Shown here: positions 1-64,000 of the stretch, one piece after another | How the letters are laid out: each line of letters begins with the position of its first letter | Position numbering within the stretch: position 1 is the stretch's first letter | Assembly (NCBI GenBank): GCA_028714855.1 | Contig: JAQTLP010000009.1 | Location: 1-64,000 of the forward strand | DNA: 64,000 nt | Direction of reading: 5' to 3' | From: Phycisphaerae bacterium | GTDB taxonomy: Bacteria; Planctomycetota; Phycisphaerae; Sedimentisphaerales; Anaerobacaceae | The notes under the pieces: model-generated | What the model saw: only the letters and a program-made list of their open reading frames with translations | Databases searched by the model: none | What the model was told of the DNA's origin: nothing | Position numbers and translations under genes: made by a program

Positions 1-1
1 T

Positions 2-1219
2 ATCGGCTTCGGCGATACAACCACCAGAGGCCAAGGCACAGTGTACTTTGAGGATATTCAGATTTATGCTACCAGATGCGCCCTTGTGGAGCGCGATGCC
101 GACTTTGTTCCCTTTGACTACGCTCCATCTGGCGTCCCTGCCGGTGACTGCGTGATAGACTATCTCGAGATTGAGGCAATGGCAGACGCCTGGCTTAACA
201 GGGATGCGCTTATTAAGACGCGCAACCCGAGCCTTAACGGCGGTCCTGTTGTGTACTACCCGCTGAACGAGGGAGACGGCAACAGGGTATATACTGATCC
301 CTGCGATTCTCGATGGAAAGGAACCTTCTGGAACAGTGCTACTACCCCGCCAAGTGATTTCGGCACCACATGGGCGACACCCGGCTACGATGGCAATGCG
401 CTTAACCCCTGCATCTACGTGGCCGGCCTACAGGGTTCCAGGGTTCAGTGCGGCACAACCTATCGTGAGTTAAATCTTGGACCTGGTAACCTCGGAATTG
501 GCGTCCAACGTCCAACAGATGTTAACGCGATAACCGTTTCTGTGTGGGCTAGGTGGTTAGGACCCCGCCTATGGGACGATTATCTGCGCAGCAAGGGTCA
601 GGGCCTACTGGGTAAAAGAGGCGGTTATGGTGAAAACGCCATGATATGGACGTTCTGGATTAGTCAGGACCCTGGTGTTGAAGGTGCATTAGGTCTTGGG
701 CATTATGCATCTGGTGACACTGCCACACCCGATTTGGTTACTAATGGTGGTTTACTGAATTCGTTTATTGGTCAGTGGGTACACTTAGCTGCTTCGTTCC
801 CACATCCTCCAACGGCGACAGACGCAAACAGCCAAGCCAAACTTTATCTCAATGGCGGCCAAGTAGATTCCGGTCCGTGGAGGTTTAGTCACGGGTATGA
901 TCCCAATATATTCTTGACAATAGGCCAAACCAGTGATCAAAATGGCTGGTCGAACAGCCCTGCATCATTTTATGGCTACATCGACGAAGTCCGCATCTAC
1001 AATCGCTGTCTGGAGCCCAATGAGGTAGCATATCTGGCTGACCTGACTCCTGAAGACGGCTCGCTGTGGGTTCCGATACCATCACTTGCTGAGATATATG
1101 ATGCTAATGAAACACCTCCGTACATTGGTGAGCAAGCGAAAGGCCAACGAAGGATTAACTTCAAAGACTTTGCCCTTCTGGTTGATAAATGGCTTACCGA
1201 GCAGATGTATCCTCGCTAA
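2..1219 (+). CDS. LamG-like secreted protein, 3' part (5' end outside window)
   Basis: The frame is open to the left edge, so this is the C-terminal 405 residues of a longer protein; the first in-window start-like codon (GTG at 41) lies inside a conserved-looking strand (IGFGDTTTRGQGTVYFEDI) and is not the true start. After a short dockerin-like helix (DYLEIEAMADAWL) comes a segment of about 250 residues with the LamG/concanavalin pattern: VYYPLNEGDGN, ITVSVWARW, WVHLAASF, KLYLNGGQVDSG, and the closing GYIDEVRIYNRCLEPNEV. The last 30 residues (RINFKDFALLVDKWL) resemble the dockerin-like tails of planctomycete exported proteins. Family knowledge suggests an extracellular carbohydrate-binding or cell-surface role; the substrate cannot be read. 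A strong terminator follows. Confidence 0.8.
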   Translation: MGFGDTTTRGQGTVYFEDIQIYATRCALVERDADFVPFDYAPSGVPAGDCVIDYLEIEAMADAWLNRDALIKTRNPSLNGGPVVYYPLNEGDGNRVYTDPCDSRWKGTFWNSATTPPSDFGTTWATPGYDGNALNPCIYVAGLQGSRVQCGTTYRELNLGPGNLGIGVQRPTDVNAITVSVWARWLGPRLWDDYLRSKGQGLLGKRGGYGENAMIWTFWISQDPGVEGALGLGHYASGDTATPDLVTNGGLLNSFIGQWVHLAASFPHPPTATDANSQAKLYLNGGQVDSGPWRFSHGYDPNIFLTIGQTSDQNGWSNSPASFYGYIDEVRIYNRCLEPNEVAYLADLTPEDGSLWVPIPSLAEIYDANETPPYIGEQAKGQRRINFKDFALLVDKWLTEQMYPR

Positions 1220-1253
1220 TCAATGCGAGATGACATAGACTTTGCACCAATCT

Positions 1254-1298
1254 GGGGCCTATGCTGAGCTAATCGGCATAGGCCCCGGTTGTTTTTGT
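1254..1298 (+). terminator. Rho-independent terminator after the LamG gene
   Basis: An 11-bp perfect stem (1254-1264 with 1276-1286) closes an 11-base loop and is followed by a T-rich tail (TTGTTTTTGT). It lies 35 bases after the stop codon. Confidence 0.8.
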
Positions 1299-1332
1299 AT
1301 AGTGGGTAAAAGATGACGAAACGAAACAATAT

Positions 1333-1361
1333 AACCTCTTAATTCGGTTTTTGCAGAGGTT
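1333..1361 (-). terminator. Weak hairpin just after the TPR gene
   Basis: AACCTCT (1333-1339) pairs with AGAGGTT (1355-1361) around a 15-base loop, immediately beyond the stop codon of the minus-strand TPR gene. There is no good T-run, so termination activity is doubtful. Confidence 0.3.
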
Positions 1362-1362
1362 G

Positions 1363-3762
1363 TTATGGGTATTGTTGCTGCGGGCTATCTTGTATCGGCT
1401 GGTTTGCCGGGTTGTCTGGTTCTGCGGTTTGCTGAGGCGGTGGTGGTGGTGTGCCGCCGAGGGCAACGGCCAAGTCGCGGACAGATTTGCTTGAATCGTA
1501 TTTGGCGGCCCAATCAAGAACCTTAGTGAAACTGCTATCCTGGTTCTTGGCCAGCAGATAAAGTGCTATTAAACGAACCGGCCATCGCGTATCATTCAGA
1601 TTTTTAGACAGCACGTTTAGAAGACCGTAATCCAGCGGTAAAGAAGTCATATCGGTCATAATATGCACCTTAACGACCCAATCATCCGAGGCGAGACCAT
1701 TTAACAATGCGGAACTCAGTAAAGGCGGCATCGAATCGGAGTACGTAAACTTATAGGGAGGCTTAATGCCAGCCATTGCGTGCTGCTCCATCAGAAGGCC
1801 GATGAAAAGCCGAGCGGTTTTAATTTTTTGACCTTGTTGCCCTCTTGTGAGTGAACCGATCCGGTTTTTCAAGAAACTATCGATGATTTCGATTTTATGC
1901 CGCCTTATGGTGACAGTGGCTGGCTTCAGGTCAGGTATACGGCTGATTATACGGCCCTGGTCAGTTGTTACGGGGTCGAGATAAATGGTAAATTCGATAT
2001 CAACAGATGCCTGCGGATGTGTAACCAGTAAATCCCTAAGTTCGCCGGTGGGCAGACTCAGAGGAACAAAGAAACTTGCACCAGGCCTGATAGGTGAAGC
2101 TGGCCTGATTTTGATAGACGCGAGGTTGGAGATGTTCTTGTTCAGATCGCCTGTGAGATTGGCGTCAACTCTGATATAGCCGGTGAACAATCCATCATCA
2201 GAGATCACAAGCGGCTCGGAAGAGATATTTGTTATTGCGATAATACCATCGAGGTCACCGCTATAAGAGAAGTCGTTGCCTCGGAAGTTTAACTGTGCTG
2301 AAATAATATTTTCCGGTTTAGCGAATTGAGGGACAAGCGCTTGTCCGAAACTGTTTCTTAGCGCCATCAAGGTCATATCCGGGTCGATGGGCGGGACATA
2401 TTCCCCGCCGTTACGGCCCAGGATTTCCTTGGCGAGCTCAGCCTCCAGCGAGCCTGGGTCCTTGGTTATAGCAGACTTTAAGGTTTCAATAGCTGCATCT
2501 CTTTGTTGCTGCATCAGTTGAATCTGAGCCAGTGTTAAGTCGGAGATTTGGTTATGTTCATACTTATCGATAAGTGACACAGCCCAATCTGCTTGTCCAT
2601 TCATTACAAGCGAATAAGCCAGGATGGCGGCTGCCGCAGCTGAATTTGGTTCAGCTGAGTAAGCCTTGTTAGCCCAGTGGAGCGCTTTGTTCGCGTCCGG
2701 TGAGGCAAAACAATAAAACCATGCGATATTCTGATTGTTGATTGTAGATGACTGCGTATTGATTTTTTCTTCGATGGCGCTGAATATCTGACTTGCCTGT
2801 TCTGCATCGCCGATTTTCAGTGATGCTTTGCCGGCAATAGCTTCAGCAAACAGGTCAAATCGTCCGCTCTGACGGAGCTGGGAAGCAATTTGCAGACAGT
2901 TATGCTGGTTTCGCTGTGTGTTGTAACTGTTAAGTGTCCATGGAAGATAGATATGAGACGGCAGCTCCTGCGAAGGATAAAGATAATTGAATAACTTGGC
3001 GCAGTATTCGTAGGACTCGGCAGCGGTTTGGTAAAGCTGCAGGCGTTCGGCGTATTGCGCGAAGGCCAAGGCGGCTTCCATGTCGAATAGATTTTCGCCT
3101 AACATTAATCTCAGGTGTTCAAGATATATCGGCGGCGCTATCTGTTCAGGTGCGAGCTCGGCCAGCTTTGCAAAGGCAAGCCTGTTGTATTTATTGTTGT
3201 TGTAGGCCTGCAGAAAGTAAACTTGAGCGGCTTTGGTATCGGCTTTTTCGGCGACCAACAACCCAAGCAAAGTGGCTAACTCGGAATCGAAACAGGCGTT
3301 TTTACCGCCTAAACTCCCTAATAAATTTACAAGAAGCTGCTCTCGCTGTTCACGAGAGTCCAACCGTTCGAGCAGATACTGCACTGCTTGTCGGGCTGGC
3401 TCAAAGTCGGCAGATTTATCTAAGTATCTCACGAGCGATATATACACCATCTCGGAGTAATCCTGCCCTGGATATTGAGTGGCAAGCTTAATCAGTAGAG
3501 GGTAAACCTGGTTGGCACGGTTATCCAAACCAAGTGCGGCAGTTAAGAAAACAATAGCCTGTTCGGTTTTAGGTCCGTTAATATCTTCAGAGCCCTCGAC
3601 TGCGGTCGGGACTGGGTTAGCCAGTTCGTAAGCTATTTCATAGAATTTTTGGCCAACAGAGGGAGAAAAAAGCTGTTCTGAATCTGTGGGGCCTTGAGGC
3701 AGGGCCAGCGAGGAACAGAAGGGAACTATTAAAAAAACCCAAAAAGGCCACTTTTTAAGCAT
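1363..3762 (-). CDS. Exported TPR-repeat protein, 799 residues
   Basis: The start is supported by GGAG nine bases upstream of the ATG at 3762. The N-terminus is a typical signal peptide (MLKKWPFWVFLIVPFCSSLA). Most of the rest is alpha-helical in 30-40 residue units with TPR-like spacing, for example LAELAPEQIAPPIYLEHLRL, AAESYEYCAKLFNYLYPSQ and ALHWANKAYSAEPNSAAAAA. Around residues 480-620 is a beta-rich stretch (VISDDGLFTGYIRVDANL), and near 680-760 HEAT-like helices (DDWVVKVHIMTDM, DTRWPVRLIALYLLAKN). The extreme C-terminus is low-complexity, rich in Pro and Gln. I do not recognise a characterised family. TPR and HEAT repeats usually make protein scaffolds, so an envelope assembly role is possible. 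It is monocistronic, between oppositely oriented neighbours. Confidence 0.75.
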   Translation of the reverse strand: MLKKWPFWVFLIVPFCSSLALPQGPTDSEQLFSPSVGQKFYEIAYELANPVPTAVEGSEDINGPKTEQAIVFLTAALGLDNRANQVYPLLIKLATQYPGQDYSEMVYISLVRYLDKSADFEPARQAVQYLLERLDSREQREQLLVNLLGSLGGKNACFDSELATLLGLLVAEKADTKAAQVYFLQAYNNNKYNRLAFAKLAELAPEQIAPPIYLEHLRLMLGENLFDMEAALAFAQYAERLQLYQTAAESYEYCAKLFNYLYPSQELPSHIYLPWTLNSYNTQRNQHNCLQIASQLRQSGRFDLFAEAIAGKASLKIGDAEQASQIFSAIEEKINTQSSTINNQNIAWFYCFASPDANKALHWANKAYSAEPNSAAAAAILAYSLVMNGQADWAVSLIDKYEHNQISDLTLAQIQLMQQQRDAAIETLKSAITKDPGSLEAELAKEILGRNGGEYVPPIDPDMTLMALRNSFGQALVPQFAKPENIISAQLNFRGNDFSYSGDLDGIIAITNISSEPLVISDDGLFTGYIRVDANLTGDLNKNISNLASIKIRPASPIRPGASFFVPLSLPTGELRDLLVTHPQASVDIEFTIYLDPVTTDQGRIISRIPDLKPATVTIRRHKIEIIDSFLKNRIGSLTRGQQGQKIKTARLFIGLLMEQHAMAGIKPPYKFTYSDSMPPLLSSALLNGLASDDWVVKVHIMTDMTSLPLDYGLLNVLSKNLNDTRWPVRLIALYLLAKNQDSSFTKVLDWAAKYDSSKSVRDLAVALGGTPPPPPQQTAEPDNPANQPIQDSPQQQYP

Positions 3763-4120
3763 TTATAGTCTCCGATAAGGCGGGCAACCATTTTGCGAAT
3801 TTCTGCAAACACAGCAAAAACCGCTTGGAAACCCACAAAAATGGGGTTCCGCCTGAGAAAACGTTTATTTAACAGATATTTCGGGCAATTGTTCTGTGTG
3901 CTTTAGGTATTATATGTGGTTGGATCATTGATTTTTTACGTCCTTTAGTTCCTGAATTTTGCCTGGGACAAGCTTTTTGGACTTGTTTTTCAGCTATACG
4001 GACGATTTTTTAAGCGGTGCGAGTTTATTGAGTCCCGAATAGGTTTTTTGATAATTTAATCTTTCTTTGTATCATAAGCCGAATAGTCAGTTTAATGATG
4101 CCGAGGAAATTTTGTTTATT
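3763..4120. other. Intergenic region between divergent TPR gene and murJ
   Basis: No gene is visible in these 358 bases. They must hold the promoters of both neighbours. The only structure I see is an imperfect inverted repeat, GGAAACCC...GGGGTTCC, near 3828-3852. The murJ frame is open from TTG at 4067, but I place its start at 4121. Confidence 0.5.
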
Positions 4121-5767
4121 ATGAACACAAAACTCCATGATGAACATACAGAACGGGAACACTTCTTCAGTTCCGCCAAAACAATTGCGGTCATAACGCT
4201 GATTTCACGGATATTCGGTATGCTTCGTGATATGGCGATTACGTCACTTGGCGCTAACCGGCTCACCGATGCGTACGGTCTGGCTTTCCAGATTCCGAAT
4301 TTATTTCGACGATTGTTCGGCGAAGGCGCTTTGACTTCGGCGTTTGTGCCGGTGTTTACGGAGACAACCGAGAATAGCGGATTTGAAAAGGCGTGCAAAC
4401 TTCTTTCAAACGCATTTGCGCTTTTGGCGGTAGTACTGACGGCGATTATGCTGGTGGTTGAAATCGTTTTTCTGATTACGGCATTTTTGCCGGGACCGGA
4501 AGACCGGAAACTTCTGATGGTGCTGGCGTCAATCATGTTTCCGTATATGGTTACCGTATGCCTGCTGGCGATGGGTTCAGCGGCGCTTAACTGCAGGGGA
4601 CACTTCGCATATCCGGCAGCGGCACCGATTATACTCAACATCTTCGGAATTGTTGCCGCCTGGTGGGTAGCACCGACTTTAAGGGAGGAGTTATCTGACA
4701 GATTAATAATTGTCGCCATCAGTGTGACATCTGCGGGAGTCGTCCAGCTTGCGGCGGTTTTATGGCTCCTCGGCAAAAGCGGTTTTTCGCTGAAGCTGCG
4801 ATTAAAGCCCGTGGAAGAGGGCATAAGGCCTATGGTGAAATTGCTGGCGCCTGTGTTGCTTGGGCTGGGGTTTTTACAGATTTCGGAATTATTAGCTACG
4901 ATAATCTCATGGAATTTAACCGCGGTTTCTGCGAATCCGACAATTAACATATTCGGCTGGGTATTACAACGTCCGTTGGCTCCCGGAGTTATTGTGCGGG
5001 TCAACGCTGCGAGGGCGCTGTATCAGTTTCCTATGGGGGTTCTGGCAATCCCGGTGGGCGTAGCGGTCTTTCCGCTGCTGACGCGTTATGCGGCTAGAGG
5101 GGACATTAGTAATCTGCGTGAAAGCATCAACCGCGCTTTGCGGCTGGCATTGATGGAGGGAATAGCAACCGGCGTGGGACTATTTATTCTGGCGGAACCG
5201 ATTATAAAACTTATTTATACCCGAAGGAATTTTACGGCAGCGGATGCTGAACAATCGGCTTTTATTCTTAAAATGTATGCGGTCGGTATGGCGGCTTACT
5301 GCAGCTATCAGATATTGACGCGGGCATTTTATTCATTCAAAGATACGATTACGCCGCTGAAGATTTCCTCCTGGCTTGTGTTTTTGAATTTAGGGATGCT
5401 GGTACCTATGCTGTGGATACCATCATTGGGCGCCGGCGCCTTTGGGCTTTCAACAACAATTACTTTTACCCTTAATGTGATTGTTTTAGCGTATCTGCTG
5501 CGGAAACGGCTGGGGCTTTTCGGAGGCCGAAAAATACTGATAAGTGTTATCCGCACGGTTATCGGTTGTGCGGTTATGGCAGCGGTGGTGTATCTATTGC
5601 GATATAAGCTTGGGGATGTGCGGAACTGGATTGTGGTTGCGGTCTGCGTACCAGCCGGCGCGATTACCTTCTTTGCGATGGTTTGGCTTCTTGGGGCGCC
5701 GGAACTGGGAGAGCTAATGGGCGGCATAAAAGCAGCAAAAGAGCAGGAAACAGGCATTTCACAATAA
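4121..5767 (+). CDS. murJ: MurJ (MviN) lipid II flippase
   Basis: MurJ moves lipid II across the inner membrane for peptidoglycan synthesis. The protein of 548 residues has about fourteen hydrophobic segments. Family-typical features include the N-terminal LISRIFGMLRDM, where MurJ proteins carry a conserved arginine-rich stretch, then FQIPNLFRRLFGEGALTSAFVPVF, and later YQFPMGVLAIPVGVAVFPLLTRYAARGD with RAFYSFKDTITPLKIS. I chose ATG 4121, preceded by GAGGA about 13 bases upstream; a TTG at 4067 would add 18 residues with no membrane or motif content. It converges with rodA, 28 bases between the stops; both act in wall synthesis. Identification is secure, the start less so. Confidence 0.93.
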   Translation: MNTKLHDEHTEREHFFSSAKTIAVITLISRIFGMLRDMAITSLGANRLTDAYGLAFQIPNLFRRLFGEGALTSAFVPVFTETTENSGFEKACKLLSNAFALLAVVLTAIMLVVEIVFLITAFLPGPEDRKLLMVLASIMFPYMVTVCLLAMGSAALNCRGHFAYPAAAPIILNIFGIVAAWWVAPTLREELSDRLIIVAISVTSAGVVQLAAVLWLLGKSGFSLKLRLKPVEEGIRPMVKLLAPVLLGLGFLQISELLATIISWNLTAVSANPTINIFGWVLQRPLAPGVIVRVNAARALYQFPMGVLAIPVGVAVFPLLTRYAARGDISNLRESINRALRLALMEGIATGVGLFILAEPIIKLIYTRRNFTAADAEQSAFILKMYAVGMAAYCSYQILTRAFYSFKDTITPLKISSWLVFLNLGMLVPMLWIPSLGAGAFGLSTTITFTLNVIVLAYLLRKRLGLFGGRKILISVIRTVIGCAVMAAVVYLLRYKLGDVRNWIVVAVCVPAGAITFFAMVWLLGAPELGELMGGIKAAKEQETGISQ

Positions 5768-5795
5768 GGCAACTGATTAGGTGGCGGACTGGTTG

Positions 5796-7058
5796 CTAAG
5801 GGGTAGTAAAAGGCCGGCATCTTCCGATGTTATTTAATAAACCTACAGAAGCCAAACTGACCAGCAGGCTCGAACCGCCATAACTTACCAGCGGCAAAGT
5901 CAAGCCAGTGATAGGCATCAGCCCCACAGTCATACCTATGTTGACGATGACCTCGACAGCAAACATCGCCACAATTCCGACAGCAAGCAATCTGCCGAAC
6001 GGGTCGGTATTGTGCTCTGCGATTTCCAGACCGCAGCTGATGATAATCACATAAAGCCCCAGCAGACCCAGGCAGCCGAGAAATCCCCACTGGTGGGCGA
6101 TTACAGAGAATATAAAATCGTTGTGTCTATGGACGAGAAAATCATACTTGATAAAGGGGCCTTGCCGGAAGCCGTATCCTGTCAATCCGCCGGAGGCGAC
6201 CGCGAATTTCGAGCGTGTCAAATGATAACCCCACTCATTCTCCATCTGCGATGCGCTGAATTTTTTGCCGACGAGGAATTTGCCCAGAAGGGGATATTGT
6301 TCGGCTTTTTGCTGGAGCCATTTGCTTTGCAGCAGGACGCTGCTCACTCTGAGTCGCTGGTAAGGTCTCATTTCCCGCCACAGCAGGGGACTAAACAGTA
6401 AGGCCAGCAGGACTATAATCAACAGGTGTTTGGCTTTCGCCCCAGCTACGAAGAGCATTGTGAACAAAATCGGCATCATCAGAAGCACCGTTCCCAAATC
6501 CGGTTCGAGCAAAATCAAAACCATCGGCAGCAGAGTCAAAACAAAAGGGCCGATTAGGGCGCTGAAATTACGATAGTTGCTGCGGTATCTGAGATACCAG
6601 GCAAGAGCGAGTATGTAAGTGAGCTTGCAAAATTCTGATGGCTGGATCTGTAGAAAAGCGGAGGATGCTCCGATTTTTATCCATCTGCGAGAGGAGTTAA
6701 TAACTGGAACGAAGGGGAGGTCTATAACTGTATCGAGCAGTAACACAGCTAAGAGTATCAGCGTGAAGATATATATCCCGCCGCTTATTGCCCCCAGTCG
6801 GCGGTAATTTATGAGGTTGGCCGCGATGAAGCCAACCATACCTATCCCGGCGAATACGACCTGCTTTTTCCAGAGTCCGCCCTCGCTTGTGCTGCGGCGG
6901 ATAGAATCACCCACATCGCCGGTTTGGCCGGCGACGGCGGATAAGACGGGATTTCCGATGGAATAAATGGTGGCTATTCCTATCACGACCAGCGTTAAAG
7001 TGGCCGCCAGCAGCGTTAGTCTCACGGCCATAAGCCGGCCTTTTAGAAAGTTATCCAT
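5796..7058 (-). CDS. rodA: RodA/FtsW-family peptidoglycan glycosyltransferase
   Basis: SEDS-family membrane enzyme that polymerises lipid II, probably for elongation. About ten transmembrane segments are visible. The C-terminus carries the SEDS signature (GLMPITGLTLPLVSYGGSS, then SLASVGLLNNIGR), and a central LEPDLGT motif matches the conserved region with the catalytic aspartate in this family. GLLGLYVIIISCGLEIA and the large loop with QSKWLQQKAEQYPLLG resemble RodA more than FtsW, but no partner PBP or other mre/min gene is adjacent to settle it. ATG 7058 gives 420 residues; ATG 7031, which has AAAGG eight bases upstream and begins just before the first membrane helix, is a good alternative. 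A TTG at 7076 is unlikely. Confidence 0.9.
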   Translation of the reverse strand: MDNFLKGRLMAVRLTLLAATLTLVVIGIATIYSIGNPVLSAVAGQTGDVGDSIRRSTSEGGLWKKQVVFAGIGMVGFIAANLINYRRLGAISGGIYIFTLILLAVLLLDTVIDLPFVPVINSSRRWIKIGASSAFLQIQPSEFCKLTYILALAWYLRYRSNYRNFSALIGPFVLTLLPMVLILLEPDLGTVLLMMPILFTMLFVAGAKAKHLLIIVLLALLFSPLLWREMRPYQRLRVSSVLLQSKWLQQKAEQYPLLGKFLVGKKFSASQMENEWGYHLTRSKFAVASGGLTGYGFRQGPFIKYDFLVHRHNDFIFSVIAHQWGFLGCLGLLGLYVIIISCGLEIAEHNTDPFGRLLAVGIVAMFAVEVIVNIGMTVGLMPITGLTLPLVSYGGSSLLVSLASVGLLNNIGRCRPFTTP

Positions 7059-7644
7059 AAAGTGGCAAAATAACAAAAAAAGGCCAAAATTGCAAAAAGA
7101 GACCCAAAATAGAAAAAATTTATTTTTTAGTGAAAAAGGGCCTTTTAAGCTTTCTATGCCAGCCTAAACAGACATCTCTGAACCTTGGTAACGCCGTAAG
7201 CTGTATAAGCAAGGTTTTCGCGGTACGGATTGCCTAAATTGACATCCAAAGGCGTATTTTTATTGGGTTCCCATAAAAAACAGGAAAATGCCGATATTTT
7301 TAATTTTTTTGGTTTTTTTACATTTTTTTCTTGATTTATTAGGGGGGTTATGATATTTTACATTCAACCTTCACATATAAAGAACACTGTGCGGATAAGC
7401 TAAATAGGAGGTTTCTGGCACGAATTTTCGCCAAATGGCGGGAAAGGAGGAGACGGAAGAGCATGTAAGTATGCCTTTTCTGTCTATGCTGTTCTTGTCA
7501 GTCAGGGCATTATGCTCATTTAAAGCATGTTTTACAGGTATATTGAATTGCAAATTTCAAGACGGGAAGAAACCAAAGAAATAAACCAAGATTATGCAGA
7601 GTGTGTAGCTCTGAGATAAGAAGAAAAGAAAGGAAAGGTGTATT
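7059..7644. other. Intergenic region and long leader of the PASTA gene
   Basis: No convincing gene in this AT-rich stretch. It contains a promoter-like pair at 7331-7359, which would leave a leader of about 280 bases before the ATG at 7645. Within the leader there are two GGAGG-type purine runs (near 7407 and 7445) without an obvious reading frame behind them, and a small hairpin at TTTCGCCAAATGGCGGGAAA. I could not match any riboswitch class. Confidence 0.5.
7331..7359 (+). promoter_or_regulatory. Candidate sigma-70 promoter
   Basis: TTGATT (7331-7336), a 17-base spacer and TATTTT (7354-7359), upstream of the PASTA-domain gene. Confidence 0.45.
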
Positions 7645-8952
7645 ATGAGGAAATTTGTATTATTATTTTTTGTTGCGCTGTTTATGACTGTACCGGCAAT
7701 GGCAGCGTCAACAGTTGACATCACCTGTACTGAGGCAGTTATAGGCGATGTAAACTGGGTTACTGTGTCGTATACCAGCGACATAAACCGGATTCGGGCG
7801 TTCGGCCTGGATATCAATGTCCCAGGGGGTAGTATCATAGATGTGTGTGATATAAATCCGAATTACAGGATTTACCCCGGTCAGATTAGTATCGTTGACG
7901 GTGACGTTAACGACTACTACACGCCTTATGACGCCTGCGACCTCGCGGACCATAATAATGTTATCACCCTTGAAATGGGTTCGCTTTACACAACTGACTC
8001 GAATTACGAATTAACCCCGAATGCAGGCTACAATATGATACCGGGGTTGAGCGGGACACTTCTGAAGTTCGCCTATCAAGATGCTAACTGTTACATTATT
8101 GACGTAAACGCACTTCGCGGCGGCATTGTTATGGAAGACCCAAATGAAGCGCCGAGCCTGGATAGCCCCCTTTACGCCACCGATTGTGGAGGGCTGTGCA
8201 CTATGCCTAACCTAATAGGTGAAGATAAAGACGATGTGGACGCTATCCTTGCGGCGGCTGGTTTCCCAGCAGGTAATGGAACGGGCGTGAATAGCTGCGA
8301 GACTTTAGATGAGGTTCTCTCTCAGGACCAAACCGCTGGCACGGAGATTGACTGTGCTACGGTGGTTAATTATACGTATTCGCTGTATCAGACGGTTGTG
8401 CCGGACGTTATTGGTATGACACAGGCTGCTGCAGAAGCAGCTATTACTGCTGCCGGTCTCACTGTTGGCACTATAACTGAGGGAGACGGCGGCGCCACAA
8501 CGATAGGCAATGTGTATGCCCAGAGCCCGACTGATGGCGGAACAGTTGTTGCTTGCGGTACGACAGTGGATATCAGCGTGGCTGCTTACTGCATGAAGTC
8601 AACGCATCCTGACTATGCCAAGTGGGTAGCGCAGGGCAGGCCGAAGTGCTGGTGCTATTCCAAGCAGTGCCGTGGCGACATGAGCGGTGCGAAAGAGGGA
8701 GTATTCTGGGTTAGTAATACAGATAAGGATATAATGGTGTTGTATTTGAACAAGTACCCGAACGCACCGGCACCATTCGCTGGCGCATGCGCGGACCTGA
8801 ATCACACGAAAACCGGGTTATTCTGGGTTGAGAATACGGACAAGGCTCTCATGCTACCGTATTTTAACAAACCTGCAATACCTCCGGATTGTGATGCTAC
8901 GTACATTAACTTCTGGTGTACTCCTGGCTCGACTGGTTTAGGATGTCCGTAA
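7645..8952 (+). CDS. Exported PASTA-domain protein with dockerin-like tail
   Basis: GGAAAGG precedes the ATG by seven bases. The signal peptide is MRKFVLLFFVALFMTVPAMA. Residues 25-180 form a beta-rich domain that looks like a cohesin-type or Ig-like module (TVDITCTEAVIGDVNWVTVS, LLKFAYQDANCYIIDV). Two PASTA-like repeats follow: MPNLIGEDKDDVDAILAAAG at about 188-245, and VPDVIGMTQAAAEAAITAAG ending in SPTDGGTVVACGTTVDISV at about 250-310. The last 120 residues contain the planctomycete-type Cys-rich dockerin-like motif (HPDYAKWVAQGRPKCWCYSK, CRGDMSGAKEG) twice in degenerate form. PASTA domains in Ser/Thr kinases and PBPs bind peptidoglycan, but here no kinase or transpeptidase domain is attached. 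An exported wall- or matrix-associated protein is my inference. Confidence 0.78.
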   Translation: MRKFVLLFFVALFMTVPAMAASTVDITCTEAVIGDVNWVTVSYTSDINRIRAFGLDINVPGGSIIDVCDINPNYRIYPGQISIVDGDVNDYYTPYDACDLADHNNVITLEMGSLYTTDSNYELTPNAGYNMIPGLSGTLLKFAYQDANCYIIDVNALRGGIVMEDPNEAPSLDSPLYATDCGGLCTMPNLIGEDKDDVDAILAAAGFPAGNGTGVNSCETLDEVLSQDQTAGTEIDCATVVNYTYSLYQTVVPDVIGMTQAAAEAAITAAGLTVGTITEGDGGATTIGNVYAQSPTDGGTVVACGTTVDISVAAYCMKSTHPDYAKWVAQGRPKCWCYSKQCRGDMSGAKEGVFWVSNTDKDIMVLYLNKYPNAPAPFAGACADLNHTKTGLFWVENTDKALMLPYFNKPAIPPDCDATYINFWCTPGSTGLGCP

Positions 8953-8982
8953 CGTTTAAGTTGTTTTAGCAGTAAATGTAAA

Positions 8983-9020
8983 TCTGCCTGCGGCGGATTG
9001 ATAAATCCGCCGCAGGCGGA
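8983..9020. repeat. Long GC-rich palindrome
   Basis: 8986-8999 pairs perfectly over 14 bases with 9004-9017 around a 4-base GATA loop; three more pairs, one a G-T wobble, extend the stem to 8983/9020. The core (TCCGCCGCAGGCGGA type) has no T-run, so it is not a normal terminator; it resembles dispersed palindromic repeats or an mRNA-end stabiliser. Confidence 0.7.
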
Positions 9021-9107
9021 TGAAGACGTAGGTTATAACAAATTTGGCTACCTTGAGATGCCTGTGTGTGGAGGGTGTTTGGAGGTAGTGATACATGAAA
9101 GGAGAAG

Positions 9108-9674
9108 ATGATGAAGAAGTTGTTAGTTTTGATGTTGGTTCTTGGGCTGGCGTCGTTTGCCAGCGCGGCCTTGCAGCTTTCGGTTCACACCAATCCTCCG
9201 GGTGGAGAGACGTGGGACCCGATGAATCCGGAGGATTCAGAGATTACTATATCACCGAGCCAGACACTACTCATTGATATCTGGACAGATAGTCCGATAT
9301 ATTCAGGAGTTGGCGAAGGTTACTTCCTTTTAGGGGTTTCCGTCACCAAAGGTGTCCTGTCCGGCGGCGAGAGTCTCTATCCTGATGATGTTCAGTATTA
9401 TTCTGGTCTGGGCACCGATTATCTTCCGGCGGGTGAGGCCGGCGATTTGGTTGCTATTGGTACTTTCCGGACTTCGGCATCTCCGATAACAGGGACGATC
9501 GTTAACACGATTTTATTCCATTGTGAATCAGAATTTGATGGGGTAATCAATCTGTACGAGACTGATTGGGTAACGCCTACACTGATAGATTCAGTGGTCA
9601 TCCATCAGATTCCAGAGCCGGCAACAATTGCATTGCTCGGCCTTGGCGGACTGCTTCTGAGACGTCGTAAATAA
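9108..9674 (+). CDS. PEP-CTERM exported protein (paralogue A)
   Basis: Signal peptide MMKKLLVLMLVLGLASFASA, a beta-rich body of about 140 residues, and a classic PEP-CTERM sorting signal: IPEPATIALLGLGGLLLRRR, with the Pro-Glu-Pro motif, a hydrophobic helix and an arginine cluster. Such proteins are recognised by an exosortase (EpsH) and placed on the surface or in an extracellular matrix; no exosortase gene lies in the window. AAAGGAG lies four bases before ATG 9108 and seven before ATG 9111, so the second ATG may be the actual start. The next PEP-CTERM gene (10228) aligns to it without gaps, about three quarters identical by hand count, so the two are a recent tandem duplication. Confidence 0.85.
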   Translation: MMKKLLVLMLVLGLASFASAALQLSVHTNPPGGETWDPMNPEDSEITISPSQTLLIDIWTDSPIYSGVGEGYFLLGVSVTKGVLSGGESLYPDDVQYYSGLGTDYLPAGEAGDLVAIGTFRTSASPITGTIVNTILFHCESEFDGVINLYETDWVTPTLIDSVVIHQIPEPATIALLGLGGLLLRRRK

Positions 9675-9701
9675 GCAACCAGGAACCTAATATTAGTCGT
9701 G

Positions 9702-9736
9702 AAAAGAGGCAAGCTTTCGAGCTTGCCTCTTTTTTT
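9702..9736 (+). terminator. Rho-independent terminator
   Basis: 10-bp stem (9705-9714 with 9721-9730), 6-base loop and a run of T. It isolates PEP-CTERM gene A from the next one. Confidence 0.9.
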
Positions 9737-9828
9737 AATTGGTCTCGTTGCGGGAAAAGGGCCTTTTGGGGCCGTAAAAAGGCGTTATAAAGGTTTGAAA
9801 ATTTTTTGAAAAAAAGTGAATTTTTTTC

Positions 9829-9858
9829 TTGCATTTAGTGGAACTGTTCTGATATACT
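9829..9858 (+). promoter_or_regulatory. Candidate promoter of PEP-CTERM gene B
   Basis: TTGCAT (9829-9834), an 18-base spacer and TATACT (9853-9858). Transcription from here would give a leader of about 360 bases. Confidence 0.55.
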
Positions 9859-9873
9859 GATGTCTAATCTTTA

Positions 9874-10020
9874 GGGGGAAAGAAAACTCATATGCTCGGG
9901 GGCTGAGAAAACTCACCGGTTAAAATGGTATTTGGTATTTTATTGTAATTAAGCTGCCGCGTTTTGTTCCTAAGGAACTACGCAGAGGTTAGAGCAAATA
10001 TCGGGGCTGGGAAAACTCAT
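9874..10020 (+). repeat. Leader with three copies of a G-run/GAAAACTCA motif
   Basis: Three similar blocks lie in the leader: GGGGGAAAGAAAACTCAT (9874-9891), TCGGGGGCTGAGAAAACTCA (9896-9915) and TCGGGGCTGGGAAAACTCAT (10001-10020). Between the second and third is a perfect small palindrome, GTTCCTAAGGAAC (9966-9978). The rest of the leader, to 10227, holds no gene. The repeats could be protein- or RNA-binding elements; I could not match a known riboswitch. Confidence 0.6.
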
Positions 10021-10227
10021 CGAAGGAAGCAAATTGACAGTTATTGGTTCTTTTTTGGATGAATATTGGTCTAAAGAAATAGCAGAAAGTAACTATGGAC
10101 TATAAGCAGCAGACTGATTTGAAAGGAGGTATGTCAAATTAATTAAGTTAAAAGTATTGTTTTCGGCATCCCGCCCTGGGCGGGTAAAAACGTTATTTTG
10201 AAGTCAACAATTTTATTAAGGAGAAAT

Positions 10228-10806
10228 ATGATGAAGAAGTTATGTGTTTTAATGTTGGTTCTTGGATTGGCCTCGTTGGCCAATGCACAACTGCAGATTT
10301 CGGTCCACAACAATCCTGCAGGCGGCGAGAATTGGGACCCGATGAATCCTGAGGCTTCGCAGATTACTCTGTTGCCGGGCCAAACGCTCCTTCTGGATAT
10401 CTGGACAACTACTGATATATATTCAGGTGTTGGTGAAGGCTACTTTGTTTTAGGAGTTTTGCCCAGCAGTGGAACATTAGCCGGCGGCAACAGTCTCTAT
10501 CCGGATGATGCGCAGTATTATTCTGGTCTTGGCAACGATTATCTTCCAAATGGCGAGCAGGGTGATTTGTTAGCTATTGGTACTTTCCGGACTGAGACAT
10601 CTCCGATAACAGGGACGCTCGTTAACCAGATTTTATTCACATGTGCAGGTGTTGGGGATGCGGTGATAAATCTGTATGAGACTGATTGGACAACGCCTAC
10701 ACTGTTAGACTCAGTGACCATCCATCAGATTCCAGAGCCGATGACGATTACTTTACTTGGCTTGGGCGGACTTTTGCTGCGTCGTCGCATGAAAAAGACA
10801 GCGTAA
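10228..10806 (+). CDS. PEP-CTERM exported protein (paralogue B)
   Basis: Signal peptide MMKKLCVLMLVLGLASLANA, body closely similar to the product of 9108-9674, and the sorting signal IPEPMTITLLGLGGLLLRRR followed by a short basic extension (MKKTA). Shared blocks include WDPMNPE, IYSGVGEGYF, SLYPDD, QYYSGLG and VINLYETDW. AAGGAG (10218-10223) sits five bases before ATG 10228 and eight before ATG 10231. An upstream TTG at 10198 would only add non-signal residues and is rejected. The gene has its own promoter-like sequence, a long leader with repeats and its own terminator, so the two paralogues are probably regulated separately. Function unknown; the same surface or matrix location is expected. 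Confidence 0.85.
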   Translation: MMKKLCVLMLVLGLASLANAQLQISVHNNPAGGENWDPMNPEASQITLLPGQTLLLDIWTTTDIYSGVGEGYFVLGVLPSSGTLAGGNSLYPDDAQYYSGLGNDYLPNGEQGDLLAIGTFRTETSPITGTLVNQILFTCAGVGDAVINLYETDWTTPTLLDSVTIHQIPEPMTITLLGLGGLLLRRRMKKTA

Positions 10807-10834
10807 AATGTTTTTTAAGCATGAAGCGTATAGC

Positions 10835-10868
10835 AAAGAGGCGTTCTTAATGAACGCCTCTTTTTTTA
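10835..10868 (+). terminator. Rho-independent terminator
   Basis: 9-bp stem GAGGCGTTC (10838-10846) with GAACGCCTC (10852-10860), 5-base loop, then a T-run. Confidence 0.9.
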
Positions 10869-10936
10869 TTGTAAAATCGCTGCTGCACTTCTATAATAAC
10901 CTGAGAGATTGAATGGTTATTTTAGAGGATAGAAGA

Positions 10937-11515
10937 ATGAATAAGATATCGGCTGTGTTCGGAAGTCTTGTTTTCATATTGGTATTTGGGGGTTGTGGGC
11001 AGCAGGGCGGGAAGGTATCGAGCCAGCCTCAGTTGAAAAGCGAAACCAGTAAGAACAAGCTCCCGTCGTTTTTAGCCGGGGTGTGGGAAGTAAAGATGGG
11101 TAAATACAAAGGTAAAGTGGGCATTAAGATTGAGCCTGATGGCTCGGTTTCGAGGGCTCTTTACACGGAGGCAGGGCCGGTGTATCTCGCAGAAGGAGAG
11201 TCTTATGGGGAGGCAAAGGATAAAGATGAAAATGGTTACTATTTGTTTACTACAGCCCTGTGTGAGGCAAAGTATGTGCCAGAAACACGTGTGCTTAGTA
11301 TGAAGATTGTAACGGATTCTATCTTACAGTTATCTATTGCGGAAATGAAAGGCGGAATGAATGAATACTTCGAGGGACCTGTCTCAGAGGACGGCAGGAC
11401 TTGGGAGGCGGAGTGGTCTTATTATAGCTGGCTTGATGAGCAAGGTCCGCCTGATCCTAATACAATGAAGGCCAATCCTGTTCTGCTGATATTTACTAAA
11501 GCCGATACAAAATAG
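10937..11515 (+). CDS. Small putative lipoprotein, unknown function
   Basis: The N-terminus MNKISAVFGSLVFILVFGGC is a lipoprotein-type signal with a lipobox-like FGGC, so the mature protein probably starts at that cysteine, lipidated. I chose ATG 10937; ATG 10913 would put eight charged residues (VILEDRR) in front of the signal. The mature part has about 170 residues: a linker rich in Gln, Ser and Lys, then a beta-rich domain beginning LAGVWEVKMGKYKGKVGIKI. The Trp and Gly pattern in short alternating strands suggests a small beta-barrel of the lipocalin-like or extracytoplasmic stress-lipoprotein kind, but I do not recognise the family. Confidence 0.7.
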   Translation: MNKISAVFGSLVFILVFGGCGQQGGKVSSQPQLKSETSKNKLPSFLAGVWEVKMGKYKGKVGIKIEPDGSVSRALYTEAGPVYLAEGESYGEAKDKDENGYYLFTTALCEAKYVPETRVLSMKIVTDSILQLSIAEMKGGMNEYFEGPVSEDGRTWEAEWSYYSWLDEQGPPDPNTMKANPVLLIFTKADTK

Positions 11516-11530
11516 TTTTAACAGCTTAAA

Positions 11531-11705
11531 TTAGTAATCATAGTAGCTGATGTCGTCGCTATCTGTCCCTATCCAATCGAGCTTTATTGTCTTTGTCTGG
11601 GGCTTATAGGCCTATCCTGTGCTATCCGCTGGTCCCATGGGGATTTTCCGGTTATTGGCTCGGTTAAGTTCTTACAAAGTCGCAACCGTAAGGGAACGGG
11701 CAAAG
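11531..11705 (-). pseudogene. Decayed 3' end of a GspG-like pseudopilin gene
   Basis: Read on the minus strand up to a TAA at 11531-11533, one frame gives AYKPQTKTIKLDWIGTDSDD then ISYYDY-stop. The intact pseudopilin at 12505-12999 ends WIYKPSIKAIKVDDKGTDSK then GVKHYDY-stop, a clear residue-by-residue match in tail and length. The conserved Trp codon before the match is TAG here (a nonsense change of TGG), preceded by GPADSTG, matching the GPA...PTG of the intact gene. Further upstream the homology continues in a second frame (LTEPITGKSPWD), so there is also a frameshift. No N-terminal methylation motif remains. This is a fossil of a paralogue, on the same strand as the intact one. Confidence 0.75.
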
Positions 11706-11838
11706 TCTATTCGGCTAAAACCCCACCCTACTTTTTGAGCTAAAAACCGCGATTTTTGGCTTGCACCGCATACCTCACAAAAGACAATCGCTATGAACAG
11801 AAAATAATGAAAAAAACAAAAAAATAACCAGAAAAGTC

Positions 11839-11868
11839 TTGACAATCAGCAACGGTTGGGGGTATTAT
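11839..11868 (+). promoter_or_regulatory. Strong candidate sigma-70 promoter
   Basis: Consensus TTGACA (11839-11844), an 18-base spacer and TATTAT (11863-11868), about 80 bases before the gene start. Confidence 0.65.
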
Positions 11869-11891
11869 GAGTATCAATAAAATAGTACGCC

Positions 11892-11910
11892 ATAACATCG
11901 CGTATGTTAT
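11892..11910. promoter_or_regulatory. Perfect inverted repeat in the leader
   Basis: ATAACAT and ATGTTAT flank CGCGT. It lies downstream of the -10 element, a position suited to a dimeric repressor operator or a leader hairpin. Confidence 0.45.
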
Positions 11911-11955
11911 TACGTCAAAGAGAAGTTTTTGACCATTTTGAGAGTAGGAGGAGTT

Positions 11956-12453
11956 ATGAAGAAGGTATTAATCATATCTTTAGTTCTTGTCATCACTTCC
12001 ATAGCCAACGCCGTAACGTGGACAATCACAGACGAGATGATTAGCCCAACATACGAAATCACTGCTTCTGTAATTGACGCCCTACCAGATTATCAGTATG
12101 GCGTTGTTCTTGCTCTGGCGGTTGACAGCGGCGGTATCTTAAGCAATTTTGCCGCCGGGCCTGATGCCCCGCCCGATTCGTCCTTCTATTTTACGCTGAA
12201 TGACTACGGCATAGGTTACCTCGGTCAGGGCGAGGTTTGGGGAATGGAAGATTGGGACTGGCCGGGTGAATTCAACGATGGTGACTGGCTGACCGCTGAT
12301 TTTGAATTTGCATCCGGAGAAACCTCGGCGACTATTTCTCTATATTGGATAACGGATTCACCAATCCTTTTGACTTCACATACTGTGGTTCCGGAGCCGA
12401 TTACATTGTCTTTGTTGGCTCTCGGCGGCCTGTTTCTTCGTCGCCGCAGATAG
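11956..12453 (+). CDS. PEP-CTERM-type exported protein, 165 residues
   Basis: GTAGGAGGAG ends six bases before ATG 11956; a TTG at 11929 would place nine extra residues before the signal peptide and is rejected. Signal peptide MKKVLIISLVLVITSIANA, then a beta-rich body with many acidic residues (WGMEDWDWPGEFNDGDWLTA), then VPEPITLSLLALGGLFLRRR, a PEP-CTERM-like sorting signal with the Pro-Glu-Pro motif, hydrophobic helix and arginine tail. The body is not similar to the tandem pair at 9108 and 10228. It is monocistronic, with its own good promoter and a bidirectional terminator. Confidence 0.82.
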   Translation: MKKVLIISLVLVITSIANAVTWTITDEMISPTYEITASVIDALPDYQYGVVLALAVDSGGILSNFAAGPDAPPDSSFYFTLNDYGIGYLGQGEVWGMEDWDWPGEFNDGDWLTADFEFASGETSATISLYWITDSPILLTSHTVVPEPITLSLLALGGLFLRRRR

Positions 12454-12476
12454 GAAAAAAGATTTGATGACGGCAT

Positions 12477-12507
12477 AAAAACCCCGGCCAAGACCGGGGT
12501 TTTTTTA
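12477..12507. terminator. Bidirectional terminator
   Basis: ACCCCGG (12481-12487) pairs with CCGGGGT (12494-12500); A-run on the left and T-run on the right let it serve both convergent genes. The T-run overlaps the pseudopilin stop codon. Confidence 0.85.
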
Positions 12508-12999
12508 ATAATCGTAATGTTTAACACCTTTTGAGTCAGTGCCTTTATCATCAACCTTGATGGCCTTTATAGAGGGTTTATATATCCAGCCGAAAGCACC
12601 CGTCGGCGGGTCGGGAAATAAAGTAGCGGGACCTAATACCTGCATAGTATTTTTATCATTAAATGGATTTTTGGGTATTGTCGGTAAATATGGTCCTAAT
12701 GGATAGCCGGCGGTTCCTCTTGGTGCGGATACCCCGTCCGGAGTTGTTGCCCAGCATAGTTGTCTCGTAACAGTCGTTGGTACAGGGTTGAGTGTTCCAT
12801 TTATATAGCCGGGTGGGAAGCCATTGTGCTGGGCGGCGTAGAGTTCGATTGCATTTCGCAGTGTGCGCAGATTGTCTTTTGCGGCGGATTCCTTGGCTTT
12901 CTCTATGTGGTTTTGAAAAATAGGCACGGTCATAGCTGCGAGGATGCCAAGAATAGCCACCACTATCAGTAATTCCACGAGTGTGAAGGCTTTTTTCAT
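12505..12999 (-). CDS. GspG-like type II secretion pseudopilin
   Basis: The N-terminus MKKAFTLVELLIVVAILGIL has the prepilin peptidase site Ala-Phe, the conserved Glu at mature position 5 and the long hydrophobic helix. It is followed by the amphipathic segment KAKESAAKDNLRTLRNAIEL typical of GspG/PilE-type pilins. The C-terminal globular domain (NGFPPGYINGTLNPV...KNPFNDKN...GWIYKP) fits small planctomycete pseudopilins. It stands alone, 5.5 kb from the main secretion cluster, with a decayed relative next to it at 11531-11705. Its upstream spacer (13000-13127) contains TTGACA on the minus strand (13112-13117) but no good -10 element at standard distance. Confidence 0.88.
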   Translation of the reverse strand: MKKAFTLVELLIVVAILGILAAMTVPIFQNHIEKAKESAAKDNLRTLRNAIELYAAQHNGFPPGYINGTLNPVPTTVTRQLCWATTPDGVSAPRGTAGYPLGPYLPTIPKNPFNDKNTMQVLGPATLFPDPPTGAFGWIYKPSIKAIKVDDKGTDSKGVKHYDY

Positions 13000-13127
13000 T
13001 TTTTGCCCCAGTCTACACTTTGCTTTTTCGCTCTCGCTTATTTTATATCGTCCACGAGGGAAGTGTACTTTGGGGAAAAAGCTTTATGGGACTTTACTTG
13101 CGATGAAAAATTGTCAAGTGAAGGCCG

Positions 13128-16010
13128 TTATTGGTGCCACGCGGCTGTCCAGAGCCATTGCTCGGCGAATACAGCATAGTCAGCGAAATCTACGAAATCA
13201 TCATCATATAAATCACTCTGAAGATCACTGCCGTTATTGAGCCACTCGCTGGCCATTATATCAAGGTCAATATAATCAACAATGCCATCGCTATTGAAAT
13301 CAGCGAGGTTAGTTGTTGTTACTACCTCATCGGCTCCCATATCGACTATATTGTTGAATATTCGCTGTTCGCCGTCTATGTCGGTGGTAGATTCAAGCGG
13401 GACAGATGAGTTATCTCCGGCATTTATACAGCCGGATATTGGCAGGAGGTGATAGTTACCTGTGATGAAGAAATCGTCATTAGGGTCGTCAGGTGTGTTG
13501 GCATCATTCCAACTGCCTGGGTCCATGAAATTAGGGTCGATGTCGATGTTGCCGTCGCCCCAGTTGAGTGTGCAGCCGGTGTCTATACAGGCTTGCCCGA
13601 AACCGCCCTCGATATCGCTGAATGCGACTGTCATCTCGGTGCCGATGGCGGTAGGCCATACGCGGCGTGTGTTTATAAGAGCAAGCTGATTGCCGTCCGG
13701 TGCAATGTTGTCGCGGACGATGCAATTTATAACCTGCGGATCGCTTTGTCTGAATGAGCCGACACCGCCGCCTTCCAGAGCTTTGTTGCCAATGACGGTG
13801 CAGTTGACGAAGGTTGGGTTTGACCAGTAAGCGTAGAGTCCGCCGCCTCGGTGTCCTGCTGAGTTGCCGCTTATGATACAGTTTGCAACTAAGGCATCAC
13901 CACCTACATCCTGGTCTCCCCAGCAGCAGATTCCTCCGCCGTGACGGCCGGAGCCTACGGCTGAATTGTTGGTGATAATGCAATTCGTGATTATTGGGCT
14001 GCTTTTATAGCAGTATATTCCTCCGCCGTAACCGACGACGGTGAACGTGTTGAAGCTGATAATGCAATTTGTGATTATTGCGTTGCTGCCGTAACCGCAG
14101 TAGATTCCGCCGCCGTGGTCGTGCATAGAGTTATTTGTAATGATACAGTTTTTTATAGCTGGGCCGCTCCCGTAGCAGTAAATTGCACCCCATAGAGTGC
14201 CGCCGCCGTTAGTGATGGTAAGGCCGTTCAAGATTGAATTTGCATCTTCACCGTGGTGGAAGGAAAACCCCCGATGAGCTTCCAGTTGGCTGCCCTGGCA
14301 GTTGATTATAGTTGAGGCGACGATGTCTGGGTCGTTCGGGTCGATGCTCTGGACAGTTACAGCCTTGCCGCCGAAATCTATGTCTCTGTTGCCCGCACCA
14401 GTGTAGGTGCCGACAGTAACAACAATAGTATCATAATCATTCGCATCGTTTATAGCCTGCTGAATAGTTTCATATTGCTTATTGCTGGTGATGTTCCATA
14501 CGGACCAGACCTCGTCAGCTCCCATATCAACATATTGATCCAAGATTCGCGGGTCGCCTTCATAGTCGGTTTCGTCCGCGACAGGGACAAAATTGGGGTC
14601 GCCTGTATTTATGCAATTGCTGTTGTAGTTGAGGGCAAAATTATTGCTGTCCGGGGCAATGAAGTTGGGAATGATGGAAATGTTTCCGTTGATTCCGGTC
14701 TGGTCGCCGATGACAGAGTTGTAATTGCCAGCCCCATTTCCCCATACGTTGTTGTATCCTATTACAGGTGGAGTGGACAGGGCGTATATGCCGTAAGAGT
14801 CACCGTTCGAGGCGATTATATTGTTCTTAATAATTGGAGCGGAATCACTTAGGCAGTCCACGCCGCCGCCATAGCTCGGTGATGCCGTATTTCCGACTAT
14901 AGTGTTGTTGGTGATAATTGGTGTTGAGCCGCCTTTTACCCTTATGCCTGCGCCTTTTACGTTATTGATGATCATATTATTGCGTATGGTTGGGTTGCTG
15001 GTCCAAAATACCCCGATGCCGGCCCCGTTGGTGGATTCATTTTGTGTAATGATATTTCGCTCGATCAGCGGATTGGAGTAATAGTAGACGTAAATACCAC
15101 CGCCGCCCAAATCATACAGGGGGCCTGCAATATTGGCTTGAATCAGGTTGTCCACGATGTTTGGCGCTGAGGTATAAGTAACGTGAATGCCTGCTCCGAG
15201 TTTAGAATCGTTGCCGATTATGTCATTGTCCTCTATCAGGCTATTGGCCCACTGTCGAAAGTGTAATCCTCCGCCATAGTTGTCAGCGTGGTTGTTCTCA
15301 ATAAGATTTCTCTTGATAATCGCATCGACGCCTTGGAAGCCGACGATAGCGCCGCCGTCACCATGGTTGTTTACAGGGTAATCATTGTTGGGCGGGTTGA
15401 AGCCGTGTGCGACGACGGCAGAGTTATTGGTGAAGGTGTTATCGGTGATGACCGGGCTGATATGCACCGGCGGGTCGGTTGGATTATTAGGATTGACGGG
15501 GTCACCGTAAATATAAATCCCGCCGCCTTCGCCCGCTGTGTTATTCGAGAAAACGTTCTTGATTATAGTCGGCCCTGACATATTATAGCAGACTACTCCG
15601 CCGCCGCAGCGGTTCCAGCAGACTTGGCTCAACTGCCAGGCGATTGGCAGCCAGGAACCGGTGCCGCTGGTAATGGTAAAGCCGCTCAGCACCGAATTGG
15701 CGTCTTCGCCGTTATTGAAAGTTACTACGCTGCCAATGTTCATGTCTACAGGATTTGAACCATCAATTGTCGTTGCTGCCACTACATTCGGGTCGTTCGG
15801 GTCAGCAGACCGCACCGTAATAGCTTTTCCAAGAAAGTTGATATTCTCCTGATATGTGCCGTCTGAAACTACGATGGTGTCACCATGATCGGCGTCGTTA
15901 ATTGCTGACTGGATGCTGCTGTATTCTCCGGGGGAAACATATAGTGTTTCTGCCGAAACTTGTGTCCAGCACAAGGTAAATGCGACAATTATTAATAAAA
16001 TCCTCTTCAT
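13128..16010 (-). CDS. Large secreted right-handed beta-helix protein with dockerin
   Basis: The 960 residues start with the signal peptide MKRILLIIVAFTLCWTQVSA. Two homologous halves each begin with a 'periplasmic copper-binding/NosD'-like entry: SIQSAINDADHGDTIVVSDG near residue 30 and TIQQAINDANDYDTIVVTVG near 515, both continuing GKAVTVQS-DPNDP. Each then runs through many short turns of the type NPTIRNNMIINNV or PIITNCIITNNSA, the pattern of a parallel beta-helix. Each half ends with the same closing segment (DIDGEQRIFNNIVDMGADEV). The last 60 residues are a type I dockerin-like pair of calcium loops, DFNSDGIVDYIDLDIMASEW and DLYDDDFVDFADYAVFAEQW. Beta-helix proteins of this group are often polysaccharide lyases or surface adhesins; no catalytic residues can be assigned. 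Confidence 0.85.
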   Translation of the reverse strand: MKRILLIIVAFTLCWTQVSAETLYVSPGEYSSIQSAINDADHGDTIVVSDGTYQENINFLGKAITVRSADPNDPNVVAATTIDGSNPVDMNIGSVVTFNNGEDANSVLSGFTITSGTGSWLPIAWQLSQVCWNRCGGGVVCYNMSGPTIIKNVFSNNTAGEGGGIYIYGDPVNPNNPTDPPVHISPVITDNTFTNNSAVVAHGFNPPNNDYPVNNHGDGGAIVGFQGVDAIIKRNLIENNHADNYGGGLHFRQWANSLIEDNDIIGNDSKLGAGIHVTYTSAPNIVDNLIQANIAGPLYDLGGGGIYVYYYSNPLIERNIITQNESTNGAGIGVFWTSNPTIRNNMIINNVKGAGIRVKGGSTPIITNNTIVGNTASPSYGGGVDCLSDSAPIIKNNIIASNGDSYGIYALSTPPVIGYNNVWGNGAGNYNSVIGDQTGINGNISIIPNFIAPDSNNFALNYNSNCINTGDPNFVPVADETDYEGDPRILDQYVDMGADEVWSVWNITSNKQYETIQQAINDANDYDTIVVTVGTYTGAGNRDIDFGGKAVTVQSIDPNDPDIVASTIINCQGSQLEAHRGFSFHHGEDANSILNGLTITNGGGTLWGAIYCYGSGPAIKNCIITNNSMHDHGGGIYCGYGSNAIITNCIISFNTFTVVGYGGGIYCYKSSPIITNCIITNNSAVGSGRHGGGICCWGDQDVGGDALVANCIISGNSAGHRGGGLYAYWSNPTFVNCTVIGNKALEGGGVGSFRQSDPQVINCIVRDNIAPDGNQLALINTRRVWPTAIGTEMTVAFSDIEGGFGQACIDTGCTLNWGDGNIDIDPNFMDPGSWNDANTPDDPNDDFFITGNYHLLPISGCINAGDNSSVPLESTTDIDGEQRIFNNIVDMGADEVVTTTNLADFNSDGIVDYIDLDIMASEWLNNGSDLQSDLYDDDFVDFADYAVFAEQWLWTAAWHQ

Positions 16011-16223
16011 CTTCGGTCCCGCCTCGGGAAATTCAGCCCCAGCCCTTTATAACCCCTTATTATAGCAAAAAAGGGAAGAGAAATCCAGTAAAGGTGCTGG
16101 TTTTTGCCTCATAAGAATTGTATTATCGGTAATCTATGGAAGAAACTGCAATTTTTTGCTATAAACTGGTATTAGCGCAAATAGACGGGTGATTTACAAA
16201 AGCAGCGTTTTTGGAGAGAATTT

Positions 16224-17258
16224 GTGAAGGCGATTGTATTGACCGGCATCCGGCAGATGAAGATGACGAATGTGCCGGAGCCGGTTATAAAAAAAGATGA
16301 CGAGATTTTACTGAAAGTCGAGGCGGTCGGCGTCTGCGGCTCAGACGTGCATTACTATGAGACTGGCAGAATCGGCTCGCAAATTGTTAAGTATCCCTTT
16401 GTAGTCGGCCATGAATGTGCTGCGACAGTTGAGGCCGTCGGCTGTGCAGTTACCCGCGTCAGGGCTGGTGATAATGTTGTTGTCGAGCCGTCAATGGCCT
16501 GTAACAATTGCGACCAGTGTAAAAGCGGAAGAAAGAATACCTGCCGGAACCTGAAATTTCTCGGCTGTCCCGGCCAGGCAGAAGGGTGTTTATGTGAGTA
16601 TATCATTATGCCTGAAGATTGCTGCTTTCCCATCGATGAAAAAATCACCTTTGAGCAGGGGGTGTTGTGCGAACCGCTGGCTATAGGTATCTACGCTGTT
16701 AAACAGGCTCATCTATCGGAAAATACAGATATAGCGATACTCGGCACAGGTCCAATTGGCTTGAGCTGTTTGGTTAGCGCCAAAGCTAAAAATGTAAATT
16801 CCAGTTACGTTACCGAAAAAATTAAGGAACGTATGGAAGCAGCGAAAAATAATGGCGCAAGCTGGGTTGGGAATCCGAATAAAGAAGATATAGTTAAAGA
16901 AATTCTTAGGCAGAAACCATCCGGGGTGGATGTTGCCTTTGAATGTGCCGGGCAGCAGGAAACAATCGACCAGGCGGTAGAGATACTAAAGCCCGGCGGT
17001 AAACTAATGCTCGTTGGGATTCCGCGACTTGAAAGAATCTCGTTTAGTATTGATAAGATACGCAGGAAAGAAATCACTATTGTGAATGTTCGCAGACAGA
17101 ATGAATGTACGCAGGCGGCGATTGATATGATAGCTGACGGCAAAATAGATGTTGATTTTATGATAACCCACAGATTCAAACTCGAACAAACCCAGCAGGC
17201 CTTCGATATGGTAGCTGAGTATCGTGATGGCGTTATTAAGGCACTAATTGAACTTTAG
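16224..17258 (+). CDS. Zinc-dependent medium-chain alcohol/polyol dehydrogenase
   Basis: MDR-family NAD(P)-dependent dehydrogenase of 344 residues, the usual length. Catalytic zinc ligands are visible as Cys38 (GVCGSD), His63-Glu64 (GHE) and Glu150 (CEPLA). The structural zinc lobe is Cys93/96/99/107 in CNNCDQCKSGRKNTC. The cofactor motif is LGTGPIGL at 173-180. VHYYETGRIG and the CEPLAIG signature resemble sorbitol/xylitol/L-threonine-type dehydrogenases, so a sugar alcohol is the likely substrate, but this cannot be fixed from sequence. Start is GTG 16224, preceded by GGAGAG. The stop is four bases before the cinA start, so the two are likely co-transcribed. Confidence 0.88.
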   Translation: MKAIVLTGIRQMKMTNVPEPVIKKDDEILLKVEAVGVCGSDVHYYETGRIGSQIVKYPFVVGHECAATVEAVGCAVTRVRAGDNVVVEPSMACNNCDQCKSGRKNTCRNLKFLGCPGQAEGCLCEYIIMPEDCCFPIDEKITFEQGVLCEPLAIGIYAVKQAHLSENTDIAILGTGPIGLSCLVSAKAKNVNSSYVTEKIKERMEAAKNNGASWVGNPNKEDIVKEILRQKPSGVDVAFECAGQQETIDQAVEILKPGGKLMLVGIPRLERISFSIDKIRRKEITIVNVRRQNECTQAAIDMIADGKIDVDFMITHRFKLEQTQQAFDMVAEYRDGVIKALIEL

Positions 17259-17262
17259 GCCT

Positions 17263-18498
17263 ATGAGAAAAGCGAGCATCATTAGCATCGGCAATGAAAT
17301 TCTCAGCGGTCAGACAGTAGATACTAACGCTGCATATCTGAGCGGGAAACTGCTTTCAATCGGCATACCTGTTGTCAGCTCCTACACAGCCGGAGATGAT
17401 ATGGATTTGATTGTGCGAATGTTGAATCTGGCGAGCGGTGATGCGGATGTAGTGTTAGTAACCGGTGGTTTAGGGCCTACTGATGACGATGTAACACGCC
17501 AGGGGTTTGCCAAATTTCTCGGCAGCGAATTAGAGTTACAGAGCGAGCTTTTCGAGAAGATTCGAAATATATTCGCTAACCGACAGCGGCCGATGCCGGA
17601 GAGAAATAAAATCCAAGCATACATACCGGCTGGTACTAAGGCCATCGAAAATAATCTCGGCACAGCTCCGGGAATAAGGGCTGAATTGAAGGGTAAATTG
17701 TTTTTCGTAATGCCCGGCGTGCCGTCGGAAATGAAGCAAATGTTCGAGGGGTCGGTTTTTCCAGAACTACAGAAATTTGCCGGCAAACAAGCGGTTATTG
17801 TGCTGAAATTGAGGTGTTTTGGGGCAGGGGAGTCAGATATTGCTGAAAAGCTCGGTGACCTTATGCAGCGAGGCAGAAACCCTTTAATTAACTGTACGGT
17901 GCATTATGGCGTCATTACGCTGCATATTATAGCAACGGCGGAAGATAAAGGGCAGGCGCAGGAAATGGCTCAAAAATGCGAAAAAACGCTGCAAAATGCT
18001 CTCGGAGAGCTAATTTATGGTACAGGAGAGCAAACTTTAGCTGAGGTTGTGGGGGCAAAATTAGCTCAACAGAAAAAGACAATCGCCGTAACTGAATCCT
18101 GCACAGGCGGCACTTTGGCCAAGTTACTGACCGATATCCCGGGGGCCAGCAAATATTTCACGCACGGCTGGGTTACTTACAGCAACATCGCAAAAATCAA
18201 GGCGCTTGGCATAGAAGCCGATTTAATTAAAGAAGATGGTGCTGTAAGCTGCAGTGTAGCAGAAGCTATGGCCAAGAAGGCCAGGGAAATAGCCGGAACA
18301 GACTTTGCAATCGGTATAACTGGTATAGCCGGCCCAGACGGCGGAAGCGAACAGAAACCCGTCGGACTGGTATATATTAGTGTGGATTCCGATAGTGGCT
18401 GTGAAACCAAGCGTTTTGTTTTTGCTGCTCACAGCAGAGATTTTGTACGGCTTCAGGCGGCACAAACAGCCCTGAATATGCTCCGGCTAAAGTTATAG
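17263..18498 (+). CDS. cinA: CinA: competence/damage-inducible protein, NMN deamidase
   Basis: The N-terminal MoaB/MogA-like domain (MRKASIISIGNEILSGQTVD, VLVTGGLGPTDDDVT, FVMPGVPSEM) is followed from about residue 260 by the CinA C-terminal amidohydrolase domain (AVTESCTGGTLAKLLTDIPG, GITGIAGPDGG, KPVGLVYIS). The 411 residues match full-length bacterial CinA. In characterised homologues the enzyme deamidates nicotinamide mononucleotide and has ADP-ribose pyrophosphatase activity, serving NAD repair. I use ATG 17263; an upstream in-frame TTG at 17248 overlaps the dehydrogenase stop and adds NFRP, with no support. Confidence 0.93.
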   Translation: MRKASIISIGNEILSGQTVDTNAAYLSGKLLSIGIPVVSSYTAGDDMDLIVRMLNLASGDADVVLVTGGLGPTDDDVTRQGFAKFLGSELELQSELFEKIRNIFANRQRPMPERNKIQAYIPAGTKAIENNLGTAPGIRAELKGKLFFVMPGVPSEMKQMFEGSVFPELQKFAGKQAVIVLKLRCFGAGESDIAEKLGDLMQRGRNPLINCTVHYGVITLHIIATAEDKGQAQEMAQKCEKTLQNALGELIYGTGEQTLAEVVGAKLAQQKKTIAVTESCTGGTLAKLLTDIPGASKYFTHGWVTYSNIAKIKALGIEADLIKEDGAVSCSVAEAMAKKAREIAGTDFAIGITGIAGPDGGSEQKPVGLVYISVDSDSGCETKRFVFAAHSRDFVRLQAAQTALNMLRLKL

Positions 18499-18508
18499 CT
18501 TTGGCCAG

Positions 18509-18537
18509 TTGCGTCCTGATAGCAATTATGGTATAAT
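18509..18537 (+). promoter_or_regulatory. Candidate promoter of the secretion/pilus cluster
   Basis: TTGCGT (18509-18514), a 17-base spacer and perfect TATAAT (18532-18537). The predicted start of transcription is only about 14 bases before the ATG at 18558. Confidence 0.6.
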
Positions 18538-18557
18538 AAAGAGTCTGGGATGCATAT

Positions 18558-20297
18558 ATGGCAGAGAAACGTAGACATTTAGGTGAGATACTCTATAAAG
18601 CGGGGCTGGTTGAAAAGCAGGCGCTTCTTAATGCAATCAAGACTTCTAAAACCAGTAATAAGAAGCTTGGTCAAGTATTGCTTGAATTGAAGCTTGTAGA
18701 TGAAGAAACCCTTACCAAGGCGATCGCCAAGCAATTTGGGCTGGAATACATAAACCTGGATAAAGTCACCATTCCACCCGAAGTAATTAAACTTGTGCCG
18801 GAAGATCTTATGAGAAGGCACAATGTCCTGCCTCTTAGTATGAATAACGGCAGGTTGAAACTGATTATCGGCGACCCGTTAAACTTAGATGCGATGGATA
18901 CGCTTCGGTTTCGTCTTAATGCCGAACTGGACTACTGCCTTGCAAACCCTTCAAAAATCAAATCTTATCTTAGTGATTCAGTAGTAGAAGAAACAAAAAG
19001 CGAAGAAGACGATAAGTTGAGACACAGCATCGACGCAACAGCCGCCGAGCTTGCAGAGGCCAGCCGAGAGCTGCAGGCAGAAGCCCTTAAAGCCGAGGCA
19101 GCAGGTGGCAGCGATGATGGCCCAATTGTTAAACTGGTAAACTTGATAATAGATAATGCCTATCATATGCGTGCGAGCGATATTCATATTGAGCCGATGT
19201 CCGACAGGGTACGTATAAGATATCGTGTCGACGGCGTCTGTCTGGAAAAAGATAACATTCCCAAAAATATGCAGCCACAACTGCTTGCCCGCTTCAAAAT
19301 CCTGTCTGGTATGGATATTGCCGAAAGAAGATTGCCGCAGGATGGTCGTATTAAACGCATGATTGGAGACAGCGATGTTGACTTTCGTGTCTCTGCTCTG
19401 CCAGGCAACCACGGAGAAAGCGTGGTATTGCGTATTTTGCGCCGTGATTCAGTTAATATCGGTATTCAGTCACTCGGTTTTGAACAGGACGATTACGAGC
19501 GATTTTTGAGAATAATCAAAAGGCCCAATGGTATCTTTCTGGTGACAGGTCCTACCGGCAGCGGAAAAACCACAACTCTGTATGCAGCTCTGCAGGAACT
19601 TAACAGGCCGGACAAGAAGATTATTACCGCTGAAGACCCCGTGGAATACAACTTTACAGGGATGAATCAGTGCCAGGTCAAAGAAGAAATCGAGCTTACG
19701 TTCGATAAAATCCTAAGGGCAATGCTGCGACAAGCTCCTAATATCATACTTGTCGGTGAAATTCGAGACGGTATCGTTGCGGATGTCGCGATTCAAGCAG
19801 CACTTACAGGACACCTGGTTTTCAGTACTTTGCATACCAATGATGCCCCCGGTGCAATTACGCGTTTAATAGATATGGGTGTTAAGCCATTCCTTGTAGC
19901 CAGCTCGATTCAAGCTATTATGGCGCAGCGGCTCGTAAGAGTCATTTGCAGTAAATGCAAAGTAGTCGATGAAAATCCGGACCCGCATTATTTGCGAATG
20001 GTTAATATCACACCTGAAGATCTCAAGAAACATCCTATTTACAAGGGAGCCGGCTGCAGCAACTGCCAGAAGACCGGCTATAAAGGCCGAATGGCAGTAT
20101 TTGAGATGGTGGAGCTAAACAGCAAGATAAGAGAATTGGCCTTTGAAAAGGCAACTAATACCAATTTGAGAAAGGCCTGCCGGGCAAGCGGAATGAGGAC
20201 GCTGGCTGAAGACGGCAGACTGAAGATATTTAAAGGAGTGACTACACCGATAGAAGTAGCGGGTGTGGCGGAGGCCGAGGACATGATCACGGGATAG
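18558..20297 (+). CDS. GspE/PilB-type assembly ATPase, first copy
   Basis: Cytoplasmic ATPase that powers pseudopilus or pilus polymerisation. The N-terminal MshEN-type domain (LGEILYKAGLVEKQALLNAI, then LGLEYINLDKV) spans residues 1-145. After a charged Glu/Ala-rich linker comes the core: DIHIEPMSDRVRIRYRVDG, Walker A GPTGSGKTTT, Asp box ITAEDPVEYNF, Walker B-like IILVGEIRDG, and the His box TGHLVFSTLHTNDAP. The tetracysteine zinc site is split as CSKC and CSNCQKTGYKGR, as in GspE. The 579 residues are full length. It opens a plus-strand run that continues with pilT, 27 bases on. Confidence 0.93.
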   Translation: MAEKRRHLGEILYKAGLVEKQALLNAIKTSKTSNKKLGQVLLELKLVDEETLTKAIAKQFGLEYINLDKVTIPPEVIKLVPEDLMRRHNVLPLSMNNGRLKLIIGDPLNLDAMDTLRFRLNAELDYCLANPSKIKSYLSDSVVEETKSEEDDKLRHSIDATAAELAEASRELQAEALKAEAAGGSDDGPIVKLVNLIIDNAYHMRASDIHIEPMSDRVRIRYRVDGVCLEKDNIPKNMQPQLLARFKILSGMDIAERRLPQDGRIKRMIGDSDVDFRVSALPGNHGESVVLRILRRDSVNIGIQSLGFEQDDYERFLRIIKRPNGIFLVTGPTGSGKTTTLYAALQELNRPDKKIITAEDPVEYNFTGMNQCQVKEEIELTFDKILRAMLRQAPNIILVGEIRDGIVADVAIQAALTGHLVFSTLHTNDAPGAITRLIDMGVKPFLVASSIQAIMAQRLVRVICSKCKVVDENPDPHYLRMVNITPEDLKKHPIYKGAGCSNCQKTGYKGRMAVFEMVELNSKIRELAFEKATNTNLRKACRASGMRTLAEDGRLKIFKGVTTPIEVAGVAEAEDMITG

Positions 20298-20324
20298 ATA
20301 AAGTGGGTTATTGAGGATTCTTAA

Positions 20325-21458
20325 ATGGCAACAGTTAATATGGATCGGTTACTGCAGGCTTGTGTCTCGCAAAAAGGCTCGGACATACACCTTACCACCG
20401 GCCGGGCACCGGTATTGAGGATAGATGGTTCACTGAGGTCTTTGGAAACCAAGGTTCTTGAGGCTGATGATACCGTGGCTTTGATGAAAAGTATCGCACC
20501 TGAGCGGAATCAGCAGGAACTTCAGGAAGAGGGCGGAACTGACTTTGGTTTTGCCTACGGTGATATAGCAAGGTTTCGTGTATCTGTTTTTCGGCAAAGG
20601 GGTGATATCGCGATAGTCTTACGTCTTATCCCAACAAAAATTCTGACATTTGAAGAGATAGGCCTGCCCAAAATTTGTGCTGCTTTGTGCCGGAGACCGA
20701 GAGGGATGTTTCTGGTTACAGGCCCGACGGGAAGCGGTAAAACAACCACCCTGGCGTGCATGGTAAACTATATTAATGAACATTTTGACCGTCATATTAT
20801 AACAATAGAGGAACCAATAGAATATTATCACAAGCACAAAAAGTCGCTTGTCAACCAGCGAGAGGTCGGCGTTGATGTTCCAAGTTTTAGTGAAGCACTA
20901 AGGCGCGTTTTAAGAATGGACCCGGATGTTATTATGGTAGGTGAACTGCGAGACCTGGAGACAATCGAGGCGGCCGTTAGAGCTGCCGAAACCGGCCACC
21001 TTGTTTTCAGCACACTGCATACAATAAGCGCTGCGGGAACGATTACCAGAATTATTGACGTATTTCCGGTAAACCAGCAGGAACAAATTCGCACCCAGTT
21101 AAGCTCCAATTTGATGGCAGTTCTCAGTCAGGACCTTTGTCCTTTGGCTACCGGCAGGGGAAGAGTAGCTGCTTATGAGTTTATGGTTGTTACTCCTGCT
21201 ATTGCCAACCTTATCCGTGAAAACAAGACTTATCGAATTGATTCGAGCATCCAGACGGGTAAAAAATTAGGGATGCAGCTTCTCGACGAACATCTTTGGC
21301 AGCTATATGAAACCGGCAAAATTACAATGGAGAGTATGCTGGATAAGGCCCGCGCACCGGGGGCATTGCAGGACAAGGCTATGGCCAAGCTAAAAGGTGT
21401 GAAGGGGAAGAGACCGACAAAGGAAGGCGAAGAGGAAATAGAAATTTTCCGGACGTAG
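20325..21458 (+). CDS. pilT: PilT-type retraction/secretion ATPase
   Basis: A compact 377-residue ATPase lacking the MshEN domain and the zinc site, as in PilT. Motifs: GSDIHLTTGRAPVLRIDG at the start, GPTGSGKTTTLACMVNYINE (Walker A), ITIEEPIEYYH (Asp box), DPDVIMVGELRDLETI (Walker B), AAETGHLVFSTLHT (His box), and a C-terminal arm with a LLDEHLWQLYETGKIT pattern. In type IV pili PilT disassembles the fibre; in this mixed cluster it suggests a retractable structure rather than a pure type II secretion system. A terminator follows 30 bases after the stop, so the next ATPase gene starts a new transcript. Confidence 0.93.
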   Translation: MATVNMDRLLQACVSQKGSDIHLTTGRAPVLRIDGSLRSLETKVLEADDTVALMKSIAPERNQQELQEEGGTDFGFAYGDIARFRVSVFRQRGDIAIVLRLIPTKILTFEEIGLPKICAALCRRPRGMFLVTGPTGSGKTTTLACMVNYINEHFDRHIITIEEPIEYYHKHKKSLVNQREVGVDVPSFSEALRRVLRMDPDVIMVGELRDLETIEAAVRAAETGHLVFSTLHTISAAGTITRIIDVFPVNQQEQIRTQLSSNLMAVLSQDLCPLATGRGRVAAYEFMVVTPAIANLIRENKTYRIDSSIQTGKKLGMQLLDEHLWQLYETGKITMESMLDKARAPGALQDKAMAKLKGVKGKRPTKEGEEEIEIFRT

Positions 21459-21488
21459 CTAGCCACAAAAAACGAGTCAATTTTGACG

Positions 21489-21527
21489 AAATACCAGCTT
21501 GGAAATGAATTCGGCTGGTATTTTTTT
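21489..21527 (+). terminator. Rho-independent terminator after pilT
   Basis: AAATACCAGC (21489-21498) pairs with GCTGGTATTT (21514-21523) around a 15-base loop, with a continuing T-run. Confidence 0.75.
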
Positions 21528-21629
21528 GTATATTAAAAGGGCAGTTTTTTCGATAAATAGAGGGGTGTCTGGCGTTAAAATAGGCACTTTTGTAAGTCTT
21601 AACAACTAAATGTCCAATTTGTAATTTAC

Positions 21630-21658
21630 TTGTCAAGAAGCTTTTAATGTGATATAAT
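21630..21658 (+). promoter_or_regulatory. Strong candidate promoter for the second ATPase operon
   Basis: TTGTCA (21630-21635), a 17-base spacer and perfect TATAAT (21653-21658), 42 bases before the ATG at 21700. Confidence 0.7.
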
Positions 21659-21699
21659 TAATACAGATTAGGAACCGATTGGTTAGAGGTATAAGGCAG

Positions 21700-23466
21700 A
21701 TGGAAAAGGTAAAGACTGCAAAAACACTTCCTCCTATAGAACAATTAAGGGGTAGAACCCTCGGCAGGATACTTATAAAAATGGGTGTCCTGACAAGAGA
21801 AAAGGTCCATGAGTGCCTTAAGGTCCAGAAGCAGAAGCCCGGGGTTCGCATAGGCCAGATATTCCTCGAACTTGGCTTGGTAGATGAAAATCAGCTGCAA
21901 ATGGCTCTCGCGGCCCAGCGAGGGATGGAATATATAAAACTGAGCGATATTGATATTCCCGCTGATGTAATCGAGAAGGTGCCGATGCAGATGGCAAAGA
22001 CATATCACATCATACCCATCGAATATGATAAGGCGAAGAAAGAGCTATGTGTTGTTCTTGACAGCGCCGATAATTTCAAGGCGACCGATGACTTGAGCAC
22101 CTTAATGGGTTTTAGAGTTACCGCGAAGATAACTGACTCTGATGCGCTTGAAGCTGCGTTAGCTAAATATTACAAAGAAGAGCAGGAAGAAAACATCAAT
22201 GAACTGATAGGTGAAATCCAGGCGGACGGTTTCCTTGCAGAGTTCGAAGGCAGGAACGCGAGTATAGACCTTGATGAATTAAAGGAGCTGTCAGAATCGA
22301 ATCCCGTCAAGAAGCTGCTGAACCTTGTTTTGATGCAGGCAATTCGTGACAAGTCCTCGGATATTCATTTTGAGCCGTTTGAAAATGAATACAAGATGCG
22401 TTATCGCATAGACGGCGTGCTTTACGAGATGGTTCCTCCGCCTAAGCACATCGCCGCGGCGCTTAGCTCGCGTATAAAAGTTATGGCGAGCCTGGATATT
22501 GCAGAGAGACGGTTGCCGCAGGACGGCCGAATATCGCTGACCGTCCAGGGTAAGCCGGTTGATTTGCGGGTTAGTGTTTTGCCCACAATGTTCGGAGAAA
22601 GTGTGGTGCTGCGTGTCCTCGATAGAAGTCAGCTAAGCCTGGATTTGGAAAAACTGGGGCTGAGACCATACGACCTTGATTTATTCCGTCAGCTTATTCA
22701 CAAGCCTAATGGTATTATAATTGTGACGGGTCCCACCGGAAGCGGCAAAACTACTACTCTTTACTCGGCCTTGACCGAACTTAATGACATTGAGACTAAA
22801 GTTATCACCACTGAAGACCCCGTAGAATACGACCTTGACGGTGTTATTCAGGTTCAAATGAAGCCGGACATCGGACTGACATTTGCAAAGTGCCTGCGTT
22901 CGATTTTGCGTCAGGACCCCGACGTTATAATGGTCGGTGAAATTCGTGACCTTGAAACGGCAGAAATCGCGGCCCAGTCGTCTCTGACGGGCCATATAGT
23001 GTTTACCACGCTGCACACAAACGACGCCCCAAGCTCAATAGCCCGACTTTTAGATTTGGGTGTCGAAACATTTCTTATTACTGCTACGCTCGAAGGTGTC
23101 GTTGCTCAGCGATTGGTCAGAAAGATATGTGAGAAATGTAAAACACCATTCGAGCCAACAGAGACTCAACTGCTGGAATTAGGGCTTTCACCGGCAGATG
23201 TCAAAGGCAAGAGTTTCCATTACGGCAGAGGCTGCAGCAAATGCAATAATACCGGTTACAGAGGGCGAACGGGTATTTACGAGATTATGGTATTCACCGA
23301 TGAGATACGTGAGTTAGTTATGAATCAGGCTTCGACAAGTCTCCTGCGTGCAGCAGGGCAAAAGGCCGGCATGAAGCTATTGCGGGAGAATGGTTTGGCA
23401 GCTATTTATGACGGCATTACTACTATAGAAGAGATAGTAAAAGAAACAATTTCAGAGGAGGCATAA
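21700..23466 (+). CDS. GspE/PilB-type assembly ATPase, second copy
   Basis: Full-length (588 residues) paralogue of the ATPase at 18558. N-terminal MshEN-type domain with LGRILIKMGVLTREKVHECL and a typical second half (AAQRGMEYIKLSDIDIPADV). The core carries DIHFEPFENEYKMRYRIDGV, GPTGSGKTTTLYSAL, TTEDPVEYDLDG, DPDVIMVGEIRDLETAE and TGHIVFTTLHTNDAPSS; zinc ligands are CEKC and CSKCNNTGYRGRTG. I chose ATG 21700 with AGAGG ten bases upstream; the TTG at 21679 adds seven residues with no support. Having its own promoter directly ahead of gspF suggests that this copy, not the first, drives the pseudopilus of the operon below. Division of labour between the two is an inference. Confidence 0.92.
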   Translation: MEKVKTAKTLPPIEQLRGRTLGRILIKMGVLTREKVHECLKVQKQKPGVRIGQIFLELGLVDENQLQMALAAQRGMEYIKLSDIDIPADVIEKVPMQMAKTYHIIPIEYDKAKKELCVVLDSADNFKATDDLSTLMGFRVTAKITDSDALEAALAKYYKEEQEENINELIGEIQADGFLAEFEGRNASIDLDELKELSESNPVKKLLNLVLMQAIRDKSSDIHFEPFENEYKMRYRIDGVLYEMVPPPKHIAAALSSRIKVMASLDIAERRLPQDGRISLTVQGKPVDLRVSVLPTMFGESVVLRVLDRSQLSLDLEKLGLRPYDLDLFRQLIHKPNGIIIVTGPTGSGKTTTLYSALTELNDIETKVITTEDPVEYDLDGVIQVQMKPDIGLTFAKCLRSILRQDPDVIMVGEIRDLETAEIAAQSSLTGHIVFTTLHTNDAPSSIARLLDLGVETFLITATLEGVVAQRLVRKICEKCKTPFEPTETQLLELGLSPADVKGKSFHYGRGCSKCNNTGYRGRTGIYEIMVFTDEIRELVMNQASTSLLRAAGQKAGMKLLRENGLAAIYDGITTIEEIVKETISEEA

Positions 23467-23526
23467 GAAGACCAGTGGCTATGGAATATTTCATAGTAAA
23501 TCATCGATCCGAAGGAGGTGATTAGA

Positions 23527-24786
23527 ATGCCTATTTTTCAATACGAAGCGTTGGATTCTCAGGGTGTAGGAGTCAAGGATGAAATAGAAGCCCTGAGTCA
23601 GAAAGAGGCGATAAGCAAAATACGAAATATGGGCTATTTCCCCACGAAGGTCCGTGAACATGGGGCCGGGAAAAAAGCTCCGGAAAAAGCCGCCGCAAAG
23701 CAGAAACCGAGGCGTGGCGCCGGTGGAAAGGTTAAAGTCAAACTTGTAACCCAGTTTGCGAGACAGCTTTCTACGCTGCAGGACGCAGGACTGCCCATTT
23801 TGAGGTCACTGCGTATTCTGCAGGAGCAGCAAAAAGCAGGAACATTCAAGAGAGTCATTGGTTATGTGGCAGATGACATCGAAGGCGGCTCAACACTCTC
23901 GGAAGCTATGAGCAGATTTCCACGGTGTTTTGACCGGTTGTTTGTGAACATGGTGGCAGCCGGAGAGACCGGCGGCGTGCTCGACCTTATTTTGGCACGT
24001 ATTGCTGATTTTATGGAGAAAGCCCAGAAGCTTAAATCCCGGGTTAAAAGCGCCATGGTTTATCCGCTTGTGGTTTTGAGCGCGGCATTCGGTATTCTTT
24101 TAATGTTGATGTGGAAAGTGATACCCACGTTTACCGAAGTGCTGGGTGAAATGACAGAGGGTGGAAAGTTGCCGGCGTTGACGCAAATGGTGTTCGGAAT
24201 GAGCAACTGGATAGCATATCACTATGGCTGGGCTATTCTGTTAGGAGTGCCGTTCGGAATAGTTTTTATACTCAAAGCTGTAAGAACAGTTCGTGCCGGC
24301 AGATACGTTCTGGATACTGTCAACCTGAAACTGCCGGTGGTGGGCAAACTTAGCGGTTACGTGGCCGTTACACGGTGGACAAGAACGTTAGGGACATTGA
24401 TTGGTGCCGGTGTGCCGATTCTGGATGCTATTAACACTTCGCGGGAGACGGCTGGAAATGAGGTCTATGCCAGCATGCTTGGCAAGGTTCACAACTCAAT
24501 CAGGCAGGGCGATACCTTCGCCAGCCCGCTAAAACAATCCAAAACCGTTGACCTAATCGTATCCAGCATGGTTTCCGTAGGCGAGGAAACAGGCGACCTG
24601 GATAAGATGCTTCTGAAAGTAGCCGACAACTTCGATGAGCAGGTTGACGTGATGGTCGGTTCACTGATGTCACTGCTTGAGCCGATTATGATTATTGTGC
24701 TCGGCTCTATCGTTATGACCATCGTCTTGTCGATATTTATGCCGATGATATCAGTTATCCAAAGTTTATCCGGAGGCTCCAGCTAA
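23527..24786 (+). CDS. GspF/PilC inner-membrane platform protein
   Basis: Polytopic inner-membrane protein that couples the assembly ATPase to the pilin. ATG 23527 has a textbook AAGGAGGTG six bases upstream; the GTG at 23518 lies inside that ribosome site. The 419 residues start with the PilC-type cytoplasmic head (PIFQYEALDSQGVGVKDEIE) and have two T2SSF domains: LVTQFARQLSTLQDAGLPIL with FMEKAQKLKSRVKSAMVYPL, and VTRWTRTLGTLIGAGVPILD with SLLEPIMIIVLGSIVMTIVL. Between residues 45 and 65 is a Lys/Ala/Pro-rich linker. It lies 60 bases after the second gspE-like gene and is followed by the pseudopilins. Confidence 0.93.
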   Translation: MPIFQYEALDSQGVGVKDEIEALSQKEAISKIRNMGYFPTKVREHGAGKKAPEKAAAKQKPRRGAGGKVKVKLVTQFARQLSTLQDAGLPILRSLRILQEQQKAGTFKRVIGYVADDIEGGSTLSEAMSRFPRCFDRLFVNMVAAGETGGVLDLILARIADFMEKAQKLKSRVKSAMVYPLVVLSAAFGILLMLMWKVIPTFTEVLGEMTEGGKLPALTQMVFGMSNWIAYHYGWAILLGVPFGIVFILKAVRTVRAGRYVLDTVNLKLPVVGKLSGYVAVTRWTRTLGTLIGAGVPILDAINTSRETAGNEVYASMLGKVHNSIRQGDTFASPLKQSKTVDLIVSSMVSVGEETGDLDKMLLKVADNFDEQVDVMVGSLMSLLEPIMIIVLGSIVMTIVLSIFMPMISVIQSLSGGSS

Positions 24787-24844
24787 AAGCTGGACTAAAT
24801 TAACAGGTCAAGCATTTATTTAATTGAATAATGAGGAGAATAAA

Positions 24845-25762
24845 ATGAAACCGATTACCAAACAATCTGACAAAAAAACAGCGTTTACCATTATCGAGTT
24901 GCTGACCGTTATGAGTATTATCGTGATTCTCATCGGTCTGCTTTTGCCGTCTTTGAATATGGCCAAACGGTACGCAAAAGAAGTAAGGCAAAGGGCACAG
25001 TTCCACAGCATCGGCGCTGCGATGGAGCTTTTCAGTGCCAACAGCGGGTGGGGCGGCTATCCGCCTTCGGACGCCTTGGACACAGCGGCGACGCCTCTGT
25101 ACTACTGTGGAGCACAAAAGCTTTGTGAAGCCATGATGGGCCAGGACCTGGCAGGCTTTCACCCGGATTCACAATTCCTGGCTGCTTGTACGGATGGAAC
25201 CAATAAATTATACAATAATAATCCGGTAGGTGATCCACTTTATCCTACCGAAGAGGCGAATTTGAAGCTCAGAAAAGGGCCGTATTTAGAAACTGAAAAA
25301 GTTAGTGCCTATAGGTTAAGCGATTTGTATGCAAATACAGGGTCGAATCTTGATCCGGATTTGTTTGTTCTGTGCGACGTGTATAACCGCGTTAGAAACA
25401 GGACAACTGGAAAAGGAGTAGGTATGCCCGTACTTTACTATAAGGCCAATAAAGCAAATACCAAACATGACCCCAATGCCGCCTATCTCCCAACAACTGC
25501 CGGTGATAATGGCTATATTTACAATTATCTGGACAACGATGATTTAGTCCTGCTGGGGTTGCCGGGGAGTACAACTCCACATCCCATGGCTTCTACGCAG
25601 ACTCCCGAAGTATTTTATGAAATGACAAGGGATAGCAGGGTTAGCTTGCCGGACGGCTGGCCGTACAGGCCGGATTCTTATATCCTGCTTTCGGCGGGTT
25701 TTGACGGTCTATATGGCACAGATGACGACATATTTAATTTTGACAAGGCACCCGGCCAGTAA
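24845..25762 (+). CDS. Pseudopilin 1 of the cluster, GspG-like calcium-site tail
   Basis: GAGGAG lies seven bases before ATG 24845; a TTG at 24824 in the same frame is rejected. After an 11-residue basic leader comes the prepilin site Ala-Phe and FTIIELLTVMSIIVILIGLL, with Glu at mature position 5. The globular domain is unusually large, about 305 residues in total. It ends YILLSAGFDGLYGTDDDIFN, which resembles the calcium-binding loop of the major pseudopilin GspG (Ser-x-Gly-x-Asp-Gly ... Asp-Asp-Ile). Similar tails occur in the next two proteins. Substrate or fibre role unknown. Confidence 0.85.
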   Translation: MKPITKQSDKKTAFTIIELLTVMSIIVILIGLLLPSLNMAKRYAKEVRQRAQFHSIGAAMELFSANSGWGGYPPSDALDTAATPLYYCGAQKLCEAMMGQDLAGFHPDSQFLAACTDGTNKLYNNNPVGDPLYPTEEANLKLRKGPYLETEKVSAYRLSDLYANTGSNLDPDLFVLCDVYNRVRNRTTGKGVGMPVLYYKANKANTKHDPNAAYLPTTAGDNGYIYNYLDNDDLVLLGLPGSTTPHPMASTQTPEVFYEMTRDSRVSLPDGWPYRPDSYILLSAGFDGLYGTDDDIFNFDKAPGQ

Positions 25763-25804
25763 TGGGCGCGTAGAGGACTGAGAAGAAGTAAGGAGGTAAT
25801 AGCT

Positions 25805-26671
25805 GTGAAAGATAAAAAATCAGCTCATCGGAACGGAGTCTGCCGAAGCGTGGCTTTTACGCTGGTGGAGTTATTATCGGTTCTGGGGATAATTGCCATA
25901 TTGGTTGCGCTGCTTATTCCTGCTCTGACTATGGTGCGTGACATGGCAAAAGAAACACAGCAGAAGGCCCAGATTGCCACCATCGAGATGGCTCTGACGG
26001 CGTTTAAGCATGATTACGGCGATTATCCGCCGTCACACGGCACATTTGGTAGTAGTATAGACTATTATTACCCCGGAGCTCAGACTCTTGCCGAAGCCCT
26101 TGTGGGCTGGGACCTGTTGGGGTTTCATTTTAGCAACCCAAAGTCAAGCTGGGATTCAGTAGGAACTGCATATCCGCAGCCACCGACTGAGGATGATTTG
26201 AAAAATAACAGGAGAGGGCCTTATCTGGAGCTTGCAACCGCTAACGCGTTTCGTCTGAATAATCTATTTACTGGTATTTCTTCAAATTATAATTCAGATG
26301 CTTTTGTGATTTGTGATGTATTCGGCAAAAAGCCGGTAAAAGTCGGCGGAAAGACTGTTATGGCAGGGGCCCCAATCCTTTATTACAAGGCGAATACCTC
26401 CAGTAAAACAATAGACTATACTAGTCCTATACTGCGCACAGAGCTAATATACAATTACTTAGACAATCGCTCTTTTATTTATGATTTTATTCCAGCGAGT
26501 CCACTTTATGACACTCAATTTTTCTATGATTATATCAGAGACCCGAAGGTAACAACGGCAGTTTGGCCCTTCAGGCCTGAATCGTACCTGCTGATTTCAG
26601 CAGGGTCAGACGGCCTGTATGGGACGAGAGATGATATTTGTAATTTTGACCCTAATTTCCCCCCCGAATAA
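25805..26671 (+). CDS. Pseudopilin 2, GspG-like calcium-site tail
   Basis: Starts at GTG 25805 behind AAGGAGGTAATAGCT. After a 17-residue basic leader (MKDKKSAHRNGVCRSVA) the methylation motif is FTLVELLSVLGIIAILVALL. The body is clearly related to the preceding gene: FKHDYGDYPPSHG against SANSGWGGYPPSD, YYYPGAQTLAEALVGWDLLG against YYCGAQKLCEAMMGQDLAG, and GAPILYYKAN against MPVLYYKAN. The end, YLLISAGSDGLYGTRDDICN, is again the GspG-like calcium loop. The two arose by duplication and probably form part of the same fibre or tip. Confidence 0.86.
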   Translation: MKDKKSAHRNGVCRSVAFTLVELLSVLGIIAILVALLIPALTMVRDMAKETQQKAQIATIEMALTAFKHDYGDYPPSHGTFGSSIDYYYPGAQTLAEALVGWDLLGFHFSNPKSSWDSVGTAYPQPPTEDDLKNNRRGPYLELATANAFRLNNLFTGISSNYNSDAFVICDVFGKKPVKVGGKTVMAGAPILYYKANTSSKTIDYTSPILRTELIYNYLDNRSFIYDFIPASPLYDTQFFYDYIRDPKVTTAVWPFRPESYLLISAGSDGLYGTRDDICNFDPNFPPE

Positions 26672-26696
26672 ACGATGCGATTGGTTGTATTTGACA

Positions 26697-27359
26697 ATGA
26701 AAAGAAGACGAAACAAAACCGGCGTTACGCTTGTCGAGATACTGGTTGTCGTGGCGGTAATTGCGATATTAATCTCAATGGTAATCGGTATCGCCGCCCG
26801 CATCGACACTCAGGGTAAGGAACAGCTTACAAAAAATACTTTGGCGCTGCTTGATGCCGCTTTGGGGGAATTTGGCGATTACGAGTATAGCTACACAGAC
26901 TACCCAAGTTTCGCTGGGCTTAAGTACCCGCCGGACTGCAATAATTTCGATACGAGCGACTTCGCAACAGAGTTAGGATGGACAATTGGCGGCCCAGGTA
27001 CGCACGATGCCAACTATTCGGGAAGCGAGGTGATGTATTTCTTTCTGAGCAAGGTCCCCGAAAGCAGAACGATACTGGATAAAATCGACACGAAACTGGT
27101 AACTAATCTGGATATCGACGGAGACCCTATAGAAATTACCGTCGGCTCCGGCCCAGGCGCCAAAGTATATGAGCTGTTTAGAGTAATCGACCCCTGGGGT
27201 GAGTCCCTGCGGTATAGCTACTACGATAATACCCTGGAAAATACCACAAGCGAGCCAAGGCGTGTTCCACTGGGACCAGGACCGAAGACTTTCCCTATAG
27301 TTACCTCGGCCGGGGCGGACAAAACTTTCGGCACTGATGATGATATAGAAAGTGAGTAG
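26697..27359 (+). CDS. Pseudopilin 3, GspG-like calcium-site tail
   Basis: The start at ATG 26697 is 25 bases beyond the previous stop; in-frame ATGs at 26619 and 26631 lie inside the preceding gene and would put 26 non-leader residues in front, so are rejected. MKRRRNKTG then VTLVEILVVVAVIAILISMV gives a Gly-Val processing site with Glu at position 5. The globular part (about 220 residues in all) ends FPIVTSAGADKTFGTDDDIE, the same calcium-loop type as its two upstream neighbours, without the preceding conserved YYCGAQ-like block. No clear Shine-Dalgarno sequence precedes it, so translation may be coupled to the gene above. Confidence 0.84.
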   Translation: MKRRRNKTGVTLVEILVVVAVIAILISMVIGIAARIDTQGKEQLTKNTLALLDAALGEFGDYEYSYTDYPSFAGLKYPPDCNNFDTSDFATELGWTIGGPGTHDANYSGSEVMYFFLSKVPESRTILDKIDTKLVTNLDIDGDPIEITVGSGPGAKVYELFRVIDPWGESLRYSYYDNTLENTTSEPRRVPLGPGPKTFPIVTSAGADKTFGTDDDIESE

Positions 27360-27387
27360 GCCGTTTTAGGCCTTTAGCGGCATAAAG

Positions 27388-28149
27388 ATGAAGACAAAAC
27401 ACAGACAATCCGGTCTTTCGCTGATGGAGGAGGTGGTTGTCGTTGCAATCATAGCGATACTTGTCGTTTTCGGCCTGCCTGCCATCCGCGCGTTTACCAG
27501 GTCGGTCGAGTCCGGCGGCAGCGCAAGGGCTATGATAAGCGCGGCCCTGGCTTCAGGCCGTGCCATCGCCGCTAAAGAGCAGCACTACGCCGGCGTCAGG
27601 TTCCAAAATATTTATCAGGAAGACGGCTCCGGCTGTCAGTATATGATTTTCATCGTTTATGACTCCAATCTTCCTCGTGACAGTATGCAAGGCAATCTCG
27701 GCTGCCGGGCAGTCGAGGATTATAAGCCGATTAAGCTGCCTGATTCGGTCGGTGTGATGGATTTAATGGTTAACGATACGGAAATCAGTTCCGACCTTCA
27801 AATAGATACGCCTGCAGAGGTTAATGATACGACTACATTTTCAGTTCTTTTTTCACCATCCGGTAAACTGGTGACACACAACCTTTGGGTCAGGAATAGG
27901 GATGGAGACACCGGTAACGGCAGCAAAGATGATATCTTTAATACAGAATCTAACGTTCGAAATGGTATCGGAATGTTTGTACAGGATGAAAACGGGGAAA
28001 CGGAACAGAGCCGGAATAGTTTTATCATTTATGACAGGGCCGCATTTGAAAAGCTGGATTTGAGCAGCAGATACACTGATTATCTGGATGATTTGGCTTC
28101 GCAGGAGATTTACATAAACCCATACACAGGAACGATGATAGAAAAATAA
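27388..28149 (+). CDS. Pseudopilin 4, GspH-like
   Basis: MKTKHRQSG precedes LSLMEEVVVVAIIAILVVFG: Gly-Leu processing site and Glu at position 5. The following ARAMISAALASGRAIAAKEQ helix and the beta-rich rest (YAGVRFQ, QYMIFIVYDSNL, FSVLFSPSGKLVTHNLWVRN) match the GspH/FimT minor pseudopilin pattern. It has no calcium-loop tail. It begins 28 bases after pseudopilin 3. In type II systems GspH belongs to the tip complex with GspI, GspJ and GspK, and the genes downstream fit those slots. Confidence 0.85.
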   Translation: MKTKHRQSGLSLMEEVVVVAIIAILVVFGLPAIRAFTRSVESGGSARAMISAALASGRAIAAKEQHYAGVRFQNIYQEDGSGCQYMIFIVYDSNLPRDSMQGNLGCRAVEDYKPIKLPDSVGVMDLMVNDTEISSDLQIDTPAEVNDTTTFSVLFSPSGKLVTHNLWVRNRDGDTGNGSKDDIFNTESNVRNGIGMFVQDENGETEQSRNSFIIYDRAAFEKLDLSSRYTDYLDDLASQEIYINPYTGTMIEK

Positions 28150-28154
28150 AATTA

Positions 28155-28182
28155 GTTGTTAGTTCGTGGTTTGTAGTTCATA
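28155..28182. repeat. 7-bp repeat array, left arm (reverse orientation)
   Basis: Four consecutive heptamers, GTTGTTA, GTTCGTG, GTTTGTA and GTTCATA, i.e. reverse complements of the [TACGAAC]-type unit. The last two (28169-28182) are an exact 14-bp inverted match to 28578-28591 on the other side of the four-helix-bundle gene. Confidence 0.75.
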
Positions 28183-28201
28183 AATAAAGGTTGGGAATAC
28201 A

Positions 28202-28552
28202 ATGAGTTTTAGATTTGAAGAATTGGTGGTTTATCAAAAAACTCTGGATTTTGTTGACAAGATTTATTCGTTAACTAAAGACTACCCTCGCGATGAGATG
28301 TTTGGCTTGACGAGTCAGTTGCGAAGGGCTGCTGTTTCGATTTCTTTGAATATTGCCGAAGGTTCTGCCCGGACCAAAAAGGATTTTGGCAGGTTTATCG
28401 ATATGGCAAGAGGTTCAATTTTTGAATGTGTTGCTATATTAAAACTCTCTGTGAGGCAGAATTATATGAACCAGTTGAAATTTGAGGAGTTAGAAAAAGA
28501 CCTGGTTGAGATATCAAAAATGTTAAGTGGTTTAAAGCGTAAATTGTCTTAA
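28202..28552 (+). CDS. Four-helix-bundle protein (23S rRNA intervening-sequence/S23 family)
   Basis: 116 residues, helical throughout, with hallmarks of the S23/IVP family: FRFEELVVYQKTLDFVDKIY, YPRDEMFGLTSQLRRAAVSI, SLNIAEGSARTKKDFGRFID and the central ARGSIFECVAILKLS. These proteins were first seen encoded inside intervening sequences of 23S rRNA and are common as stand-alone genes; their biochemical role is unsettled, and related proteins (Avd) serve diversity-generating retroelements, but no reverse transcriptase is present here. It interrupts the pseudopilin series, breaking a tight operon with 52 bases before and 26 after it, and is bracketed by inverted heptamer arrays. It looks like an inserted cassette. 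Confidence 0.88.
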   Translation: MSFRFEELVVYQKTLDFVDKIYSLTKDYPRDEMFGLTSQLRRAAVSISLNIAEGSARTKKDFGRFIDMARGSIFECVAILKLSVRQNYMNQLKFEELEKDLVEISKMLSGLKRKLS

Positions 28553-28556
28553 AGGC

Positions 28557-28591
28557 TACGAACTACGAACTACGAACTATGAACTACAAAC
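28557..28591. repeat. 7-bp repeat array, right arm
   Basis: Five head-to-tail heptamers: TACGAAC three times, TATGAAC, TACAAAC. The array runs into the next gene: the ATG at 28579 and the codons for Asn, Tyr, Lys are made from repeat units four and five. Confidence 0.85.
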
Positions 28592-29364
28592 TAAGTAATT
28601 CCGGTTTTTCTCTTACTGAGGTGCTGATAGCAGTGGGGATACTGGCTGTCGGAATGGTTTTTGTGGCCGGCGTTTTTCCAGCGGGTATTTATTTAACGAC
28701 AATCGCCACTGAAAGGACCATTGCTGCGGTGGCTGCTGACGAGGCCTTTGCAAAAATAAGAATATACGCCGTAGGCGACCTTCTCGATGCAACTGATAAT
28801 GTTGACATCACCACATTGCCAACAAACTCGCTAACGGACTTCAATGATTCCACCATATTTCATGCAACATCAGGAATTACGGCTGACGAATTTCAATATC
28901 CTTCGGTCGATACGAACGAACCGAACCAGTACTGCTGGTCGGCTTTGTGTAGGCGGGTAGCGCCTGACCCTAATCAGCTCGTGCAGGTAATAGTCTTTGT
29001 GAGCAGGAAGACAGGCGGGAACCTGAAGTATCCGGACCCGAGCGATCCGCTCAACAGCATGATCTATATCGATTGGCCGAGGCCGGTCATGGTCGGTGTA
29101 ACGGGGACTGCCGGCGGTAACGAGCTGACAATCGACTCCGGCTATGAAACATTTATCAACGACGGCTATACGGTAGTCGATGACGCGACCGGCCGGATTT
29201 ATCGCGTCCTCGAGCGTTATAAACCGCCCGATGACGACACAATTCTGCTTGACATGAATTGGGATGGGACGTCTGGAGCTGGATTTGTTTGGGTGGTCCC
29301 GCCGCCGGTCGGAGGCGGCAGACGCCCCTGCATAACGGTGTATCAGAAATTAATAATTTTTTGA
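28579..29364 (+). CDS. Pseudopilin 5, GspI/PilV-like
   Basis: MNYKLSNSG then FSLTEVLIAVGILAVGMVFV: Gly-Phe processing site, Glu at position 5. The helix continues into ERTIAAVAADEAFAKIRIYA, the pattern of GspI/PilV minor pseudopilins. The body includes QYCWSALCRRV and LVQVIVFVSRKTGGN, similar to PilV-type domains, and ends in a Pro/Gly-rich segment (VVPPPVGGGRRPCITVYQKL). The start codon and first residues derive from the 7-bp repeat array, and there is no separate ribosome site, so the original N-terminus may have been replaced when the neighbouring cassette arrived. The stop lies 47 bases before the next start. Confidence 0.82.
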   Translation: MNYKLSNSGFSLTEVLIAVGILAVGMVFVAGVFPAGIYLTTIATERTIAAVAADEAFAKIRIYAVGDLLDATDNVDITTLPTNSLTDFNDSTIFHATSGITADEFQYPSVDTNEPNQYCWSALCRRVAPDPNQLVQVIVFVSRKTGGNLKYPDPSDPLNSMIYIDWPRPVMVGVTGTAGGNELTIDSGYETFINDGYTVVDDATGRIYRVLERYKPPDDDTILLDMNWDGTSGAGFVWVVPPPVGGGRRPCITVYQKLIIF

Positions 29365-29411
29365 ACTTAAAAAATAAAATCATGGTGTCTTCGTGTCTTG
29401 GTGGCAAAAAG

Positions 29412-30311
29412 ATGAAAAAGGCTTTTACTCTAATTGAGGTTGTAGTCGCTGTTGCGCTCCTGGCGGTAGTGTTTGTCTTTGCAGGCATGATTTTCAGGGT
29501 CGGCATAGAATCCTACCGCATCGCCGGCGCAAATGCGGAAATTATGCAGAAACTGCGTGCCATCACCGACCAGCTTAACGCCGACTTCAGGGGCGCAATA
29601 TCACCCCCGGGAGGAATGATACATTTTGTTTATCCCGTTGGTTATCTCGACCCAAACAGCATATCCTACATTGATAATAAATTTACTTATACCGCTGCTG
29701 ATATGGCTAATATTAAAGGTGTGAGGTCAGATAGTATCGTGTTTTTTGCAACCGGGGATTTTCAATCTACCCGTCAATATGCTTACGCCGGTTCAACTTC
29801 AGACAAAACTGTAATAGGTAATGTCGCGTGTATATTTTACGCTCTTGCAAACGTACCCACGTATAGTCTGGAGGAGAAACCTGACCCCAAAAAAAAGATA
29901 TTGATGAGAAGACAAACAATAATAATCCCGGATCCAAACTGGGTTCCGTTAGATATAAATGATTTGGGTGAATATTGTAATGCACAGTCTTTGGCTGATT
30001 TAATTGCAGATTTTGATGCTAATACCCTGACGGACGACAAGAATTTGGACCCTAATAACCCGGATGATGTAGTAAACTATATGGCTAAAGGAGTGGACGA
30101 TTTCACGATACAATATGTTGGGACTGAGTCGCCTCCGGACCTTTCTAAAAATTTTAATGACTGGCGGCCGAACAATAGCGATGTTATCGCCGGCTGGGCT
30201 GGGGAAGCATTAATTCCAATAGCCTTTAAGTTTACCTTTACGTTATACGATTCCAAGGCGATTATAAAAGAAGGCAGGAAATTTACCCATATCGTCTATG
30301 TAGGAAATTAA
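29412..30311 (+). CDS. Pseudopilin 6, GspJ-like
   Basis: MKKA then FTLIEVVVAVALLAVVFVFA gives the Ala-Phe site with Glu at position 5, followed by MIFRVGIESYRIAGANAEIM and QLNADFRGAI, as in GspJ/PilW-type minor pseudopilins, where an Asp-Phe/Arg segment follows the helix. The C-terminal half has KGVDDFTIQYVG and IPIAFKFTFTLYDSKAIIKE, also GspJ-like. ATG 29412 is used; ATG 29382 would extend by ten residues, and frames from 29259 overlap the previous gene. The bases just before the start (TGTCTTCGTGTCTTGGTGGC) resemble a sequence that recurs widely in bacterial intergenic repeats. Confidence 0.82.
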   Translation: MKKAFTLIEVVVAVALLAVVFVFAGMIFRVGIESYRIAGANAEIMQKLRAITDQLNADFRGAISPPGGMIHFVYPVGYLDPNSISYIDNKFTYTAADMANIKGVRSDSIVFFATGDFQSTRQYAYAGSTSDKTVIGNVACIFYALANVPTYSLEEKPDPKKKILMRRQTIIIPDPNWVPLDINDLGEYCNAQSLADLIADFDANTLTDDKNLDPNNPDDVVNYMAKGVDDFTIQYVGTESPPDLSKNFNDWRPNNSDVIAGWAGEALIPIAFKFTFTLYDSKAIIKEGRKFTHIVYVGN

Positions 30312-30314
30312 GAA

Positions 30315-30335
30315 GTTCATGGTTTTTAGATTATA
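30315..30335. repeat. Short heptamer array before the GspK-like gene
   Basis: Three degenerate heptamers in GTT orientation (GTTCATG, GTTTTTA, GATTATA), facing the array at 30374-30401. The pairing copies the arrangement around the four-helix-bundle gene but encloses only 38 bases. Confidence 0.45.
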
Positions 30336-30351
30336 GCATAGGGAATAAAGC

Positions 30352-32883
30352 ATGATAAAAACAGGATTCAAACTACGAACCACGAACCACGAACCACGAA
30401 CAAGGCTTGCCTCGGCCCTTATCATCGCTGTGATTTTGACCAGCCTGCTGGCCATCATCGGCATGATGTTCGTTATGATTGCGCGGGTGGACAAAATGTC
30501 GACATCGGCAATATCGCAAAACAAGGACCTTGATTCTGTTGCCGAAGCAGTTGTTGCGAAAATATCGCAGGAGTTGGTTTTAGATGTCCCGGGCGTGGCG
30601 GGGCAGGAATACTATGACTATCCCGATGCCAACAGTAATGCATGGCTGGCAAGTCTCGAACCGTACAAGTCCGGCACAAATTATTACTGGCGGCGGATAA
30701 GTGATATCTATAATAGGCTGGATGCAAATGATTTGCCGGCTGGAATCGTTCCTGATTACCAGTCAAGTATTGCTGAAGATGTTAGTGCCGATGCCGATGG
30801 TGACGGCGTGGCCGACTCAAAATGGGTCAAGCTTGATGATATAACCTCCAGCAAAGGTAAATCCATTTACGCGGCTGTCAGAATCGTTGACAACGGCGCA
30901 ATGCTGAATGTCAACACCGCTTATGAATTCGACCCGAATGCAGGGAGCTCTAATCGGATTGACGGCTCAAGTCAGACACAAATTGACCTCTTTACTTTGG
31001 CACAAAGAAGTCTTTCAAATACCATAGGTCAGCTTGATGATGCAAGATTTGGTGACGAGCCCCTTCCTCACAATTTGGACGATTACATCAGAGATGTTGT
31101 CTGGCGTTATAATGAACCAGACGGCAATTACGCGCCGTTTGATATCTCCGACGAGCTGGAGATAAGAAACAGATTTACCCTGAACCGGACCGGTGTCGAC
31201 TGCCGCCTTGAAAACTTCTGGGCCGATGCATTTAAAGGCGCAGGTTATTTGAGCACCCCAGTTACAGTAACAGCGGGTAATTACAGTGATTGGCTTGAAG
31301 AGGTACATTATGATTCGTTGGTGCCAACGGCGTATTCCTATCGGCACATCGGCACTATTTACAATATGGACCGGATTATCACCCCCGATTGTAACAAGAT
31401 GACTAATATAAATACTGCTGATGTTAATACTTTATGCGAAAGCATTCGCAGAATTCTTAGTGATGCTAATTATCCGGATGTTAATAGTGTATCCGCACAG
31501 ATAGCAGTCAATCTGATTGATTTTCGCGATAGCGATTCGAACGATATTACCGTTTATTACAATCCGGATGACGACGAGTCCTATTACGGCTTTGAGCAGC
31601 CGTGTATTTATATCTCCGAGCTGGCCCACAAATTTAAACAGGATTCGGTTGACCCCACTATTGTTTATACGTCTTATGCGATTGAGCTTTACAAGCCCTA
31701 TGCGGGGGATAGCGACCCCTGCGGTTGGCAGCTTGTGAGCGGCGGCGGTAAGATCCAGATAAATAATTGGACGGCAGGCGAGCAGTATTATGTCATACTA
31801 AATGAGGACCCTTGTGTGCCGCTTGATGTTAATACGGGAACTACCGTGCAGCCTTACTCATTTAGTTTTGCCGCAGGCGACGAAATAGAGCTGCAGCGGC
31901 CCCTTCCCGGCGGCGGCCATATTAAAGTTGATTCGAAGGTGGTCCCTGACCCCTGTGGCGGCTGGTTGGATTATTCTGGTAATCCCCGCAGTATCCAGAG
32001 GGATATTGACCGGCACAAGTGTATAAGGCGTTTGTGGGCAGGTGCCGCTGATGTGTGTACTCCGACGTTGGGCAGCTACAATAGTTATTCGAGCAGTGAC
32101 TCGAATATGATTCAGGCGCATCCCGAAAACAAACCTTTTACAAACATAGGCGAGATCGGAATGATTCTCCGCAAAAGGGCCTATCCGGATCAGTATGTCC
32201 CGTATGCGATGAACTCAAACGATACCGAAGCCACTGCGAGAGTTGATTTAGCTGACCCTAATTTCCAGAAGCTTTTTAAATATTTTACCGTCTTAGACCC
32301 TGCGGTTTACTCCTGGAACGACCCAAACGAAACAAGGGTTAAAGGTCGAATCAATATCAATACCGCACCGTGGTATGTTTTGGCGCAATTGCCCTGGGTT
32401 TCGCAGAAAAGTAGCGGCAACGACGACGCCAATCTCGCACGGGCAATCGTCGCATACAGGGACCAAGATAATCTTTTGTCTTCCGGCGGGCCTGATTATA
32501 GCGGCCGTTCTGGAGAACCGGGCTTTAGGGGTATCGGTGAGTTAAATAGGGTTGTTGCCGGCCCGGATAATTACAGTATGAATTACTACATTCTGGGTGC
32601 CGAAAGAAACATCGATTTGCCCGGTTTCCCGGATTTAACAACGCCTGCTCCAAGTTTGGGCGATGGTGCCCCTTACGATTTCGAGGAGCGCGATGTGATT
32701 TTCTCGCGGATTAGCAATCTCGTTACTGTCCGCAGTGATGTTTTCACTGCCTATATCCTCGTTCGCATCGGCCGCGACGGCCCGCAAAAGAGGGTTATGG
32801 CCATACTCGACAGAAGTAATGTCTATCCCGGCAGCGGCAAAGTCAGGGTTATTGCCATTCACCCTGTCCCCGACCCGAGATAG
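30352..32883 (+). CDS. Very large GspK-like minor pseudopilin/exported protein
   Basis: 843 residues, nearly three times a normal GspK. The N-terminal RLASALIIAVILTSLLAIIG is a GspK-like hydrophobic helix; as in GspK, there is no Glu at mature position 5, and the processing site is atypical. GspK-type features follow: SVAEAVVAKISQELVLDVPG, VRIVDNGAMLNVNTAYEF, NINTADVNTLCESIRRIL and RININTAPWYVLAQLPWVS, the 'INTA' motifs being the start of GspK's helix-hairpin-helix-like domain. Residues 1-18 (with LRTTNHEPRT) are translated from the 7-bp repeat array 30374-30401. The extra size may hold an added recognition domain. It is the last gene of the cluster; no gspD, L or M is in the window. Confidence 0.8.
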   Translation: MIKTGFKLRTTNHEPRTRLASALIIAVILTSLLAIIGMMFVMIARVDKMSTSAISQNKDLDSVAEAVVAKISQELVLDVPGVAGQEYYDYPDANSNAWLASLEPYKSGTNYYWRRISDIYNRLDANDLPAGIVPDYQSSIAEDVSADADGDGVADSKWVKLDDITSSKGKSIYAAVRIVDNGAMLNVNTAYEFDPNAGSSNRIDGSSQTQIDLFTLAQRSLSNTIGQLDDARFGDEPLPHNLDDYIRDVVWRYNEPDGNYAPFDISDELEIRNRFTLNRTGVDCRLENFWADAFKGAGYLSTPVTVTAGNYSDWLEEVHYDSLVPTAYSYRHIGTIYNMDRIITPDCNKMTNINTADVNTLCESIRRILSDANYPDVNSVSAQIAVNLIDFRDSDSNDITVYYNPDDDESYYGFEQPCIYISELAHKFKQDSVDPTIVYTSYAIELYKPYAGDSDPCGWQLVSGGGKIQINNWTAGEQYYVILNEDPCVPLDVNTGTTVQPYSFSFAAGDEIELQRPLPGGGHIKVDSKVVPDPCGGWLDYSGNPRSIQRDIDRHKCIRRLWAGAADVCTPTLGSYNSYSSSDSNMIQAHPENKPFTNIGEIGMILRKRAYPDQYVPYAMNSNDTEATARVDLADPNFQKLFKYFTVLDPAVYSWNDPNETRVKGRININTAPWYVLAQLPWVSQKSSGNDDANLARAIVAYRDQDNLLSSGGPDYSGRSGEPGFRGIGELNRVVAGPDNYSMNYYILGAERNIDLPGFPDLTTPAPSLGDGAPYDFEERDVIFSRISNLVTVRSDVFTAYILVRIGRDGPQKRVMAILDRSNVYPGSGKVRVIAIHPVPDPR
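30374..30401. repeat. 7-bp repeat array inside the GspK-like coding sequence
   Basis: TACGAAC followed by CACGAAC three times, in frame, giving the peptide LRTTNHEPRT ahead of the membrane helix. Confidence 0.85.
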
Positions 32884-32901
32884 GTTCTTATGAAGATGAT
32901 G

Positions 32902-33723
32902 CTAAACTTTTGATTTTAGAAGCTGCAGCAATTCAGCGTGTACTTTTTTGTTCGCTGCTATCGTGTAGAATTTCTGACCCTCGTAGCCGTCTAAATCAAC
33001 GGGAAAGATTTTTCCACCCTGCCAGTCGCTCACAGCAGCCCCCGCGACTTCGGCAATCAGAATCCCGGCTGCTATGTCCCACAACTTTTGGTACTGGGCA
33101 ATTGTAGCGACGAGCCCTCCTTTTGCGACGTAAGCAAGCTGCAGGGCCGTTGTGCCGATGTTGCGAAATCTCGTTTTCTGCATAATTTTGCATGCCCAGT
33201 CCGGCACGCCGTCATCAAAATGACTGTCCAGCCCGACGCTCGAATAGACATTCATTTCCTCTTCGCCGGCGTTTATTTGCTTACCGTTCATCTGCGCCTG
33301 GCCGCCTTTAACTGCCGTGAACATCGAATTTGTCGCCGGCTCAAAAATCGCACCCGCAACCGACTCGCCTTTGTGCATTACTGCAATGCTGACGGTAAAC
33401 AGAAGCATTTGGTGGGCGTAATTATTGGTTCCGTCTATCGGGTCGATGACCCACCAGAAAGAATCTGTCCCTCGCGGCGGCTGCTTGAATATCCTGCCTG
33501 TGTCGCCTTCTTCAGCGATAAAGCCGTGGTTCGGGTAACTTTCCTTAATCTTATCGATGATTATCTGCTGGCATTGAGCGTCAGCCTGGGTTACCAATTC
33601 GCTGTTGTTTTTTATCGAAACTTTGATAGAGCTGAGTTCTTCCATCGCCCGCTGCCCAGCCAGGCGCGCTGCTGCAACACCGGTTTCCAGCATCCTGCTT
33701 AAATCTCTCTGTTCTAATACCAT
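32902..33723 (-). CDS. Inositol-monophosphatase-family protein
   Basis: 273 residues of the Mg2+-dependent, Li+-sensitive phosphatase superfamily (IMPase/CysQ/fructose-bisphosphatase GlpX-like group). Metal and catalytic motifs: IAEEGDTG, WVIDPIDGTNNYAH, and the late WDIAAGILIAEVAGA, which holds the third metal aspartate. The substrate could be inositol phosphate, 3'-phosphoadenosine phosphate (CysQ) or histidinol phosphate; sequence alone does not tell. ATG 33723 is used because the helix RDLSRMLETGVAAARLAG fits the family N-terminus; longer frames starting at 33942 run into the divergent gene's leader. The stop converges with that of the GspK-like gene, 18 bases away. Confidence 0.9.
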   Translation of the reverse strand: MVLEQRDLSRMLETGVAAARLAGQRAMEELSSIKVSIKNNSELVTQADAQCQQIIIDKIKESYPNHGFIAEEGDTGRIFKQPPRGTDSFWWVIDPIDGTNNYAHQMLLFTVSIAVMHKGESVAGAIFEPATNSMFTAVKGGQAQMNGKQINAGEEEMNVYSSVGLDSHFDDGVPDWACKIMQKTRFRNIGTTALQLAYVAKGGLVATIAQYQKLWDIAAGILIAEVAGAAVSDWQGGKIFPVDLDGYEGQKFYTIAANKKVHAELLQLLKSKV

Positions 33724-33771
33724 ATGGTTCTGCCTTGACAAAATTACAATATTGCCTATTCTAACGCAATT

Positions 33772-34239
33772 ATGCAGGTGAGCCAACAGATAAGTAAACC
33801 GAAAATCTTTTACCGTGCATTGTCTCACCAGCGCCTCGGCGCCGGATTTATTTTCTTGGCGCTGGTTGCTTTTTTTGGCCTGTTTGCGTTGACGGGGCAC
33901 TACAAAATTTCGCTGTGGCCTTATCCCTGCGGTTTCCAGCAAAGATATAACCTGCCATGTCCGACTTGTGGGGTAACCACTTCGGTAAAGGCCTTCGCTC
34001 AGGGCAGAATTCTGGAGTCGTTTTACATCCAGCCGGCCGCCGCGTTTTTATGCTGTGTACTGACAATTTCAGCGTTTTTGGCTTTGTTTATAGCTGTTTC
34101 TGGAATATACTTCAGTTTTCTTAATCGTTTTTTCGATAAGACTAAAATAAAATACGCAGTTTTAGCCCTGATAATTATTGTCGCTGTCGGCTGGGCGGTA
34201 ACATTAGCTCGGGCACTGGCGGCAAACAGTCAGGGATGA
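33772..34239 (+). CDS. DUF2752 small membrane protein
   Basis: 155 residues with three hydrophobic segments: LGAGFIFLALVAFFGLFALT, FLCCVLTISAFLALFIAVSG, and AVLALIIIVAVGWAVTLARA. Between the first and second lies YNLPCPTCGVTTSVKAFAQG, the Cys-Pro-x-Cys-Gly motif (Cys63/Cys66) that defines DUF2752. The function of this family is unknown; it is common in planctomycetes and Bacteroidota, and the paired cysteines may bind metal or be redox-active. Diverges from the phosphatase gene by 48 bases and is followed 16 bases on by a lipoprotein gene, with which it is probably transcribed. Confidence 0.82.
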   Translation: MQVSQQISKPKIFYRALSHQRLGAGFIFLALVAFFGLFALTGHYKISLWPYPCGFQQRYNLPCPTCGVTTSVKAFAQGRILESFYIQPAAAFLCCVLTISAFLALFIAVSGIYFSFLNRFFDKTKIKYAVLALIIIVAVGWAVTLARALAANSQG

Positions 34240-34255
34240 GTAAAAGAAAGGAATT

Positions 34256-34915
34256 ATGATAAAGAAAATAGAGAGACTGATCGTTTTTGTTGTATTGGCT
34301 GGGCTTTTTTTCAATAGCGGCTGTGGAATTGTAGGCCTGGTAGGCACGCCAAGCCAGTATGAGAAAGAAATTCCCGCTGAATATGACCTTACTAAGCAAA
34401 AGGACAAAAAGATACTGGTGCTTGTTAAGCAGCCTAGTGGGTTCAGAGCCAAGACAAACCTGCATTATTATTTGACTGAGGCCGTTCGCGATAGTCTCGT
34501 ATCAAATGTTAAAGTTAAGCCTAAGTATGTACTTTCCTATAAGGTGTTATCTGAGTTTCGCTCTAACAGAAGCGATTTTTCATCGCTTTCACCCGAAGAA
34601 GTGGGTAAAGCTTTGGGTGCAGATATCGTTTTGTTAGTAGAGATTAGAGATTTTCAGCTTAATGAAGTGGTGGGGTCAGGTTACTATAATGGGAGTTTAA
34701 GCGTTCAGGCGGCTGTTTATGATGCGAACGATGGGAAAGAGTGGGAAGGGAGAAATGTCGATGTCGGATTCGATACTGGGGAACGCGGGCAGGAGGGAGC
34801 CGCCATGCGATTGGTAAATGCTTGTGCCTACTGTATTACGAGATATTTGTATAACTGCCCGGAATACAAATTTAGGATTTCTGACGAGGGGAAAAACACC
34901 GGTTGGGGAGATTAG
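34256..34915 (+). CDS. Putative outer-membrane lipoprotein, unknown function
   Basis: The signal MIKKIERLIVFVVLAGLFFN is followed by SGC, a lipobox-like site, so the mature protein starts at that cysteine. The 219-residue protein contains KKILVLVKQPSGFRAKTNLH, SLSPEEVGKALGADIVLLVE and YDANDGKEWEGRNVDVGF. The layout of a strand, a helix with EEVGKALGADIVLLVEI, then paired strands resembles CsgG/TolB-N-like or 'FlgO'-type lipoproteins that sense or line outer-membrane complexes. That is a resemblance only; I cannot name a family. AAGGAAT is about six bases before the ATG. Confidence 0.7.
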   Translation: MIKKIERLIVFVVLAGLFFNSGCGIVGLVGTPSQYEKEIPAEYDLTKQKDKKILVLVKQPSGFRAKTNLHYYLTEAVRDSLVSNVKVKPKYVLSYKVLSEFRSNRSDFSSLSPEEVGKALGADIVLLVEIRDFQLNEVVGSGYYNGSLSVQAAVYDANDGKEWEGRNVDVGFDTGERGQEGAAMRLVNACAYCITRYLYNCPEYKFRISDEGKNTGWGD

Positions 34916-35287
34916 TTTGGTCGTAAGCCGCTGGGGAAATGGGGAAGATGGGGGATTTAGGGTAGCATCAAACGCGCAAGTTTGCGTTTTTAGGTGGGTG
35001 TAAAGTGGTAGAAATTGCTAAAAGTTGCTAAAAATGCGCGCAAAAGTTAGACAAAATGCGCGGAAAATGGTTGGAAATGGTAGGCAATTTCTTACCCCCC
35101 TGCGCATTTGATTGAAATTTTTTGTCGGCCACGAAGTCACCAATACACAAAGAAAAATTAGTCACAGATTGCCGAAGTTAACACCGCTGAAGCAGAGTAA
35201 ATTGGTCGTTAGTGAATAGTCATTAGTTGGTCGAGTTCGGCAAAGCCGAGAGAGCATAGCCTCCAGTTGCTTGCTGAGGGCAGAAGA
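34916..35287. repeat. Non-coding spacer with several short repeats
   Basis: No gene in these 372 bases. AAAATGCGCG occurs at 35031-35040 and 35053-35062, and its complement (GCGCATTT) at 35102-35109; TTGCTAAAA occurs twice near 35015-35033; GAAATTGC (35011-35018) faces GCAATTTC (35084-35091). Further right, four degenerate heptamers run in the GTT orientation at 35205-35232 (GTCGTTA, GTGAATA, GTCATTA, GTTGGTC). A TCGGC-AAA-GCCGA hairpin sits near 35236-35248. Confidence 0.55.
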
Positions 35288-36313
35288 TCAGGATGATGAT
35301 TTGTTGGCGTCGGCGGGAGCATTCGGTTCGGCGATTTGTTTTTTTGTCAGGACCTCTTTTATTTTTTTGAGGACATCGGGAGAGGGGACATTCTGTTCCT
35401 GCATTACCAGCAGTGCGAAGTTGTCGGCGAGAATTTCCTCAGGATGGATAAGGTAGTCTGTGTTTTTTCCCACCTGCTCAATTAAGCCAGACAGTTCTTC
35501 CATATCCACGAGCTTAGGGTTTTGGCCATCGTACACAGGCCTAAAGTCAGAAGAGCCGCCATTTTGTTCAACCAACAGGAACTGGAACTGGAGGTAGTTG
35601 AAGAACTCGCCGCCGCGTGCAACATCATATTTCTCAGCGATGGAAAACAGGATTGGAACCACTGAAACCACCTTTCCATTAAGCTGAAGGCGGATGTAAT
35701 GGTCGTTTCTCGACGCATCGGGATTGGTAATCTTGCGAGACTTAAGTTCAGCAGGGAACTCGATTTCGTTGCACTTTGTGAAGCCGATGAGCCCATAGAG
35801 CCGTTCGCGCAGGTCAGGGTTTGCCCGGGTCAGGACATGAAAAAGCTCGTGACAGATAAGTTTTTCGACAGCCGATTCGTTTTCTGCGAGCTTATCTTCC
35901 GGAATAATTACGGCACTGCCTCGGGTGTATGAAGCATGGCCTTCCTCGTTTCCAGTGGTCTTGACCATATAGATTGTCTTTGGAAAGGGAAGGGGCAGAA
36001 TTTTAAGCTTTGCCTGAAGGTTATAGAAAGCGGATTCAACTTTCTGCTTTTCGCTGTCGGTCCAGGGGAGGGCATTGTGGCCTGCGAACTCAAGAAACTC
36101 TGCTTTTGAAACGTCCCTATCTGTTTTCAGCCTTGCGGAACGGTCGAACGGACTCAGACATTGAACGAAGTCATCTTGTGTGGAAAGAATCTTTTTACCT
36201 TCATCAACAGTAGCGAAGACAACGGCGGTGTTGTCGCCTAGTTTTATATCACCTATGCAGGTTGTTGTAATAAAAGCACAAATAACAAAGAATGACAGAT
36301 ACAGGTTTTTCAT
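35288..36313 (-). CDS. Exported zincin-like protein, probable metallopeptidase
   Basis: AAGGAG lies seven bases ahead of the ATG. Signal peptide MKNLYLSFFVICAFITTTC. The zinc-site pattern is LICHELFHVLT (His155, Glu156, His159), and a later HPEEILADNFALL (Glu293 the most likely third ligand) 134 residues on, the arrangement of gluzincins. The distance and the PEEILADNF block resemble other uncharacterised bacterial 'putative zinc metallopeptidase' families, with an acidic helix near the second site. The tail is a low-complexity Ala/Asp/Lys/Ser-rich run. Substrate unknown; a secreted processing enzyme for cell-surface proteins is plausible. The strand is opposite to both neighbours. Confidence 0.72.
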   Translation of the reverse strand: MKNLYLSFFVICAFITTTCIGDIKLGDNTAVVFATVDEGKKILSTQDDFVQCLSPFDRSARLKTDRDVSKAEFLEFAGHNALPWTDSEKQKVESAFYNLQAKLKILPLPFPKTIYMVKTTGNEEGHASYTRGSAVIIPEDKLAENESAVEKLICHELFHVLTRANPDLRERLYGLIGFTKCNEIEFPAELKSRKITNPDASRNDHYIRLQLNGKVVSVVPILFSIAEKYDVARGGEFFNYLQFQFLLVEQNGGSSDFRPVYDGQNPKLVDMEELSGLIEQVGKNTDYLIHPEEILADNFALLVMQEQNVPSPDVLKKIKEVLTKKQIAEPNAPADANKSSS

Positions 36314-36469
36314 ATATATCTCCTTGCCGAGTATAACAATCGGAGTTTTCGGTAATATTAAGCTGAGAGGCGAGATGAGGGCAACAAAAATAGCGAATTA
36401 GAGAATTGGTGTCTGGGTTCTGGATAACGACATTCCGGGATCTCCACTGCGCTACGAGGGTGAAATTAC

Positions 36470-36498
36470 TTGACAGTTGGGGCGGAATGGGGCAATAT
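36470..36498 (+). promoter_or_regulatory. Candidate promoter
   Basis: Consensus TTGACA (36470-36475), a 17-base spacer and CAATAT (36493-36498), 37 bases before the start of the beta-helix gene. Confidence 0.5.
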
Positions 36499-36535
36499 AG
36501 GGGGGTTAATATGTTTATTGTAAGGAGAAATGATT

Positions 36536-38401
36536 ATGTCGTTTGGCCGTATGAATAAGAAAACCCTGTATCACGTCGTCTATGTCTTTATCTGCATAAT
36601 GCTTGGTACGCTGCCTGCGGCGGCGCAGCCATCGGGCGGGCCTTATGGGCCGATTAAGCAGAAATACGATTTGCCTAAGGTTGATGGGAAGATTTACTAC
36701 GTGGCTCCGGACGGCAAGGCGGAGGAAACAGGGGAAACGCTCGAGAAGCCGACGACAATAGAAGCTGCGATAGAGCGGGTAGTAAGCGGCGACGCAATCG
36801 TGATGCGCGGCGGGATTTACCGCACGGGGGAACTGGTACTGAACCAGGGAATCACTATACAGCCATACGAGGATGAGCTGCCGATTTTTAAGGGCACATT
36901 TGTTGCGAAGGAGTGGGAGAATCTGCACAACGGATTATGGTGTACATCATGGGACAGATTATTTCCCGAGAAGCCATTAGACTGGTGGAAGCGGAAGCGG
37001 CATGGGAAGGGGACACCGCTGGATCGTTTTAATAATGATATGGTGTTCGTGGACGGGAAGTTTCTGCAATCGGTCGGCTGGGAAGGCAATATTGACGCGA
37101 ATTCCTACACAATCGATTATGAAGCGAAGGTGGTTTATATAGGGGTTGAACCAAACGACCACACGATAGAAATAACCGCCTTTAACGGCGGACTTACGCG
37201 GACAACGAAGGAATGTCACGGTAAGAAATCGGACGGCAAAGGGCCTGTGATTCGGGGAATCACTTTTACCCAGTATGCGCGGCTGGCGATGGAAGTTGCG
37301 GGGACGGAGCCGGAAGCCTTGTCCGCTGAGAGCAATCACGGCAAGGAAGTGACCGGGACGACTTTGGAGAATTGCGAGATTAGTTTCTGTTCGAGAGTGG
37401 CCGCTTATTTGCGCGGAGATGGTTTGACGATTCGGCATTGTAAAGTGAGCGATACAAGCACGGAAGGCATTTATATTATCGCCTCGTCGGATGTTTTGCT
37501 GGAGAAAAACATTTTCACACGGAACAATATCGAGAACATCACGGGATATTTTCCTGCGGCGGTGAAGATATTTAATCAGAGTTACCGCGTTACGTGCAGG
37601 GACAATTTGATTATCGACCTTCCGAATTCGAACGGTATCTGGTATGACGTGGGCGAGGTTGACGGCGTGTTCGTGGACAACTGGGTCGAGGGTGTAGGCA
37701 AAGTCGAAGGGCGGGTCATGGGTGAACGGTGGTATCCGAGCGACAGCGGATTTTTCTTTGAAATATCAAAGGGAGTAATTGTCGCCGGCAACGTGTTCGT
37801 CAACTGCGACCAGGGCATTCGCGTGCTCAACAGCTGCGATGCTCAAGTTTACAATAACACATTGGTGAACAGCACGGTATTCTTCGGGCGCACCTCAAGG
37901 GGTATAGCTGAGACCACTTACGGATGGGACCATCCGAGCACCGGGCCTGCTGTCGACGAAAGGGACGGACACGTATTTGTTAATAACCTTATGACGGCGG
38001 ATGAGAATCATCGCGGACCGCTTTTGGTTTTCTGGCAGCCTGCGAACTTGTGCGAACGGTTTAATAAGCCACAGGTGAATCAGCTGGATTATAATGTTTA
38101 TGTTCGGGCGAGTGACAAGGTTGAGCCGCTGATTTTGTGGAGTCCGGCGGCGGACGTTAATTGCCAGACGAAACTTGGTTCGCCGGAGGGTATGCAGAAG
38201 CTGCATGCGGAATTTTCGGCCCACAGCAAGTATTTCCCTGGTTACAGCGGTTCGTTATTCAAGGGTCCCGAACTGGGTAATTACCAATTATTAAAGGGAT
38301 TTCCCGGGGCTATGACGGCGACCAGTCTTCCGGCTGAAATCGAGAAGCTTCTCGGCCGAGGCAAAGATTCGCAGTTTACCGGAGCGTATCCTCCTCAGTA
38401 A
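36536..38401 (+). CDS. Secreted right-handed beta-helix protein
   Basis: 621 residues. AAGGAG (36521-36526) is nine bases before ATG 36536 and only three before the in-frame ATG 36530, so I use the former. The signal peptide ends near LGTLPAAAQ. Residues 45-110 form the DUF1565-like entry (IYYVAPDGKAEETGETLEKP, SGDAIVMRGGIYRTGELVLN). The middle region has the turn-and-strand cadence of a parallel beta-helix: GLTIRHCKVSDTSTEGIYII, DVLLEKNIFTRNNIENITG, GVIVAGNVFVNCDQGIRVLN, AQVYNNTLVNS. Such proteins include polysaccharide lyases and glycosidases, for example GH141-like and alginate-lyase-like groups. No catalytic residue is assignable. It is isolated between spacers of about 130 and 170 bases. 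Confidence 0.85.
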   Translation: MSFGRMNKKTLYHVVYVFICIMLGTLPAAAQPSGGPYGPIKQKYDLPKVDGKIYYVAPDGKAEETGETLEKPTTIEAAIERVVSGDAIVMRGGIYRTGELVLNQGITIQPYEDELPIFKGTFVAKEWENLHNGLWCTSWDRLFPEKPLDWWKRKRHGKGTPLDRFNNDMVFVDGKFLQSVGWEGNIDANSYTIDYEAKVVYIGVEPNDHTIEITAFNGGLTRTTKECHGKKSDGKGPVIRGITFTQYARLAMEVAGTEPEALSAESNHGKEVTGTTLENCEISFCSRVAAYLRGDGLTIRHCKVSDTSTEGIYIIASSDVLLEKNIFTRNNIENITGYFPAAVKIFNQSYRVTCRDNLIIDLPNSNGIWYDVGEVDGVFVDNWVEGVGKVEGRVMGERWYPSDSGFFFEISKGVIVAGNVFVNCDQGIRVLNSCDAQVYNNTLVNSTVFFGRTSRGIAETTYGWDHPSTGPAVDERDGHVFVNNLMTADENHRGPLLVFWQPANLCERFNKPQVNQLDYNVYVRASDKVEPLILWSPAADVNCQTKLGSPEGMQKLHAEFSAHSKYFPGYSGSLFKGPELGNYQLLKGFPGAMTATSLPAEIEKLLGRGKDSQFTGAYPPQ

Positions 38402-38499
38402 AGCAAGCTAAAGTCCTGGTTATAATGGGGTTGATGGCAAAATTCAGGCCAATAACGGCCAATTTTGCACAATAGTGATATTTTTCAGCAAGGGCGTGA

Positions 38500-38528
38500 T
38501 TGATATTCATTACGGGGGCAGTTACAAT
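38500..38528 (+). promoter_or_regulatory. Candidate promoter of serA
   Basis: TTGATA (38500-38505), a 17-base spacer and TACAAT (38523-38528), 44 bases before ATG 38572. Confidence 0.65.
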
Positions 38529-38571
38529 ATTAACCCTAAGATTGAGAGAAGTTTTTTTTGGAGACCAATTA

Positions 38572-40158
38572 ATGATTAAGGTTCTAATTACGGACAAACT
38601 TGCACAGGAAGGAATTGATTTACTAAATTCCAAAGACGGCGTCGAGGCCGTTGTGAAACTTAAGATAAGCGAAGACGAACTTGCCAAGATTATCGGCGAA
38701 TACGACGGCTTGATAGTCCGCAGCGATACAAAAGTTACCGCCAAGGTGCTGGCCAACCCGGGGAAACTGAAGGGTGTTGCCAGGGCGGGAGTTGGCATAG
38801 ATAACATCGACGTTCCGGCGGCGACGAGGAAAGGCGTTCTCGTTATGAATACTCCCGGCGGCAATACGCTAAGCGCAGCGGAACATACGATGGCATTGAT
38901 GCTCGCAATGAGCAGAAACGTCGTTCCCGCGTGCAACAGCCTGAAGAGCGAGGCATGGGACAGAAAAAAATATATGGGTAACCAGCTCAACGGCAAGGTG
39001 CTCGGCGTTATAGGGCTGGGCAGAATCGGCATGGCTGTGGCGAGAATGGCCAAAGGATTTAATATGAAGATTCTCGGCTATGACCCGCTGGCAGCTCCGC
39101 CGGATGCGGAGAAAACCGGAGTCGAAGTAGTTGGCAAGCTCGAAAAGATATTTAAGGAAGCGGACTATATTACCGTTCACGTTCCGAAGAACGAGCAAAC
39201 GCTGAATATGATTGGCGCCGAGCAAATCAAGATGATGAAGCCAACCGTTCGGCTGGTTAACTGCGCCAGAGGCGGGATAATTAACGAAGATGCGGCTTAC
39301 AATGCACTTGCGGAGAAGCGAATAGCCGGGGTTGCGTTGGACGTTTTTCCGAAAGAGCCGCCTGAGAGTTTCCGTTTCAAAGATTATGAAAACTGTCTTG
39401 TTACGCCGCACCTTGGCGCCAGCACAGAGGAGGCGCAGGTGGAGGTCGCCGTCGAAGCGGCGGAGATTCTTGTCGAGGCCATCAAGGGCGGGGCGGTCAG
39501 AAACGCAGTGAACGCACCATCTGCGGCAGGGGCTATGCCTCAGATTGTGAGCCAGTATGCAGAGCTTGCCCGGCGGATAGGCACGCTTATGAGCGCTATA
39601 ACGACGAGCCCTATCAAGAAGGTCGGAGTTCAATATCGCGGCACAATTGCGGAAGCAGCTATCGAACCGGTTACACTTGGCTTTTTAATCGGCTTGCTGC
39701 AGCGGCATTTCGATATGCCTTTGAATATGGTCAATGTCGGTGTCCTTGCAAAAGAGCGCGGCATAAGCATCGACGAGACGAAGAATACGGAGGCAAAGGA
39801 TGTCGCGGCAAGTTTCAGCGCCAAAATCGTTACCGATAAAGTTACACGGACCGTAACGGGTTCTGTGTTCGGAGGGAAACTGCTGCGGATAACCGAGCTT
39901 GACGGATTCAATATAGAGATGACGCCGCAGGGGCCTGTAATGGTCATCTTTAACGACGACAAGCCGGGCGTTATTGGGGCAGTGGGGACTGTTTGCGGCA
40001 AGTATAAAATCAATATATGCACGATGGGTGTCGGTCAGAAGCCAGAGGAACGAAAAGCCGTTCTTGCCGTAAGTCTCGACAAAGAACCCGACGCAAAAGC
40101 TGTTGAAGAGCTCGGCAAACTTGATTTTGTGAACGAAATTTACGTTTGCAAGTTATAG
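38572..40158 (+). CDS. serA: SerA: D-3-phosphoglycerate dehydrogenase (long form)
   Basis: First step of serine biosynthesis: 3-phosphoglycerate to 3-phosphohydroxypyruvate with NAD+. The 528 residues match the long form, with substrate/NAD domains, an intervening domain and an ACT domain. Motifs: IVRSDTKVTAKVLANP, GVGIDNIDVPAATRKGVLV, NTPGGNTLSAAEHTMALML, NAD site GLGRIGMAVARMAKGF, NCARGGIINEDA, and LVTPHLGASTEEAQ with the catalytic histidine. The C-terminal ACT domain (GPVMVIFNDDKPGVIGAVGT, NINICTMGVGQ) is a serine-sensing site in characterised enzymes. ATG 38572, with TGGAG ten bases before, is the start; the ATG-less extension upstream overlaps the promoter. Six bases separate it from the next gene. 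Confidence 0.96.
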   Translation: MIKVLITDKLAQEGIDLLNSKDGVEAVVKLKISEDELAKIIGEYDGLIVRSDTKVTAKVLANPGKLKGVARAGVGIDNIDVPAATRKGVLVMNTPGGNTLSAAEHTMALMLAMSRNVVPACNSLKSEAWDRKKYMGNQLNGKVLGVIGLGRIGMAVARMAKGFNMKILGYDPLAAPPDAEKTGVEVVGKLEKIFKEADYITVHVPKNEQTLNMIGAEQIKMMKPTVRLVNCARGGIINEDAAYNALAEKRIAGVALDVFPKEPPESFRFKDYENCLVTPHLGASTEEAQVEVAVEAAEILVEAIKGGAVRNAVNAPSAAGAMPQIVSQYAELARRIGTLMSAITTSPIKKVGVQYRGTIAEAAIEPVTLGFLIGLLQRHFDMPLNMVNVGVLAKERGISIDETKNTEAKDVAASFSAKIVTDKVTRTVTGSVFGGKLLRITELDGFNIEMTPQGPVMVIFNDDKPGVIGAVGTVCGKYKINICTMGVGQKPEERKAVLAVSLDKEPDAKAVEELGKLDFVNEIYVCKL

Positions 40159-40164
40159 ATTAGT

Positions 40165-41529
40165 ATGCCTGAGAAATTGATAATAAGTATCAGCGGGATG
40201 AGAGGTATCGTCGGCGAAAATCTTACGCCTTCGATTGCCGCCGAGTACGGGTGCGCCTTCGGTAAATTTCTGAAGAACAGTCATGCCAGCAGAAATGGGA
40301 AATTTTCCGTGTGCATCGGGCGTGATTCTCGGTCAAGCGGGGAGATGTTAAAGTCGGCAGTAGCGACGGGATTATGTACGGTCGGAGTCGACGTGGTTGA
40401 TTTAGGGCTGACGACCACCCCCGGCGTCGGTATTATGGTAAGAGAACTGCAATGCAACGGCGGAGTCATAATCACCGCTTCACATAATCCGATTCAATAT
40501 AACGGAATAAAACTATTACTCGGTAATGGTATTGCTCCGCCGGCCGATACAGCAGAAAAAATCAAGCAGTATTTTTTCGATAAGCATTTTGCTCTTGTCG
40601 ATTCACTTAATCACGGCAAGATAATCACTAATGAGCAGACAGATGCCACGCATATAGAAAAGGTGTTGACAATAGCCGACGAGGAAGCAATCGCGACGAA
40701 GAAATTTAAGGTTGTTTTAGACAGCGTTAACGGGGCAGGGGGGCGAGTAACCAAAAAAATACTTGCCAAGCTCGGCTGTGAAGTTATCGCAATAAACGAT
40801 GAACCGACGGGCATATTCGCCCACAGACCTGAACCAACAGCTGAGAACCTGACCGGCCTTTGTAAAGCAGTAAAAGAGAATGGAGCCGACATCGGCTTTG
40901 CGCAGGACCCTGATGCTGACAGACTGGCGATTGTCGACGAGGCGGGGACATACATCGGCGAAGAATACACACTTGTCCTTGCGGCCAAATACATTTTCAG
41001 CAGGGAAACCGGCAAAGCGGCAGCAAATCTTTCGACGTCGCGGATGATAGACGACGTTGCCAGGGAGGCCGGCGGTCAGGTCATCCGCACGGCTGTCGGC
41101 GAGGCAAACGTGGCCCAGGCCATGATAGAACACAGCTGCGTCATCGGCGGCGAAGGCAACGGCGGCGTAATTGATTTGAGAGTCGGGCCAATACGAGATA
41201 GTCTTGTAGGCATTGCCCTTATCCTGCAATTGATGGCCGAGACAGGGAAAACGGTAAGCCAACTGGCCGGCGAAATCCCCAGCTATTATATGAGCAAAGA
41301 AAAATTTGCTGCGGACAAGTCGCAGGCCGAGCAAATACTGAAACTGGCCCAAAAGACATTCGCCAGTGCGAAGCTTAATACCACCGATGGCTGCCGATTC
41401 GATTTCGACGACGGCTGGCTGCATATACGGCCGAGCAACACCGAACCAGTTGTTCGAGTTATCGCAGAGGCAACCAGTAAACAGGCTGTTAGAAAATATA
41501 TCGATACCGTTCTTAAAATTACACGCTAA
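40165..41529 (+). CDS. Phosphohexomutase (PMM/PGM, GlmM-like)
   Basis: Alpha-D-phosphohexomutase of 454 residues. Four signature loops: phosphoserine loop GGVIITASHNPIQYNGIK, metal loop QDPDADRLAIVDE, sugar-specificity loop GGEGNGGVI, phosphate-binding loop RPSNTEPVVRVIAEA. The first residues SISGMRGIVGENLTPSIAAE resemble GlmM/archaeal-type phosphomannomutase/phosphoglucosamine mutase. The sugar-loop motif is compatible with glucose-, glucosamine- or mannose-phosphate; a UDP-GlcNAc precursor role would fit the nearby cell-envelope genes, but this is inference. ATG 40165 lies six bases after serA, so translation is probably coupled. Confidence 0.9.
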   Translation: MPEKLIISISGMRGIVGENLTPSIAAEYGCAFGKFLKNSHASRNGKFSVCIGRDSRSSGEMLKSAVATGLCTVGVDVVDLGLTTTPGVGIMVRELQCNGGVIITASHNPIQYNGIKLLLGNGIAPPADTAEKIKQYFFDKHFALVDSLNHGKIITNEQTDATHIEKVLTIADEEAIATKKFKVVLDSVNGAGGRVTKKILAKLGCEVIAINDEPTGIFAHRPEPTAENLTGLCKAVKENGADIGFAQDPDADRLAIVDEAGTYIGEEYTLVLAAKYIFSRETGKAAANLSTSRMIDDVAREAGGQVIRTAVGEANVAQAMIEHSCVIGGEGNGGVIDLRVGPIRDSLVGIALILQLMAETGKTVSQLAGEIPSYYMSKEKFAADKSQAEQILKLAQKTFASAKLNTTDGCRFDFDDGWLHIRPSNTEPVVRVIAEATSKQAVRKYIDTVLKITR

Positions 41530-41550
41530 CGGACTGAAAAGAAAACCTGT

Positions 41551-42453
41551 ATGGATGCAGATAAACAACAGTTAGCCTCAAAGCAGCTTCGGCGTGTTAC
41601 ATATCTTAGCATAGCAGCCAACTTTTTTCTGGTTGGCGGGAAGTTCATCGTAGGTTCAATAACCGGTTCATTGTCCCTGCTTGCTGACGCAGTTCATTCG
41701 GTATCGGATATGCTTACCGATATAGCTGTCCTGCTGGGCCTTTATTTCGGCTCAAAAGAGCCCGATTCGGAACACCCATACGGACACGGCAAGCTGGAGA
41801 CACTTTCGGCCATTGCGATAGCCTTGGGCCTATTAGGGGTGGGACTGGGGATGATATACTACGCGGCCCTTGACATTGCAAAGGGCCATGTTACACGTCC
41901 AAGTAACATGGTTCTGGCAGCAGCGGTTATAGCTATCGTCATTAAAGAGGTGGTTTATCGCGTTACAAAAGCGGCGGCGATGAAATATCACTGTCCAGCG
42001 GCGCTTGCGAACGCATGGCACGACCGTGCCGACGCTTTAAGCTCGGTTGCCGTTATCGCCGGGGTAGTCGCGCAGAAATTCGGATTTGGCCACGGCGACC
42101 AGGTTGCAGCCATCGGCATCGGCGTTATGGTCGTGATAGTTGCCACCGGTCTTATCGGGGACTGCCTCGGGGAACTAATCGAAAAAGCTGTTGATAAGGC
42201 GACGATAGAGCAGATTGAAGGTATTATTAAAGCCAACGGACAGATCCGTCAGTATCATCAGCTTCGGACTCGCACCATCGGAAGGCAGGTCTCCCTCGAC
42301 GTGCATATCCTCGTCGACCCGCATCTGCACATAGCTGCCGCCCACGGGATAGCCGATAGTTTAGAAAAAGCCCTGACCGAGCAGATAACACGCCCCGTAA
42401 ACATTACGATTCACGTCGAGCCGGACACACCTGAGCTTAGAAAATCGGTCTAA
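41551..42453 (+). CDS. Cation diffusion facilitator (CDF) metal exporter
   Basis: 300 residues, six membrane helices followed by a cytoplasmic ZT_dimer domain. The transport site in CDF proteins is visible as two HxxxD motifs, DAVHSVSDMLTD and AWHDRADALSS; His rather than Asp at the first position is typical of zinc/cobalt/iron-type CDFs. The YGHGKLETLSAI stretch is characteristic. The C-terminal domain carries LDVHILVDPHLHIAAAHGIA and NITIHVEP. Exchanges metal, probably Zn2+ or Fe2+, for protons and exports it from the cytoplasm. It starts 21 bases after the mutase stop and could be the last gene of that operon. Confidence 0.9.
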   Translation: MDADKQQLASKQLRRVTYLSIAANFFLVGGKFIVGSITGSLSLLADAVHSVSDMLTDIAVLLGLYFGSKEPDSEHPYGHGKLETLSAIAIALGLLGVGLGMIYYAALDIAKGHVTRPSNMVLAAAVIAIVIKEVVYRVTKAAAMKYHCPAALANAWHDRADALSSVAVIAGVVAQKFGFGHGDQVAAIGIGVMVVIVATGLIGDCLGELIEKAVDKATIEQIEGIIKANGQIRQYHQLRTRTIGRQVSLDVHILVDPHLHIAAAHGIADSLEKALTEQITRPVNITIHVEPDTPELRKSV

Positions 42454-42480
42454 ATGAGAATTAATGAATAATAAAAAGCT

Positions 42481-42509
42481 TTACAAATCACTTCGATGTG
42501 AGGTAATAT
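42481..42509 (+). promoter_or_regulatory. Candidate promoter of the ADP-forming CoA-ligase gene
   Basis: TTACAA (42481-42486), a 17-base spacer and TAATAT (42504-42509); 50 bases before ATG 42560. Confidence 0.5.
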
Positions 42510-42559
42510 AGTCTGCCTTTAAGAACTGTGTTTTGTGTTCAGAAAGGTTATTAAATAAT

Positions 42560-44662
42560 ATGGCCCTCAAGAAGTTTTTCAATCCAAGCTCAGTTGCTAT
42601 AGTCGGAGCGTCCAGGACAAAAGGCAAGGTGGGCTATGAAATCCTCAAAAGTATACTCGAAGGGAAATATAAGGGCGGTATATTCCCGATCAATCCGAAT
42701 ACGGAGACGATAGAAGGGCTTAAGTGTTATCCAGACCTTGAGTCTATCGGCCAGGTTCCTGAGCTTGTGATTATTGTGGTGCCTGCCAAGGCGGTTCCGG
42801 CGGTTATGCAACAGTGTGCAAAGATCGGCAGCAGAGCAGTTATCATTATTACAGCCGGTTTCAAGGAGGTTAACCAGGAGGGCAGAGAGCTTGAAAATTG
42901 CGTTATTCAGATAGCAAAGCAGGGGCACATTCGAGTAATTGGCCCGAATTGCCTCGGGGTGATAGTACCGGGCAGTAACCTAAATGCCAGTTTCGGTGGG
43001 GAGATGCCTGCAGAGGGGACGATAGGATATATTTCGCAATCAGGGGCCTTAATGGCAGCGATTCTCGATATGGCCAATGCCAACCGTATCGGTTTCAGCA
43101 AACTTGTGAGCATAGGCAATAAAGCGGACATCAATGAGCTCGATGTCATAAAGGCCTTTGCAGCCGACGCTGAAACACGGGTCATTGCGGGCTACCTTGA
43201 GAGCATTGTTGACGGGAACACATTTGTGAGCCAGGCGGAGCAGCTATCTCTGCTAAAACCGATATTACTGATGAAGGCCGGCGTGACATCGGCTGGCGCA
43301 AAGGCGGCATCGTCTCATACGGGCAGCCTTGCGGGCAGTGAAGTTGCGTATGAATGTGTATTCGAGCGAGCAGGCATTATACGATGCAGTTCCATAAAGC
43401 AGCAGTTTGATTATGCTCAGGCGTTTGCGAATCAACCCCTGCCTACGGGTTCGAGGGTGGTATTAATTACCAATGCCGGTGGGGCTGGTATTATGGCGGC
43501 GGACTCTGTAGAACAACATGGTCTTAGCTTTGCGAAGCTGAGCGAAGAGACAACAGCCAAACTGGCAGCGAAGCTTCCGGCTTCGGCCAATATTAATAAT
43601 CCTGTAGATATACTCGGAGATGCCTTAGCAGACCGTTATGAATTTGTCCTCGATACTGTCCTTGAAGACGAAGGTGTTGACATAGTTTTGGTTCTTCTGA
43701 CCCCCCAGGCAATGACTCAGCCTGCAGCTACAGCTGAGGCAATGGTCAGAATAACGAGCCGGAAACCAGCTAAAACCGTTCTTGCCTGTTTTCTCGGCGC
43801 CAGCAAAATAGCCGAAGCAGTAAAGATATTAAAGAAAGGTAAAATCCCGATATATGATTCTACGGCGATGGCAGTTTCGACTATTAAAGTAATGACAGAT
43901 TATGTGCGATGGCGGACGCGGCCTAAACGCGTGGTGAAGCTATTTGCCGTTAACCGTAGAAAGGTTGAAAATGTTATAGAGAGGCATCTGCGGCGCGGGA
44001 TTCGTGAAATCAGTGAAGAAGATTCGAAGGAGATACTCGAGGCGTACGGATTTGTGACGCCGAAGGGTTCTATAGCAACGACATCGCAGCAGGCGGCGAA
44101 CATAGCGCAGCAACTGGGATTTCCTGTTGCACTGAAAATCTGGTCGCCTGATATATTACACAAATCAGATGTCGGCGGTGTTAAGCTCGGTTTAAAAAGC
44201 GAAGCCGAGGTGATGGACGCTTTTGACCTGATGATGTACCGAATGCCGAAACAGGTTCCTGGCGCAAATATCCTCGGCGTTCTTGTTCAGGAGATGTGCA
44301 GAAGCGGCAAAGAGGTCATACTTGGGGTGCATCGCGACCCTCATTTTGGTCCATTGATGATGTTCGGGATGGGCGGGACGATGGTTGAGGTTCTAAAGGA
44401 TGTGGCATTTTACCTGGCACCGCTGACGGCAGAAGAGGCAAAGCAGATGCTTGTCAATACCCGGACATACAAGATACTGAAGGGTGTTCGCGGCGAAGAG
44501 GGAGTGGACATAGATATAATAGCAGAGGGGCTGCAAAGACTATCACAGCTGGTTACAGAGTTTCCGCAGATTCAAGAGATGGATATAAACCCGTATGTTG
44601 TCGGCCCGGCAGGGACGACGTCAATTGCTGTTGATGCAAGGATAAGTGTAGAACAGGTTTAA
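42560..44662 (+). CDS. ADP-forming acyl/acetyl-CoA synthetase (fused alpha-beta ACD)
   Basis: Interconverts acetyl-CoA + ADP + Pi and acetate + CoA + ATP. The 700 residues hold, in order: CoA-binding domain (FFNPSSVAIVGASRTKGKVG, FPINPNTETIEGLKCY), two succinyl-CoA-ligase-like domains (GPNCLGVIVPGSNLNASFG, the SHTGSLAGSEVAYE motif with the phosphorylatable His), and from about 470 an ATP-grasp beta domain (LEAYGFVTPKGSIATTSQQA, VALKIWSPDILHKSDVGGVK, MFGMGGTMVEVLKDVAFYLA). Unlike the protein acetylase Pat/PatZ, it keeps the active-site His and has no GNAT domain attached. It works either to make ATP from acetyl-CoA in fermentation or to activate acetate. The next gene is 16 bases on. ATG 42560 preferred over GTG 42533. 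Confidence 0.92.
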   Translation: MALKKFFNPSSVAIVGASRTKGKVGYEILKSILEGKYKGGIFPINPNTETIEGLKCYPDLESIGQVPELVIIVVPAKAVPAVMQQCAKIGSRAVIIITAGFKEVNQEGRELENCVIQIAKQGHIRVIGPNCLGVIVPGSNLNASFGGEMPAEGTIGYISQSGALMAAILDMANANRIGFSKLVSIGNKADINELDVIKAFAADAETRVIAGYLESIVDGNTFVSQAEQLSLLKPILLMKAGVTSAGAKAASSHTGSLAGSEVAYECVFERAGIIRCSSIKQQFDYAQAFANQPLPTGSRVVLITNAGGAGIMAADSVEQHGLSFAKLSEETTAKLAAKLPASANINNPVDILGDALADRYEFVLDTVLEDEGVDIVLVLLTPQAMTQPAATAEAMVRITSRKPAKTVLACFLGASKIAEAVKILKKGKIPIYDSTAMAVSTIKVMTDYVRWRTRPKRVVKLFAVNRRKVENVIERHLRRGIREISEEDSKEILEAYGFVTPKGSIATTSQQAANIAQQLGFPVALKIWSPDILHKSDVGGVKLGLKSEAEVMDAFDLMMYRMPKQVPGANILGVLVQEMCRSGKEVILGVHRDPHFGPLMMFGMGGTMVEVLKDVAFYLAPLTAEEAKQMLVNTRTYKILKGVRGEEGVDIDIIAEGLQRLSQLVTEFPQIQEMDINPYVVGPAGTTSIAVDARISVEQV

Positions 44663-44678
44663 CTGAGAAAGACTGCTT

Positions 44679-46550
44679 ATGCAAAGACTTGACTGGAAAG
44701 AGAAGTACAAGGAGAAAATAACGACAGCGGCTTCGGCGATGAAGCTGATTAAATCCGGCAATCATATATTCATAGGGACGGGCTGCGGTCAGCCGCAGCA
44801 TCTTGTTGAAGCTTTGGTCAAGCATTCCAGCGGAATCACTGACGCTCATATAGTTCATCTGCTGACTATGGGCGCTGCGCCTTATGCCGACGAGAAGTTT
44901 CGCGAGAAGTTCAAGATGAACAGTTTTTTCATTGCCGATAACGTTCGCGATACTTTGAGCAGGGGTATCGGCGACTACACCCCCATATTTCTCTCGGAGA
45001 TACCGCGTGAGTTCGAGCGAGGCAGAATTCCGATTGATGTTGCGTTAATTAGTGTAACACCACCAGATGTAAACGGTTTGTGCAGTCTTGGTGTGTCGGT
45101 AGATATTGTCAAGTCTGCCGCTGCCAATGCAAGGTACATCATAGCGCAGGTGAACAGCAGAATGCCTCGGACGTTCGGTGACAGCTTCGTACATGTCAAT
45201 ACCATCGATGCTCTGGTGCCCTGCGATGAGGAAATTATTGAAACCATTATACCCGAACCTGACGAGACCCTTCGCAGCATCGGTGAAAATATCGCCAGAC
45301 TCGTCGAAGACGGCAGCACGATTGAGTGCGGTATAGGACAAATACCTCATGCCCTTGCTGAATTTTTATTATATAAGAAAGACCTTGGTATTCATACGGA
45401 GATGTTCAGTGATTGGATTATAGATTTGATTGAAAGCGGAGTGGTCACGTGCGCGAAAAAGACACTCAATCACGGCAAAGTCGTGGCGAGTTTTTGTATG
45501 GGCTCAAGGCGGCTTTATGATTACATAGACAATAATCCCTTTTTTGAGTTTTATCCCACCGAATATGTTAACGACCCTTACGTAATAAGCCAGAATGAGA
45601 AGATGGTCGGGATAAATGTCGGATTAGAAATTGACCTGACAGGTCAGGTGTGTTCGGATTCGCTTGGTTACAGATTTTACAGCGGCATCGGCGGGCAGGT
45701 TGATTTTATTCGCGGGTCAGCCAGAAGCAGGGGGGGCAAGGCGATTATCGCGATGCCTTCCACTGCGAAGAACGGGACGATAAGCAGGATTGTGCCACAT
45801 CTGACCGAGGGAGCCGGTGTAGTTACCACCCGCGGCGATGTTCATTATGTAGTTACCGAATACGGAACCGCCTACCTGCACGGTAAGAGCATTAGAGAAA
45901 GAGTCCTGTCGCTGATTAATATTGCGCATCCGAAGTTCCGGAAAGAGCTGATTCAGGCTGCCAAAGAGCAGAGGTATATTTACTCCGACCAGATAGAGCT
46001 GGATACCGAACAGGTTATATATCCGGAAGGTCTGGAGCGTTATGATACTTTACGTGACGGCACGGAGATATTCTTCAGGCCGGTGCGGCCTACCGATGAG
46101 GCGGCATTATCAGAGATGCTGTATTCGCTCAGCAGTAAATCTGTTCAGACCCGCTATATGACTCACACAATTGCTTTTCCTCATAAAGATGTCCAGCAGC
46201 TAACAAACATCGATTATTACCAGGACTTAGCCATTGTGGGGACGGTCCCGGGGGTATCTGGCGAAGAGATAGTTGCTATTGCCCAGTATTTTCTCGACCC
46301 AAAGACTCATGCAGCAGAGGTGGCTTTTATTGTGCAGGATGAGTGGCAGCAGAAGGGGATGGGGACATTTCTGTTGGAGTACCTTACCCAAATCGCCAAG
46401 AATCGCGGTGTAAAGCGTTTTTACGCGAAAGTATTGCCGAGTAATAAAGCGATGCTGTCAGTCTTTCACAACTCCGGCTACAAAGTGAACACTGAGTTCG
46501 ATGGTGAAGTTTATAGTGTAACATACAGTTTGGCGGAGAAAGAAAGGTAA
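44679..46550 (+). CDS. Acetyl-CoA hydrolase/CoA-transferase fused to a GNAT acetyltransferase
   Basis: 623 residues. Residues 1-440 are an acetyl-CoA hydrolase/4-hydroxybutyrate CoA-transferase-type domain: ITTAASAMKLIKSGNHIFIG, VDVALISVTPPDVNGLCSLG, GIGQIPHALAEFLLYKKDLG, HTEMFSDWIIDLIESGVV (the Glu of this segment is the probable catalytic residue), GIGGQVDFIRGSARSRGGKA and YGTAYLHGKSIRERVLSLIN. Residues 450-620 are a GNAT domain: EIFFRPVRPTDEAALSEMLY, then EVAFIVQDEWQQKGMGTFLL with the acetyl-CoA loop Q/K-x-x-G-x-G and YAKVLPSNKAMLSVFHNSGY. The first half moves CoA between acetate and other acids or hydrolyses it; the second could acetylate proteins. It is 16 bases after the ACD gene and 9 bases before the deacetylase. 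Confidence 0.9.
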   Translation: MQRLDWKEKYKEKITTAASAMKLIKSGNHIFIGTGCGQPQHLVEALVKHSSGITDAHIVHLLTMGAAPYADEKFREKFKMNSFFIADNVRDTLSRGIGDYTPIFLSEIPREFERGRIPIDVALISVTPPDVNGLCSLGVSVDIVKSAAANARYIIAQVNSRMPRTFGDSFVHVNTIDALVPCDEEIIETIIPEPDETLRSIGENIARLVEDGSTIECGIGQIPHALAEFLLYKKDLGIHTEMFSDWIIDLIESGVVTCAKKTLNHGKVVASFCMGSRRLYDYIDNNPFFEFYPTEYVNDPYVISQNEKMVGINVGLEIDLTGQVCSDSLGYRFYSGIGGQVDFIRGSARSRGGKAIIAMPSTAKNGTISRIVPHLTEGAGVVTTRGDVHYVVTEYGTAYLHGKSIRERVLSLINIAHPKFRKELIQAAKEQRYIYSDQIELDTEQVIYPEGLERYDTLRDGTEIFFRPVRPTDEAALSEMLYSLSSKSVQTRYMTHTIAFPHKDVQQLTNIDYYQDLAIVGTVPGVSGEEIVAIAQYFLDPKTHAAEVAFIVQDEWQQKGMGTFLLEYLTQIAKNRGVKRFYAKVLPSNKAMLSVFHNSGYKVNTEFDGEVYSVTYSLAEKER

Positions 46551-46559
46551 GAACAGCCT

Positions 46560-47693
46560 TTGGGGACGAGAGAATCAGTATTTATTTATTCGAAGGATTT
46601 GGAGAAGTATCCGTATCCGCCGGAGCATCCGTTTAGTACAATCCGGGCTAAAAGGGTTCGGGAGATTGCCAATTCAATGGGGCTTTTGTCCGGAGCAGGC
46701 AGAAAAGAAGCGGCACCTGAGCCAATTGAGAGAATCATTCTCAAGAAGTTTCATTCATCGCGTTACCTGCATACCTTGAAAGAGGTGTCCAGAGGTAAAT
46801 TTACCCCTGAGGCGATGGGTATGGGAATCGGGACGTCGGATTGTCCTGTCTTTAAGGGGTTATACGAAGGGGCTGTTTTGGCGGCAGGGGGGACACTGGT
46901 GGGTGCAAAGCAGATATTGTCGGGTGAAGCGGATGCGGCATTTAATCCGTCAGGCGGGTTTCATCATGCGGGACCTGAACGAGCATCTGGTTTTTGCTAT
47001 ATCAATGATGTTGCGCTTGCCTGTATGGTGTTGGCGGAGGAGGGGAAGAAGGTGTTATATCTTGATGTGGACGTTCATCACGGCGATGGGGTGGCGTACG
47101 CTTTTTTTGACCGGCGCGATGTGATGACTATATCGCTGCACCAGAACCCGAGGACACTATTTCCGGGAACGGGTTTCGAAGATGAAATCGGCAGCGGGGA
47201 AGGGAAAGGTTACTGCGTAAATATCCCCCTGCCGATAGGCACTTATGATGAAGCATATATAAAGACATTTGAAGCACTGGTGCTGCCGTTGATCGGGGTA
47301 TACAAGCCGGATGTATTTGTTTTCGAGCTGGGGACGGATGCTCTTGCAGGCGACCCGCTTGCTCATCTGTCTCTTACTAATAATGTTTATGTAGAAATCA
47401 TCAATCACCTATTAGGTTTTAACAAACCTATTCTTATGACGGGCGGCGGTGGTTATAACATCGGCAATACGGTGAGAGCATGGACGCTTGCATGGAGTGT
47501 TCTATGCGGTGCAGACAGCGAAAGTCATGAACACGCTCTTGGCGGAGTTATGCTCGGCAGCACCGAATGGCAGGGCGGTTTAAGAGACCAGGTGTTAGCT
47601 GTGAGCAATCAGCAGCGTGATGCAGTGATGTCCGCAATAGAAGTAATAATAGAGCAAATTAAGAAGAATGTATTCCCACTGCACGGATTGTGA
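46560..47693 (+). CDS. AcuC/HDAC-family deacetylase
   Basis: Class I HDAC-like deacetylase of 377 residues, of the AcuC subgroup. Zinc and catalytic residues: FHHAGPERASGFCYINDVAL (tandem His135-His136), YLDVDVHHGDGVAYAFF (Asp171, His173), ELGTDALAGDPLAHL (Asp260), and GGGGYNIGNTVRAW (Tyr298). The frame starts with TTG 46560, the only usable start after the upstream stop; there is no good Shine-Dalgarno, so translational coupling from the preceding gene seems likely. In Bacillus, AcuC removes the acetyl group that AcuA places on the acetyl-CoA synthetase AcsA; by position here it would play the same part for the acs product 1.5 kb away. Confidence 0.9.
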   Translation: MGTRESVFIYSKDLEKYPYPPEHPFSTIRAKRVREIANSMGLLSGAGRKEAAPEPIERIILKKFHSSRYLHTLKEVSRGKFTPEAMGMGIGTSDCPVFKGLYEGAVLAAGGTLVGAKQILSGEADAAFNPSGGFHHAGPERASGFCYINDVALACMVLAEEGKKVLYLDVDVHHGDGVAYAFFDRRDVMTISLHQNPRTLFPGTGFEDEIGSGEGKGYCVNIPLPIGTYDEAYIKTFEALVLPLIGVYKPDVFVFELGTDALAGDPLAHLSLTNNVYVEIINHLLGFNKPILMTGGGGYNIGNTVRAWTLAWSVLCGADSESHEHALGGVMLGSTEWQGGLRDQVLAVSNQQRDAVMSAIEVIIEQIKKNVFPLHGL

Positions 47694-47705
47694 CGGAAGT
47701 TGATA

Positions 47706-47736
47706 TAAAAAAGCCCGGGGTATGCCCGGGCTTTTT
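47706..47736. terminator. Bidirectional terminator
   Basis: AGCCCGGG (47712-47719) pairs with CCCGGGCT (47725-47732), flanked by A-run and T-run. It separates the convergent deacetylase and transporter genes. Confidence 0.9.
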
Positions 47737-47774
47737 GTATATTTAAAGCAGGTTTTTTCGAGTTAGTCTTCTGC

Positions 47775-49082
47775 TTATGCCTGAACCGCCGGCTCTGATA
47801 TTGCGACGGGTTTCAGTGTGGTGGCTATAAGTGCTGCAAGAATACACGCGATACCAGCCGGTATGAATGCCCACATCCAAGCCTGAGCATTTCCCATATA
47901 TCCTCCGAGGATAGGTCCTGCGATACCACCTACGCCATATGCCATAAAGACCCATGGGTAGTTTTCACCAACGTTTTTATTACCAAAGAGGTCGGCAGTT
48001 GCAGCAGGGAAAAGAGCAAAGTTACCGCCGAAATTAAATCCGATAATGGCGGCGCCGATATATAGTCCCCATTCGCTTCCGCCGATGAAGAAGAAGACAA
48101 TCATCATTATTCCCTGTATGAAATTCATAATGATTATCGAGTTCTTTCTTCCGAGTTTGTCGGAGGCCGCCCCCCAGACAATGCGGCCGAGGCCGTTGAG
48201 CAGTGCATAGAACAGGCCCATGGCGGTTCCTGTAATGATGCTTGCCTTGGTAGAATCAATGCCAGCTTTTGCGAGAGCGTCCATGCCAAAAAGCTTGATA
48301 ATGCCAATTACCATCAGTCCCGCACCGGCACCAAATGTGAAGTTTATAAATAAAACCCAGAATTGATATTTTTTAGCCATTCTGGCCGGTGTTAGATTTA
48401 CACCTCCTTCACTGCCTTTACCTGTTACAGGCGGTGTCCAGCCCTTGGGAAGCCATCCCTCTGGAGGGTTAATCATAACTAATGAGCCGAGCCCCACGAG
48501 AACGGCAAATAAAATGCCGTAGAGCTTAAACACTTCACTTACGCTCCATCCAGCTCCGAAGAGTCCCATCCAGCCGGGAGTAAGGTCAACCGGGCCGAAT
48601 TTAAAGCCCTGAGTGAGCTTAACCCAAATAAGTGCTCCGAATCCGAAACCAGCAACAGCGAGGCCCATAATGAGACCTTTCTTATCGGGGAACCATTTTG
48701 CCAGAGCCGCAATCGGGCATACATAGGCAAGGCCAATACCTGCTCCGCCGAGGAGGCCTACACCGAGCAGGATGCCTGCGAAGCTTGTTCCGGAAAAACC
48801 AGCCAACAGATAACCTATCCCCAGAACAATACCACCGGTGATGGCAACTTTTCTGGGGCCGACTTTTTTCTGCCATTTTCCCGCAATCAGAGCCATTACA
48901 ACGGCGAAGGAAACAAGGCCGATAGAAAAAGGCCACTGGGTTTTATCGGTGGCGAAGTTGAAAGGCGCTTCGGTTAATTTCTTTGTAAATGCGGACCAAG
49001 CATAAATAGCTCCCAGACAAAGCTGGATGAGGATGCCGCCTACCACTACCAGCCATCGATTCATAACTTTTTGCTCGTTCAT
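47775..49082 (-). CDS. MFS transporter, oxalate/formate antiporter (OFA) family
   Basis: 435 residues, twelve membrane helices. Starts MNEQKVMNRWLVVVGGILIQ LCLGAIYAWSAF, the OFA signature; also VGPRKVAITGGIVLGIGYLL, LAKWFPDKKGLIMGLAVAGF GFGALIW, and KLGRKNSIIIMN. Members carry oxalate/formate, but also lactate, acetate or pyruvate; next to acs a monocarboxylate, perhaps acetate, is the reasonable guess. AAAGGAG lies six bases ahead of the ATG. It is downstream of acs on the same strand with a 117-base gap containing a hairpin, so it may be partly co-transcribed. Confidence 0.85.
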   Translation of the reverse strand: MNEQKVMNRWLVVVGGILIQLCLGAIYAWSAFTKKLTEAPFNFATDKTQWPFSIGLVSFAVVMALIAGKWQKKVGPRKVAITGGIVLGIGYLLAGFSGTSFAGILLGVGLLGGAGIGLAYVCPIAALAKWFPDKKGLIMGLAVAGFGFGALIWVKLTQGFKFGPVDLTPGWMGLFGAGWSVSEVFKLYGILFAVLVGLGSLVMINPPEGWLPKGWTPPVTGKGSEGGVNLTPARMAKKYQFWVLFINFTFGAGAGLMVIGIIKLFGMDALAKAGIDSTKASIITGTAMGLFYALLNGLGRIVWGAASDKLGRKNSIIIMNFIQGIMMIVFFFIGGSEWGLYIGAAIIGFNFGGNFALFPAATADLFGNKNVGENYPWVFMAYGVGGIAGPILGGYMGNAQAWMWAFIPAGIACILAALIATTLKPVAISEPAVQA

Positions 49083-49109
49083 TTTGTCTCCTTTACCTCA
49101 AAAGCAGAC

Positions 49110-49136
49110 GGGTGCGCAACTTTTCATTGCACACCC
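49110..49136 (-). other. Hairpin between acs and the transporter gene
   Basis: GGGTGCGCAA and TTGCACACCC pair with one mismatch (9 bp plus 1) around a 7-base loop. No T-run follows it on the minus strand, so it may be an mRNA-processing or attenuation structure rather than a full terminator. Confidence 0.4.
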
Positions 49137-49199
49137 GAGTCCTTTTTAATCAGTTTAATCCGTGGTTAAAATCCAAAATCCTAAACCTGCAAATTAAAA

Positions 49200-51182
49200 T
49201 CACTTACCGCGGCCTTTCACAAGTTCTTCTACAACGTGCGGGTCTGCGAGAGTTGTGATATCACCGAGGTTCGAAGTGTTTCCCTCGGCTATTTTGCGCA
49301 GTATTCGCCTCATAATTTTCCCGGAACGTGTCTTCGGAAGAGCAGGGGCAAATTGTATCGCTTCAGGGACGGCAATTGCTCCTATTTCCTTGCGAACGTG
49401 CAGGAGGAGTTCCTTTTTCAGGTCTTCGTTTTCCTGGACACCCTGCTTTAGTGTTACAAACGCATACAATCCCTGCCCCTTTATATCGTGCGGAACGGGA
49501 GTAACCGCCGCCTCTGCCACTTTCTCATGGCTGACGAGTGCGCTTTCCACCTCAGCCGTTCCAATGCGGTGTCCTGAGACGTTCACCACGTCGTCGATTC
49601 TTCCCATCAGCCAGTAATCGCCATCTTCATCTACTCGGCAGCCGTCACCGGCGAAGTAAATGTTATCAAACATTGTGAAATATGTATCAATGAACCTGTC
49701 ATGGTCGCCCCACATTGTGCGCATCATTCCAGGCCAGGGCCTTTTTATACAGAGCTTTCCGCCTTCGTTCACATCACATTGGCTTCCATCATCCCGCAGG
49801 ACAACAGCGTCAACACCGAAGAAGGGCTGGTTTGCGCTGGCGGGCTTTAACGTATGAGCACCGGGCAGAGGTGTAATCATAAATCCGCCGGTTTCCGTCT
49901 GCCACCAGGTATCAACGATTGGACATCGGTTGCGTCCTATCTTTTCGTAGTACCACATCCATGCCTCAGGATTTATGGGCTCGCCGACTGTTCCGAGGAT
50001 TCTCAGAGTGTCGAGTTTGTATTTGGCGGGCCATTCCTCGCCGAGACGCATCAGTGCTCTAATAGCAGTTGGTGCAGTATAGAAAACAGTAACGCCGAAC
50101 TTATCGCAAATCTGCCAGAAGCGTCCGGCATCCGGATAAGTGGGGACTCCTTCGAACATTAATGATGTGCTTCCATTTGCAAGCGGGCCATAGACAATAT
50201 AGCTGTGGCCTGTCACCCAGCCGATATCAGCAGTACACCAATAAATATCATCGTCGTGAATGTTGAAAACGAGTTTGTGGGTAAGAGTGACGTGCATCAG
50301 ATATCCGCCGGTAGTATGGACAACACCCTTGGGCTTTCCAGTCGAGCCGGAAGTATAAAGGATAAAGAGGGGGTCTTCGGCGTTCATATGTTCTGCTTCG
50401 CATTGCTCTTTGGCGCCGGCCATTTCGTCATGATACCATGTATCTCTGCCGTCTTTCATATTGCAGGGCTCATCGTTGACTTTTACAACTATAGCGGATT
50501 CGATTGTCGGTGTTTTTTCGAGAGCTGCGTCGGCTATGTCTTTCAGTTTGATATGTTTACCGGCTCTCAGTGAAACATTTGAAGTGATAAGCATTTTGCA
50601 GTCGGAGTCATTGATTCGGCCTTCAATGGCATCGGAGCTGAATCCGCCGAATATGACCGAGTGAATAGCGCCGATGCGGGCACATGCAAGCATCACTATA
50701 GTAAGTTCAGGGACCATCGGCATGTAAATTGCGACACGGTCACCCTTTTTTATGCCTTTTGATTTCAGGACATTAGCAAATTTACAAACGTGCTTGTACA
50801 GTTCTTCGTAGGTAAATTTCTTAACGGCATCTTCAGCTTCACCCTGCCAAATCAGCGCGGTTTTCTTTGCGGTTGGCGTGCCAAGATGACGGTCGAGGCA
50901 GTTATATGCTATGTTCAGCTCGCCGTCTGCGAACCATGTGTGTTCTATTTTGCGACTTTTCGTGTCCCATGTATACTCGAGACTTTTGGTCGGTTTTTTG
51001 AACCAGGTTAGACTTTTGGCCTGCTCCATCCAGAAGCTATCGGGGTCGTTGATAGACTGCTCCCACATTTCTTGATACTGCTGCCTGGTGGTTATATAAG
51101 CATTTTTCTTGATGTTTGCCGGAGGCGGGAACGTTCGCTTTTCGACCATAAGAGACTGGATAGCTTTTTGTTGTTCTGCCAT
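49200..51182 (-). CDS. acs: Acs: AMP-forming acetyl-CoA synthetase
   Basis: Converts acetate, ATP and CoA to acetyl-CoA, AMP and PPi. The 660 residues match bacterial Acs. Motifs: acyl-adenylate core YTSGSTGKPKGVVHTTGGYL, WCTADIGWVTGHSYIVYGPL, DTWWQTETGG, YFAGDGCRVDEDGDYWLMGR, DVVNVSGHRIGTAEVESALV. The C-terminal PKTRSGKIMRRILRKIAEG contains the lysine (about residue 622) that is acetylated in Salmonella and Bacillus homologues to switch the enzyme off. ATG 51182 with GAGGA eight bases before is used; an ATG at 51197 adds five residues. It is transcribed from a good promoter at 51253-51281 and opposes the CoA-transferase-GNAT and deacetylase genes. Confidence 0.96.
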   Translation of the reverse strand: MAEQQKAIQSLMVEKRTFPPPANIKKNAYITTRQQYQEMWEQSINDPDSFWMEQAKSLTWFKKPTKSLEYTWDTKSRKIEHTWFADGELNIAYNCLDRHLGTPTAKKTALIWQGEAEDAVKKFTYEELYKHVCKFANVLKSKGIKKGDRVAIYMPMVPELTIVMLACARIGAIHSVIFGGFSSDAIEGRINDSDCKMLITSNVSLRAGKHIKLKDIADAALEKTPTIESAIVVKVNDEPCNMKDGRDTWYHDEMAGAKEQCEAEHMNAEDPLFILYTSGSTGKPKGVVHTTGGYLMHVTLTHKLVFNIHDDDIYWCTADIGWVTGHSYIVYGPLANGSTSLMFEGVPTYPDAGRFWQICDKFGVTVFYTAPTAIRALMRLGEEWPAKYKLDTLRILGTVGEPINPEAWMWYYEKIGRNRCPIVDTWWQTETGGFMITPLPGAHTLKPASANQPFFGVDAVVLRDDGSQCDVNEGGKLCIKRPWPGMMRTMWGDHDRFIDTYFTMFDNIYFAGDGCRVDEDGDYWLMGRIDDVVNVSGHRIGTAEVESALVSHEKVAEAAVTPVPHDIKGQGLYAFVTLKQGVQENEDLKKELLLHVRKEIGAIAVPEAIQFAPALPKTRSGKIMRRILRKIAEGNTSNLGDITTLADPHVVEELVKGRGK

Positions 51183-51252
51183 AATACGATTCCTCACAAC
51201 TCAAAATTAACATACTTTTCATTCAACCTTGGTTTAGATACCAGAATCTAAC

Positions 51253-51281
51253 ATACTATCCGAGTTGGTGGAATATGTCAA
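51253..51281 (-). promoter_or_regulatory. Promoter of acs
   Basis: On the minus strand: TTGACA (51276-51281), a 17-base spacer and TAGTAT (51253-51258), about 70 bases before the acs start. Confidence 0.65.
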
Positions 51282-51397
51282 TCAACTTAATTCGATTTTT
51301 TACTTGATTTGCATTTATTTGCTGATAAACTCGCTGTCTATTTATTTAATTTCACGGCTGAAGAGGCTTTTTATAGTGCTTTTTTGAAAGGAAGATT

Positions 51398-52171
51398 ATG
51401 AAAAGGATTTTACTAATTATGATGATGCTACTGGCCGCGGCCTCTTTAGCGGTGGCAGCGGAAACGGAACAGGAAAAGAAACTTGGCGTTACTTTTGACC
51501 TGCAGTATCACAGCAAATGGCTTAGTAAAGGAGCTGAGGCGTACGGTCAGCACGGCGCACTTTTCGAGATACTCGACCTTGATTTCTACGGTACCGGTTT
51601 TGGTGTAAATACTACTCACCGCGGCGCCATCGGAGGCGGGTATGTTGACAATGAAAGGTTTGATTTCAGACCGTATTACAAGAATCGGCTCTTCGAAGGC
51701 CAATCTTATGTTACGAATTACAATTTAAGCGTTGGGTATGAATATTATCCCGGTCTTTCGCGGCGGAAGTCCAATACCACCTACGAGTGGATATTTGCAT
51801 TTTCGTGGCCGGATATTTTACCGAAAGGCTTCGTGCCCGGCTACATCGCGCATTACGAATATCCGGCTGTGAGCGGCGGCCGTTTCAACCATATTACCGG
51901 CTGGGTCCACCGCTTCAAACTTGACTATTATATGGATATGCCCCAATTACCGAAGCCGCTGTGTCTTTCCTCGGAAGTCGCCTACACTGACGGCCTTGGC
52001 GGCGCTTCGCACGACTGGTCATACGCCACCTTTGGCTTGGGAACAAAATTTGATATCACCAAGAACCTTACATTTGCTCCCGGGGTCTACCAACAAATAT
52101 CAATGGACAAATCGGTATCCAAGCGAAAAGATATAACATACTGCATATTGAGTATGAAGTATAAGTTCTAA
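51398..52171 (+). CDS. Putative outer-membrane beta-barrel protein (TorF-like porin)
   Basis: 257 residues. Signal peptide MKRILLIMMMLLAAASLAVA. The mature part alternates aromatic/hydrophobic and polar residues in short strands (GVTFDLQYHSKWLSKGAEAY, FGVNTTHRGAIGGG, WSYATFGLGTKFDI) and ends ILSMKYKF with a terminal Phe, the usual outer-membrane insertion signal. The opening strand 'LGVTFDLQYHSKWLSKG' fits the TorF family of putative porins, which begin with a 'vs.yvwRG'-like strand. Specificity unknown. It diverges from acs by about 215 bases, and is followed by a strong terminator. Confidence 0.75.
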   Translation: MKRILLIMMMLLAAASLAVAAETEQEKKLGVTFDLQYHSKWLSKGAEAYGQHGALFEILDLDFYGTGFGVNTTHRGAIGGGYVDNERFDFRPYYKNRLFEGQSYVTNYNLSVGYEYYPGLSRRKSNTTYEWIFAFSWPDILPKGFVPGYIAHYEYPAVSGGRFNHITGWVHRFKLDYYMDMPQLPKPLCLSSEVAYTDGLGGASHDWSYATFGLGTKFDITKNLTFAPGVYQQISMDKSVSKRKDITYCILSMKYKF

Positions 52172-52195
52172 ATAAGGTATGGTTTTATGTTTGCA

Positions 52196-52228
52196 ACAGG
52201 GCCGGTTTAAAACCGGCCCTGTTTTTAA
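52196..52228 (+). terminator. Rho-independent terminator
   Basis: 13-base arms ACAGGGCCGGTTT and AAACCGGCCCTGT around one base, then TTTTT. It lies between the porin gene and the tRNA on the other strand. Confidence 0.9.
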
Positions 52229-52302
<74 letters not shown>

Positions 52303-52516
52303 AACAATCACCGCTGCCAAGTTATTTATATTACAACCGGCGGTCATTTGTTTCAAGAAAATTAAGGTAAACCCCATGCCGACTTTATAATCTGCCGATT
52401 TTTCCGCAGTGGAGGCCTAAACGGCGCTTGACCTATTGTTTTATTTCAAATATCATTACCGTCGGTTATATTGATTAAGGCGGATTGCATTGATTGAATT
52501 TCAGAGGTACAGATAA
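52303..52516. other. Spacer between tRNA-Arg and the aminotransferase gene
   Basis: 214 bases with no gene. The region just after the tRNA's 5' end must hold its promoter (minus strand), and the rest the promoter of the aminotransferase. I see no repeat or attachment-site duplication of the tRNA end. Confidence 0.4.
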
Positions 52517-53710
52517 ATGAAGGTCAGTAAACGAGCGCAGGCGATACCACCTTCGGCAACTTTGGCTGTTACTTCGCGGGCGAAGGAATTGAAGGCCAAA
52601 GGTGTAGATATAGTCGGTTTTGGGGCAGGTGAGCCGGATTTCGACACGCCTGATTTTATCAAGGAAGCCGCGATAAAAGCTCTGAAGGCAGGCAAGACTA
52701 AATATACAGCTGAGTCTGGTATAGTTGAACTGCGAACCGCTATTGCCGCCAAGCTGGAAAAGGAAAACGGCCTCAAATACACGCCTGAGCAGGTCATAGT
52801 CAATATCGGCGGCAAGCACTCCGTTTATGAGGCGATGCAGGCAGCACTTGACCCGGGCGACGAGGTGATTTTACCTGTGCCGTATTGGGTAACATACCCT
52901 GAAGCGATAAAGCTCGCCGATGCAGTCCCTAAAATTGTTCAGACAGACAAGAAGAACAGTTATAAGATTACGCCGACCCAGTTGAAGCAGGCCGTCACAA
53001 AGAAGGCCGCTATGCTCGTGCTTAATTCGCCAAGTAATCCGGGCGGTTTTACTTATACTCCCGAAGAACTCAAGGCCATCGCAAAGGTCCTCGAAGGAAC
53101 ACAAGTGATGGTGCTTTCAGATGAAATTTATGAGAAGCTAATCTACGGCGATACCAAGTTTATAAGTTTCGCTTCGTTGTCCAAAGACGCCTATGACAGG
53201 ACACTGACCCTCAACGGCCTGAGCAAAACATATTCTATGACCGGATGGCGGCTTGGGTATGCTGCGGGGCCTCTGGAAGTTATAAAGGCAATGGGGCGTC
53301 TTCAATCTCATATGACCTCTAACGCCGTAACCTTCGCTCAATATGCGGCAATTGCTGCGTTGACCGACCCTGTTGCAGACCAGACCATAGAAAAAATGAG
53401 AGTGGAGTTTGAGCGTCGAGGCAAATATATGGCAGAGCGTTTGAACTCCATCGAAGGCGTTGAGTGTCTCGAATCTACCGGGGCTTTTTACTGTTTTCCT
53501 GATGTTTCGAGCCATTACGGCCGAACTATTAATGGAGCGAAAATCGGCGGCAGTATGGACTTTGCAAAAGCGCTTCTGGAGCAGGCCAATGTCGCTCTTG
53601 TTCCAGGCTTGCCGTTCGGGTGTGATGCAAATGTGCGGTTAAGTTTTGCCTGCTCGATTGAACAAATTACCAAAGGATTGGATAGATTAAAGAGATGGCT
53701 AAGTCAATGA
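52517..53710 (+). CDS. Class I PLP-dependent aminotransferase (aspartate-type)
   Basis: 397 residues of aminotransferase fold type I, subgroup I-gamma, related to AspB/AspC. PLP lysine in TLNGLSKTYSMTGWRLGYAA; GAGEPDFDTPDFIKEAAIKA and LNSPSNPGGFTYTPEELKAI are the co-substrate and phosphate-binding segments; ASLSKDAYDRT and VRLSFACSIEQI hold the carboxylate-binding Arg. It most likely makes aspartate from oxaloacetate and glutamate, but prephenate or other acceptors are possible. The stop overlaps the start of the next gene by 16 bases, which argues for coupling of this enzyme with the envelope genes that follow. Confidence 0.9.
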   Translation: MKVSKRAQAIPPSATLAVTSRAKELKAKGVDIVGFGAGEPDFDTPDFIKEAAIKALKAGKTKYTAESGIVELRTAIAAKLEKENGLKYTPEQVIVNIGGKHSVYEAMQAALDPGDEVILPVPYWVTYPEAIKLADAVPKIVQTDKKNSYKITPTQLKQAVTKKAAMLVLNSPSNPGGFTYTPEELKAIAKVLEGTQVMVLSDEIYEKLIYGDTKFISFASLSKDAYDRTLTLNGLSKTYSMTGWRLGYAAGPLEVIKAMGRLQSHMTSNAVTFAQYAAIAALTDPVADQTIEKMRVEFERRGKYMAERLNSIEGVECLESTGAFYCFPDVSSHYGRTINGAKIGGSMDFAKALLEQANVALVPGLPFGCDANVRLSFACSIEQITKGLDRLKRWLSQ

Positions 53711-56691
53711 ACAACGTTAGAAATTCTAAAGGAAACAAGACTACGGCAGAACCCCCTGAAGTTTCTGCTGCGGTAGATATCCCAAGTCGCCATGCGTTGT
53801 CCGGCTGGCCGATGATATTGGGGTGGCTGGCAATGCTCATTTTTGCCTTTCACGCCAGCACGCATATGGTCGGGGCCGGCGATACTTGGGTCGCAATGGC
53901 CTGCGGCCGGCATTTTATCAATCACGGTGTTAACACAGTCGAGCCATTCAGCGCAAACTCACACAAGGCAGGCCCAACAGAAGTGGAAATCGCGACATGG
54001 CCGAACTGGGCACAATGGATTACGCAGAAAGTCGGCATTGAAACAGTTAAATACTGGCATCCGACCGGCTGGGTCAACCAAAACTGGCTGACACACGTTA
54101 TTTTTTACTGGCTGACAACCTTGTCTCCTTTCGCGGACGCCGAGACTTTTTCATTTAATACGCTGGTTTATTGGAAGTTTGCGATTTATATAGTTACCGT
54201 GATTTGTGTTTACTACACCGGCCGATTATTGGGGGTCAATCCGGCTTTGTCGGCAGTGCTCGCCTGCTTTGCGATGTTTACGGGGCGTTCCTTTCTTGAC
54301 GTTCGTCCTGCGGGTTTCTCGAATTTGCTGGTTGCCGTATTTTTACTTATACTTGTCCTTGCTACGTATCGAAACATATTATATATCTGGCTTATTATTC
54401 CGCTCACTATTTTCTGGTGTAATGTCCATGGCGGGTACGTTTATGCGTTCATAATGCTCGTGCCATTCGTGGTTTTGCATCTTCTAACGAGTATCTCCAG
54501 AGGAAGGTTTGTTTCCATCGGTCTAAAAGGAGTTTATCATACTATTGCCGCCGGCTTTATCGCTTTTGTTGCGGTGATAGTATTCAATCCTTTTCACCTT
54601 ACAAATCTTACGCATACTTACGTTATCAGCTTTAGTAAACACGCTGAAATGTGGCGTACTGTTAACGAGTGGCATCCTGCTTTTGCATGGCAAAATCCCG
54701 TTGGTACAGGATTCCCATTTTTAGTTCTTTTTATTTTAAGTATCGGTTTGCCTTTGTTTTGGCTCTTCAGCTATTTTATGAAACCCAAATTGCTGAGAGC
54801 ACCGAAGGGTGAACTTGAGGTACAGGAAAAGCTATTCAAAGCTCTCTCGACAATCTTCGGCTTCGCGGCCGCTGTACTTATATGCTGGATTACATTTATT
54901 TCCTTCTCTTTTGTTAAAGCTGATGTGGCGAGCCTGCTTTTATGTACTACATTTGTGTGCATCCTGCTGCTCAGTATTTATAAAAGTGTTTATTTCATTC
55001 ATTTGGCAATCGGCCTAACGCTGCTGGCTATGGGCGTTAGTGATGCGAATGCCAACTATTCCGGAAGATATATCTATCCGTTTGTTATACTGCCTGCTTA
55101 TGTCATACTGCATATTTTTGTCCTGCTGTTCTCGAAGACCGTTAAATTCAAACCCAAAAATATTGCCTTTGTTGTTCTTGCGGCTGTTGTTTCATTGTTG
55201 TTAATGTTTATTATCTTTAATCCTTTCAAGTTTAATATGCCTTTTTTAAACGCTGTGAAGCAGTTTGTGGAATTGCATCGGACATGGAGCCCCGAGTATG
55301 AACGCAACCTTGATATAACTTATGAACACCTTTTTGGTGTCATTTATATTGTGAACATTGGTTCGATTATCCTTTGGTTAACACTTCCTCGCCTGCAAAA
55401 ATTATTCGCTTCAATTCCGAATAAAATCCGTGAAGGATCCCGGGCCGTTCAATATGAAATACCTAAACTTGATTTGCCGTTAATAGCCATCGCTGCTCTT
55501 ACCATTTATATGGCTTATCGTTCCCGCAGGTTTGTACCGATAGCAGGTATTGTAGCATGTCCAATTGCAGCGATGCTTATTGACCAGATAGCTCGCACAA
55601 TCTCAGCTTCACGTAATTACTATAAAACCCGTTCTTTTTCCGTAGGTCCAATGCCATATAACCTTCAGGTATTTTTTATCTTTGCTGCCGCGGTAGCGGT
55701 TATGGCTTTTGGCATCTCGTGGGGACTACAATTCAAGCATGTTTATCTTGATTGCTGGCCCTCCGGTGCGAGATTAAATTCCGTTTTTATGCGGATGACA
55801 GCATCGAATGTCAAACCGTTTGACGGCTGTAAGTTTATAAGAGACAATAAGTTAAAAGGTAAAATGTTTAATTACTGGACCGAAGGCGGTTTCATTGCCT
55901 GGGGTCAGGAACCTGATCCGAATACAGGGAGAACCCCTCTGCAATTATTTGTGGATGGCCGCGCGCAGGCGGCGTATGAGCCGAAGGCTTACCGGATATG
56001 GTCCACTATTATGTCAGGAGGCCCGGCTCACCAAAGTGCGCTGATAAGAAAGGTTCCTTCTGATTATATCGAAATCGGCAAATGGGTGGATGAACAACTG
56101 AAAAAACATAATGTCTGGGTGGTTTTAATGCCGCTTGCCGACACAGAGGTGAATAACGGGCCTTTCGTAAAAGGCATTGAACGTAATCCTAACTGGGCTC
56201 TTGTCTTCTTTAATAACACAGAAAAAATCTTTGTCGATGTAACGACCCCGCAGGGCAGAGAGCTTTTAGAGGGCATATTCAAAGGTACGACGCTTTACCC
56301 AGATGAGTTTTCCAAAAACCTTGTTGTTGCTTATAACACCGCGGGTGGTGACTCAAAGAAACAAAGCCTTGACTTTGCAATCGAAGCCTTTAATTTATAC
56401 CCATCGCAAGCACCGTTACTGATTATTTTGCCTTTTGCTCAATACGCTGAGACGCTACCTGTTGTAAATGATTTCTGCAAAAATTATTTCGATGATTTCA
56501 CAAAAAATAAGAGTCTTTATGCAAAACAGGATGGATATCTCAATAGAATCTGGGCTGTATGGATCGTATGCAGATATTTGCGAGAAAGCGCTGCAATACA
56601 AGGTAACACCGAACTTGTACAATTTTATGACGCCAAGCTGCGAGAGTATCAGAGTGAACAGGAACCATTACAAAAGGGGAAGAAGTGGTGA
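53695..56691 (+). CDS. Large polytopic membrane protein, GT-C-like
   Basis: 998 residues with about a dozen membrane helices in the first 700 and a soluble C-terminal part. The N-terminus has the layout of uncharacterised GT-C glycosyltransferase-like proteins: a cytoplasmic tail, helix LGWLAMLIFAFHASTHMV, then a luminal Asp in GDTWVAMACGRHFINHG and NWLTHVIFYWL ahead of the second helix. Further on: WCNVHGGYVYAFIMLVPFVV. After residue 720 the soluble domain contains FNYWTEGGFIAWGQEPDPNT and FVDGRAQAAYEPKAYRIW. GT-C enzymes use lipid-linked sugar donors, and the next gene is a polyprenyl-phosphate-type glycosyltransferase, which fits. ATG 53695 overlaps the previous stop; ATG 53707 is an alternative. 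Confidence 0.75.
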   Translation: MAKSMNNVRNSKGNKTTAEPPEVSAAVDIPSRHALSGWPMILGWLAMLIFAFHASTHMVGAGDTWVAMACGRHFINHGVNTVEPFSANSHKAGPTEVEIATWPNWAQWITQKVGIETVKYWHPTGWVNQNWLTHVIFYWLTTLSPFADAETFSFNTLVYWKFAIYIVTVICVYYTGRLLGVNPALSAVLACFAMFTGRSFLDVRPAGFSNLLVAVFLLILVLATYRNILYIWLIIPLTIFWCNVHGGYVYAFIMLVPFVVLHLLTSISRGRFVSIGLKGVYHTIAAGFIAFVAVIVFNPFHLTNLTHTYVISFSKHAEMWRTVNEWHPAFAWQNPVGTGFPFLVLFILSIGLPLFWLFSYFMKPKLLRAPKGELEVQEKLFKALSTIFGFAAAVLICWITFISFSFVKADVASLLLCTTFVCILLLSIYKSVYFIHLAIGLTLLAMGVSDANANYSGRYIYPFVILPAYVILHIFVLLFSKTVKFKPKNIAFVVLAAVVSLLLMFIIFNPFKFNMPFLNAVKQFVELHRTWSPEYERNLDITYEHLFGVIYIVNIGSIILWLTLPRLQKLFASIPNKIREGSRAVQYEIPKLDLPLIAIAALTIYMAYRSRRFVPIAGIVACPIAAMLIDQIARTISASRNYYKTRSFSVGPMPYNLQVFFIFAAAVAVMAFGISWGLQFKHVYLDCWPSGARLNSVFMRMTASNVKPFDGCKFIRDNKLKGKMFNYWTEGGFIAWGQEPDPNTGRTPLQLFVDGRAQAAYEPKAYRIWSTIMSGGPAHQSALIRKVPSDYIEIGKWVDEQLKKHNVWVVLMPLADTEVNNGPFVKGIERNPNWALVFFNNTEKIFVDVTTPQGRELLEGIFKGTTLYPDEFSKNLVVAYNTAGGDSKKQSLDFAIEAFNLYPSQAPLLIILPFAQYAETLPVVNDFCKNYFDDFTKNKSLYAKQDGYLNRIWAVWIVCRYLRESAAIQGNTELVQFYDAKLREYQSEQEPLQKGKKW

Positions 56692-56694
56692 CCT

Positions 56695-57432
56695 GTGATA
56701 AAAGAAGATACATTGCCGGCTAACGTTTCAGAACCGAAAACATCGCTCAGTGTTTTCTTTCCTTGTTATAACGAGCAGGATAATGTTAATCGCACCGTGG
56801 AACAGGCACTTGCTGTTCTAAGTGGACTTAACGCCGATTTCGAAATAATTATTGTTGATGACGGCAGTTCCGATGCCACCGGGCAAATCGCCGACCAAAT
56901 CTCCCGACGAGACAGCAGGGTAAAAGTGGTGCACCACCACCCTAACCTCGGTTACGGGGCCGCATTGCAGTCCGGATTCAAGGCGGCCGCTAAAAAATAT
57001 GTTTTTTATGCTGATGGTGACGGCCAGTTCGATATCAGCGAATTGCCGCCGTTACTGCCGCTGATGAGCCAGTTCGATATTGTCAGCTGTTATCGACTTA
57101 ACCGTCAGGACAACTTTGTTCGCAGGTTCAACGGCTGGGCATGGACGAAACTGGTCTGCTTTTTACTCAATATAAAAATCCGTGACATCGACTGCGCTTT
57201 CAAACTTTATAAAAGGGAAATCTTTGACAATATCCAGATGTCGAGTATGGGCGCTCTGATAAACGCTGAGATTCTCGCCCGAGCAACCCGCAAAGGCTAT
57301 TCCATTACCCAAAAAGGCGTACATCATTATCCACGGACGGCCGGCACGCAAACCGGCGCTAATTTAAGAGTAATTCTTCGTGCGTTCAAAGAGTTGATCA
57401 AACTGCGCAGCAAAATTATAAGCGGAAGCTGA
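56695..57432 (+). CDS. GT2 glycosyltransferase, polyprenyl-phosphate-type
   Basis: 245 residues, GT-A fold without a membrane anchor. Motifs: SVFFPCYNEQDNVNRTVEQA, IIIVDDGSSDATGQIADQIS, NLGYGAALQSGFKAA, and VFYADGDGQFDISELPPLL with the metal-binding Asp-x-Asp. The pattern matches DPM1-like dolichol/undecaprenyl-phosphate mannose or glucose synthases, which make lipid-linked sugar donors for GT-C enzymes. Start is GTG 56695, three bases after the previous stop. It is likely to supply the donor used by the membrane protein at 53695, but the sugar is not evident. Confidence 0.9.
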   Translation: MIKEDTLPANVSEPKTSLSVFFPCYNEQDNVNRTVEQALAVLSGLNADFEIIIVDDGSSDATGQIADQISRRDSRVKVVHHHPNLGYGAALQSGFKAAAKKYVFYADGDGQFDISELPPLLPLMSQFDIVSCYRLNRQDNFVRRFNGWAWTKLVCFLLNIKIRDIDCAFKLYKREIFDNIQMSSMGALINAEILARATRKGYSITQKGVHHYPRTAGTQTGANLRVILRAFKELIKLRSKIISGS

Positions 57433-57442
57433 TAATTGGGGT

Positions 57443-59362
57443 ATGAACAAAGAGAAAGTCAATTTGTTCGTCTACGGCTCACTGCGGGAGCCCGAAATAT
57501 TCAAGTCGGTCAGCAGCTTGGGTTTTACTATTGACAGGTCACGGACCAACGAAGGAACCCTTTTAGCAGAGCCGGCTCTGCTGCCTTACTATCGAAAAGT
57601 AACGCCCGACAATGTCTATTTCTATGCCGTGCCGGACGCATCTTCAAAAATCGAAGGTTTCGTTATTTACGGAGTCCCACCGTCTGCAATGGCGGAAATT
57701 AACAGGTATGAAGGTAAACGCTATTACCGGGAAACAGTTCACGTCAATACCGCCAAGGGACTGATCGAGGCGCAGGCATATTTGGCCACTCGCGAATCAA
57801 TGAAAAAACGTTTCGGTGACAGATTCCACGTCAACCTGATACATGAGCTGTGGCTGCGAAAACGGATTGAAGGGTTTATAAAGAAACATACCCGCCCCGG
57901 CGAAGAAACCACCGACGCCAACCTCGAACGGCGGGCAGAACGAGAGCTGCTGGCGACCACCGAGCGCGACCTTGTAATAAGTCACTACCGCAGCGATGCC
58001 GTCAGCGACTATTATCTCGAACACGAACTGGACCGTCCCAGGCCAAGCATAAAACCCCTTCGCAGCGAGCCGGATGTTGCACCTTTTGTCAAAAATTATC
58101 TGGCACTGGTCATAAAACAGGTCATGCTCAATCAGCTCGACGAAAGAGTGCAGTCCCAATACCGTTTTGAGCTTGAGCATATACGTACTTCCGAAAGATA
58201 CTTCAAGCGCTCAATCAGTCTTCTCATCGCTTTACAGATGATAAACACCGATGATGTTGAACTTATTACCGGCAAGGCCCTCAAGACAATGTCATACCAG
58301 AAATACGACCTTATCGACTACGTCAAATATGCCGTTCAGGCAGCCGATAGCATATTTGATTCTCGCGTGGCTTACTCATATCTTGAGCGTGTCCGCACCA
58401 ACTTCCACCCCGGCCTTATACCGCTCGGAGCCGAGATAGAATTGAGCAATCTGGGTCCTGCCACTGTTGAGTCGCAGGGAAACTCTCAGAAAAAAACCGA
58501 CCCGGCATATGATGGTTTTAGATACTTCCACGATTTTTGGCTTGATGTTTTATCATGGAAACTCGGCGGTTATATCGATGACCACACCGGCGAAACTGAA
58601 CGGGCACGCCGCTGCGGTTTTTTGGAGCTGGCGCCCGGCAGACTGAATATCGCAGGCGAACTGTCCCGGCCTGCAACGGCTGACCCCTGGCTTCTCAACC
58701 AATTGATACACGAAATCAGCAAATTCTATAAAGTGGCACCGCACAGTCTGCATTTGTCTTTTCAGCTTCGCAAGGACCAAATCGGCAGCCAGAAAGTCCT
58801 CCCGTTGGATTTCGTCAAGTGCCTGCTTGCGCTGGGCGGTGGTTTGCAGAAGCAAAGCAGCGGCAGATTATGGATTTCGAGAATGGGCAATGATGAAATA
58901 ACCCAGCGCAGCGACGGCGAAGAAGAGCTTGTCTTTGCCAGAACCAGCAAGCGCAAATGGTATCTCGGTGAAGATGAAGTCGCCGACAAAGCTCCTCCTC
59001 AGGCCACTACATATACCCAGCAGTATAAGTTCATTCGTCTCGATAAAGAGATTAATTATGAGCCGTTAATCCTGTGCCTTAAAGGTCTTCAAATAGCCTA
59101 TAATCCTGGCGATTACTTAAGTATCAAGCAGCTGAAAGCGAGTAAGAAATTACAAAAGGACTACGAAGAGCTTAAGGAATGGGCGCTTGAGCCCGCGGAA
59201 ATCGAGCCGCAGATAATAAGCAGGTTTCTGGATACCATTCAGGGCGGGTTAATGAACGAGAGGCACCGCCGTCCCGCCCATAAACTGCACTATATCGATT
59301 GGGCAATAGATGCCATTGACGCGCAACTGCAGAAGTTCAATAAACAGGTTATCACTTCTTAG
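57443..59362 (+). CDS. Gamma-glutamylcyclotransferase-like domain fused to an amidoligase-like domain
   Basis: 639 residues. Residues 1-115 are an AIG2/GGCT-type domain: VNLFVYGSLREPEIFKSV with the substrate-binding YGSL loop, and AEINRYEGKRYYRETVHV with Glu90 in the position of the catalytic acid. Residues 320-450 contain a pattern like the glutamine synthetase/GCS-fold amidoligases: LIPLGAEIELSNLGP (Glu-x-Glu), FLELAPGRLNIAGELSRP, and APHSLHLSFQL. Between them is a helical region (residues 120-310). Published comparative work links amidoligase and AIG2-like genes, so a peptide-ligating and cyclising pair is plausible, but the metal ligands need checking. The start is 11 bases after the GT2 gene, and the stop overlaps the convergent Nudix gene by 11. 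Confidence 0.6.
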   Translation: MNKEKVNLFVYGSLREPEIFKSVSSLGFTIDRSRTNEGTLLAEPALLPYYRKVTPDNVYFYAVPDASSKIEGFVIYGVPPSAMAEINRYEGKRYYRETVHVNTAKGLIEAQAYLATRESMKKRFGDRFHVNLIHELWLRKRIEGFIKKHTRPGEETTDANLERRAERELLATTERDLVISHYRSDAVSDYYLEHELDRPRPSIKPLRSEPDVAPFVKNYLALVIKQVMLNQLDERVQSQYRFELEHIRTSERYFKRSISLLIALQMINTDDVELITGKALKTMSYQKYDLIDYVKYAVQAADSIFDSRVAYSYLERVRTNFHPGLIPLGAEIELSNLGPATVESQGNSQKKTDPAYDGFRYFHDFWLDVLSWKLGGYIDDHTGETERARRCGFLELAPGRLNIAGELSRPATADPWLLNQLIHEISKFYKVAPHSLHLSFQLRKDQIGSQKVLPLDFVKCLLALGGGLQKQSSGRLWISRMGNDEITQRSDGEEELVFARTSKRKWYLGEDEVADKAPPQATTYTQQYKFIRLDKEINYEPLILCLKGLQIAYNPGDYLSIKQLKASKKLQKDYEELKEWALEPAEIEPQIISRFLDTIQGGLMNERHRRPAHKLHYIDWAIDAIDAQLQKFNKQVITS

Positions 59363-59846
59363 TTGGTCTGTTTTTTATATTCAGCAGGTATATTTTTCTT
59401 CTTTTTAGTTTTCTTATCGCGCACCGGGTTACTTCGTTATGGTCGAATGCCAAATCTTTCGGCAGTTTCCCGATATCGAACCACCGCGCCTCGGCCGCGT
59501 CGTCGCCGGCCCTGATTCTTCGCTGTTTCTCTGTAGCGATACCCATAAATACTATCGTAATCTGCCTGCCCCGCGGGTCACGGCCGGGCGTGCCGAAGGT
59601 ATGCATTTGCTCGAGCACGATACCGCTTAATCCCGCTTCTTCGAACAATTCTCTGACGGCGGCATCTTCGAGCTCCTCGTCGATATCGACAAATCCGCCG
59701 GGCAGTGCCCATTTGCCTTTGAACGGCTCGTTTCCGCGATTGATAAGCAGCAGTTTCGCCTTGTCCCCGAAGAAGCCGAATACCGCGGCATCAACGGAGA
59801 TCATCGGCCTCGGCCAGTCGTAAACATATTTGCCTTTTTTCGCCAT
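59352..59846 (-). CDS. Nudix hydrolase
   Basis: 164 residues with a full Nudix box beginning at Gly51: GFVDIDEELEDAAVRELFEE AGL, with Glu57, Arg65, Glu66, Glu69 and Glu70. Entry motif FKGKWALPGGF, and downstream TPGRDPRGRQITIVFMGIAT. The combination resembles ADP-ribose pyrophosphatases of the NrtR/NudF type more than MutT; ADP-ribose is therefore the best guess for a substrate. The basic C-terminus (LKRRKIYLLNIKNRPTKK) is unremarkable. It faces the GGCT-like gene, overlapping it by 11 bases at the stops, and diverges from the kinase-heptosyltransferase gene by about 65 bases. Confidence 0.88.
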   Translation of the reverse strand: MAKKGKYVYDWPRPMISVDAAVFGFFGDKAKLLLINRGNEPFKGKWALPGGFVDIDEELEDAAVRELFEEAGLSGIVLEQMHTFGTPGRDPRGRQITIVFMGIATEKQRRIRAGDDAAEARWFDIGKLPKDLAFDHNEVTRCAIRKLKRRKIYLLNIKNRPTKK

Positions 59847-59911
59847 AAGGTCCCTAATTTAACAACTCATCCGCAAACAATCAATTGCTTAAAATCTCTT
59901 TATCGCTTAAA

Positions 59912-61801
59912 ATGACTAATCTTATGGCCTGTTCACAAAACAAAATTCAAATCGCTTCGCTCCAGCTTGGTAACGGCTGGAGCGGCAGGGTGGTATTATC
60001 AGACCTTTCAAGCGGCGTAGAGTTTTCGGCAGCGGACTGGATTAAGTGCCTCTCGCAGCCGCACCTGTTGTTCGAGGACGTCTCGAAAACCATCAAAGTA
60101 GAAGGCCGCAATCGCGTCGCGATAAAAAACCTCACTATCGCAGGTACAAATCTGAAAGCGGTAATTAAACGGAGCTGGCCTGAAGATGGTTTCAGTCAGT
60201 TTTTCCGCTCGTTCCGCTCCGGCAGGGCGGTGCGAAATTTCGATACAGCTTTGACACTTCATCGCCTCGGGATTCCGGCGGTGGCCCCGCTTGCGGTCAT
60301 GCAGGAAAAGAAAGGCCCGCTTACCCGCCAGAGTATCTACATCACCCGCTATCTCGAAGAAAGCTATGACCTCCGCGACTTTTGCCGCCAGTATATATCG
60401 GAGAGGCGACTATCGTTAAGAAAGCATCTCTCCAATCAGCTCGCCTCGATACTGGCGACGCTGCACAAAAACGGTTTATGGCACAGAGACTCGAAAGCGA
60501 ATAATTTTCTCGTTACACCGCAAGGTGGGGATAAATACAAAGTTCTGCTCACCGATATGGATGGTATTAAGCCGTATCGGCTGCGGCGAGAGGCTTGCCG
60601 GTTACGTTCATTGTGGCAGCTCGCCGCGTCGCTTATGTCCATCCCCGCTGTCAGCCGGACGGATTACCTGCGATTCTTTTTAGACTATTGTAATCTTACA
60701 GATATTGCCCCTTCGCAGCGGCGGGAGATTTACCGTCAGCTTGCGGAAATGGCCAAAGCTAAATATCGCCGCTTGACGCGGAAAAATATCCTGATAATCA
60801 AGCCCAGCTCGCTGGGTGACGTGGTTATGGCGCTGCCGGCGCTTTCGGCCCTTCGCAGGAGCTTTCCCCAGGCGAAGATTAGCTGGTTTATCCGGCCGGA
60901 GTTCGCGCCGCTTATTAAAAATCACCCCGATTTAAATGAGGTAATTCTTTTTGAGCGTAAGTTCTTGGGTCGTGCGTTGTCTAATCCGCGTGCTTTTGGC
61001 GCATTGGTTGCGCTTATCTGGCGGATTAATCGCTGTAAATTCGACATAGTAATCGACCTGCAGGGCCTGTTCCGCACCGCTGCTTTTGCCTGGCTGTCGG
61101 GCTGTAAAAAGCGTTTCGGAATGGCAAACGCCGGGGAATTCGCCCATCTCTTTTACACGAATAAGATTAAACAGGATAGTGTCTGTATCCACCTTGTCGA
61201 TTACTACCTCGAAATTGTCCGCCAGGCCGGCGCTGCAAAGATAGATGTGCAATTCCTGCTGCCGGTAGATTCTGTTGCTGCTGATTCGGTCAATAGATTG
61301 CTGAAAGCAAAAGACATTAAACCTGATAATTACGCCGTTTTTGTCCCCACGTCCGCACACGAGGATAAATGCTGGCCGGTTGAGCGTTTCGCCGCTTTGG
61401 CTGATAAAATTACTAAGCAATTTCACCTCTCCATAATCGCTACCGGCTCGGCTTCCGAAAAGCCAATTGTGGAAAGGCTCAAAAATAAAGCCAATGTCCC
61501 GATAGCCAATTTCGCGGGCGTAACTTCTATCGGCGAGCTGGTTACTCTGCTCAAAGGCGCCCGGCTGGTGGTAAGCAATGATACCGGCCCGGGGCATATA
61601 GCCGCGGCTTTGGGCGTGCCGGTTGTTTTGATTTTCGGCAGGTCTAATCCCGCCCGCGTGGCCCCTTACGGCAGGCCTGATTGCGCCGCGGCCATTGAGC
61701 CGAATGGCAGGGGCTTCGAGGCCGACAGCACTGACCCGAAACACGATATTAAAGCAATAACAGTCGATGAGGTTTATCAAAAGGTATGTGAGCAGCTTTA
61801 A
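59912..61801 (+). CDS. LPS-kinase-like domain fused to a heptosyltransferase (GT9)
   Basis: 629 residues. Residues about 60-290 are a lipopolysaccharide/Kdo-kinase (WaaP/KdkA) type domain: KAVIKRSWPEDGFSQFFRSF, RLGIPAVAPLAVM, YITRYLEESYDLRDF, catalytic HRDSKANNFLV and metal-binding LLTDMDG. Residues 300-629 are an ADP-heptose:LPS heptosyltransferase-type GT9 domain: ILIIKPSSLGDVVMALPALS, DIVIDLQGLFRTA, KRFGMANAG, VPTSAHEDKCWPVERFAALA, and VVSNDTGPGHIAAALGVPVV LIFG. So one protein probably adds a heptose to the LPS core and phosphorylates it. ATG 59912 follows TTG 59885; neither has a clear ribosome site. Confidence 0.86.
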   Translation: MTNLMACSQNKIQIASLQLGNGWSGRVVLSDLSSGVEFSAADWIKCLSQPHLLFEDVSKTIKVEGRNRVAIKNLTIAGTNLKAVIKRSWPEDGFSQFFRSFRSGRAVRNFDTALTLHRLGIPAVAPLAVMQEKKGPLTRQSIYITRYLEESYDLRDFCRQYISERRLSLRKHLSNQLASILATLHKNGLWHRDSKANNFLVTPQGGDKYKVLLTDMDGIKPYRLRREACRLRSLWQLAASLMSIPAVSRTDYLRFFLDYCNLTDIAPSQRREIYRQLAEMAKAKYRRLTRKNILIIKPSSLGDVVMALPALSALRRSFPQAKISWFIRPEFAPLIKNHPDLNEVILFERKFLGRALSNPRAFGALVALIWRINRCKFDIVIDLQGLFRTAAFAWLSGCKKRFGMANAGEFAHLFYTNKIKQDSVCIHLVDYYLEIVRQAGAAKIDVQFLLPVDSVAADSVNRLLKAKDIKPDNYAVFVPTSAHEDKCWPVERFAALADKITKQFHLSIIATGSASEKPIVERLKNKANVPIANFAGVTSIGELVTLLKGARLVVSNDTGPGHIAAALGVPVVLIFGRSNPARVAPYGRPDCAAAIEPNGRGFEADSTDPKHDIKAITVDEVYQKVCEQL

Positions 61802-62238
61802 AATTGGGTTCGTTTGGGTTCGTTTTTGCGAGTTGGTAGTTCGTAGTTTTTGGTTGTTAGTAATTGTAATATCTGGAGTTATATTCATTTTGGGGGTTTT
61901 GGAAATTGGGTTCGTTTTGCATAATTTGTTGTTTTTGATTGATTGACTTTTAACCGCAGATTGCGCAGATTCACACTGATTACTTAAATAAAAGTTGCCT
62001 AAGTTAACTGTGTTTTGTTGTTTCATGTTTTTCATAATGTTTAGAATATGTCCCTTTCTTAATAGGACGAACATGCGCGTTTGATACGAAAATTATGGGG
62101 CTTTTGAGGGGTCGGTTTTGGCTAAGTCGTTATAGCAAAAGGGATAAAAAATTTTTAAAAAATGGGTTTTTGGGATGTAGGTAGCAACGTTTTTGATTGA
62201 AGTACCCTGCTCAATCGCCGCGGGGGGCTATTTATTTT
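61802..62238. repeat. Repeat-rich spacer of planctomycete dispersed-repeat type
   Basis: No gene in these 437 bases. AAATTGGGTTCGTTT occurs at 61801-61815 and 61903-61917. Heptamers in GTT orientation at 61832-61859 (GTTGGTA, GTTCGTA, GTTTTTG, GTTGTTA). Translated on the minus strand, 61830-62010 gives peptides such as LCKTNPISKTPKMN and RTQTNPIL, recalling dispersed low-complexity peptides that recur in Phycisphaerae genomes, a non-coding repeat family in my view. A segment ACCGCAGATTGCGCAGATTC (61952-61971) resembles a dispersed bacterial intergenic repeat. Confidence 0.6.
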
Positions 62239-63000
62239 TTACGTTTTTTTTAAGAAAGCTGCGCCGAGGCCGAGCAGTAAAACCGTCGCCGGTTCAGGAG
62301 CCCCAATTACCCGGATGTTATCTACTGCACAACCCGGTATATTGGTGAAATCGCTGTCATCCCGTAAACTGAACCTGATACTTTCTATTATATCCGGAGG
62401 TTCCGGATAAGCCTGGGAAGTGTGAAAAAACTGTCCTGTCCATAAGTGATTTGAATTAGAATAGATGCTCCATAAGTTGTTCTCCATGTTAACAGTCACC
62501 GACATTGAGACCGTCTGTCCAAAATCAAAGGACCCAATTATATCGCCGTATGTTAAGTAACCATTTTCCAGAATGTTGCCGTAGGAATTCAAATCAAGCC
62601 TGACTACACTTGGCGTATCAAACAATACAACAAAGTTGTCATAAGCTCCTGCCATGAAGTTTTCCATGTATACATCGAAATCTAACCGGTAAACGGGATA
62701 ATGCTCAGTAAATTCCAAGTCGAGTTTGAATTGTGAGTATCGCAGAAATCCTGAGTCTTCTGGTATTAATTCGACTGGCTGCTGCGTCAGGCTGCCGAAT
62801 GAATTTCTTACAATCTGGTCGCCGAATATACTTTCAGTCGGAGTATTACGCGGCGGAGGACTATCTCCAGTGGTCATTTGTGAACCTACAGTGTGTGCAG
62901 GTGAGGAAAAATCAATATTATATATAGTATCGGCTTTTGTGAAAACCGGCAGGAATAATAAGAAAAGTGCCAGCAGCAAAAATAAAGTATTTCTTTTCAT
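62239..63000 (-). CDS. PEP-CTERM exported protein, 253 residues
   Basis: Signal peptide MKRNTLFLLLALFLLFLPVF, then a beta-rich 200-residue body with a jelly-roll-like pattern (YRLDFDVYMENFMAGAYDNF, VSMSVTVNMENNLWSIYS), and a C-terminal PEP-CTERM signal APEPATVLLLGLGAAFLKKT; the basic tail has lysines only, a weaker version than the arginine clusters at 9674 and 10806. GAGAAGGAGAAG precedes the ATG. It shows no similarity to the three other PEP-CTERM proteins of the window beyond the signals. Likely surface- or matrix-located; the beta-sandwich could bind carbohydrate. Confidence 0.82.
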   Translation of the reverse strand: MKRNTLFLLLALFLLFLPVFTKADTIYNIDFSSPAHTVGSQMTTGDSPPPRNTPTESIFGDQIVRNSFGSLTQQPVELIPEDSGFLRYSQFKLDLEFTEHYPVYRLDFDVYMENFMAGAYDNFVVLFDTPSVVRLDLNSYGNILENGYLTYGDIIGSFDFGQTVSMSVTVNMENNLWSIYSNSNHLWTGQFFHTSQAYPEPPDIIESIRFSLRDDSDFTNIPGCAVDNIRVIGAPEPATVLLLGLGAAFLKKT

Positions 63001-63050
63001 CTCTCTTCTCCTTCTCTCTTACCCTTTGTCCCCAGTCAAGGGCGTATTTT

Positions 63051-63078
63051 AGTATATGCTTTACAGCCGGATAGTCAA
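63051..63078 (-). promoter_or_regulatory. Candidate promoter of the PEP-CTERM gene
   Basis: Minus strand: TTGACT (63073-63078), a 16-base spacer and TATACT (63051-63056), 50 bases before the start codon. Confidence 0.6.
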
Positions 63079-63171
63079 GGAAAAACAGGGCGGAATTTGG
63101 TCTTAACCTACTGCGAGATTGATTGAAAAAAGATGGCGAACAAGTAAAGTAAGCTGCTCTGGATGATAGAT

Positions 63172-64000
63172 CTAATCCGAAGGTTGTGTGTATTCGACGT
63201 TTTTAATAAAACTATCTGCTTTCGACGCAAAAAACGGCATTTTGCTTCGCCAAAAGGTTTTATTCTCCTCGGATAGTGTATTATCGCTCGCAAGAACATC
63301 CTCGACGATGTTGGCGATATTACCCAAAATTCCTTTGAAGATTAACTGGTCCTGCTGAGCCATTGCCGCCACCTGCAACTGCTGTTTAGGAGGTGTGTTT
63401 TCAATCCTAATCGTTAATGCTTTGCCCCATTTGTCTGTTTTGCCCCATTTTGTCGTATCTGAGATTCCGCTGCCTTCACGCATTCCTATTTCAAAACGGG
63501 ACTTTCTCAATCTGTATCCGAGCTTGAATTCGAAAGAAGAGACAGGCAGGTGATTGCCATCATAAGATGGTTTCAGCAGTTGAATGCTAAGCTGGTTGTA
63601 ATTGTCCGATCTGATATTAGCATTAAGTTTAACCTTTTCATAAGCGAACAGATTTGGGTCGATTTCACTAAAGTGATTTTTTGCGATTGAGAGCTGTCTA
63701 ACGTAATTCCGCCATCCCGGAGCGGTGTTATGATAGGGGCGGTTATTGAGAACCTCTTTGACGAAATAACCTGCTCTGGTTAATACTTCATCGCCTTTGT
63801 CCAAGTCGTTGTAATCAACAACAACCAGCGACGGCTCCCAGTAAGCCGAGTAGGCAAAAAATATCCAGCCGATACCAAGCTTTTGGGCGAAATCAACCAG
63901 AGGGACCGCATATTCCCTATTTTTGTTCGTAGACTGGCTTGAATCCTCCTGTCCCAACTGTTCATATTCAACGTATCCCCACTCTCCTATTATTACGGGG
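63172..64000 (-). CDS. GH5-like glycoside hydrolase, C-terminal part (5' end outside window)
   Basis: The frame is open to the right edge: the codons before the first in-window start-like TTG (63957) read PVIIGEWGYVEYEQ, so the gene begins outside the window. PVIIGEWG is the strand that carries the nucleophilic Glu of GH5-type cellulases and mannanases, and GIGWIFFAYSAYWEPSLVVV is the following strand and active-site Trp region. After that come about 200 residues of beta-rich C-terminal domain (FEFKLGYRLRKSRFEIG), which I do not recognise. It ends without a signal or sorting tail. A secreted enzyme acting on a beta-glucan or mannan is likely, but only the catalytic half-motif is visible. Confidence 0.72.
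   Translation of the reverse strand, partial: PVIIGEWGYVEYEQLGQEDSSQSTNKNREYAVPLVDFAQKLGIGWIFFAYSAYWEPSLVVVDYNDLDKGDEVLTRAGYFVKEVLNNRPYHNTAPGWRNYVRQLSIAKNHFSEIDPNLFAYEKVKLNANIRSDNYNQLSIQLLKPSYDGNHLPVSSFEFKLGYRLRKSRFEIGMREGSGISDTTKWGKTDKWGKALTIRIENTPPKQQLQVAAMAQQDQLIFKGILGNIANIVEDVLASDNTLSEENKTFWRSKMPFFASKADSFIKNVEYTQPSD

Follow-up and report, generated by a model that had tools for sequence, protein, structure and literature searches.

Inverted arrays of locus-private 7/8-bp units around S23 genes: a probable small mobile cassette without a transposase

Introduction

Why does a lone gene for a small four-helix-bundle protein interrupt a row of pseudopilin genes, and why do short tandem repeats face each other across it? 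The locus lies within the window, that is, the whole 64,000-nucleotide stretch of Phycisphaerae DNA analysed here (contig JAQTLP010000009.1, positions 1 to 64,000). An S23 gene splits a co-directional pseudopilin series there, and its two neighbours (27388-28149 and 28579-29364) are in the same orientation. To our knowledge, S23 is among the commonest orphan families and has had no assigned role for three decades. We consider it probable that the locus belongs to a widespread type of element of ~0.4-0.45 kb, in which an S23 gene lies between inverted ends made of 7/8-bp arrays; recognition of these ends by S23, and cutting by an enzyme of the host or of another element, are inferred.

Results

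An S23 gene is enclosed by an inverted pair of heptamer arrays

In a profile search, the product of the interrupting gene matched PF05635 with 119.9 bits (cut-off 33.8) and TIGR02436 with 113.4 bits (cut-off 24), and the gene is a clear member of the S23 / 23S_rRNA_IVP / four helix bundle family. The bAvd profile gave only a weak match of 34.7 bits, under its cut-off. The array to the right of the gene reads TACGAAC TACGAAC TACGAAC TATGAAC TACAAAC (period 7, score 62); the left array has four units in GTT orientation, which are more degenerate. Positions 28169-28182 and 28578-28591 form an exact 14-bp inverted pair. Both arrays and this exact match had been reported in the sequence-only reading and were confirmed here. 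The full inverted pair (30 nt, 83% complementarity) can also be read in another register of 31 nt at 81%. An inverted score of 35, that of the window locus, was reached by only 2 of 5000 random flank pairs of the same geometry. The outer limits of the cassette remain approximate because no close empty site is available for this copy.

Table 1. Coordinates of the S23 cassette and of a related array within the window.
Feature	Position	Strand	Remarks
Whole S23 cassette (left array, S23 gene, right array)	28150..28594	+	Outer limits approximate
Left terminal array, AGTTGTT AGTTCGT GGTTTGT AGTTCAT (+ strand reading), inward-pointing	~28153..28182	-	30-nt inverted match to right array, 83%
S23 / 23S_rRNA_IVP / four helix bundle gene, 116 aa, sole gene of the cassette	28202..28552	+	PF05635, TIGR02436
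Right terminal array of five TACGAAC-type units, opposite in orientation to the left array	28557..28591	+	Tandem Repeats Finder period 7, 5.4 copies
Solo TACGAAC/CACGAAC array without S23 gene, two gaps downstream in the same operon	30371..30401	+	Period-7 run score 21.5

The window contains 11 matches to TACGAACTACGAAC at up to 2 mismatches, against a mean of 0.29 in shuffles. Only two period-7 runs in the window score at least 14 (28556-28593 and 30371-30401), and no run at periods 5, 6 or 8-11 reached that score there. The second run is the solo array. It has no inverted partner within 30200-30450 and is read in frame within the N-terminus of the next gene; it is probably an S23-less remnant or derivative. 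Such arrays are an annotation trap: at 30352-30401 of the window, and in the second gap of the related loci L043 and L047, they are read as an N-terminal extension of operon proteins (MIKTGFKLRTTNHEPRTR...).

The repeat unit is private to each locus

The heptamer itself does not mark S23 genes. Across the genome, TACGAACTACGAAC (at most 2 mismatches) has 113 matches against 9 for a reversed control, most of them within a dispersed intergenic repeat, and different short units (GTGAATA, AAGAGCT, GATGAGT and others) stand beside the remaining S23 genes of this genome. The TACGAAC unit was therefore rejected as an S23 marker, and with it the fixed [TACGAAC]n signature that had been proposed from the window alone. 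When the flanks of 35 S23 loci were inspected, the right flank was the reverse complement of the locus's own left flank in nearly all, and the array unit was a degenerate tandem that differed at each locus. The general signature is the architecture and not the unit, which is private to a locus and common to its two ends.

The dispersed repeat is ~130 bp long and carries the same TACGAAC heptamers as the window cassette. One of its many genome copies lies at 61801-61933 of the window (AACCCAATTTCCGAAATGCC...TAACAACTACGAACCACGAACTATGAACT...AAACGAACCCAAACAAAGCCAATTTT), and others are at L013, L017-L025, L027 and L030-L032. One S23 gene with GTGAATA-type ends lies between two tRNA genes (L001, G000:C3:6336-9650). 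The loci L006, at the start of contig C7, and L007, at the end of C10, share the same S23 coding sequence; these contigs therefore probably join inside one S23 gene, which leaves the genome with seven S23 loci instead of eight.

Inverted array ends as a rule of S23 loci across phyla

With 92 S23 domains from the same class, each 200-bp upstream flank was aligned to the reverse-complemented 200-bp downstream flank. A score of at least 30, chosen by eye from the cross-locus distribution, was taken to indicate inverted ends. Seventy-five of the 92 loci passed (median 41), 17 fell below the threshold, and the window locus is typical of the set. When each left flank was paired with another locus's right flank, 139 of 8372 pairs (1.7%) scored at least 30 and the median was 16. 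The own right flank was the best partner among all right flanks in 68% of the loci. The 92 loci are interrelated, and the cross-locus control corrects for this only in part. Runs at lag 7 were found in 92 of 178 near flanks and 2 of 178 far flanks, and runs at lag 8 in 28 near and 2 far flanks (178 each); the periods enriched around S23 genes are 7 and 8 plus their doubles, and no others. The sequence-only reading had named arrays equally common around unrelated genes as a result that would refute it. This was not found: scores of at least 30 occurred at 0 of 25 ParE-toxin genes of the same class and, using flanks 500-700 bp away, at 1 of 89 S23 loci, and the far flanks hold only the two period-7 runs just mentioned.

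In a breadth set of 80 S23 loci, taken from named genomes of more than 15 phyla, 42 passed the same threshold, as did none of 68 far flanks; 38 of the 80 were below it, and 16 of the 80 also have direct copies. Matched inverted array ends were present in Bacteroidota, Verrucomicrobiota, Proteobacteria, candidate phyla and cyanobacterial plasmids. In cyanobacterial and Riemerella plasmid loci the arrays were visible by eye in 7 of 8 cases. Exceptions in form were L190, with both arrays in direct orientation, and L193, with little array sequence. Across many phyla, S23 genes thus follow a rule of inverted array ends. The genes themselves are frequent, occurring in 97 of 120 sampled genomes of this class with up to 13 copies each. 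They are co-directional with the downstream gene in 82 of 93 and 64 of 72 cases. A single query against phage genomes returned no S23 match.

Heptamer arrays might instead have come first, growing by slippage in intergenic DNA and trapping an S23 gene between them by recombination. Arrays without S23 do occur, both as the solo array of the window and in L040 and L042, array length varies by units, and TAACTGA heptamer sets are known from other bacteria (PMC4679880). Such growth would not explain why far flanks are nearly free of arrays (2/178), nor why orientation is not random, with 75 loci inverted and 6 in direct orientation at the same threshold among the 92; an empty plasmid site (L276, below) also lacks any array. 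We regard this origin as very improbable.

Among the loci, five (L199, L215, L223, L232 and L247) carry a third array copy, in the order array, loop, inverted array, S23, inverted array. Their similarity runs past the heptamers, which would suit either entry of S23 into an older array hairpin or copying of the right end.

Filled and empty sites on plasmids delimit the element

Plasmid collections were searched for close pairs with and without the S23 gene. At site A, the filled copy on Trichormus plasmid C (L189) reads AAAAAGTAAT, then array, S23 and array, then GTAATTAACAAATAA; the empty site in L276 reads AAAAAGTAATTAACAAATAA with no array at all. Six plasmids of 97.5-97.9% identity lack exactly 428 bp here, and the filled copy shows an unambiguous 5-bp target duplication, GTAAT. 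Since GTAAT stands on both sides of the L189 element, the ends of the element are the arrays. The same insertion in Scytonema (L278) has a left array 14 bp, or exactly two units, shorter, Nostoc C052 (L277) retains a decayed S23 at this site, and Brasilonema (L279) has the array hairpin alone. Array copy number shifts by whole units, and S23-less and decayed copies exist; genome assemblies may collapse arrays.

Site C1 is filled in L283 and L285 and empty in L195, L284, L286 and L288. A 5-bp duplication, TTCTA, is probable there, though it overlaps array-like sequence. L195 carries a different S23 gene, with GGGAAAA-type ends, at a second gap of this region. Plasmid sites that are otherwise identical thus either hold the whole array-S23-array block or lack all of it. 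The elements at sites A, C1 and F (L189, L283/L285 and L324) are homologous from the first to the last array unit, and their flanks are unrelated. Divergence or rearrangement prevented empty-site reading at sites B, D, E and F and at groES-groEL, where the intergenic region was too diverged. The empty-site junctions could not be read in Picosynechococcus 7003/7002 and Anabaena 90/Dolichospermum, and 16 bp were left unread at the junction of the Aulosira site. Precise presence or absence with target duplication is therefore met by plasmid relatives; the junction of the window copy itself could not be resolved.

With 75 of 92 loci having inverted ends, empty sites on plasmids and homology that ends at the arrays, the earlier proposal of a small mobile cassette ended by heptamer arrays gains support. 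These comparisons support S23 as the gene of a mobile cassette, although only by inference from sequence: self-copying and the enzyme have not been shown, and no transposition was observed.

Alternatively, the gene could be an immobile resident that was lost elsewhere, and the inverted arrays beside it could serve as stems for RNase III or as regulatory hairpins. The window cassette as RNA is predicted to close into one hairpin by pairing of the arrays (-129.2 kcal/mol, z = -4.56), 23S intervening sequences (IVS) are RNase III substrates (PMC4990558), and S23 genes are strongly co-directional with their neighbours, all of which suit this explanation. It leaves unexplained the 5-bp duplication, the homologous elements that occupy three unrelated plasmid sites and whose similarity stops at the arrays, and S23 in two positions of one operon (see below), and six plasmids would have had to regain the exact target on losing the insert. 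Taken alone it is largely refuted, and we judge it improbable; it may hold as an RNA-level consequence of insertion.

The window gap is filled, decayed or empty in related operons

A comparison of the locus in relatives with and without the gene, as the sequence-only reading had called for, showed filled, decayed and empty states. The gap that holds S23 in the window is filled in L043 and L050, contains a remnant with an array in L041 and an array only in L040 and L042, and holds nothing in L046, L048, L049 and others. The S23 proteins of L047 and L050 are 85% identical but are encoded in different gaps of the same operon, and the neighbouring host proteins of these two loci are just 66% identical. 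This pattern would be the expected trace of a hop within the operon, or of element exchange.

Most array units share an AG

Consensus units of 192 arrays, read inward, contain AG in 84% of cases against 57% in shuffled units, and TAG in 34% against 16%; the remaining 16% of units have no AG. Along the inward strand of these arrays G is twice as frequent as C. G is among the most constant positions within arrays, joined in 8-mers by A, and in 7-mers constancy is clearest at G. The AG rule was picked post hoc, after inspection of the arrays.

Discussion

How could such a cassette move?

The mobility of these cassettes is a puzzle to which no answer is known: there is no recognisable nuclease, and the ends differ in every copy yet match between left and right. 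S23 has no recognisable catalytic motif. Solved relatives are PDB 2gsc and 2rld, and the family is described as pentameric (Lin 2006, cited in PMC4990558). We propose that the unit of both arrays has the loose form NAGNNNN when read inward, and that the S23 pentamer may recognise the arrays, possibly with one AG-bearing unit per subunit, as single-stranded DNA or RNA; this is inferred, and there are no binding data.

TRAP is a protein that reads (G/U)AG repeats. An S23 ring reading an AG-centred unit every 7-8 nt would, as TRAP does, tolerate any bases elsewhere; only AG positions and spacing would then be held, the rest would drift, and both ends would change together. The ends of one copy might be kept alike if the arrays were remade from each other, for example while paired as a hairpin. 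Strand cutting and joining would be supplied by a host enzyme or by the enzyme of another element. In transcripts, the arrays would pair into a stem and RNase III could remove the insert, as is known for 23S rRNA intervening sequences. Operons could then tolerate such insertions, in keeping with their mostly co-directional orientation.

Two enzymes in trans were considered as general partners and rejected. A reverse transcriptase (RT) is not generally needed, as 20 genomes with at least 4 S23 copies have no RT match, among them G072 (8 copies) and G054 (9). Nor is a Y1 transposase universally needed, as S23-bearing genomes without a Y1 match exist (for example G114, with 3 copies, and G084). 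A weak positive association with Y1 was seen, with a mean of 3.7 S23 copies in genomes with Y1 and 1.1 in those without, uncorrected for genome size.

A more conventional reading is that the arrays are the ends of non-autonomous, MITE-like elements moved by an unrelated transposase in trans, with S23 as cargo or helper. In its favour, DDE transposases typically leave 5-bp duplications, array hairpins without S23 were seen (L279, L280), and S23 lacks a nuclease motif. A sequence-specific transposase, however, needs conserved ends, and here the units differ between loci even within one genome; S23 genomes without Y1 or without RT also count against it, although DDE families were outside the survey. 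We think this reading unlikely, but it keeps some weight beside recognition by S23 itself.

Family-specific ends beyond S23

The same flank statistic was met by 25 of 27 GxxExxY loci (PF13366; L329-L358) and 15 of 20 DUF559 loci (PF04480; L359-L384), both families having nuclease folds and family-specific inverted ends. Their end types are 9-bp units like ACCGCAGAGAACGCAGAG, and CCCTCTCCC/GGGAGAGGG hairpins. A GxxExxY-type start motif on both flanks was found at 17 of 27 GxxExxY loci versus 0 of 92 S23 loci. Because the end grammar is specific to each family, these look like general cassettes of a gene plus inverted ends, which argues against S23 as the passive passenger of one element. Whether there is a broad class of transposase-less cassettes, in which S23 and, separately, PDDEXK-fold GxxExxY/DUF559 proteins mobilise themselves via matched ends in a family grammar, with the IVS as its visible corner, seems to us evenly balanced. 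Its grammars would be 7/8-bp NAG arrays, 9-bp ACCNC-type arrays and CCCTCTCCC/GGGAGAGGG hairpins, and the end sequence would be otherwise free because recognition would rest on spacing, a dinucleotide and the mutual match of the ends.

GxxExxY genes are also found next to this same pseudopilin gene (G031 C127, G054 C54), and others follow groEL (G091, G108). In the next pseudopilin gap of the window, at 29385-29403, GTGTCTTCGTGTCTTGGTGGC resembles a solitary GxxExxY-type end (reverse complement GCCACCAAGACACGAAGACAC).

Scattered S23 genes

S23 cassettes were also seen within CRISPR operons (L190, L322 and L323; cas6-S23-cas4 and cmr2-S23-cmr3), and the cmr2-S23-cmr3 insertion is missing in Picosynechococcus PCC 7002. 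S23 in cas loci has been reported as an associated function (PMC3936711); these copies are more simply read as insertions. The cassette reading accounts for the scatter of S23 genes, including the copies in cas operons (PMC3936711), and it offers a likely origin of rRNA intervening sequences.

Relation to known systems

Diversity-generating retroelements (DGRs) offer a relative of the protein only. Avd has a homologous pentameric four-helix-bundle fold, as the weak bAvd match reflects, but the defining arrangement of Avd beside an RT with template and variable repeats is not met: the Avd profile is under its cut-off, the cassette has no adjacent reverse transcriptase and no such repeats, and the sole RT match in this genome is retron-like and on another contig. 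The TAACTGA heptamers of Beggiatoaceae, cyanobacteria and Bacteroidetes (PMC4679880) are likewise intergenic 7-bp arrays, in partly the same phyla, but are direct repeats of one unit, without S23 link or inverted pairing.

REP/REPIN sequences with their RAYT gene resemble the cassette in having one small gene, inverted repeats and gene-less derivatives in intergenic space. They rely on a Y1/HUH protein and one conserved palindrome per genome, whereas the cassette has private ends and is not a REPIN/RAYT system because it contains no Y1 gene. Insertion sequences and MITEs share with it terminal inverted repeats, a short target duplication and precise presence or absence. They are defined by an encoded transposase or conserved terminal inverted repeats; here S23 is the sole gene and the terminal sequence is not conserved between copies, so the cassette is neither an IS nor a MITE by the usual definition.

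Closest are the 23S IVS of the Coxiella burnetii and Leptospira type, which like the window element have an S23 ORF between inverted terminal repeats within ~430 bp. The Coxiella IVS, described as selfish and 428 nt long, carries an S23 ORF and a 28-bp terminal stem, and its mobility has been proposed but not shown; GACAGAT heptamers lie 5' of the ORF only, in strain-variable number, RNase III excises it, and S23p is apparently not expressed (PMC4990558). That heptamer contains CAG. The report makes no general statement on heptamer ends (PMC4990558). The present elements differ in that arrays stand at both ends, the unit changes from locus to locus, comparison with empty sites reveals a 5-bp duplication, and the insertions lie in protein operons and plasmids of many phyla instead of rRNA genes. 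The window element thus meets one criterion of an IVS, the S23-type ORF between inverted terminal repeats, but lies between two pseudopilin genes and, being outside rRNA, is not an IVS by definition.

The initial statement that no such element had been described therefore holds only in part: the Coxiella IVS already combines an S23 ORF, heptamers and inverted ends, and we found no prior description of heptamers or repeats near S23 outside rRNA, although coverage of subscription journals was poor and an earlier report is possible. From its architecture, the Coxiella 23S IVS looks like an element of this type that has landed in an rRNA gene. S23 cassettes would then be a new class of mobile element of which the IVS is the one partly known corner, and less new if the IVS is counted as the same.

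Follow-up and report, generated by a model that had tools for sequence, protein, structure and literature searches.

W18, a single 639-residue chain encoded in the window (the whole 64,000-nucleotide stretch of the Phycisphaerae bacterium contig that was analyzed), carries an N-terminal gamma-glutamyl cyclotransferase (GGACT) domain fused to a C-terminal domain predicted to belong to the GS/GCS/PafA-Dop superfamily. The first-pass annotation had proposed such a fusion, of a cyclotransferase with a GCS- or amidoligase-type domain, and residue conservation, structure prediction and fold comparison now support it, with the C-terminal fold standing as a prediction. The features of W18 are as follows, with the basis of each in brackets.

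57443..59362, + strand: W18, 639 aa, comprising GGACT domain, helical linker region and GS/GCS-superfamily domain, the last as predicted (ORF, relatives, dN/dS)
57464..57793, + strand: GGACT/AIG2-like gamma-glutamyl cyclotransferase domain, residues 8-117, with Y11, G12, S13 and E90 invariant (Pfam, alignment, fold)
57794..58402, + strand: middle region, residues 118-320, predicted to be mostly helical (predicted models)
57812..57868, + strand: linker motif FGDRxHVNLIxELWLRKRI, residues 124-142 (conservation)
58412..59356, + strand: predicted GS/GCS/PafA-Dop superfamily domain, residues 324-638 (predicted fold, fold comparison)
58427..58441, + strand: GAEIE, residues 329-333, the GhExE motif, on predicted core strand 1, residues 328-334 (conservation, model)
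58577..58579, + strand: D379, acid on predicted strand 2, residues 377-379, invariant in 87/87 (conservation, model)
58625..58627, + strand: E395, acid on predicted strand 3, residues 393-396, invariant in 87/87 (conservation, model)
58751..58753, + strand: H437 on predicted strand 4, where HxS replaces [HD]x[NH] (conservation, model)
58880..58882, + strand: R480, invariant Arg preceding predicted strand 5 (conservation)
59021..59038, + strand: QYKFIR, residues 527-532, at the end of predicted strand 6 (conservation, model)

The W18 reading frame (57443-59362, +) begins with ATG and has exactly the coordinates assigned to it previously; the opposite strand holds only two ORFs of at least 80 aa (127 and 100 aa). 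W18 was present in 40 of 61 near relatives and, in a sample of 148 genomes of the order, in 108, at 56-77% identity and without internal stops, which is far more than chance would produce. Among genomes with completeness of at least 90% and contamination of at most 5%, 49 of 66 carried it. By family, W18 occurred in 70 of 76 genomes of f1 (the family of the window's genome), 36 of 39 of f7, and the single genomes of f3 and f6; none was seen in f2 (0/13), f4 (0/5) or f5 (0/13). Comparison with the relative L052 gave dN 0.144 and dS 1.41, indicating that W18 is under strong purifying selection.

A full-length W18 profile matched 7 of 392 genomes from the phylum, all 7 from W18's own order. A C-terminal profile run on the same 392 genomes gave nine matches at E 0.1, namely the same 7 plus two weak ones (E 0.0105 and 0.0248), and the genome with the E 0.0105 match had no GS-like protein among its ORFs. 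Patterns drawn from the linker motif matched 135 stretches in genome contigs, 111 of which encode W18 relatives; 80 of these contigs were taken in and the other 31 left out. The 80 relatives are labeled Sedimentisphaerales, Phycisphaerae, Phycisphaerales, Anaerohalosphaeraceae or Planctomycetota MAGs, plus one Kuenenia. This last contig (L128), titled Candidatus Kuenenia stuttgartiensis, is probably a mislabeled MAG; its 56% match falls with Sedimentisphaerales. In IMG/VR there were 23 pattern matches and none was confirmed, and no relatives were found in the phages or plasmids searched. In the genomes searched, fused W18 was found only in the order Sedimentisphaerales.

The N-terminal domain is the better defined of the two by sequence. 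Residues 8-117 matched PF06094 (GGACT) at 45.3 bits, against a cut-off of 22.8, and the same match was obtained for 21 of 21 aligned family members, so the YGSL-type cyclotransferase domain noted at first pass is real. Residue conservation was counted over 87 unique W18 sequences. Y11, G12, S13 and E90 were invariant in all 87, and L14 was conserved in 86. A profile of the family found the plant AIG2 structures 2jqv and 2g0q, with YGS and E90 aligned to their counterparts, and the predicted N-terminal fold matched 2g0q with Z 13.7 (first model, described below). Another fold match, 3jud, is listed as an E82Q mutant. We take the Glu of the GGACT family that corresponds to E90 to be the catalytic residue. 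With the domain beginning as early as residue 7-8, there is no space for a signal peptide, so W18 is probably cytosolic. W18 thus shares with the GGACT/GGCT/AIG2 cyclotransferases of PF06094 an over-cut-off score, the YGS motif and the conserved Glu. It differs in its partner: the solved PF06094 proteins among the matches listed are mostly free-standing or have other fusion partners, whereas W18 has a predicted GS-superfamily domain.

We also searched for free-standing GGACT proteins. The profile matched W18 itself in 11 of 17 searched genomes known to hold it, and since it missed W18 in the other 6, its misses elsewhere are weak evidence. In the 11 genomes where it did match W18, no free-standing GGACT protein was found beside W18. 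Two f1 genomes that lack W18 carry a free-standing GGACT-like protein of ~140-160 aa (G077:C201:6953-7285 and G143:C137:14698-15018), only 24-27% identical to the W18 domain.

Sequence searches with the C-terminal half gave a different outcome. It had no match in Pfam, NCBIfam or PHROG, and a PDB sequence search with W18 returned the GGACT half only, along with chance-level rows. Among the candidate families, neither PF12224 (Amidoligase_2) nor PF14395 (phage COOH-NH2 ligase, Pfam-A scan) matched W18 up to E 1, and PF12224 had no match anywhere in the window's genome. Likewise, neither PF03136 (Pup_ligase, the PafA/Dop family) nor PF04107 (GCS2) gave a profile match to W18. True GCS2 proteins were detected in 2 of 61 relatives, with no match in the window's genome. 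Using hhalign, 98 W18 family sequences were compared with Amidoligase_2-type sequences (sets of five and three), two GCS2 and two PafA/Dop sequences, and no meaningful alignment emerged, the tiny reference sets making this a weak test. Eight of 12 Amidoligase_2 loci were used; four in which the open frame had been wrongly picked were dropped. Against the amidoligase of Arthrobacter phage Salgado, hhalign gave a non-significant E of 0.19, the sole aligned piece setting GAEIE on GVEVE. The profile search that the first-pass annotation proposed for this half therefore yielded no sequence-profile link to any ligase family.

Assignment of the C-terminal domain comes instead from predicted structure. 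Two AlphaFold2 models were made, one of the whole chain from 21 sequences (pLDDT 80.1, pTM 0.76) and one of residues 118-639 from 84 sequences (pLDDT 87.7, pTM 0.89). In the first, VIA-align placed residues 324-638 on Dop, PafA, YbdK, GshF and GCS with Z 11.1-13.3 (Dop 9cku, 13.3; PafA 4bjr, 13.0; YbdK 1r8g, 12.4). In the second, all 50 of the 50 matches listed were glutamine synthetase, gamma-glutamylcysteine ligase (or YbdK-like) or PafA/Dop structures, with Z 9.3-13.5. The best was Dop 9cku (Z 13.5, rmsd 4.3 over 243 residues), alongside PafA 4bjr (13.2, 4.1 over 245), GshF 3ln7 (12.8), YbdK 1r8g (12.2, 4.6 over 238) and GCS 2d32 (11.6, 4.7 over 263). In the second-model alignments, deviations are some 4 to 6 angstrom and sequence identity is 8-15%. 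Matches within 1 Z are tied, so the comparison does not select a subfamily for this domain. Foldseek alone gave a best E of 0.015 for the C-terminal model, with nothing at E 0.001 or better, and E 0.0065 to PafA for the first model; the top viral fold match was the Salgado amidoligase, a weak one (E 0.03, probability 0.82). The GCS-related fold expected for this part of the protein is thus predicted, with every listed match inside the superfamily, and these models support residues 324-638 adopting a GS/GCS/PafA-Dop fold. If so, the C-terminal half would represent a family within the GS superfamily that escapes Pfam's sequence profiles.

Five published superfamily motifs (GhExE, or Ex[EH], on strand 1; acids on strands 2 and 3; [HD]x[NH]; an Arg on strand 5 with another in the loop before it; and Ex[RK]x2D; PMC2588565, in the part of that paper covered) were then placed on W18 by predicted strand and motif order, rather than by residue-level superposition. 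They fall in order on the predicted strands and vary little or not at all among the sequences, three as published and two altered (strands 4 and 6). GhExE corresponds to G329-A-E331-I-E333, in which G and both E residues are present in 87 of 87 sequences. On strand 4, H437 is found in all 87, and position 439 is Ser (83 sequences) or Thr (4), where the superfamily has [HD]x[NH] and PafA has [HQ]x[NH]. Arginines associated with strand 5 include R500 (82/87) and R504 (86/87) on the predicted strand itself (499-505), and R480 (87/87) in the preceding loop. On strand 6, Q527-x-K529-x2-R532 is invariant at all three named positions (87/87), with R where D is expected from Ex[RK]x2D or [QH]x4D. The EIEL and HLSF motifs picked out at first pass are therefore genuine, and their Glu and His residues (E331, E333 and H437), predicted to be catalytic, are conserved among all homologues compared. 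A third proposed motif, GEL (405-407), is likewise conserved, although it probably does not supply the strand-3 acid, for which E395, within GFLELAPGRL, is the better candidate.

The helical region joining the two domains contains a further conserved element. Residues 124-142 are among the most conserved stretches of the chain, and the ten positions tested (F124, G125, D126, R127, H129, N131, E135, W137, R139 and R141) were invariant in 87 of 87 sequences. This motif, which has no known relative, is a low-confidence stretch in the whole-chain model.

Tentatively, and with slightly less than an even chance of being right, we read W18 as a bifunctional cytosolic enzyme that works on gamma-glutamyl groups, or on related side-chain amides, and combines ligation with cyclotransferase removal. 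GS-superfamily enzymes ligate via an acyl phosphate. In W18, five residues of a saddle-shaped sheet in the C-terminal domain (E331, E333, D379, E395 and H437) would hold ATP and a divalent metal. The domain would turn a carboxylate, for which the gamma-carboxylate of glutamate is the likeliest candidate, into an acyl phosphate and couple the group so activated to an amine. In the N-terminal domain, the YGS cradle would bind the gamma-glutamyl moiety and E90 would expel the amine, with release of 5-oxoproline. The presence of ligase-like and cyclotransferase domains in one chain suggests a cycle on a single amine, be it one of glutamyl attachment and removal, of a protecting group or of salvage. 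We infer that ATP is used, that glutamate donates the acyl group, which way each step runs and that the substrate is shared. There is precedent for glutamate as a removable amine carrier: the syntheses of fosfazinomycin, kinamycin and butirosin use it in this way (PMC6133997, in the part covered). A bolder version is a long shot: W18 might act as both writer and eraser, tagging an amine of a macromolecule or key metabolite with gamma-glutamyl at the expense of ATP and removing it as 5-oxoproline, with the linker FGDRxHVNLIxELWLRKRI passing substrate between sites, in a Pup-independent system of reversible glutamyl modification particular to these planctomycetes.

An alternative that we regard as unlikely is that W18 only removes. 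Here, a Dop-like, phosphate-assisted amidase or deamidase would act with the GGACT domain in a two-step degradation or salvage of gamma-glutamyl or isopeptide compounds. PafA and Dop have one fold and catalyze opposite reactions (PMC7947786, in the part covered), and Dop structures rank at or near the top of the fold comparison (Z 13.5 and 13.2). Yet PafA comes within 1 Z of Dop, which makes the two a tie, and the carboxylate-amine ligases GshF and YbdK lie within 0.7 to 1.3 Z, so the predicted C-terminal fold does not separate a ligase from a hydrolase. Moreover, the Pup ligase/Dop family is absent by profile from the window's genome, and only 1 of 120 genomes of the class has a match. On these same counts we rejected a pupylation-type system.

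A second alternative, and one we find distinctly doubtful, was put forward in the first-pass annotation: that the neighboring genes make a surface glycan or peptide to which W18 attaches an amino acid, or from which it trims one. The genes in question are listed here.

52517..53710, + strand: W15, class I/II aminotransferase, aspartate-aminotransferase-like; not required (family match)
53695..56691, + strand: W16, 998-aa membrane-like protein with no family match; not required (Pfam/NCBIfam search)
56695..57432, + strand: W17, GT2 glycosyltransferase, ending 10 bp upstream of W18 (ORF list, Pfam)

Family matches bear out the aminotransferase and the GT2. The suggestion that W16 is GT-C-like was not confirmed: its sequence matched neither a family in Pfam or NCBIfam nor an entry in the PDB. 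In the window, aminotransferase, membrane-like protein, GT2 and W18 follow one another on the + strand with overlaps or gaps of at most 10 bp; downstream lie a tail-to-tail NUDIX gene and then a Kdo-kinase/GT9 fusion. That fusion, at 59885-61801 (+), has Kdo/WaaP-type kinase and GT9 heptosyltransferase domains in one ORF, and is split into two adjacent ORFs in five relatives (L055, L059, L162, L164 and L168). Further on, at 62239-63000 (-), is a protein whose end, read by eye, resembles a PEP-CTERM sorting tail.

Tight spacing recurs among relatives and favors the glycan reading. An intact W18 ORF was present in 77 of 80 loci (all but L097, L106 and L126). Directly upstream of it lay a GT2 gene in 47 and an alanine racemase gene (Pfam) in 15, and the gap was at most 60 bp in 40/47 and 12/15 of these, respectively. 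Against it stand ten genomes without W18 whose neighborhoods were read (six f2, two f4 and two f1). The aminotransferase-membrane protein-GT2 row was present in 8 of 8 of the f2 and f4 genomes, with the racemase next in six; one f1 genome has the row as well, and in the second the contig stops partway through it. Across the 148 genomes of the order, moreover, the W16 membrane-protein family is the commoner, occurring in 142 against 108 for W18. The intact row in genomes without W18 indicates that the cluster stands and works without it, and that W18 sits inserted. A single insertion in an ancestor could account for its shared position, which may reflect mere inheritance, and the glycan genes are accordingly not counted here as evidence of the substrate. 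An amino-acid-modified surface glycan made together with these neighbors is thus unsupported, and, on the genomes read, an obligatory role for W18 in the cluster was rejected.

The racemase gene of f2 occupies the position that W18 has in f1. Replacement of alanine racemase by W18 was rejected, as f6 and f7 carry both genes. Ala_racemase_C (PF00842) matched 12 of 12 genomes searched from other families of the order but only 1 of 14 from f1; the window's genome is among the 13 without a match. Dala_Dala_lig_C gave matches in all 26 of these genomes, a profile that also matches other ATP-grasp enzymes.

A third alternative, which we judge improbable, is that one domain is dead, with either the GGACT or the GS-like part merely binding a gamma-glutamyl ligand and regulating the other. 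The deviations from superfamily motifs at GS-like strands 4 and 6 would fit this idea. So would the plant AIG2 structures nearest the N-domain, which to our knowledge are functionally uncharacterized. Invariance in 87 of 87 sequences of the acids at the predicted metal and ATP sites, and of H437, R480, Q527, K529 and E90, argues against it, as such conservation is unusual for dead domains. Finally, it is very improbable that the structural match is false and the C-terminal function unrelated: the family lacks sequence-level support and its alignments are loose and of low identity, but two models from different alignments agree, the 50 listed matches belong to one superfamily, and the published motifs map to the strands expected of them.

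How does the reading of W18 as a bifunctional ligase and cyclotransferase compare with known systems? Similar pairings have been reported as separate genes. Arthrobacter cluster AL phages have adjoining genes 97 and 98 for AIG2/GGCT and amidoligase (PMC5513430). In the Salgado record, gp97 is GGACT (67.4 bits), gp98 is Amidoligase_2 (122.9 bits) and gp99 is a glutamine amidotransferase, so that GGACT lies directly upstream of the amidoligase and the amidotransferase next downstream. Tn6164 has adjoining amidoligase and AIG2/GGCT genes, Orf22 and Orf23 (PMC3485107). A LUZ24-like phage has COOH-NH2 ligase, Amidoligase_2, glutamine amidotransferase, ATP-grasp and AIG2 genes in one region (PMC3890496). 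In Firmicutes, an uncharacterized GCS2-sized carboxylate-amine ligase family lies beside Aig2 GGCT genes, with peptide or metabolite synthesis suggested (Iyer, Burroughs and Aravind 2008, PMC2588565).

The gene pairs with Amidoligase_2 (PF12224) and GGACT combine the same two kinds of domain as W18. However, they are separate genes on phages and mobile elements, whereas W18 is one chain encoded in the chromosome, with an additional helical region that carries an invariant motif and a C-terminal half without a PF12224 match. The Firmicutes pairs, compared by description only and from the portion of that paper covered, resemble W18 in pairing and predicted general role, but are neighboring genes rather than a fusion. 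As for the solved folds, PafA and Dop (PF03136) are closest (Z 13.0-13.5) and have in common with W18 the GhExE of strand 1 and the strand-2 acid; W18 differs in lacking a Pup_ligase profile match, in its GGACT fusion and in that no second paralogue was seen. GCS2/YbdK and GshA/GshF share the predicted fold (Z 11.1-12.8) and metal-site motifs, but W18 has no GCS2 profile match, has HxS for HxH, and is fused to GGACT. We found no fused GGACT and GS-superfamily protein in the literature, of which our coverage is partial, and earlier amidoligase surveys may print one. The first-pass view that W18 looks undescribed accordingly holds for the fused protein, within the literature covered, but not for the pairing, which has already been described as separate neighboring genes. 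W18 is a fused, chromosomal version of the known cyclotransferase/amidoligase pairing, and, within the literature covered, it is the fusion that is new.

Cyclotransferase and amidoligase gene pairs recur on phages and mobile elements, and no product is named for them in the papers covered. That W18 is a single chain, chromosomal and slowly evolving strengthens the case for two activities acting on one substrate, and it offers one protein to purify and assay for the paired activities. If W18 does both add and remove glutamyl groups, it would be an unusual enzyme with a built-in on/off cycle.
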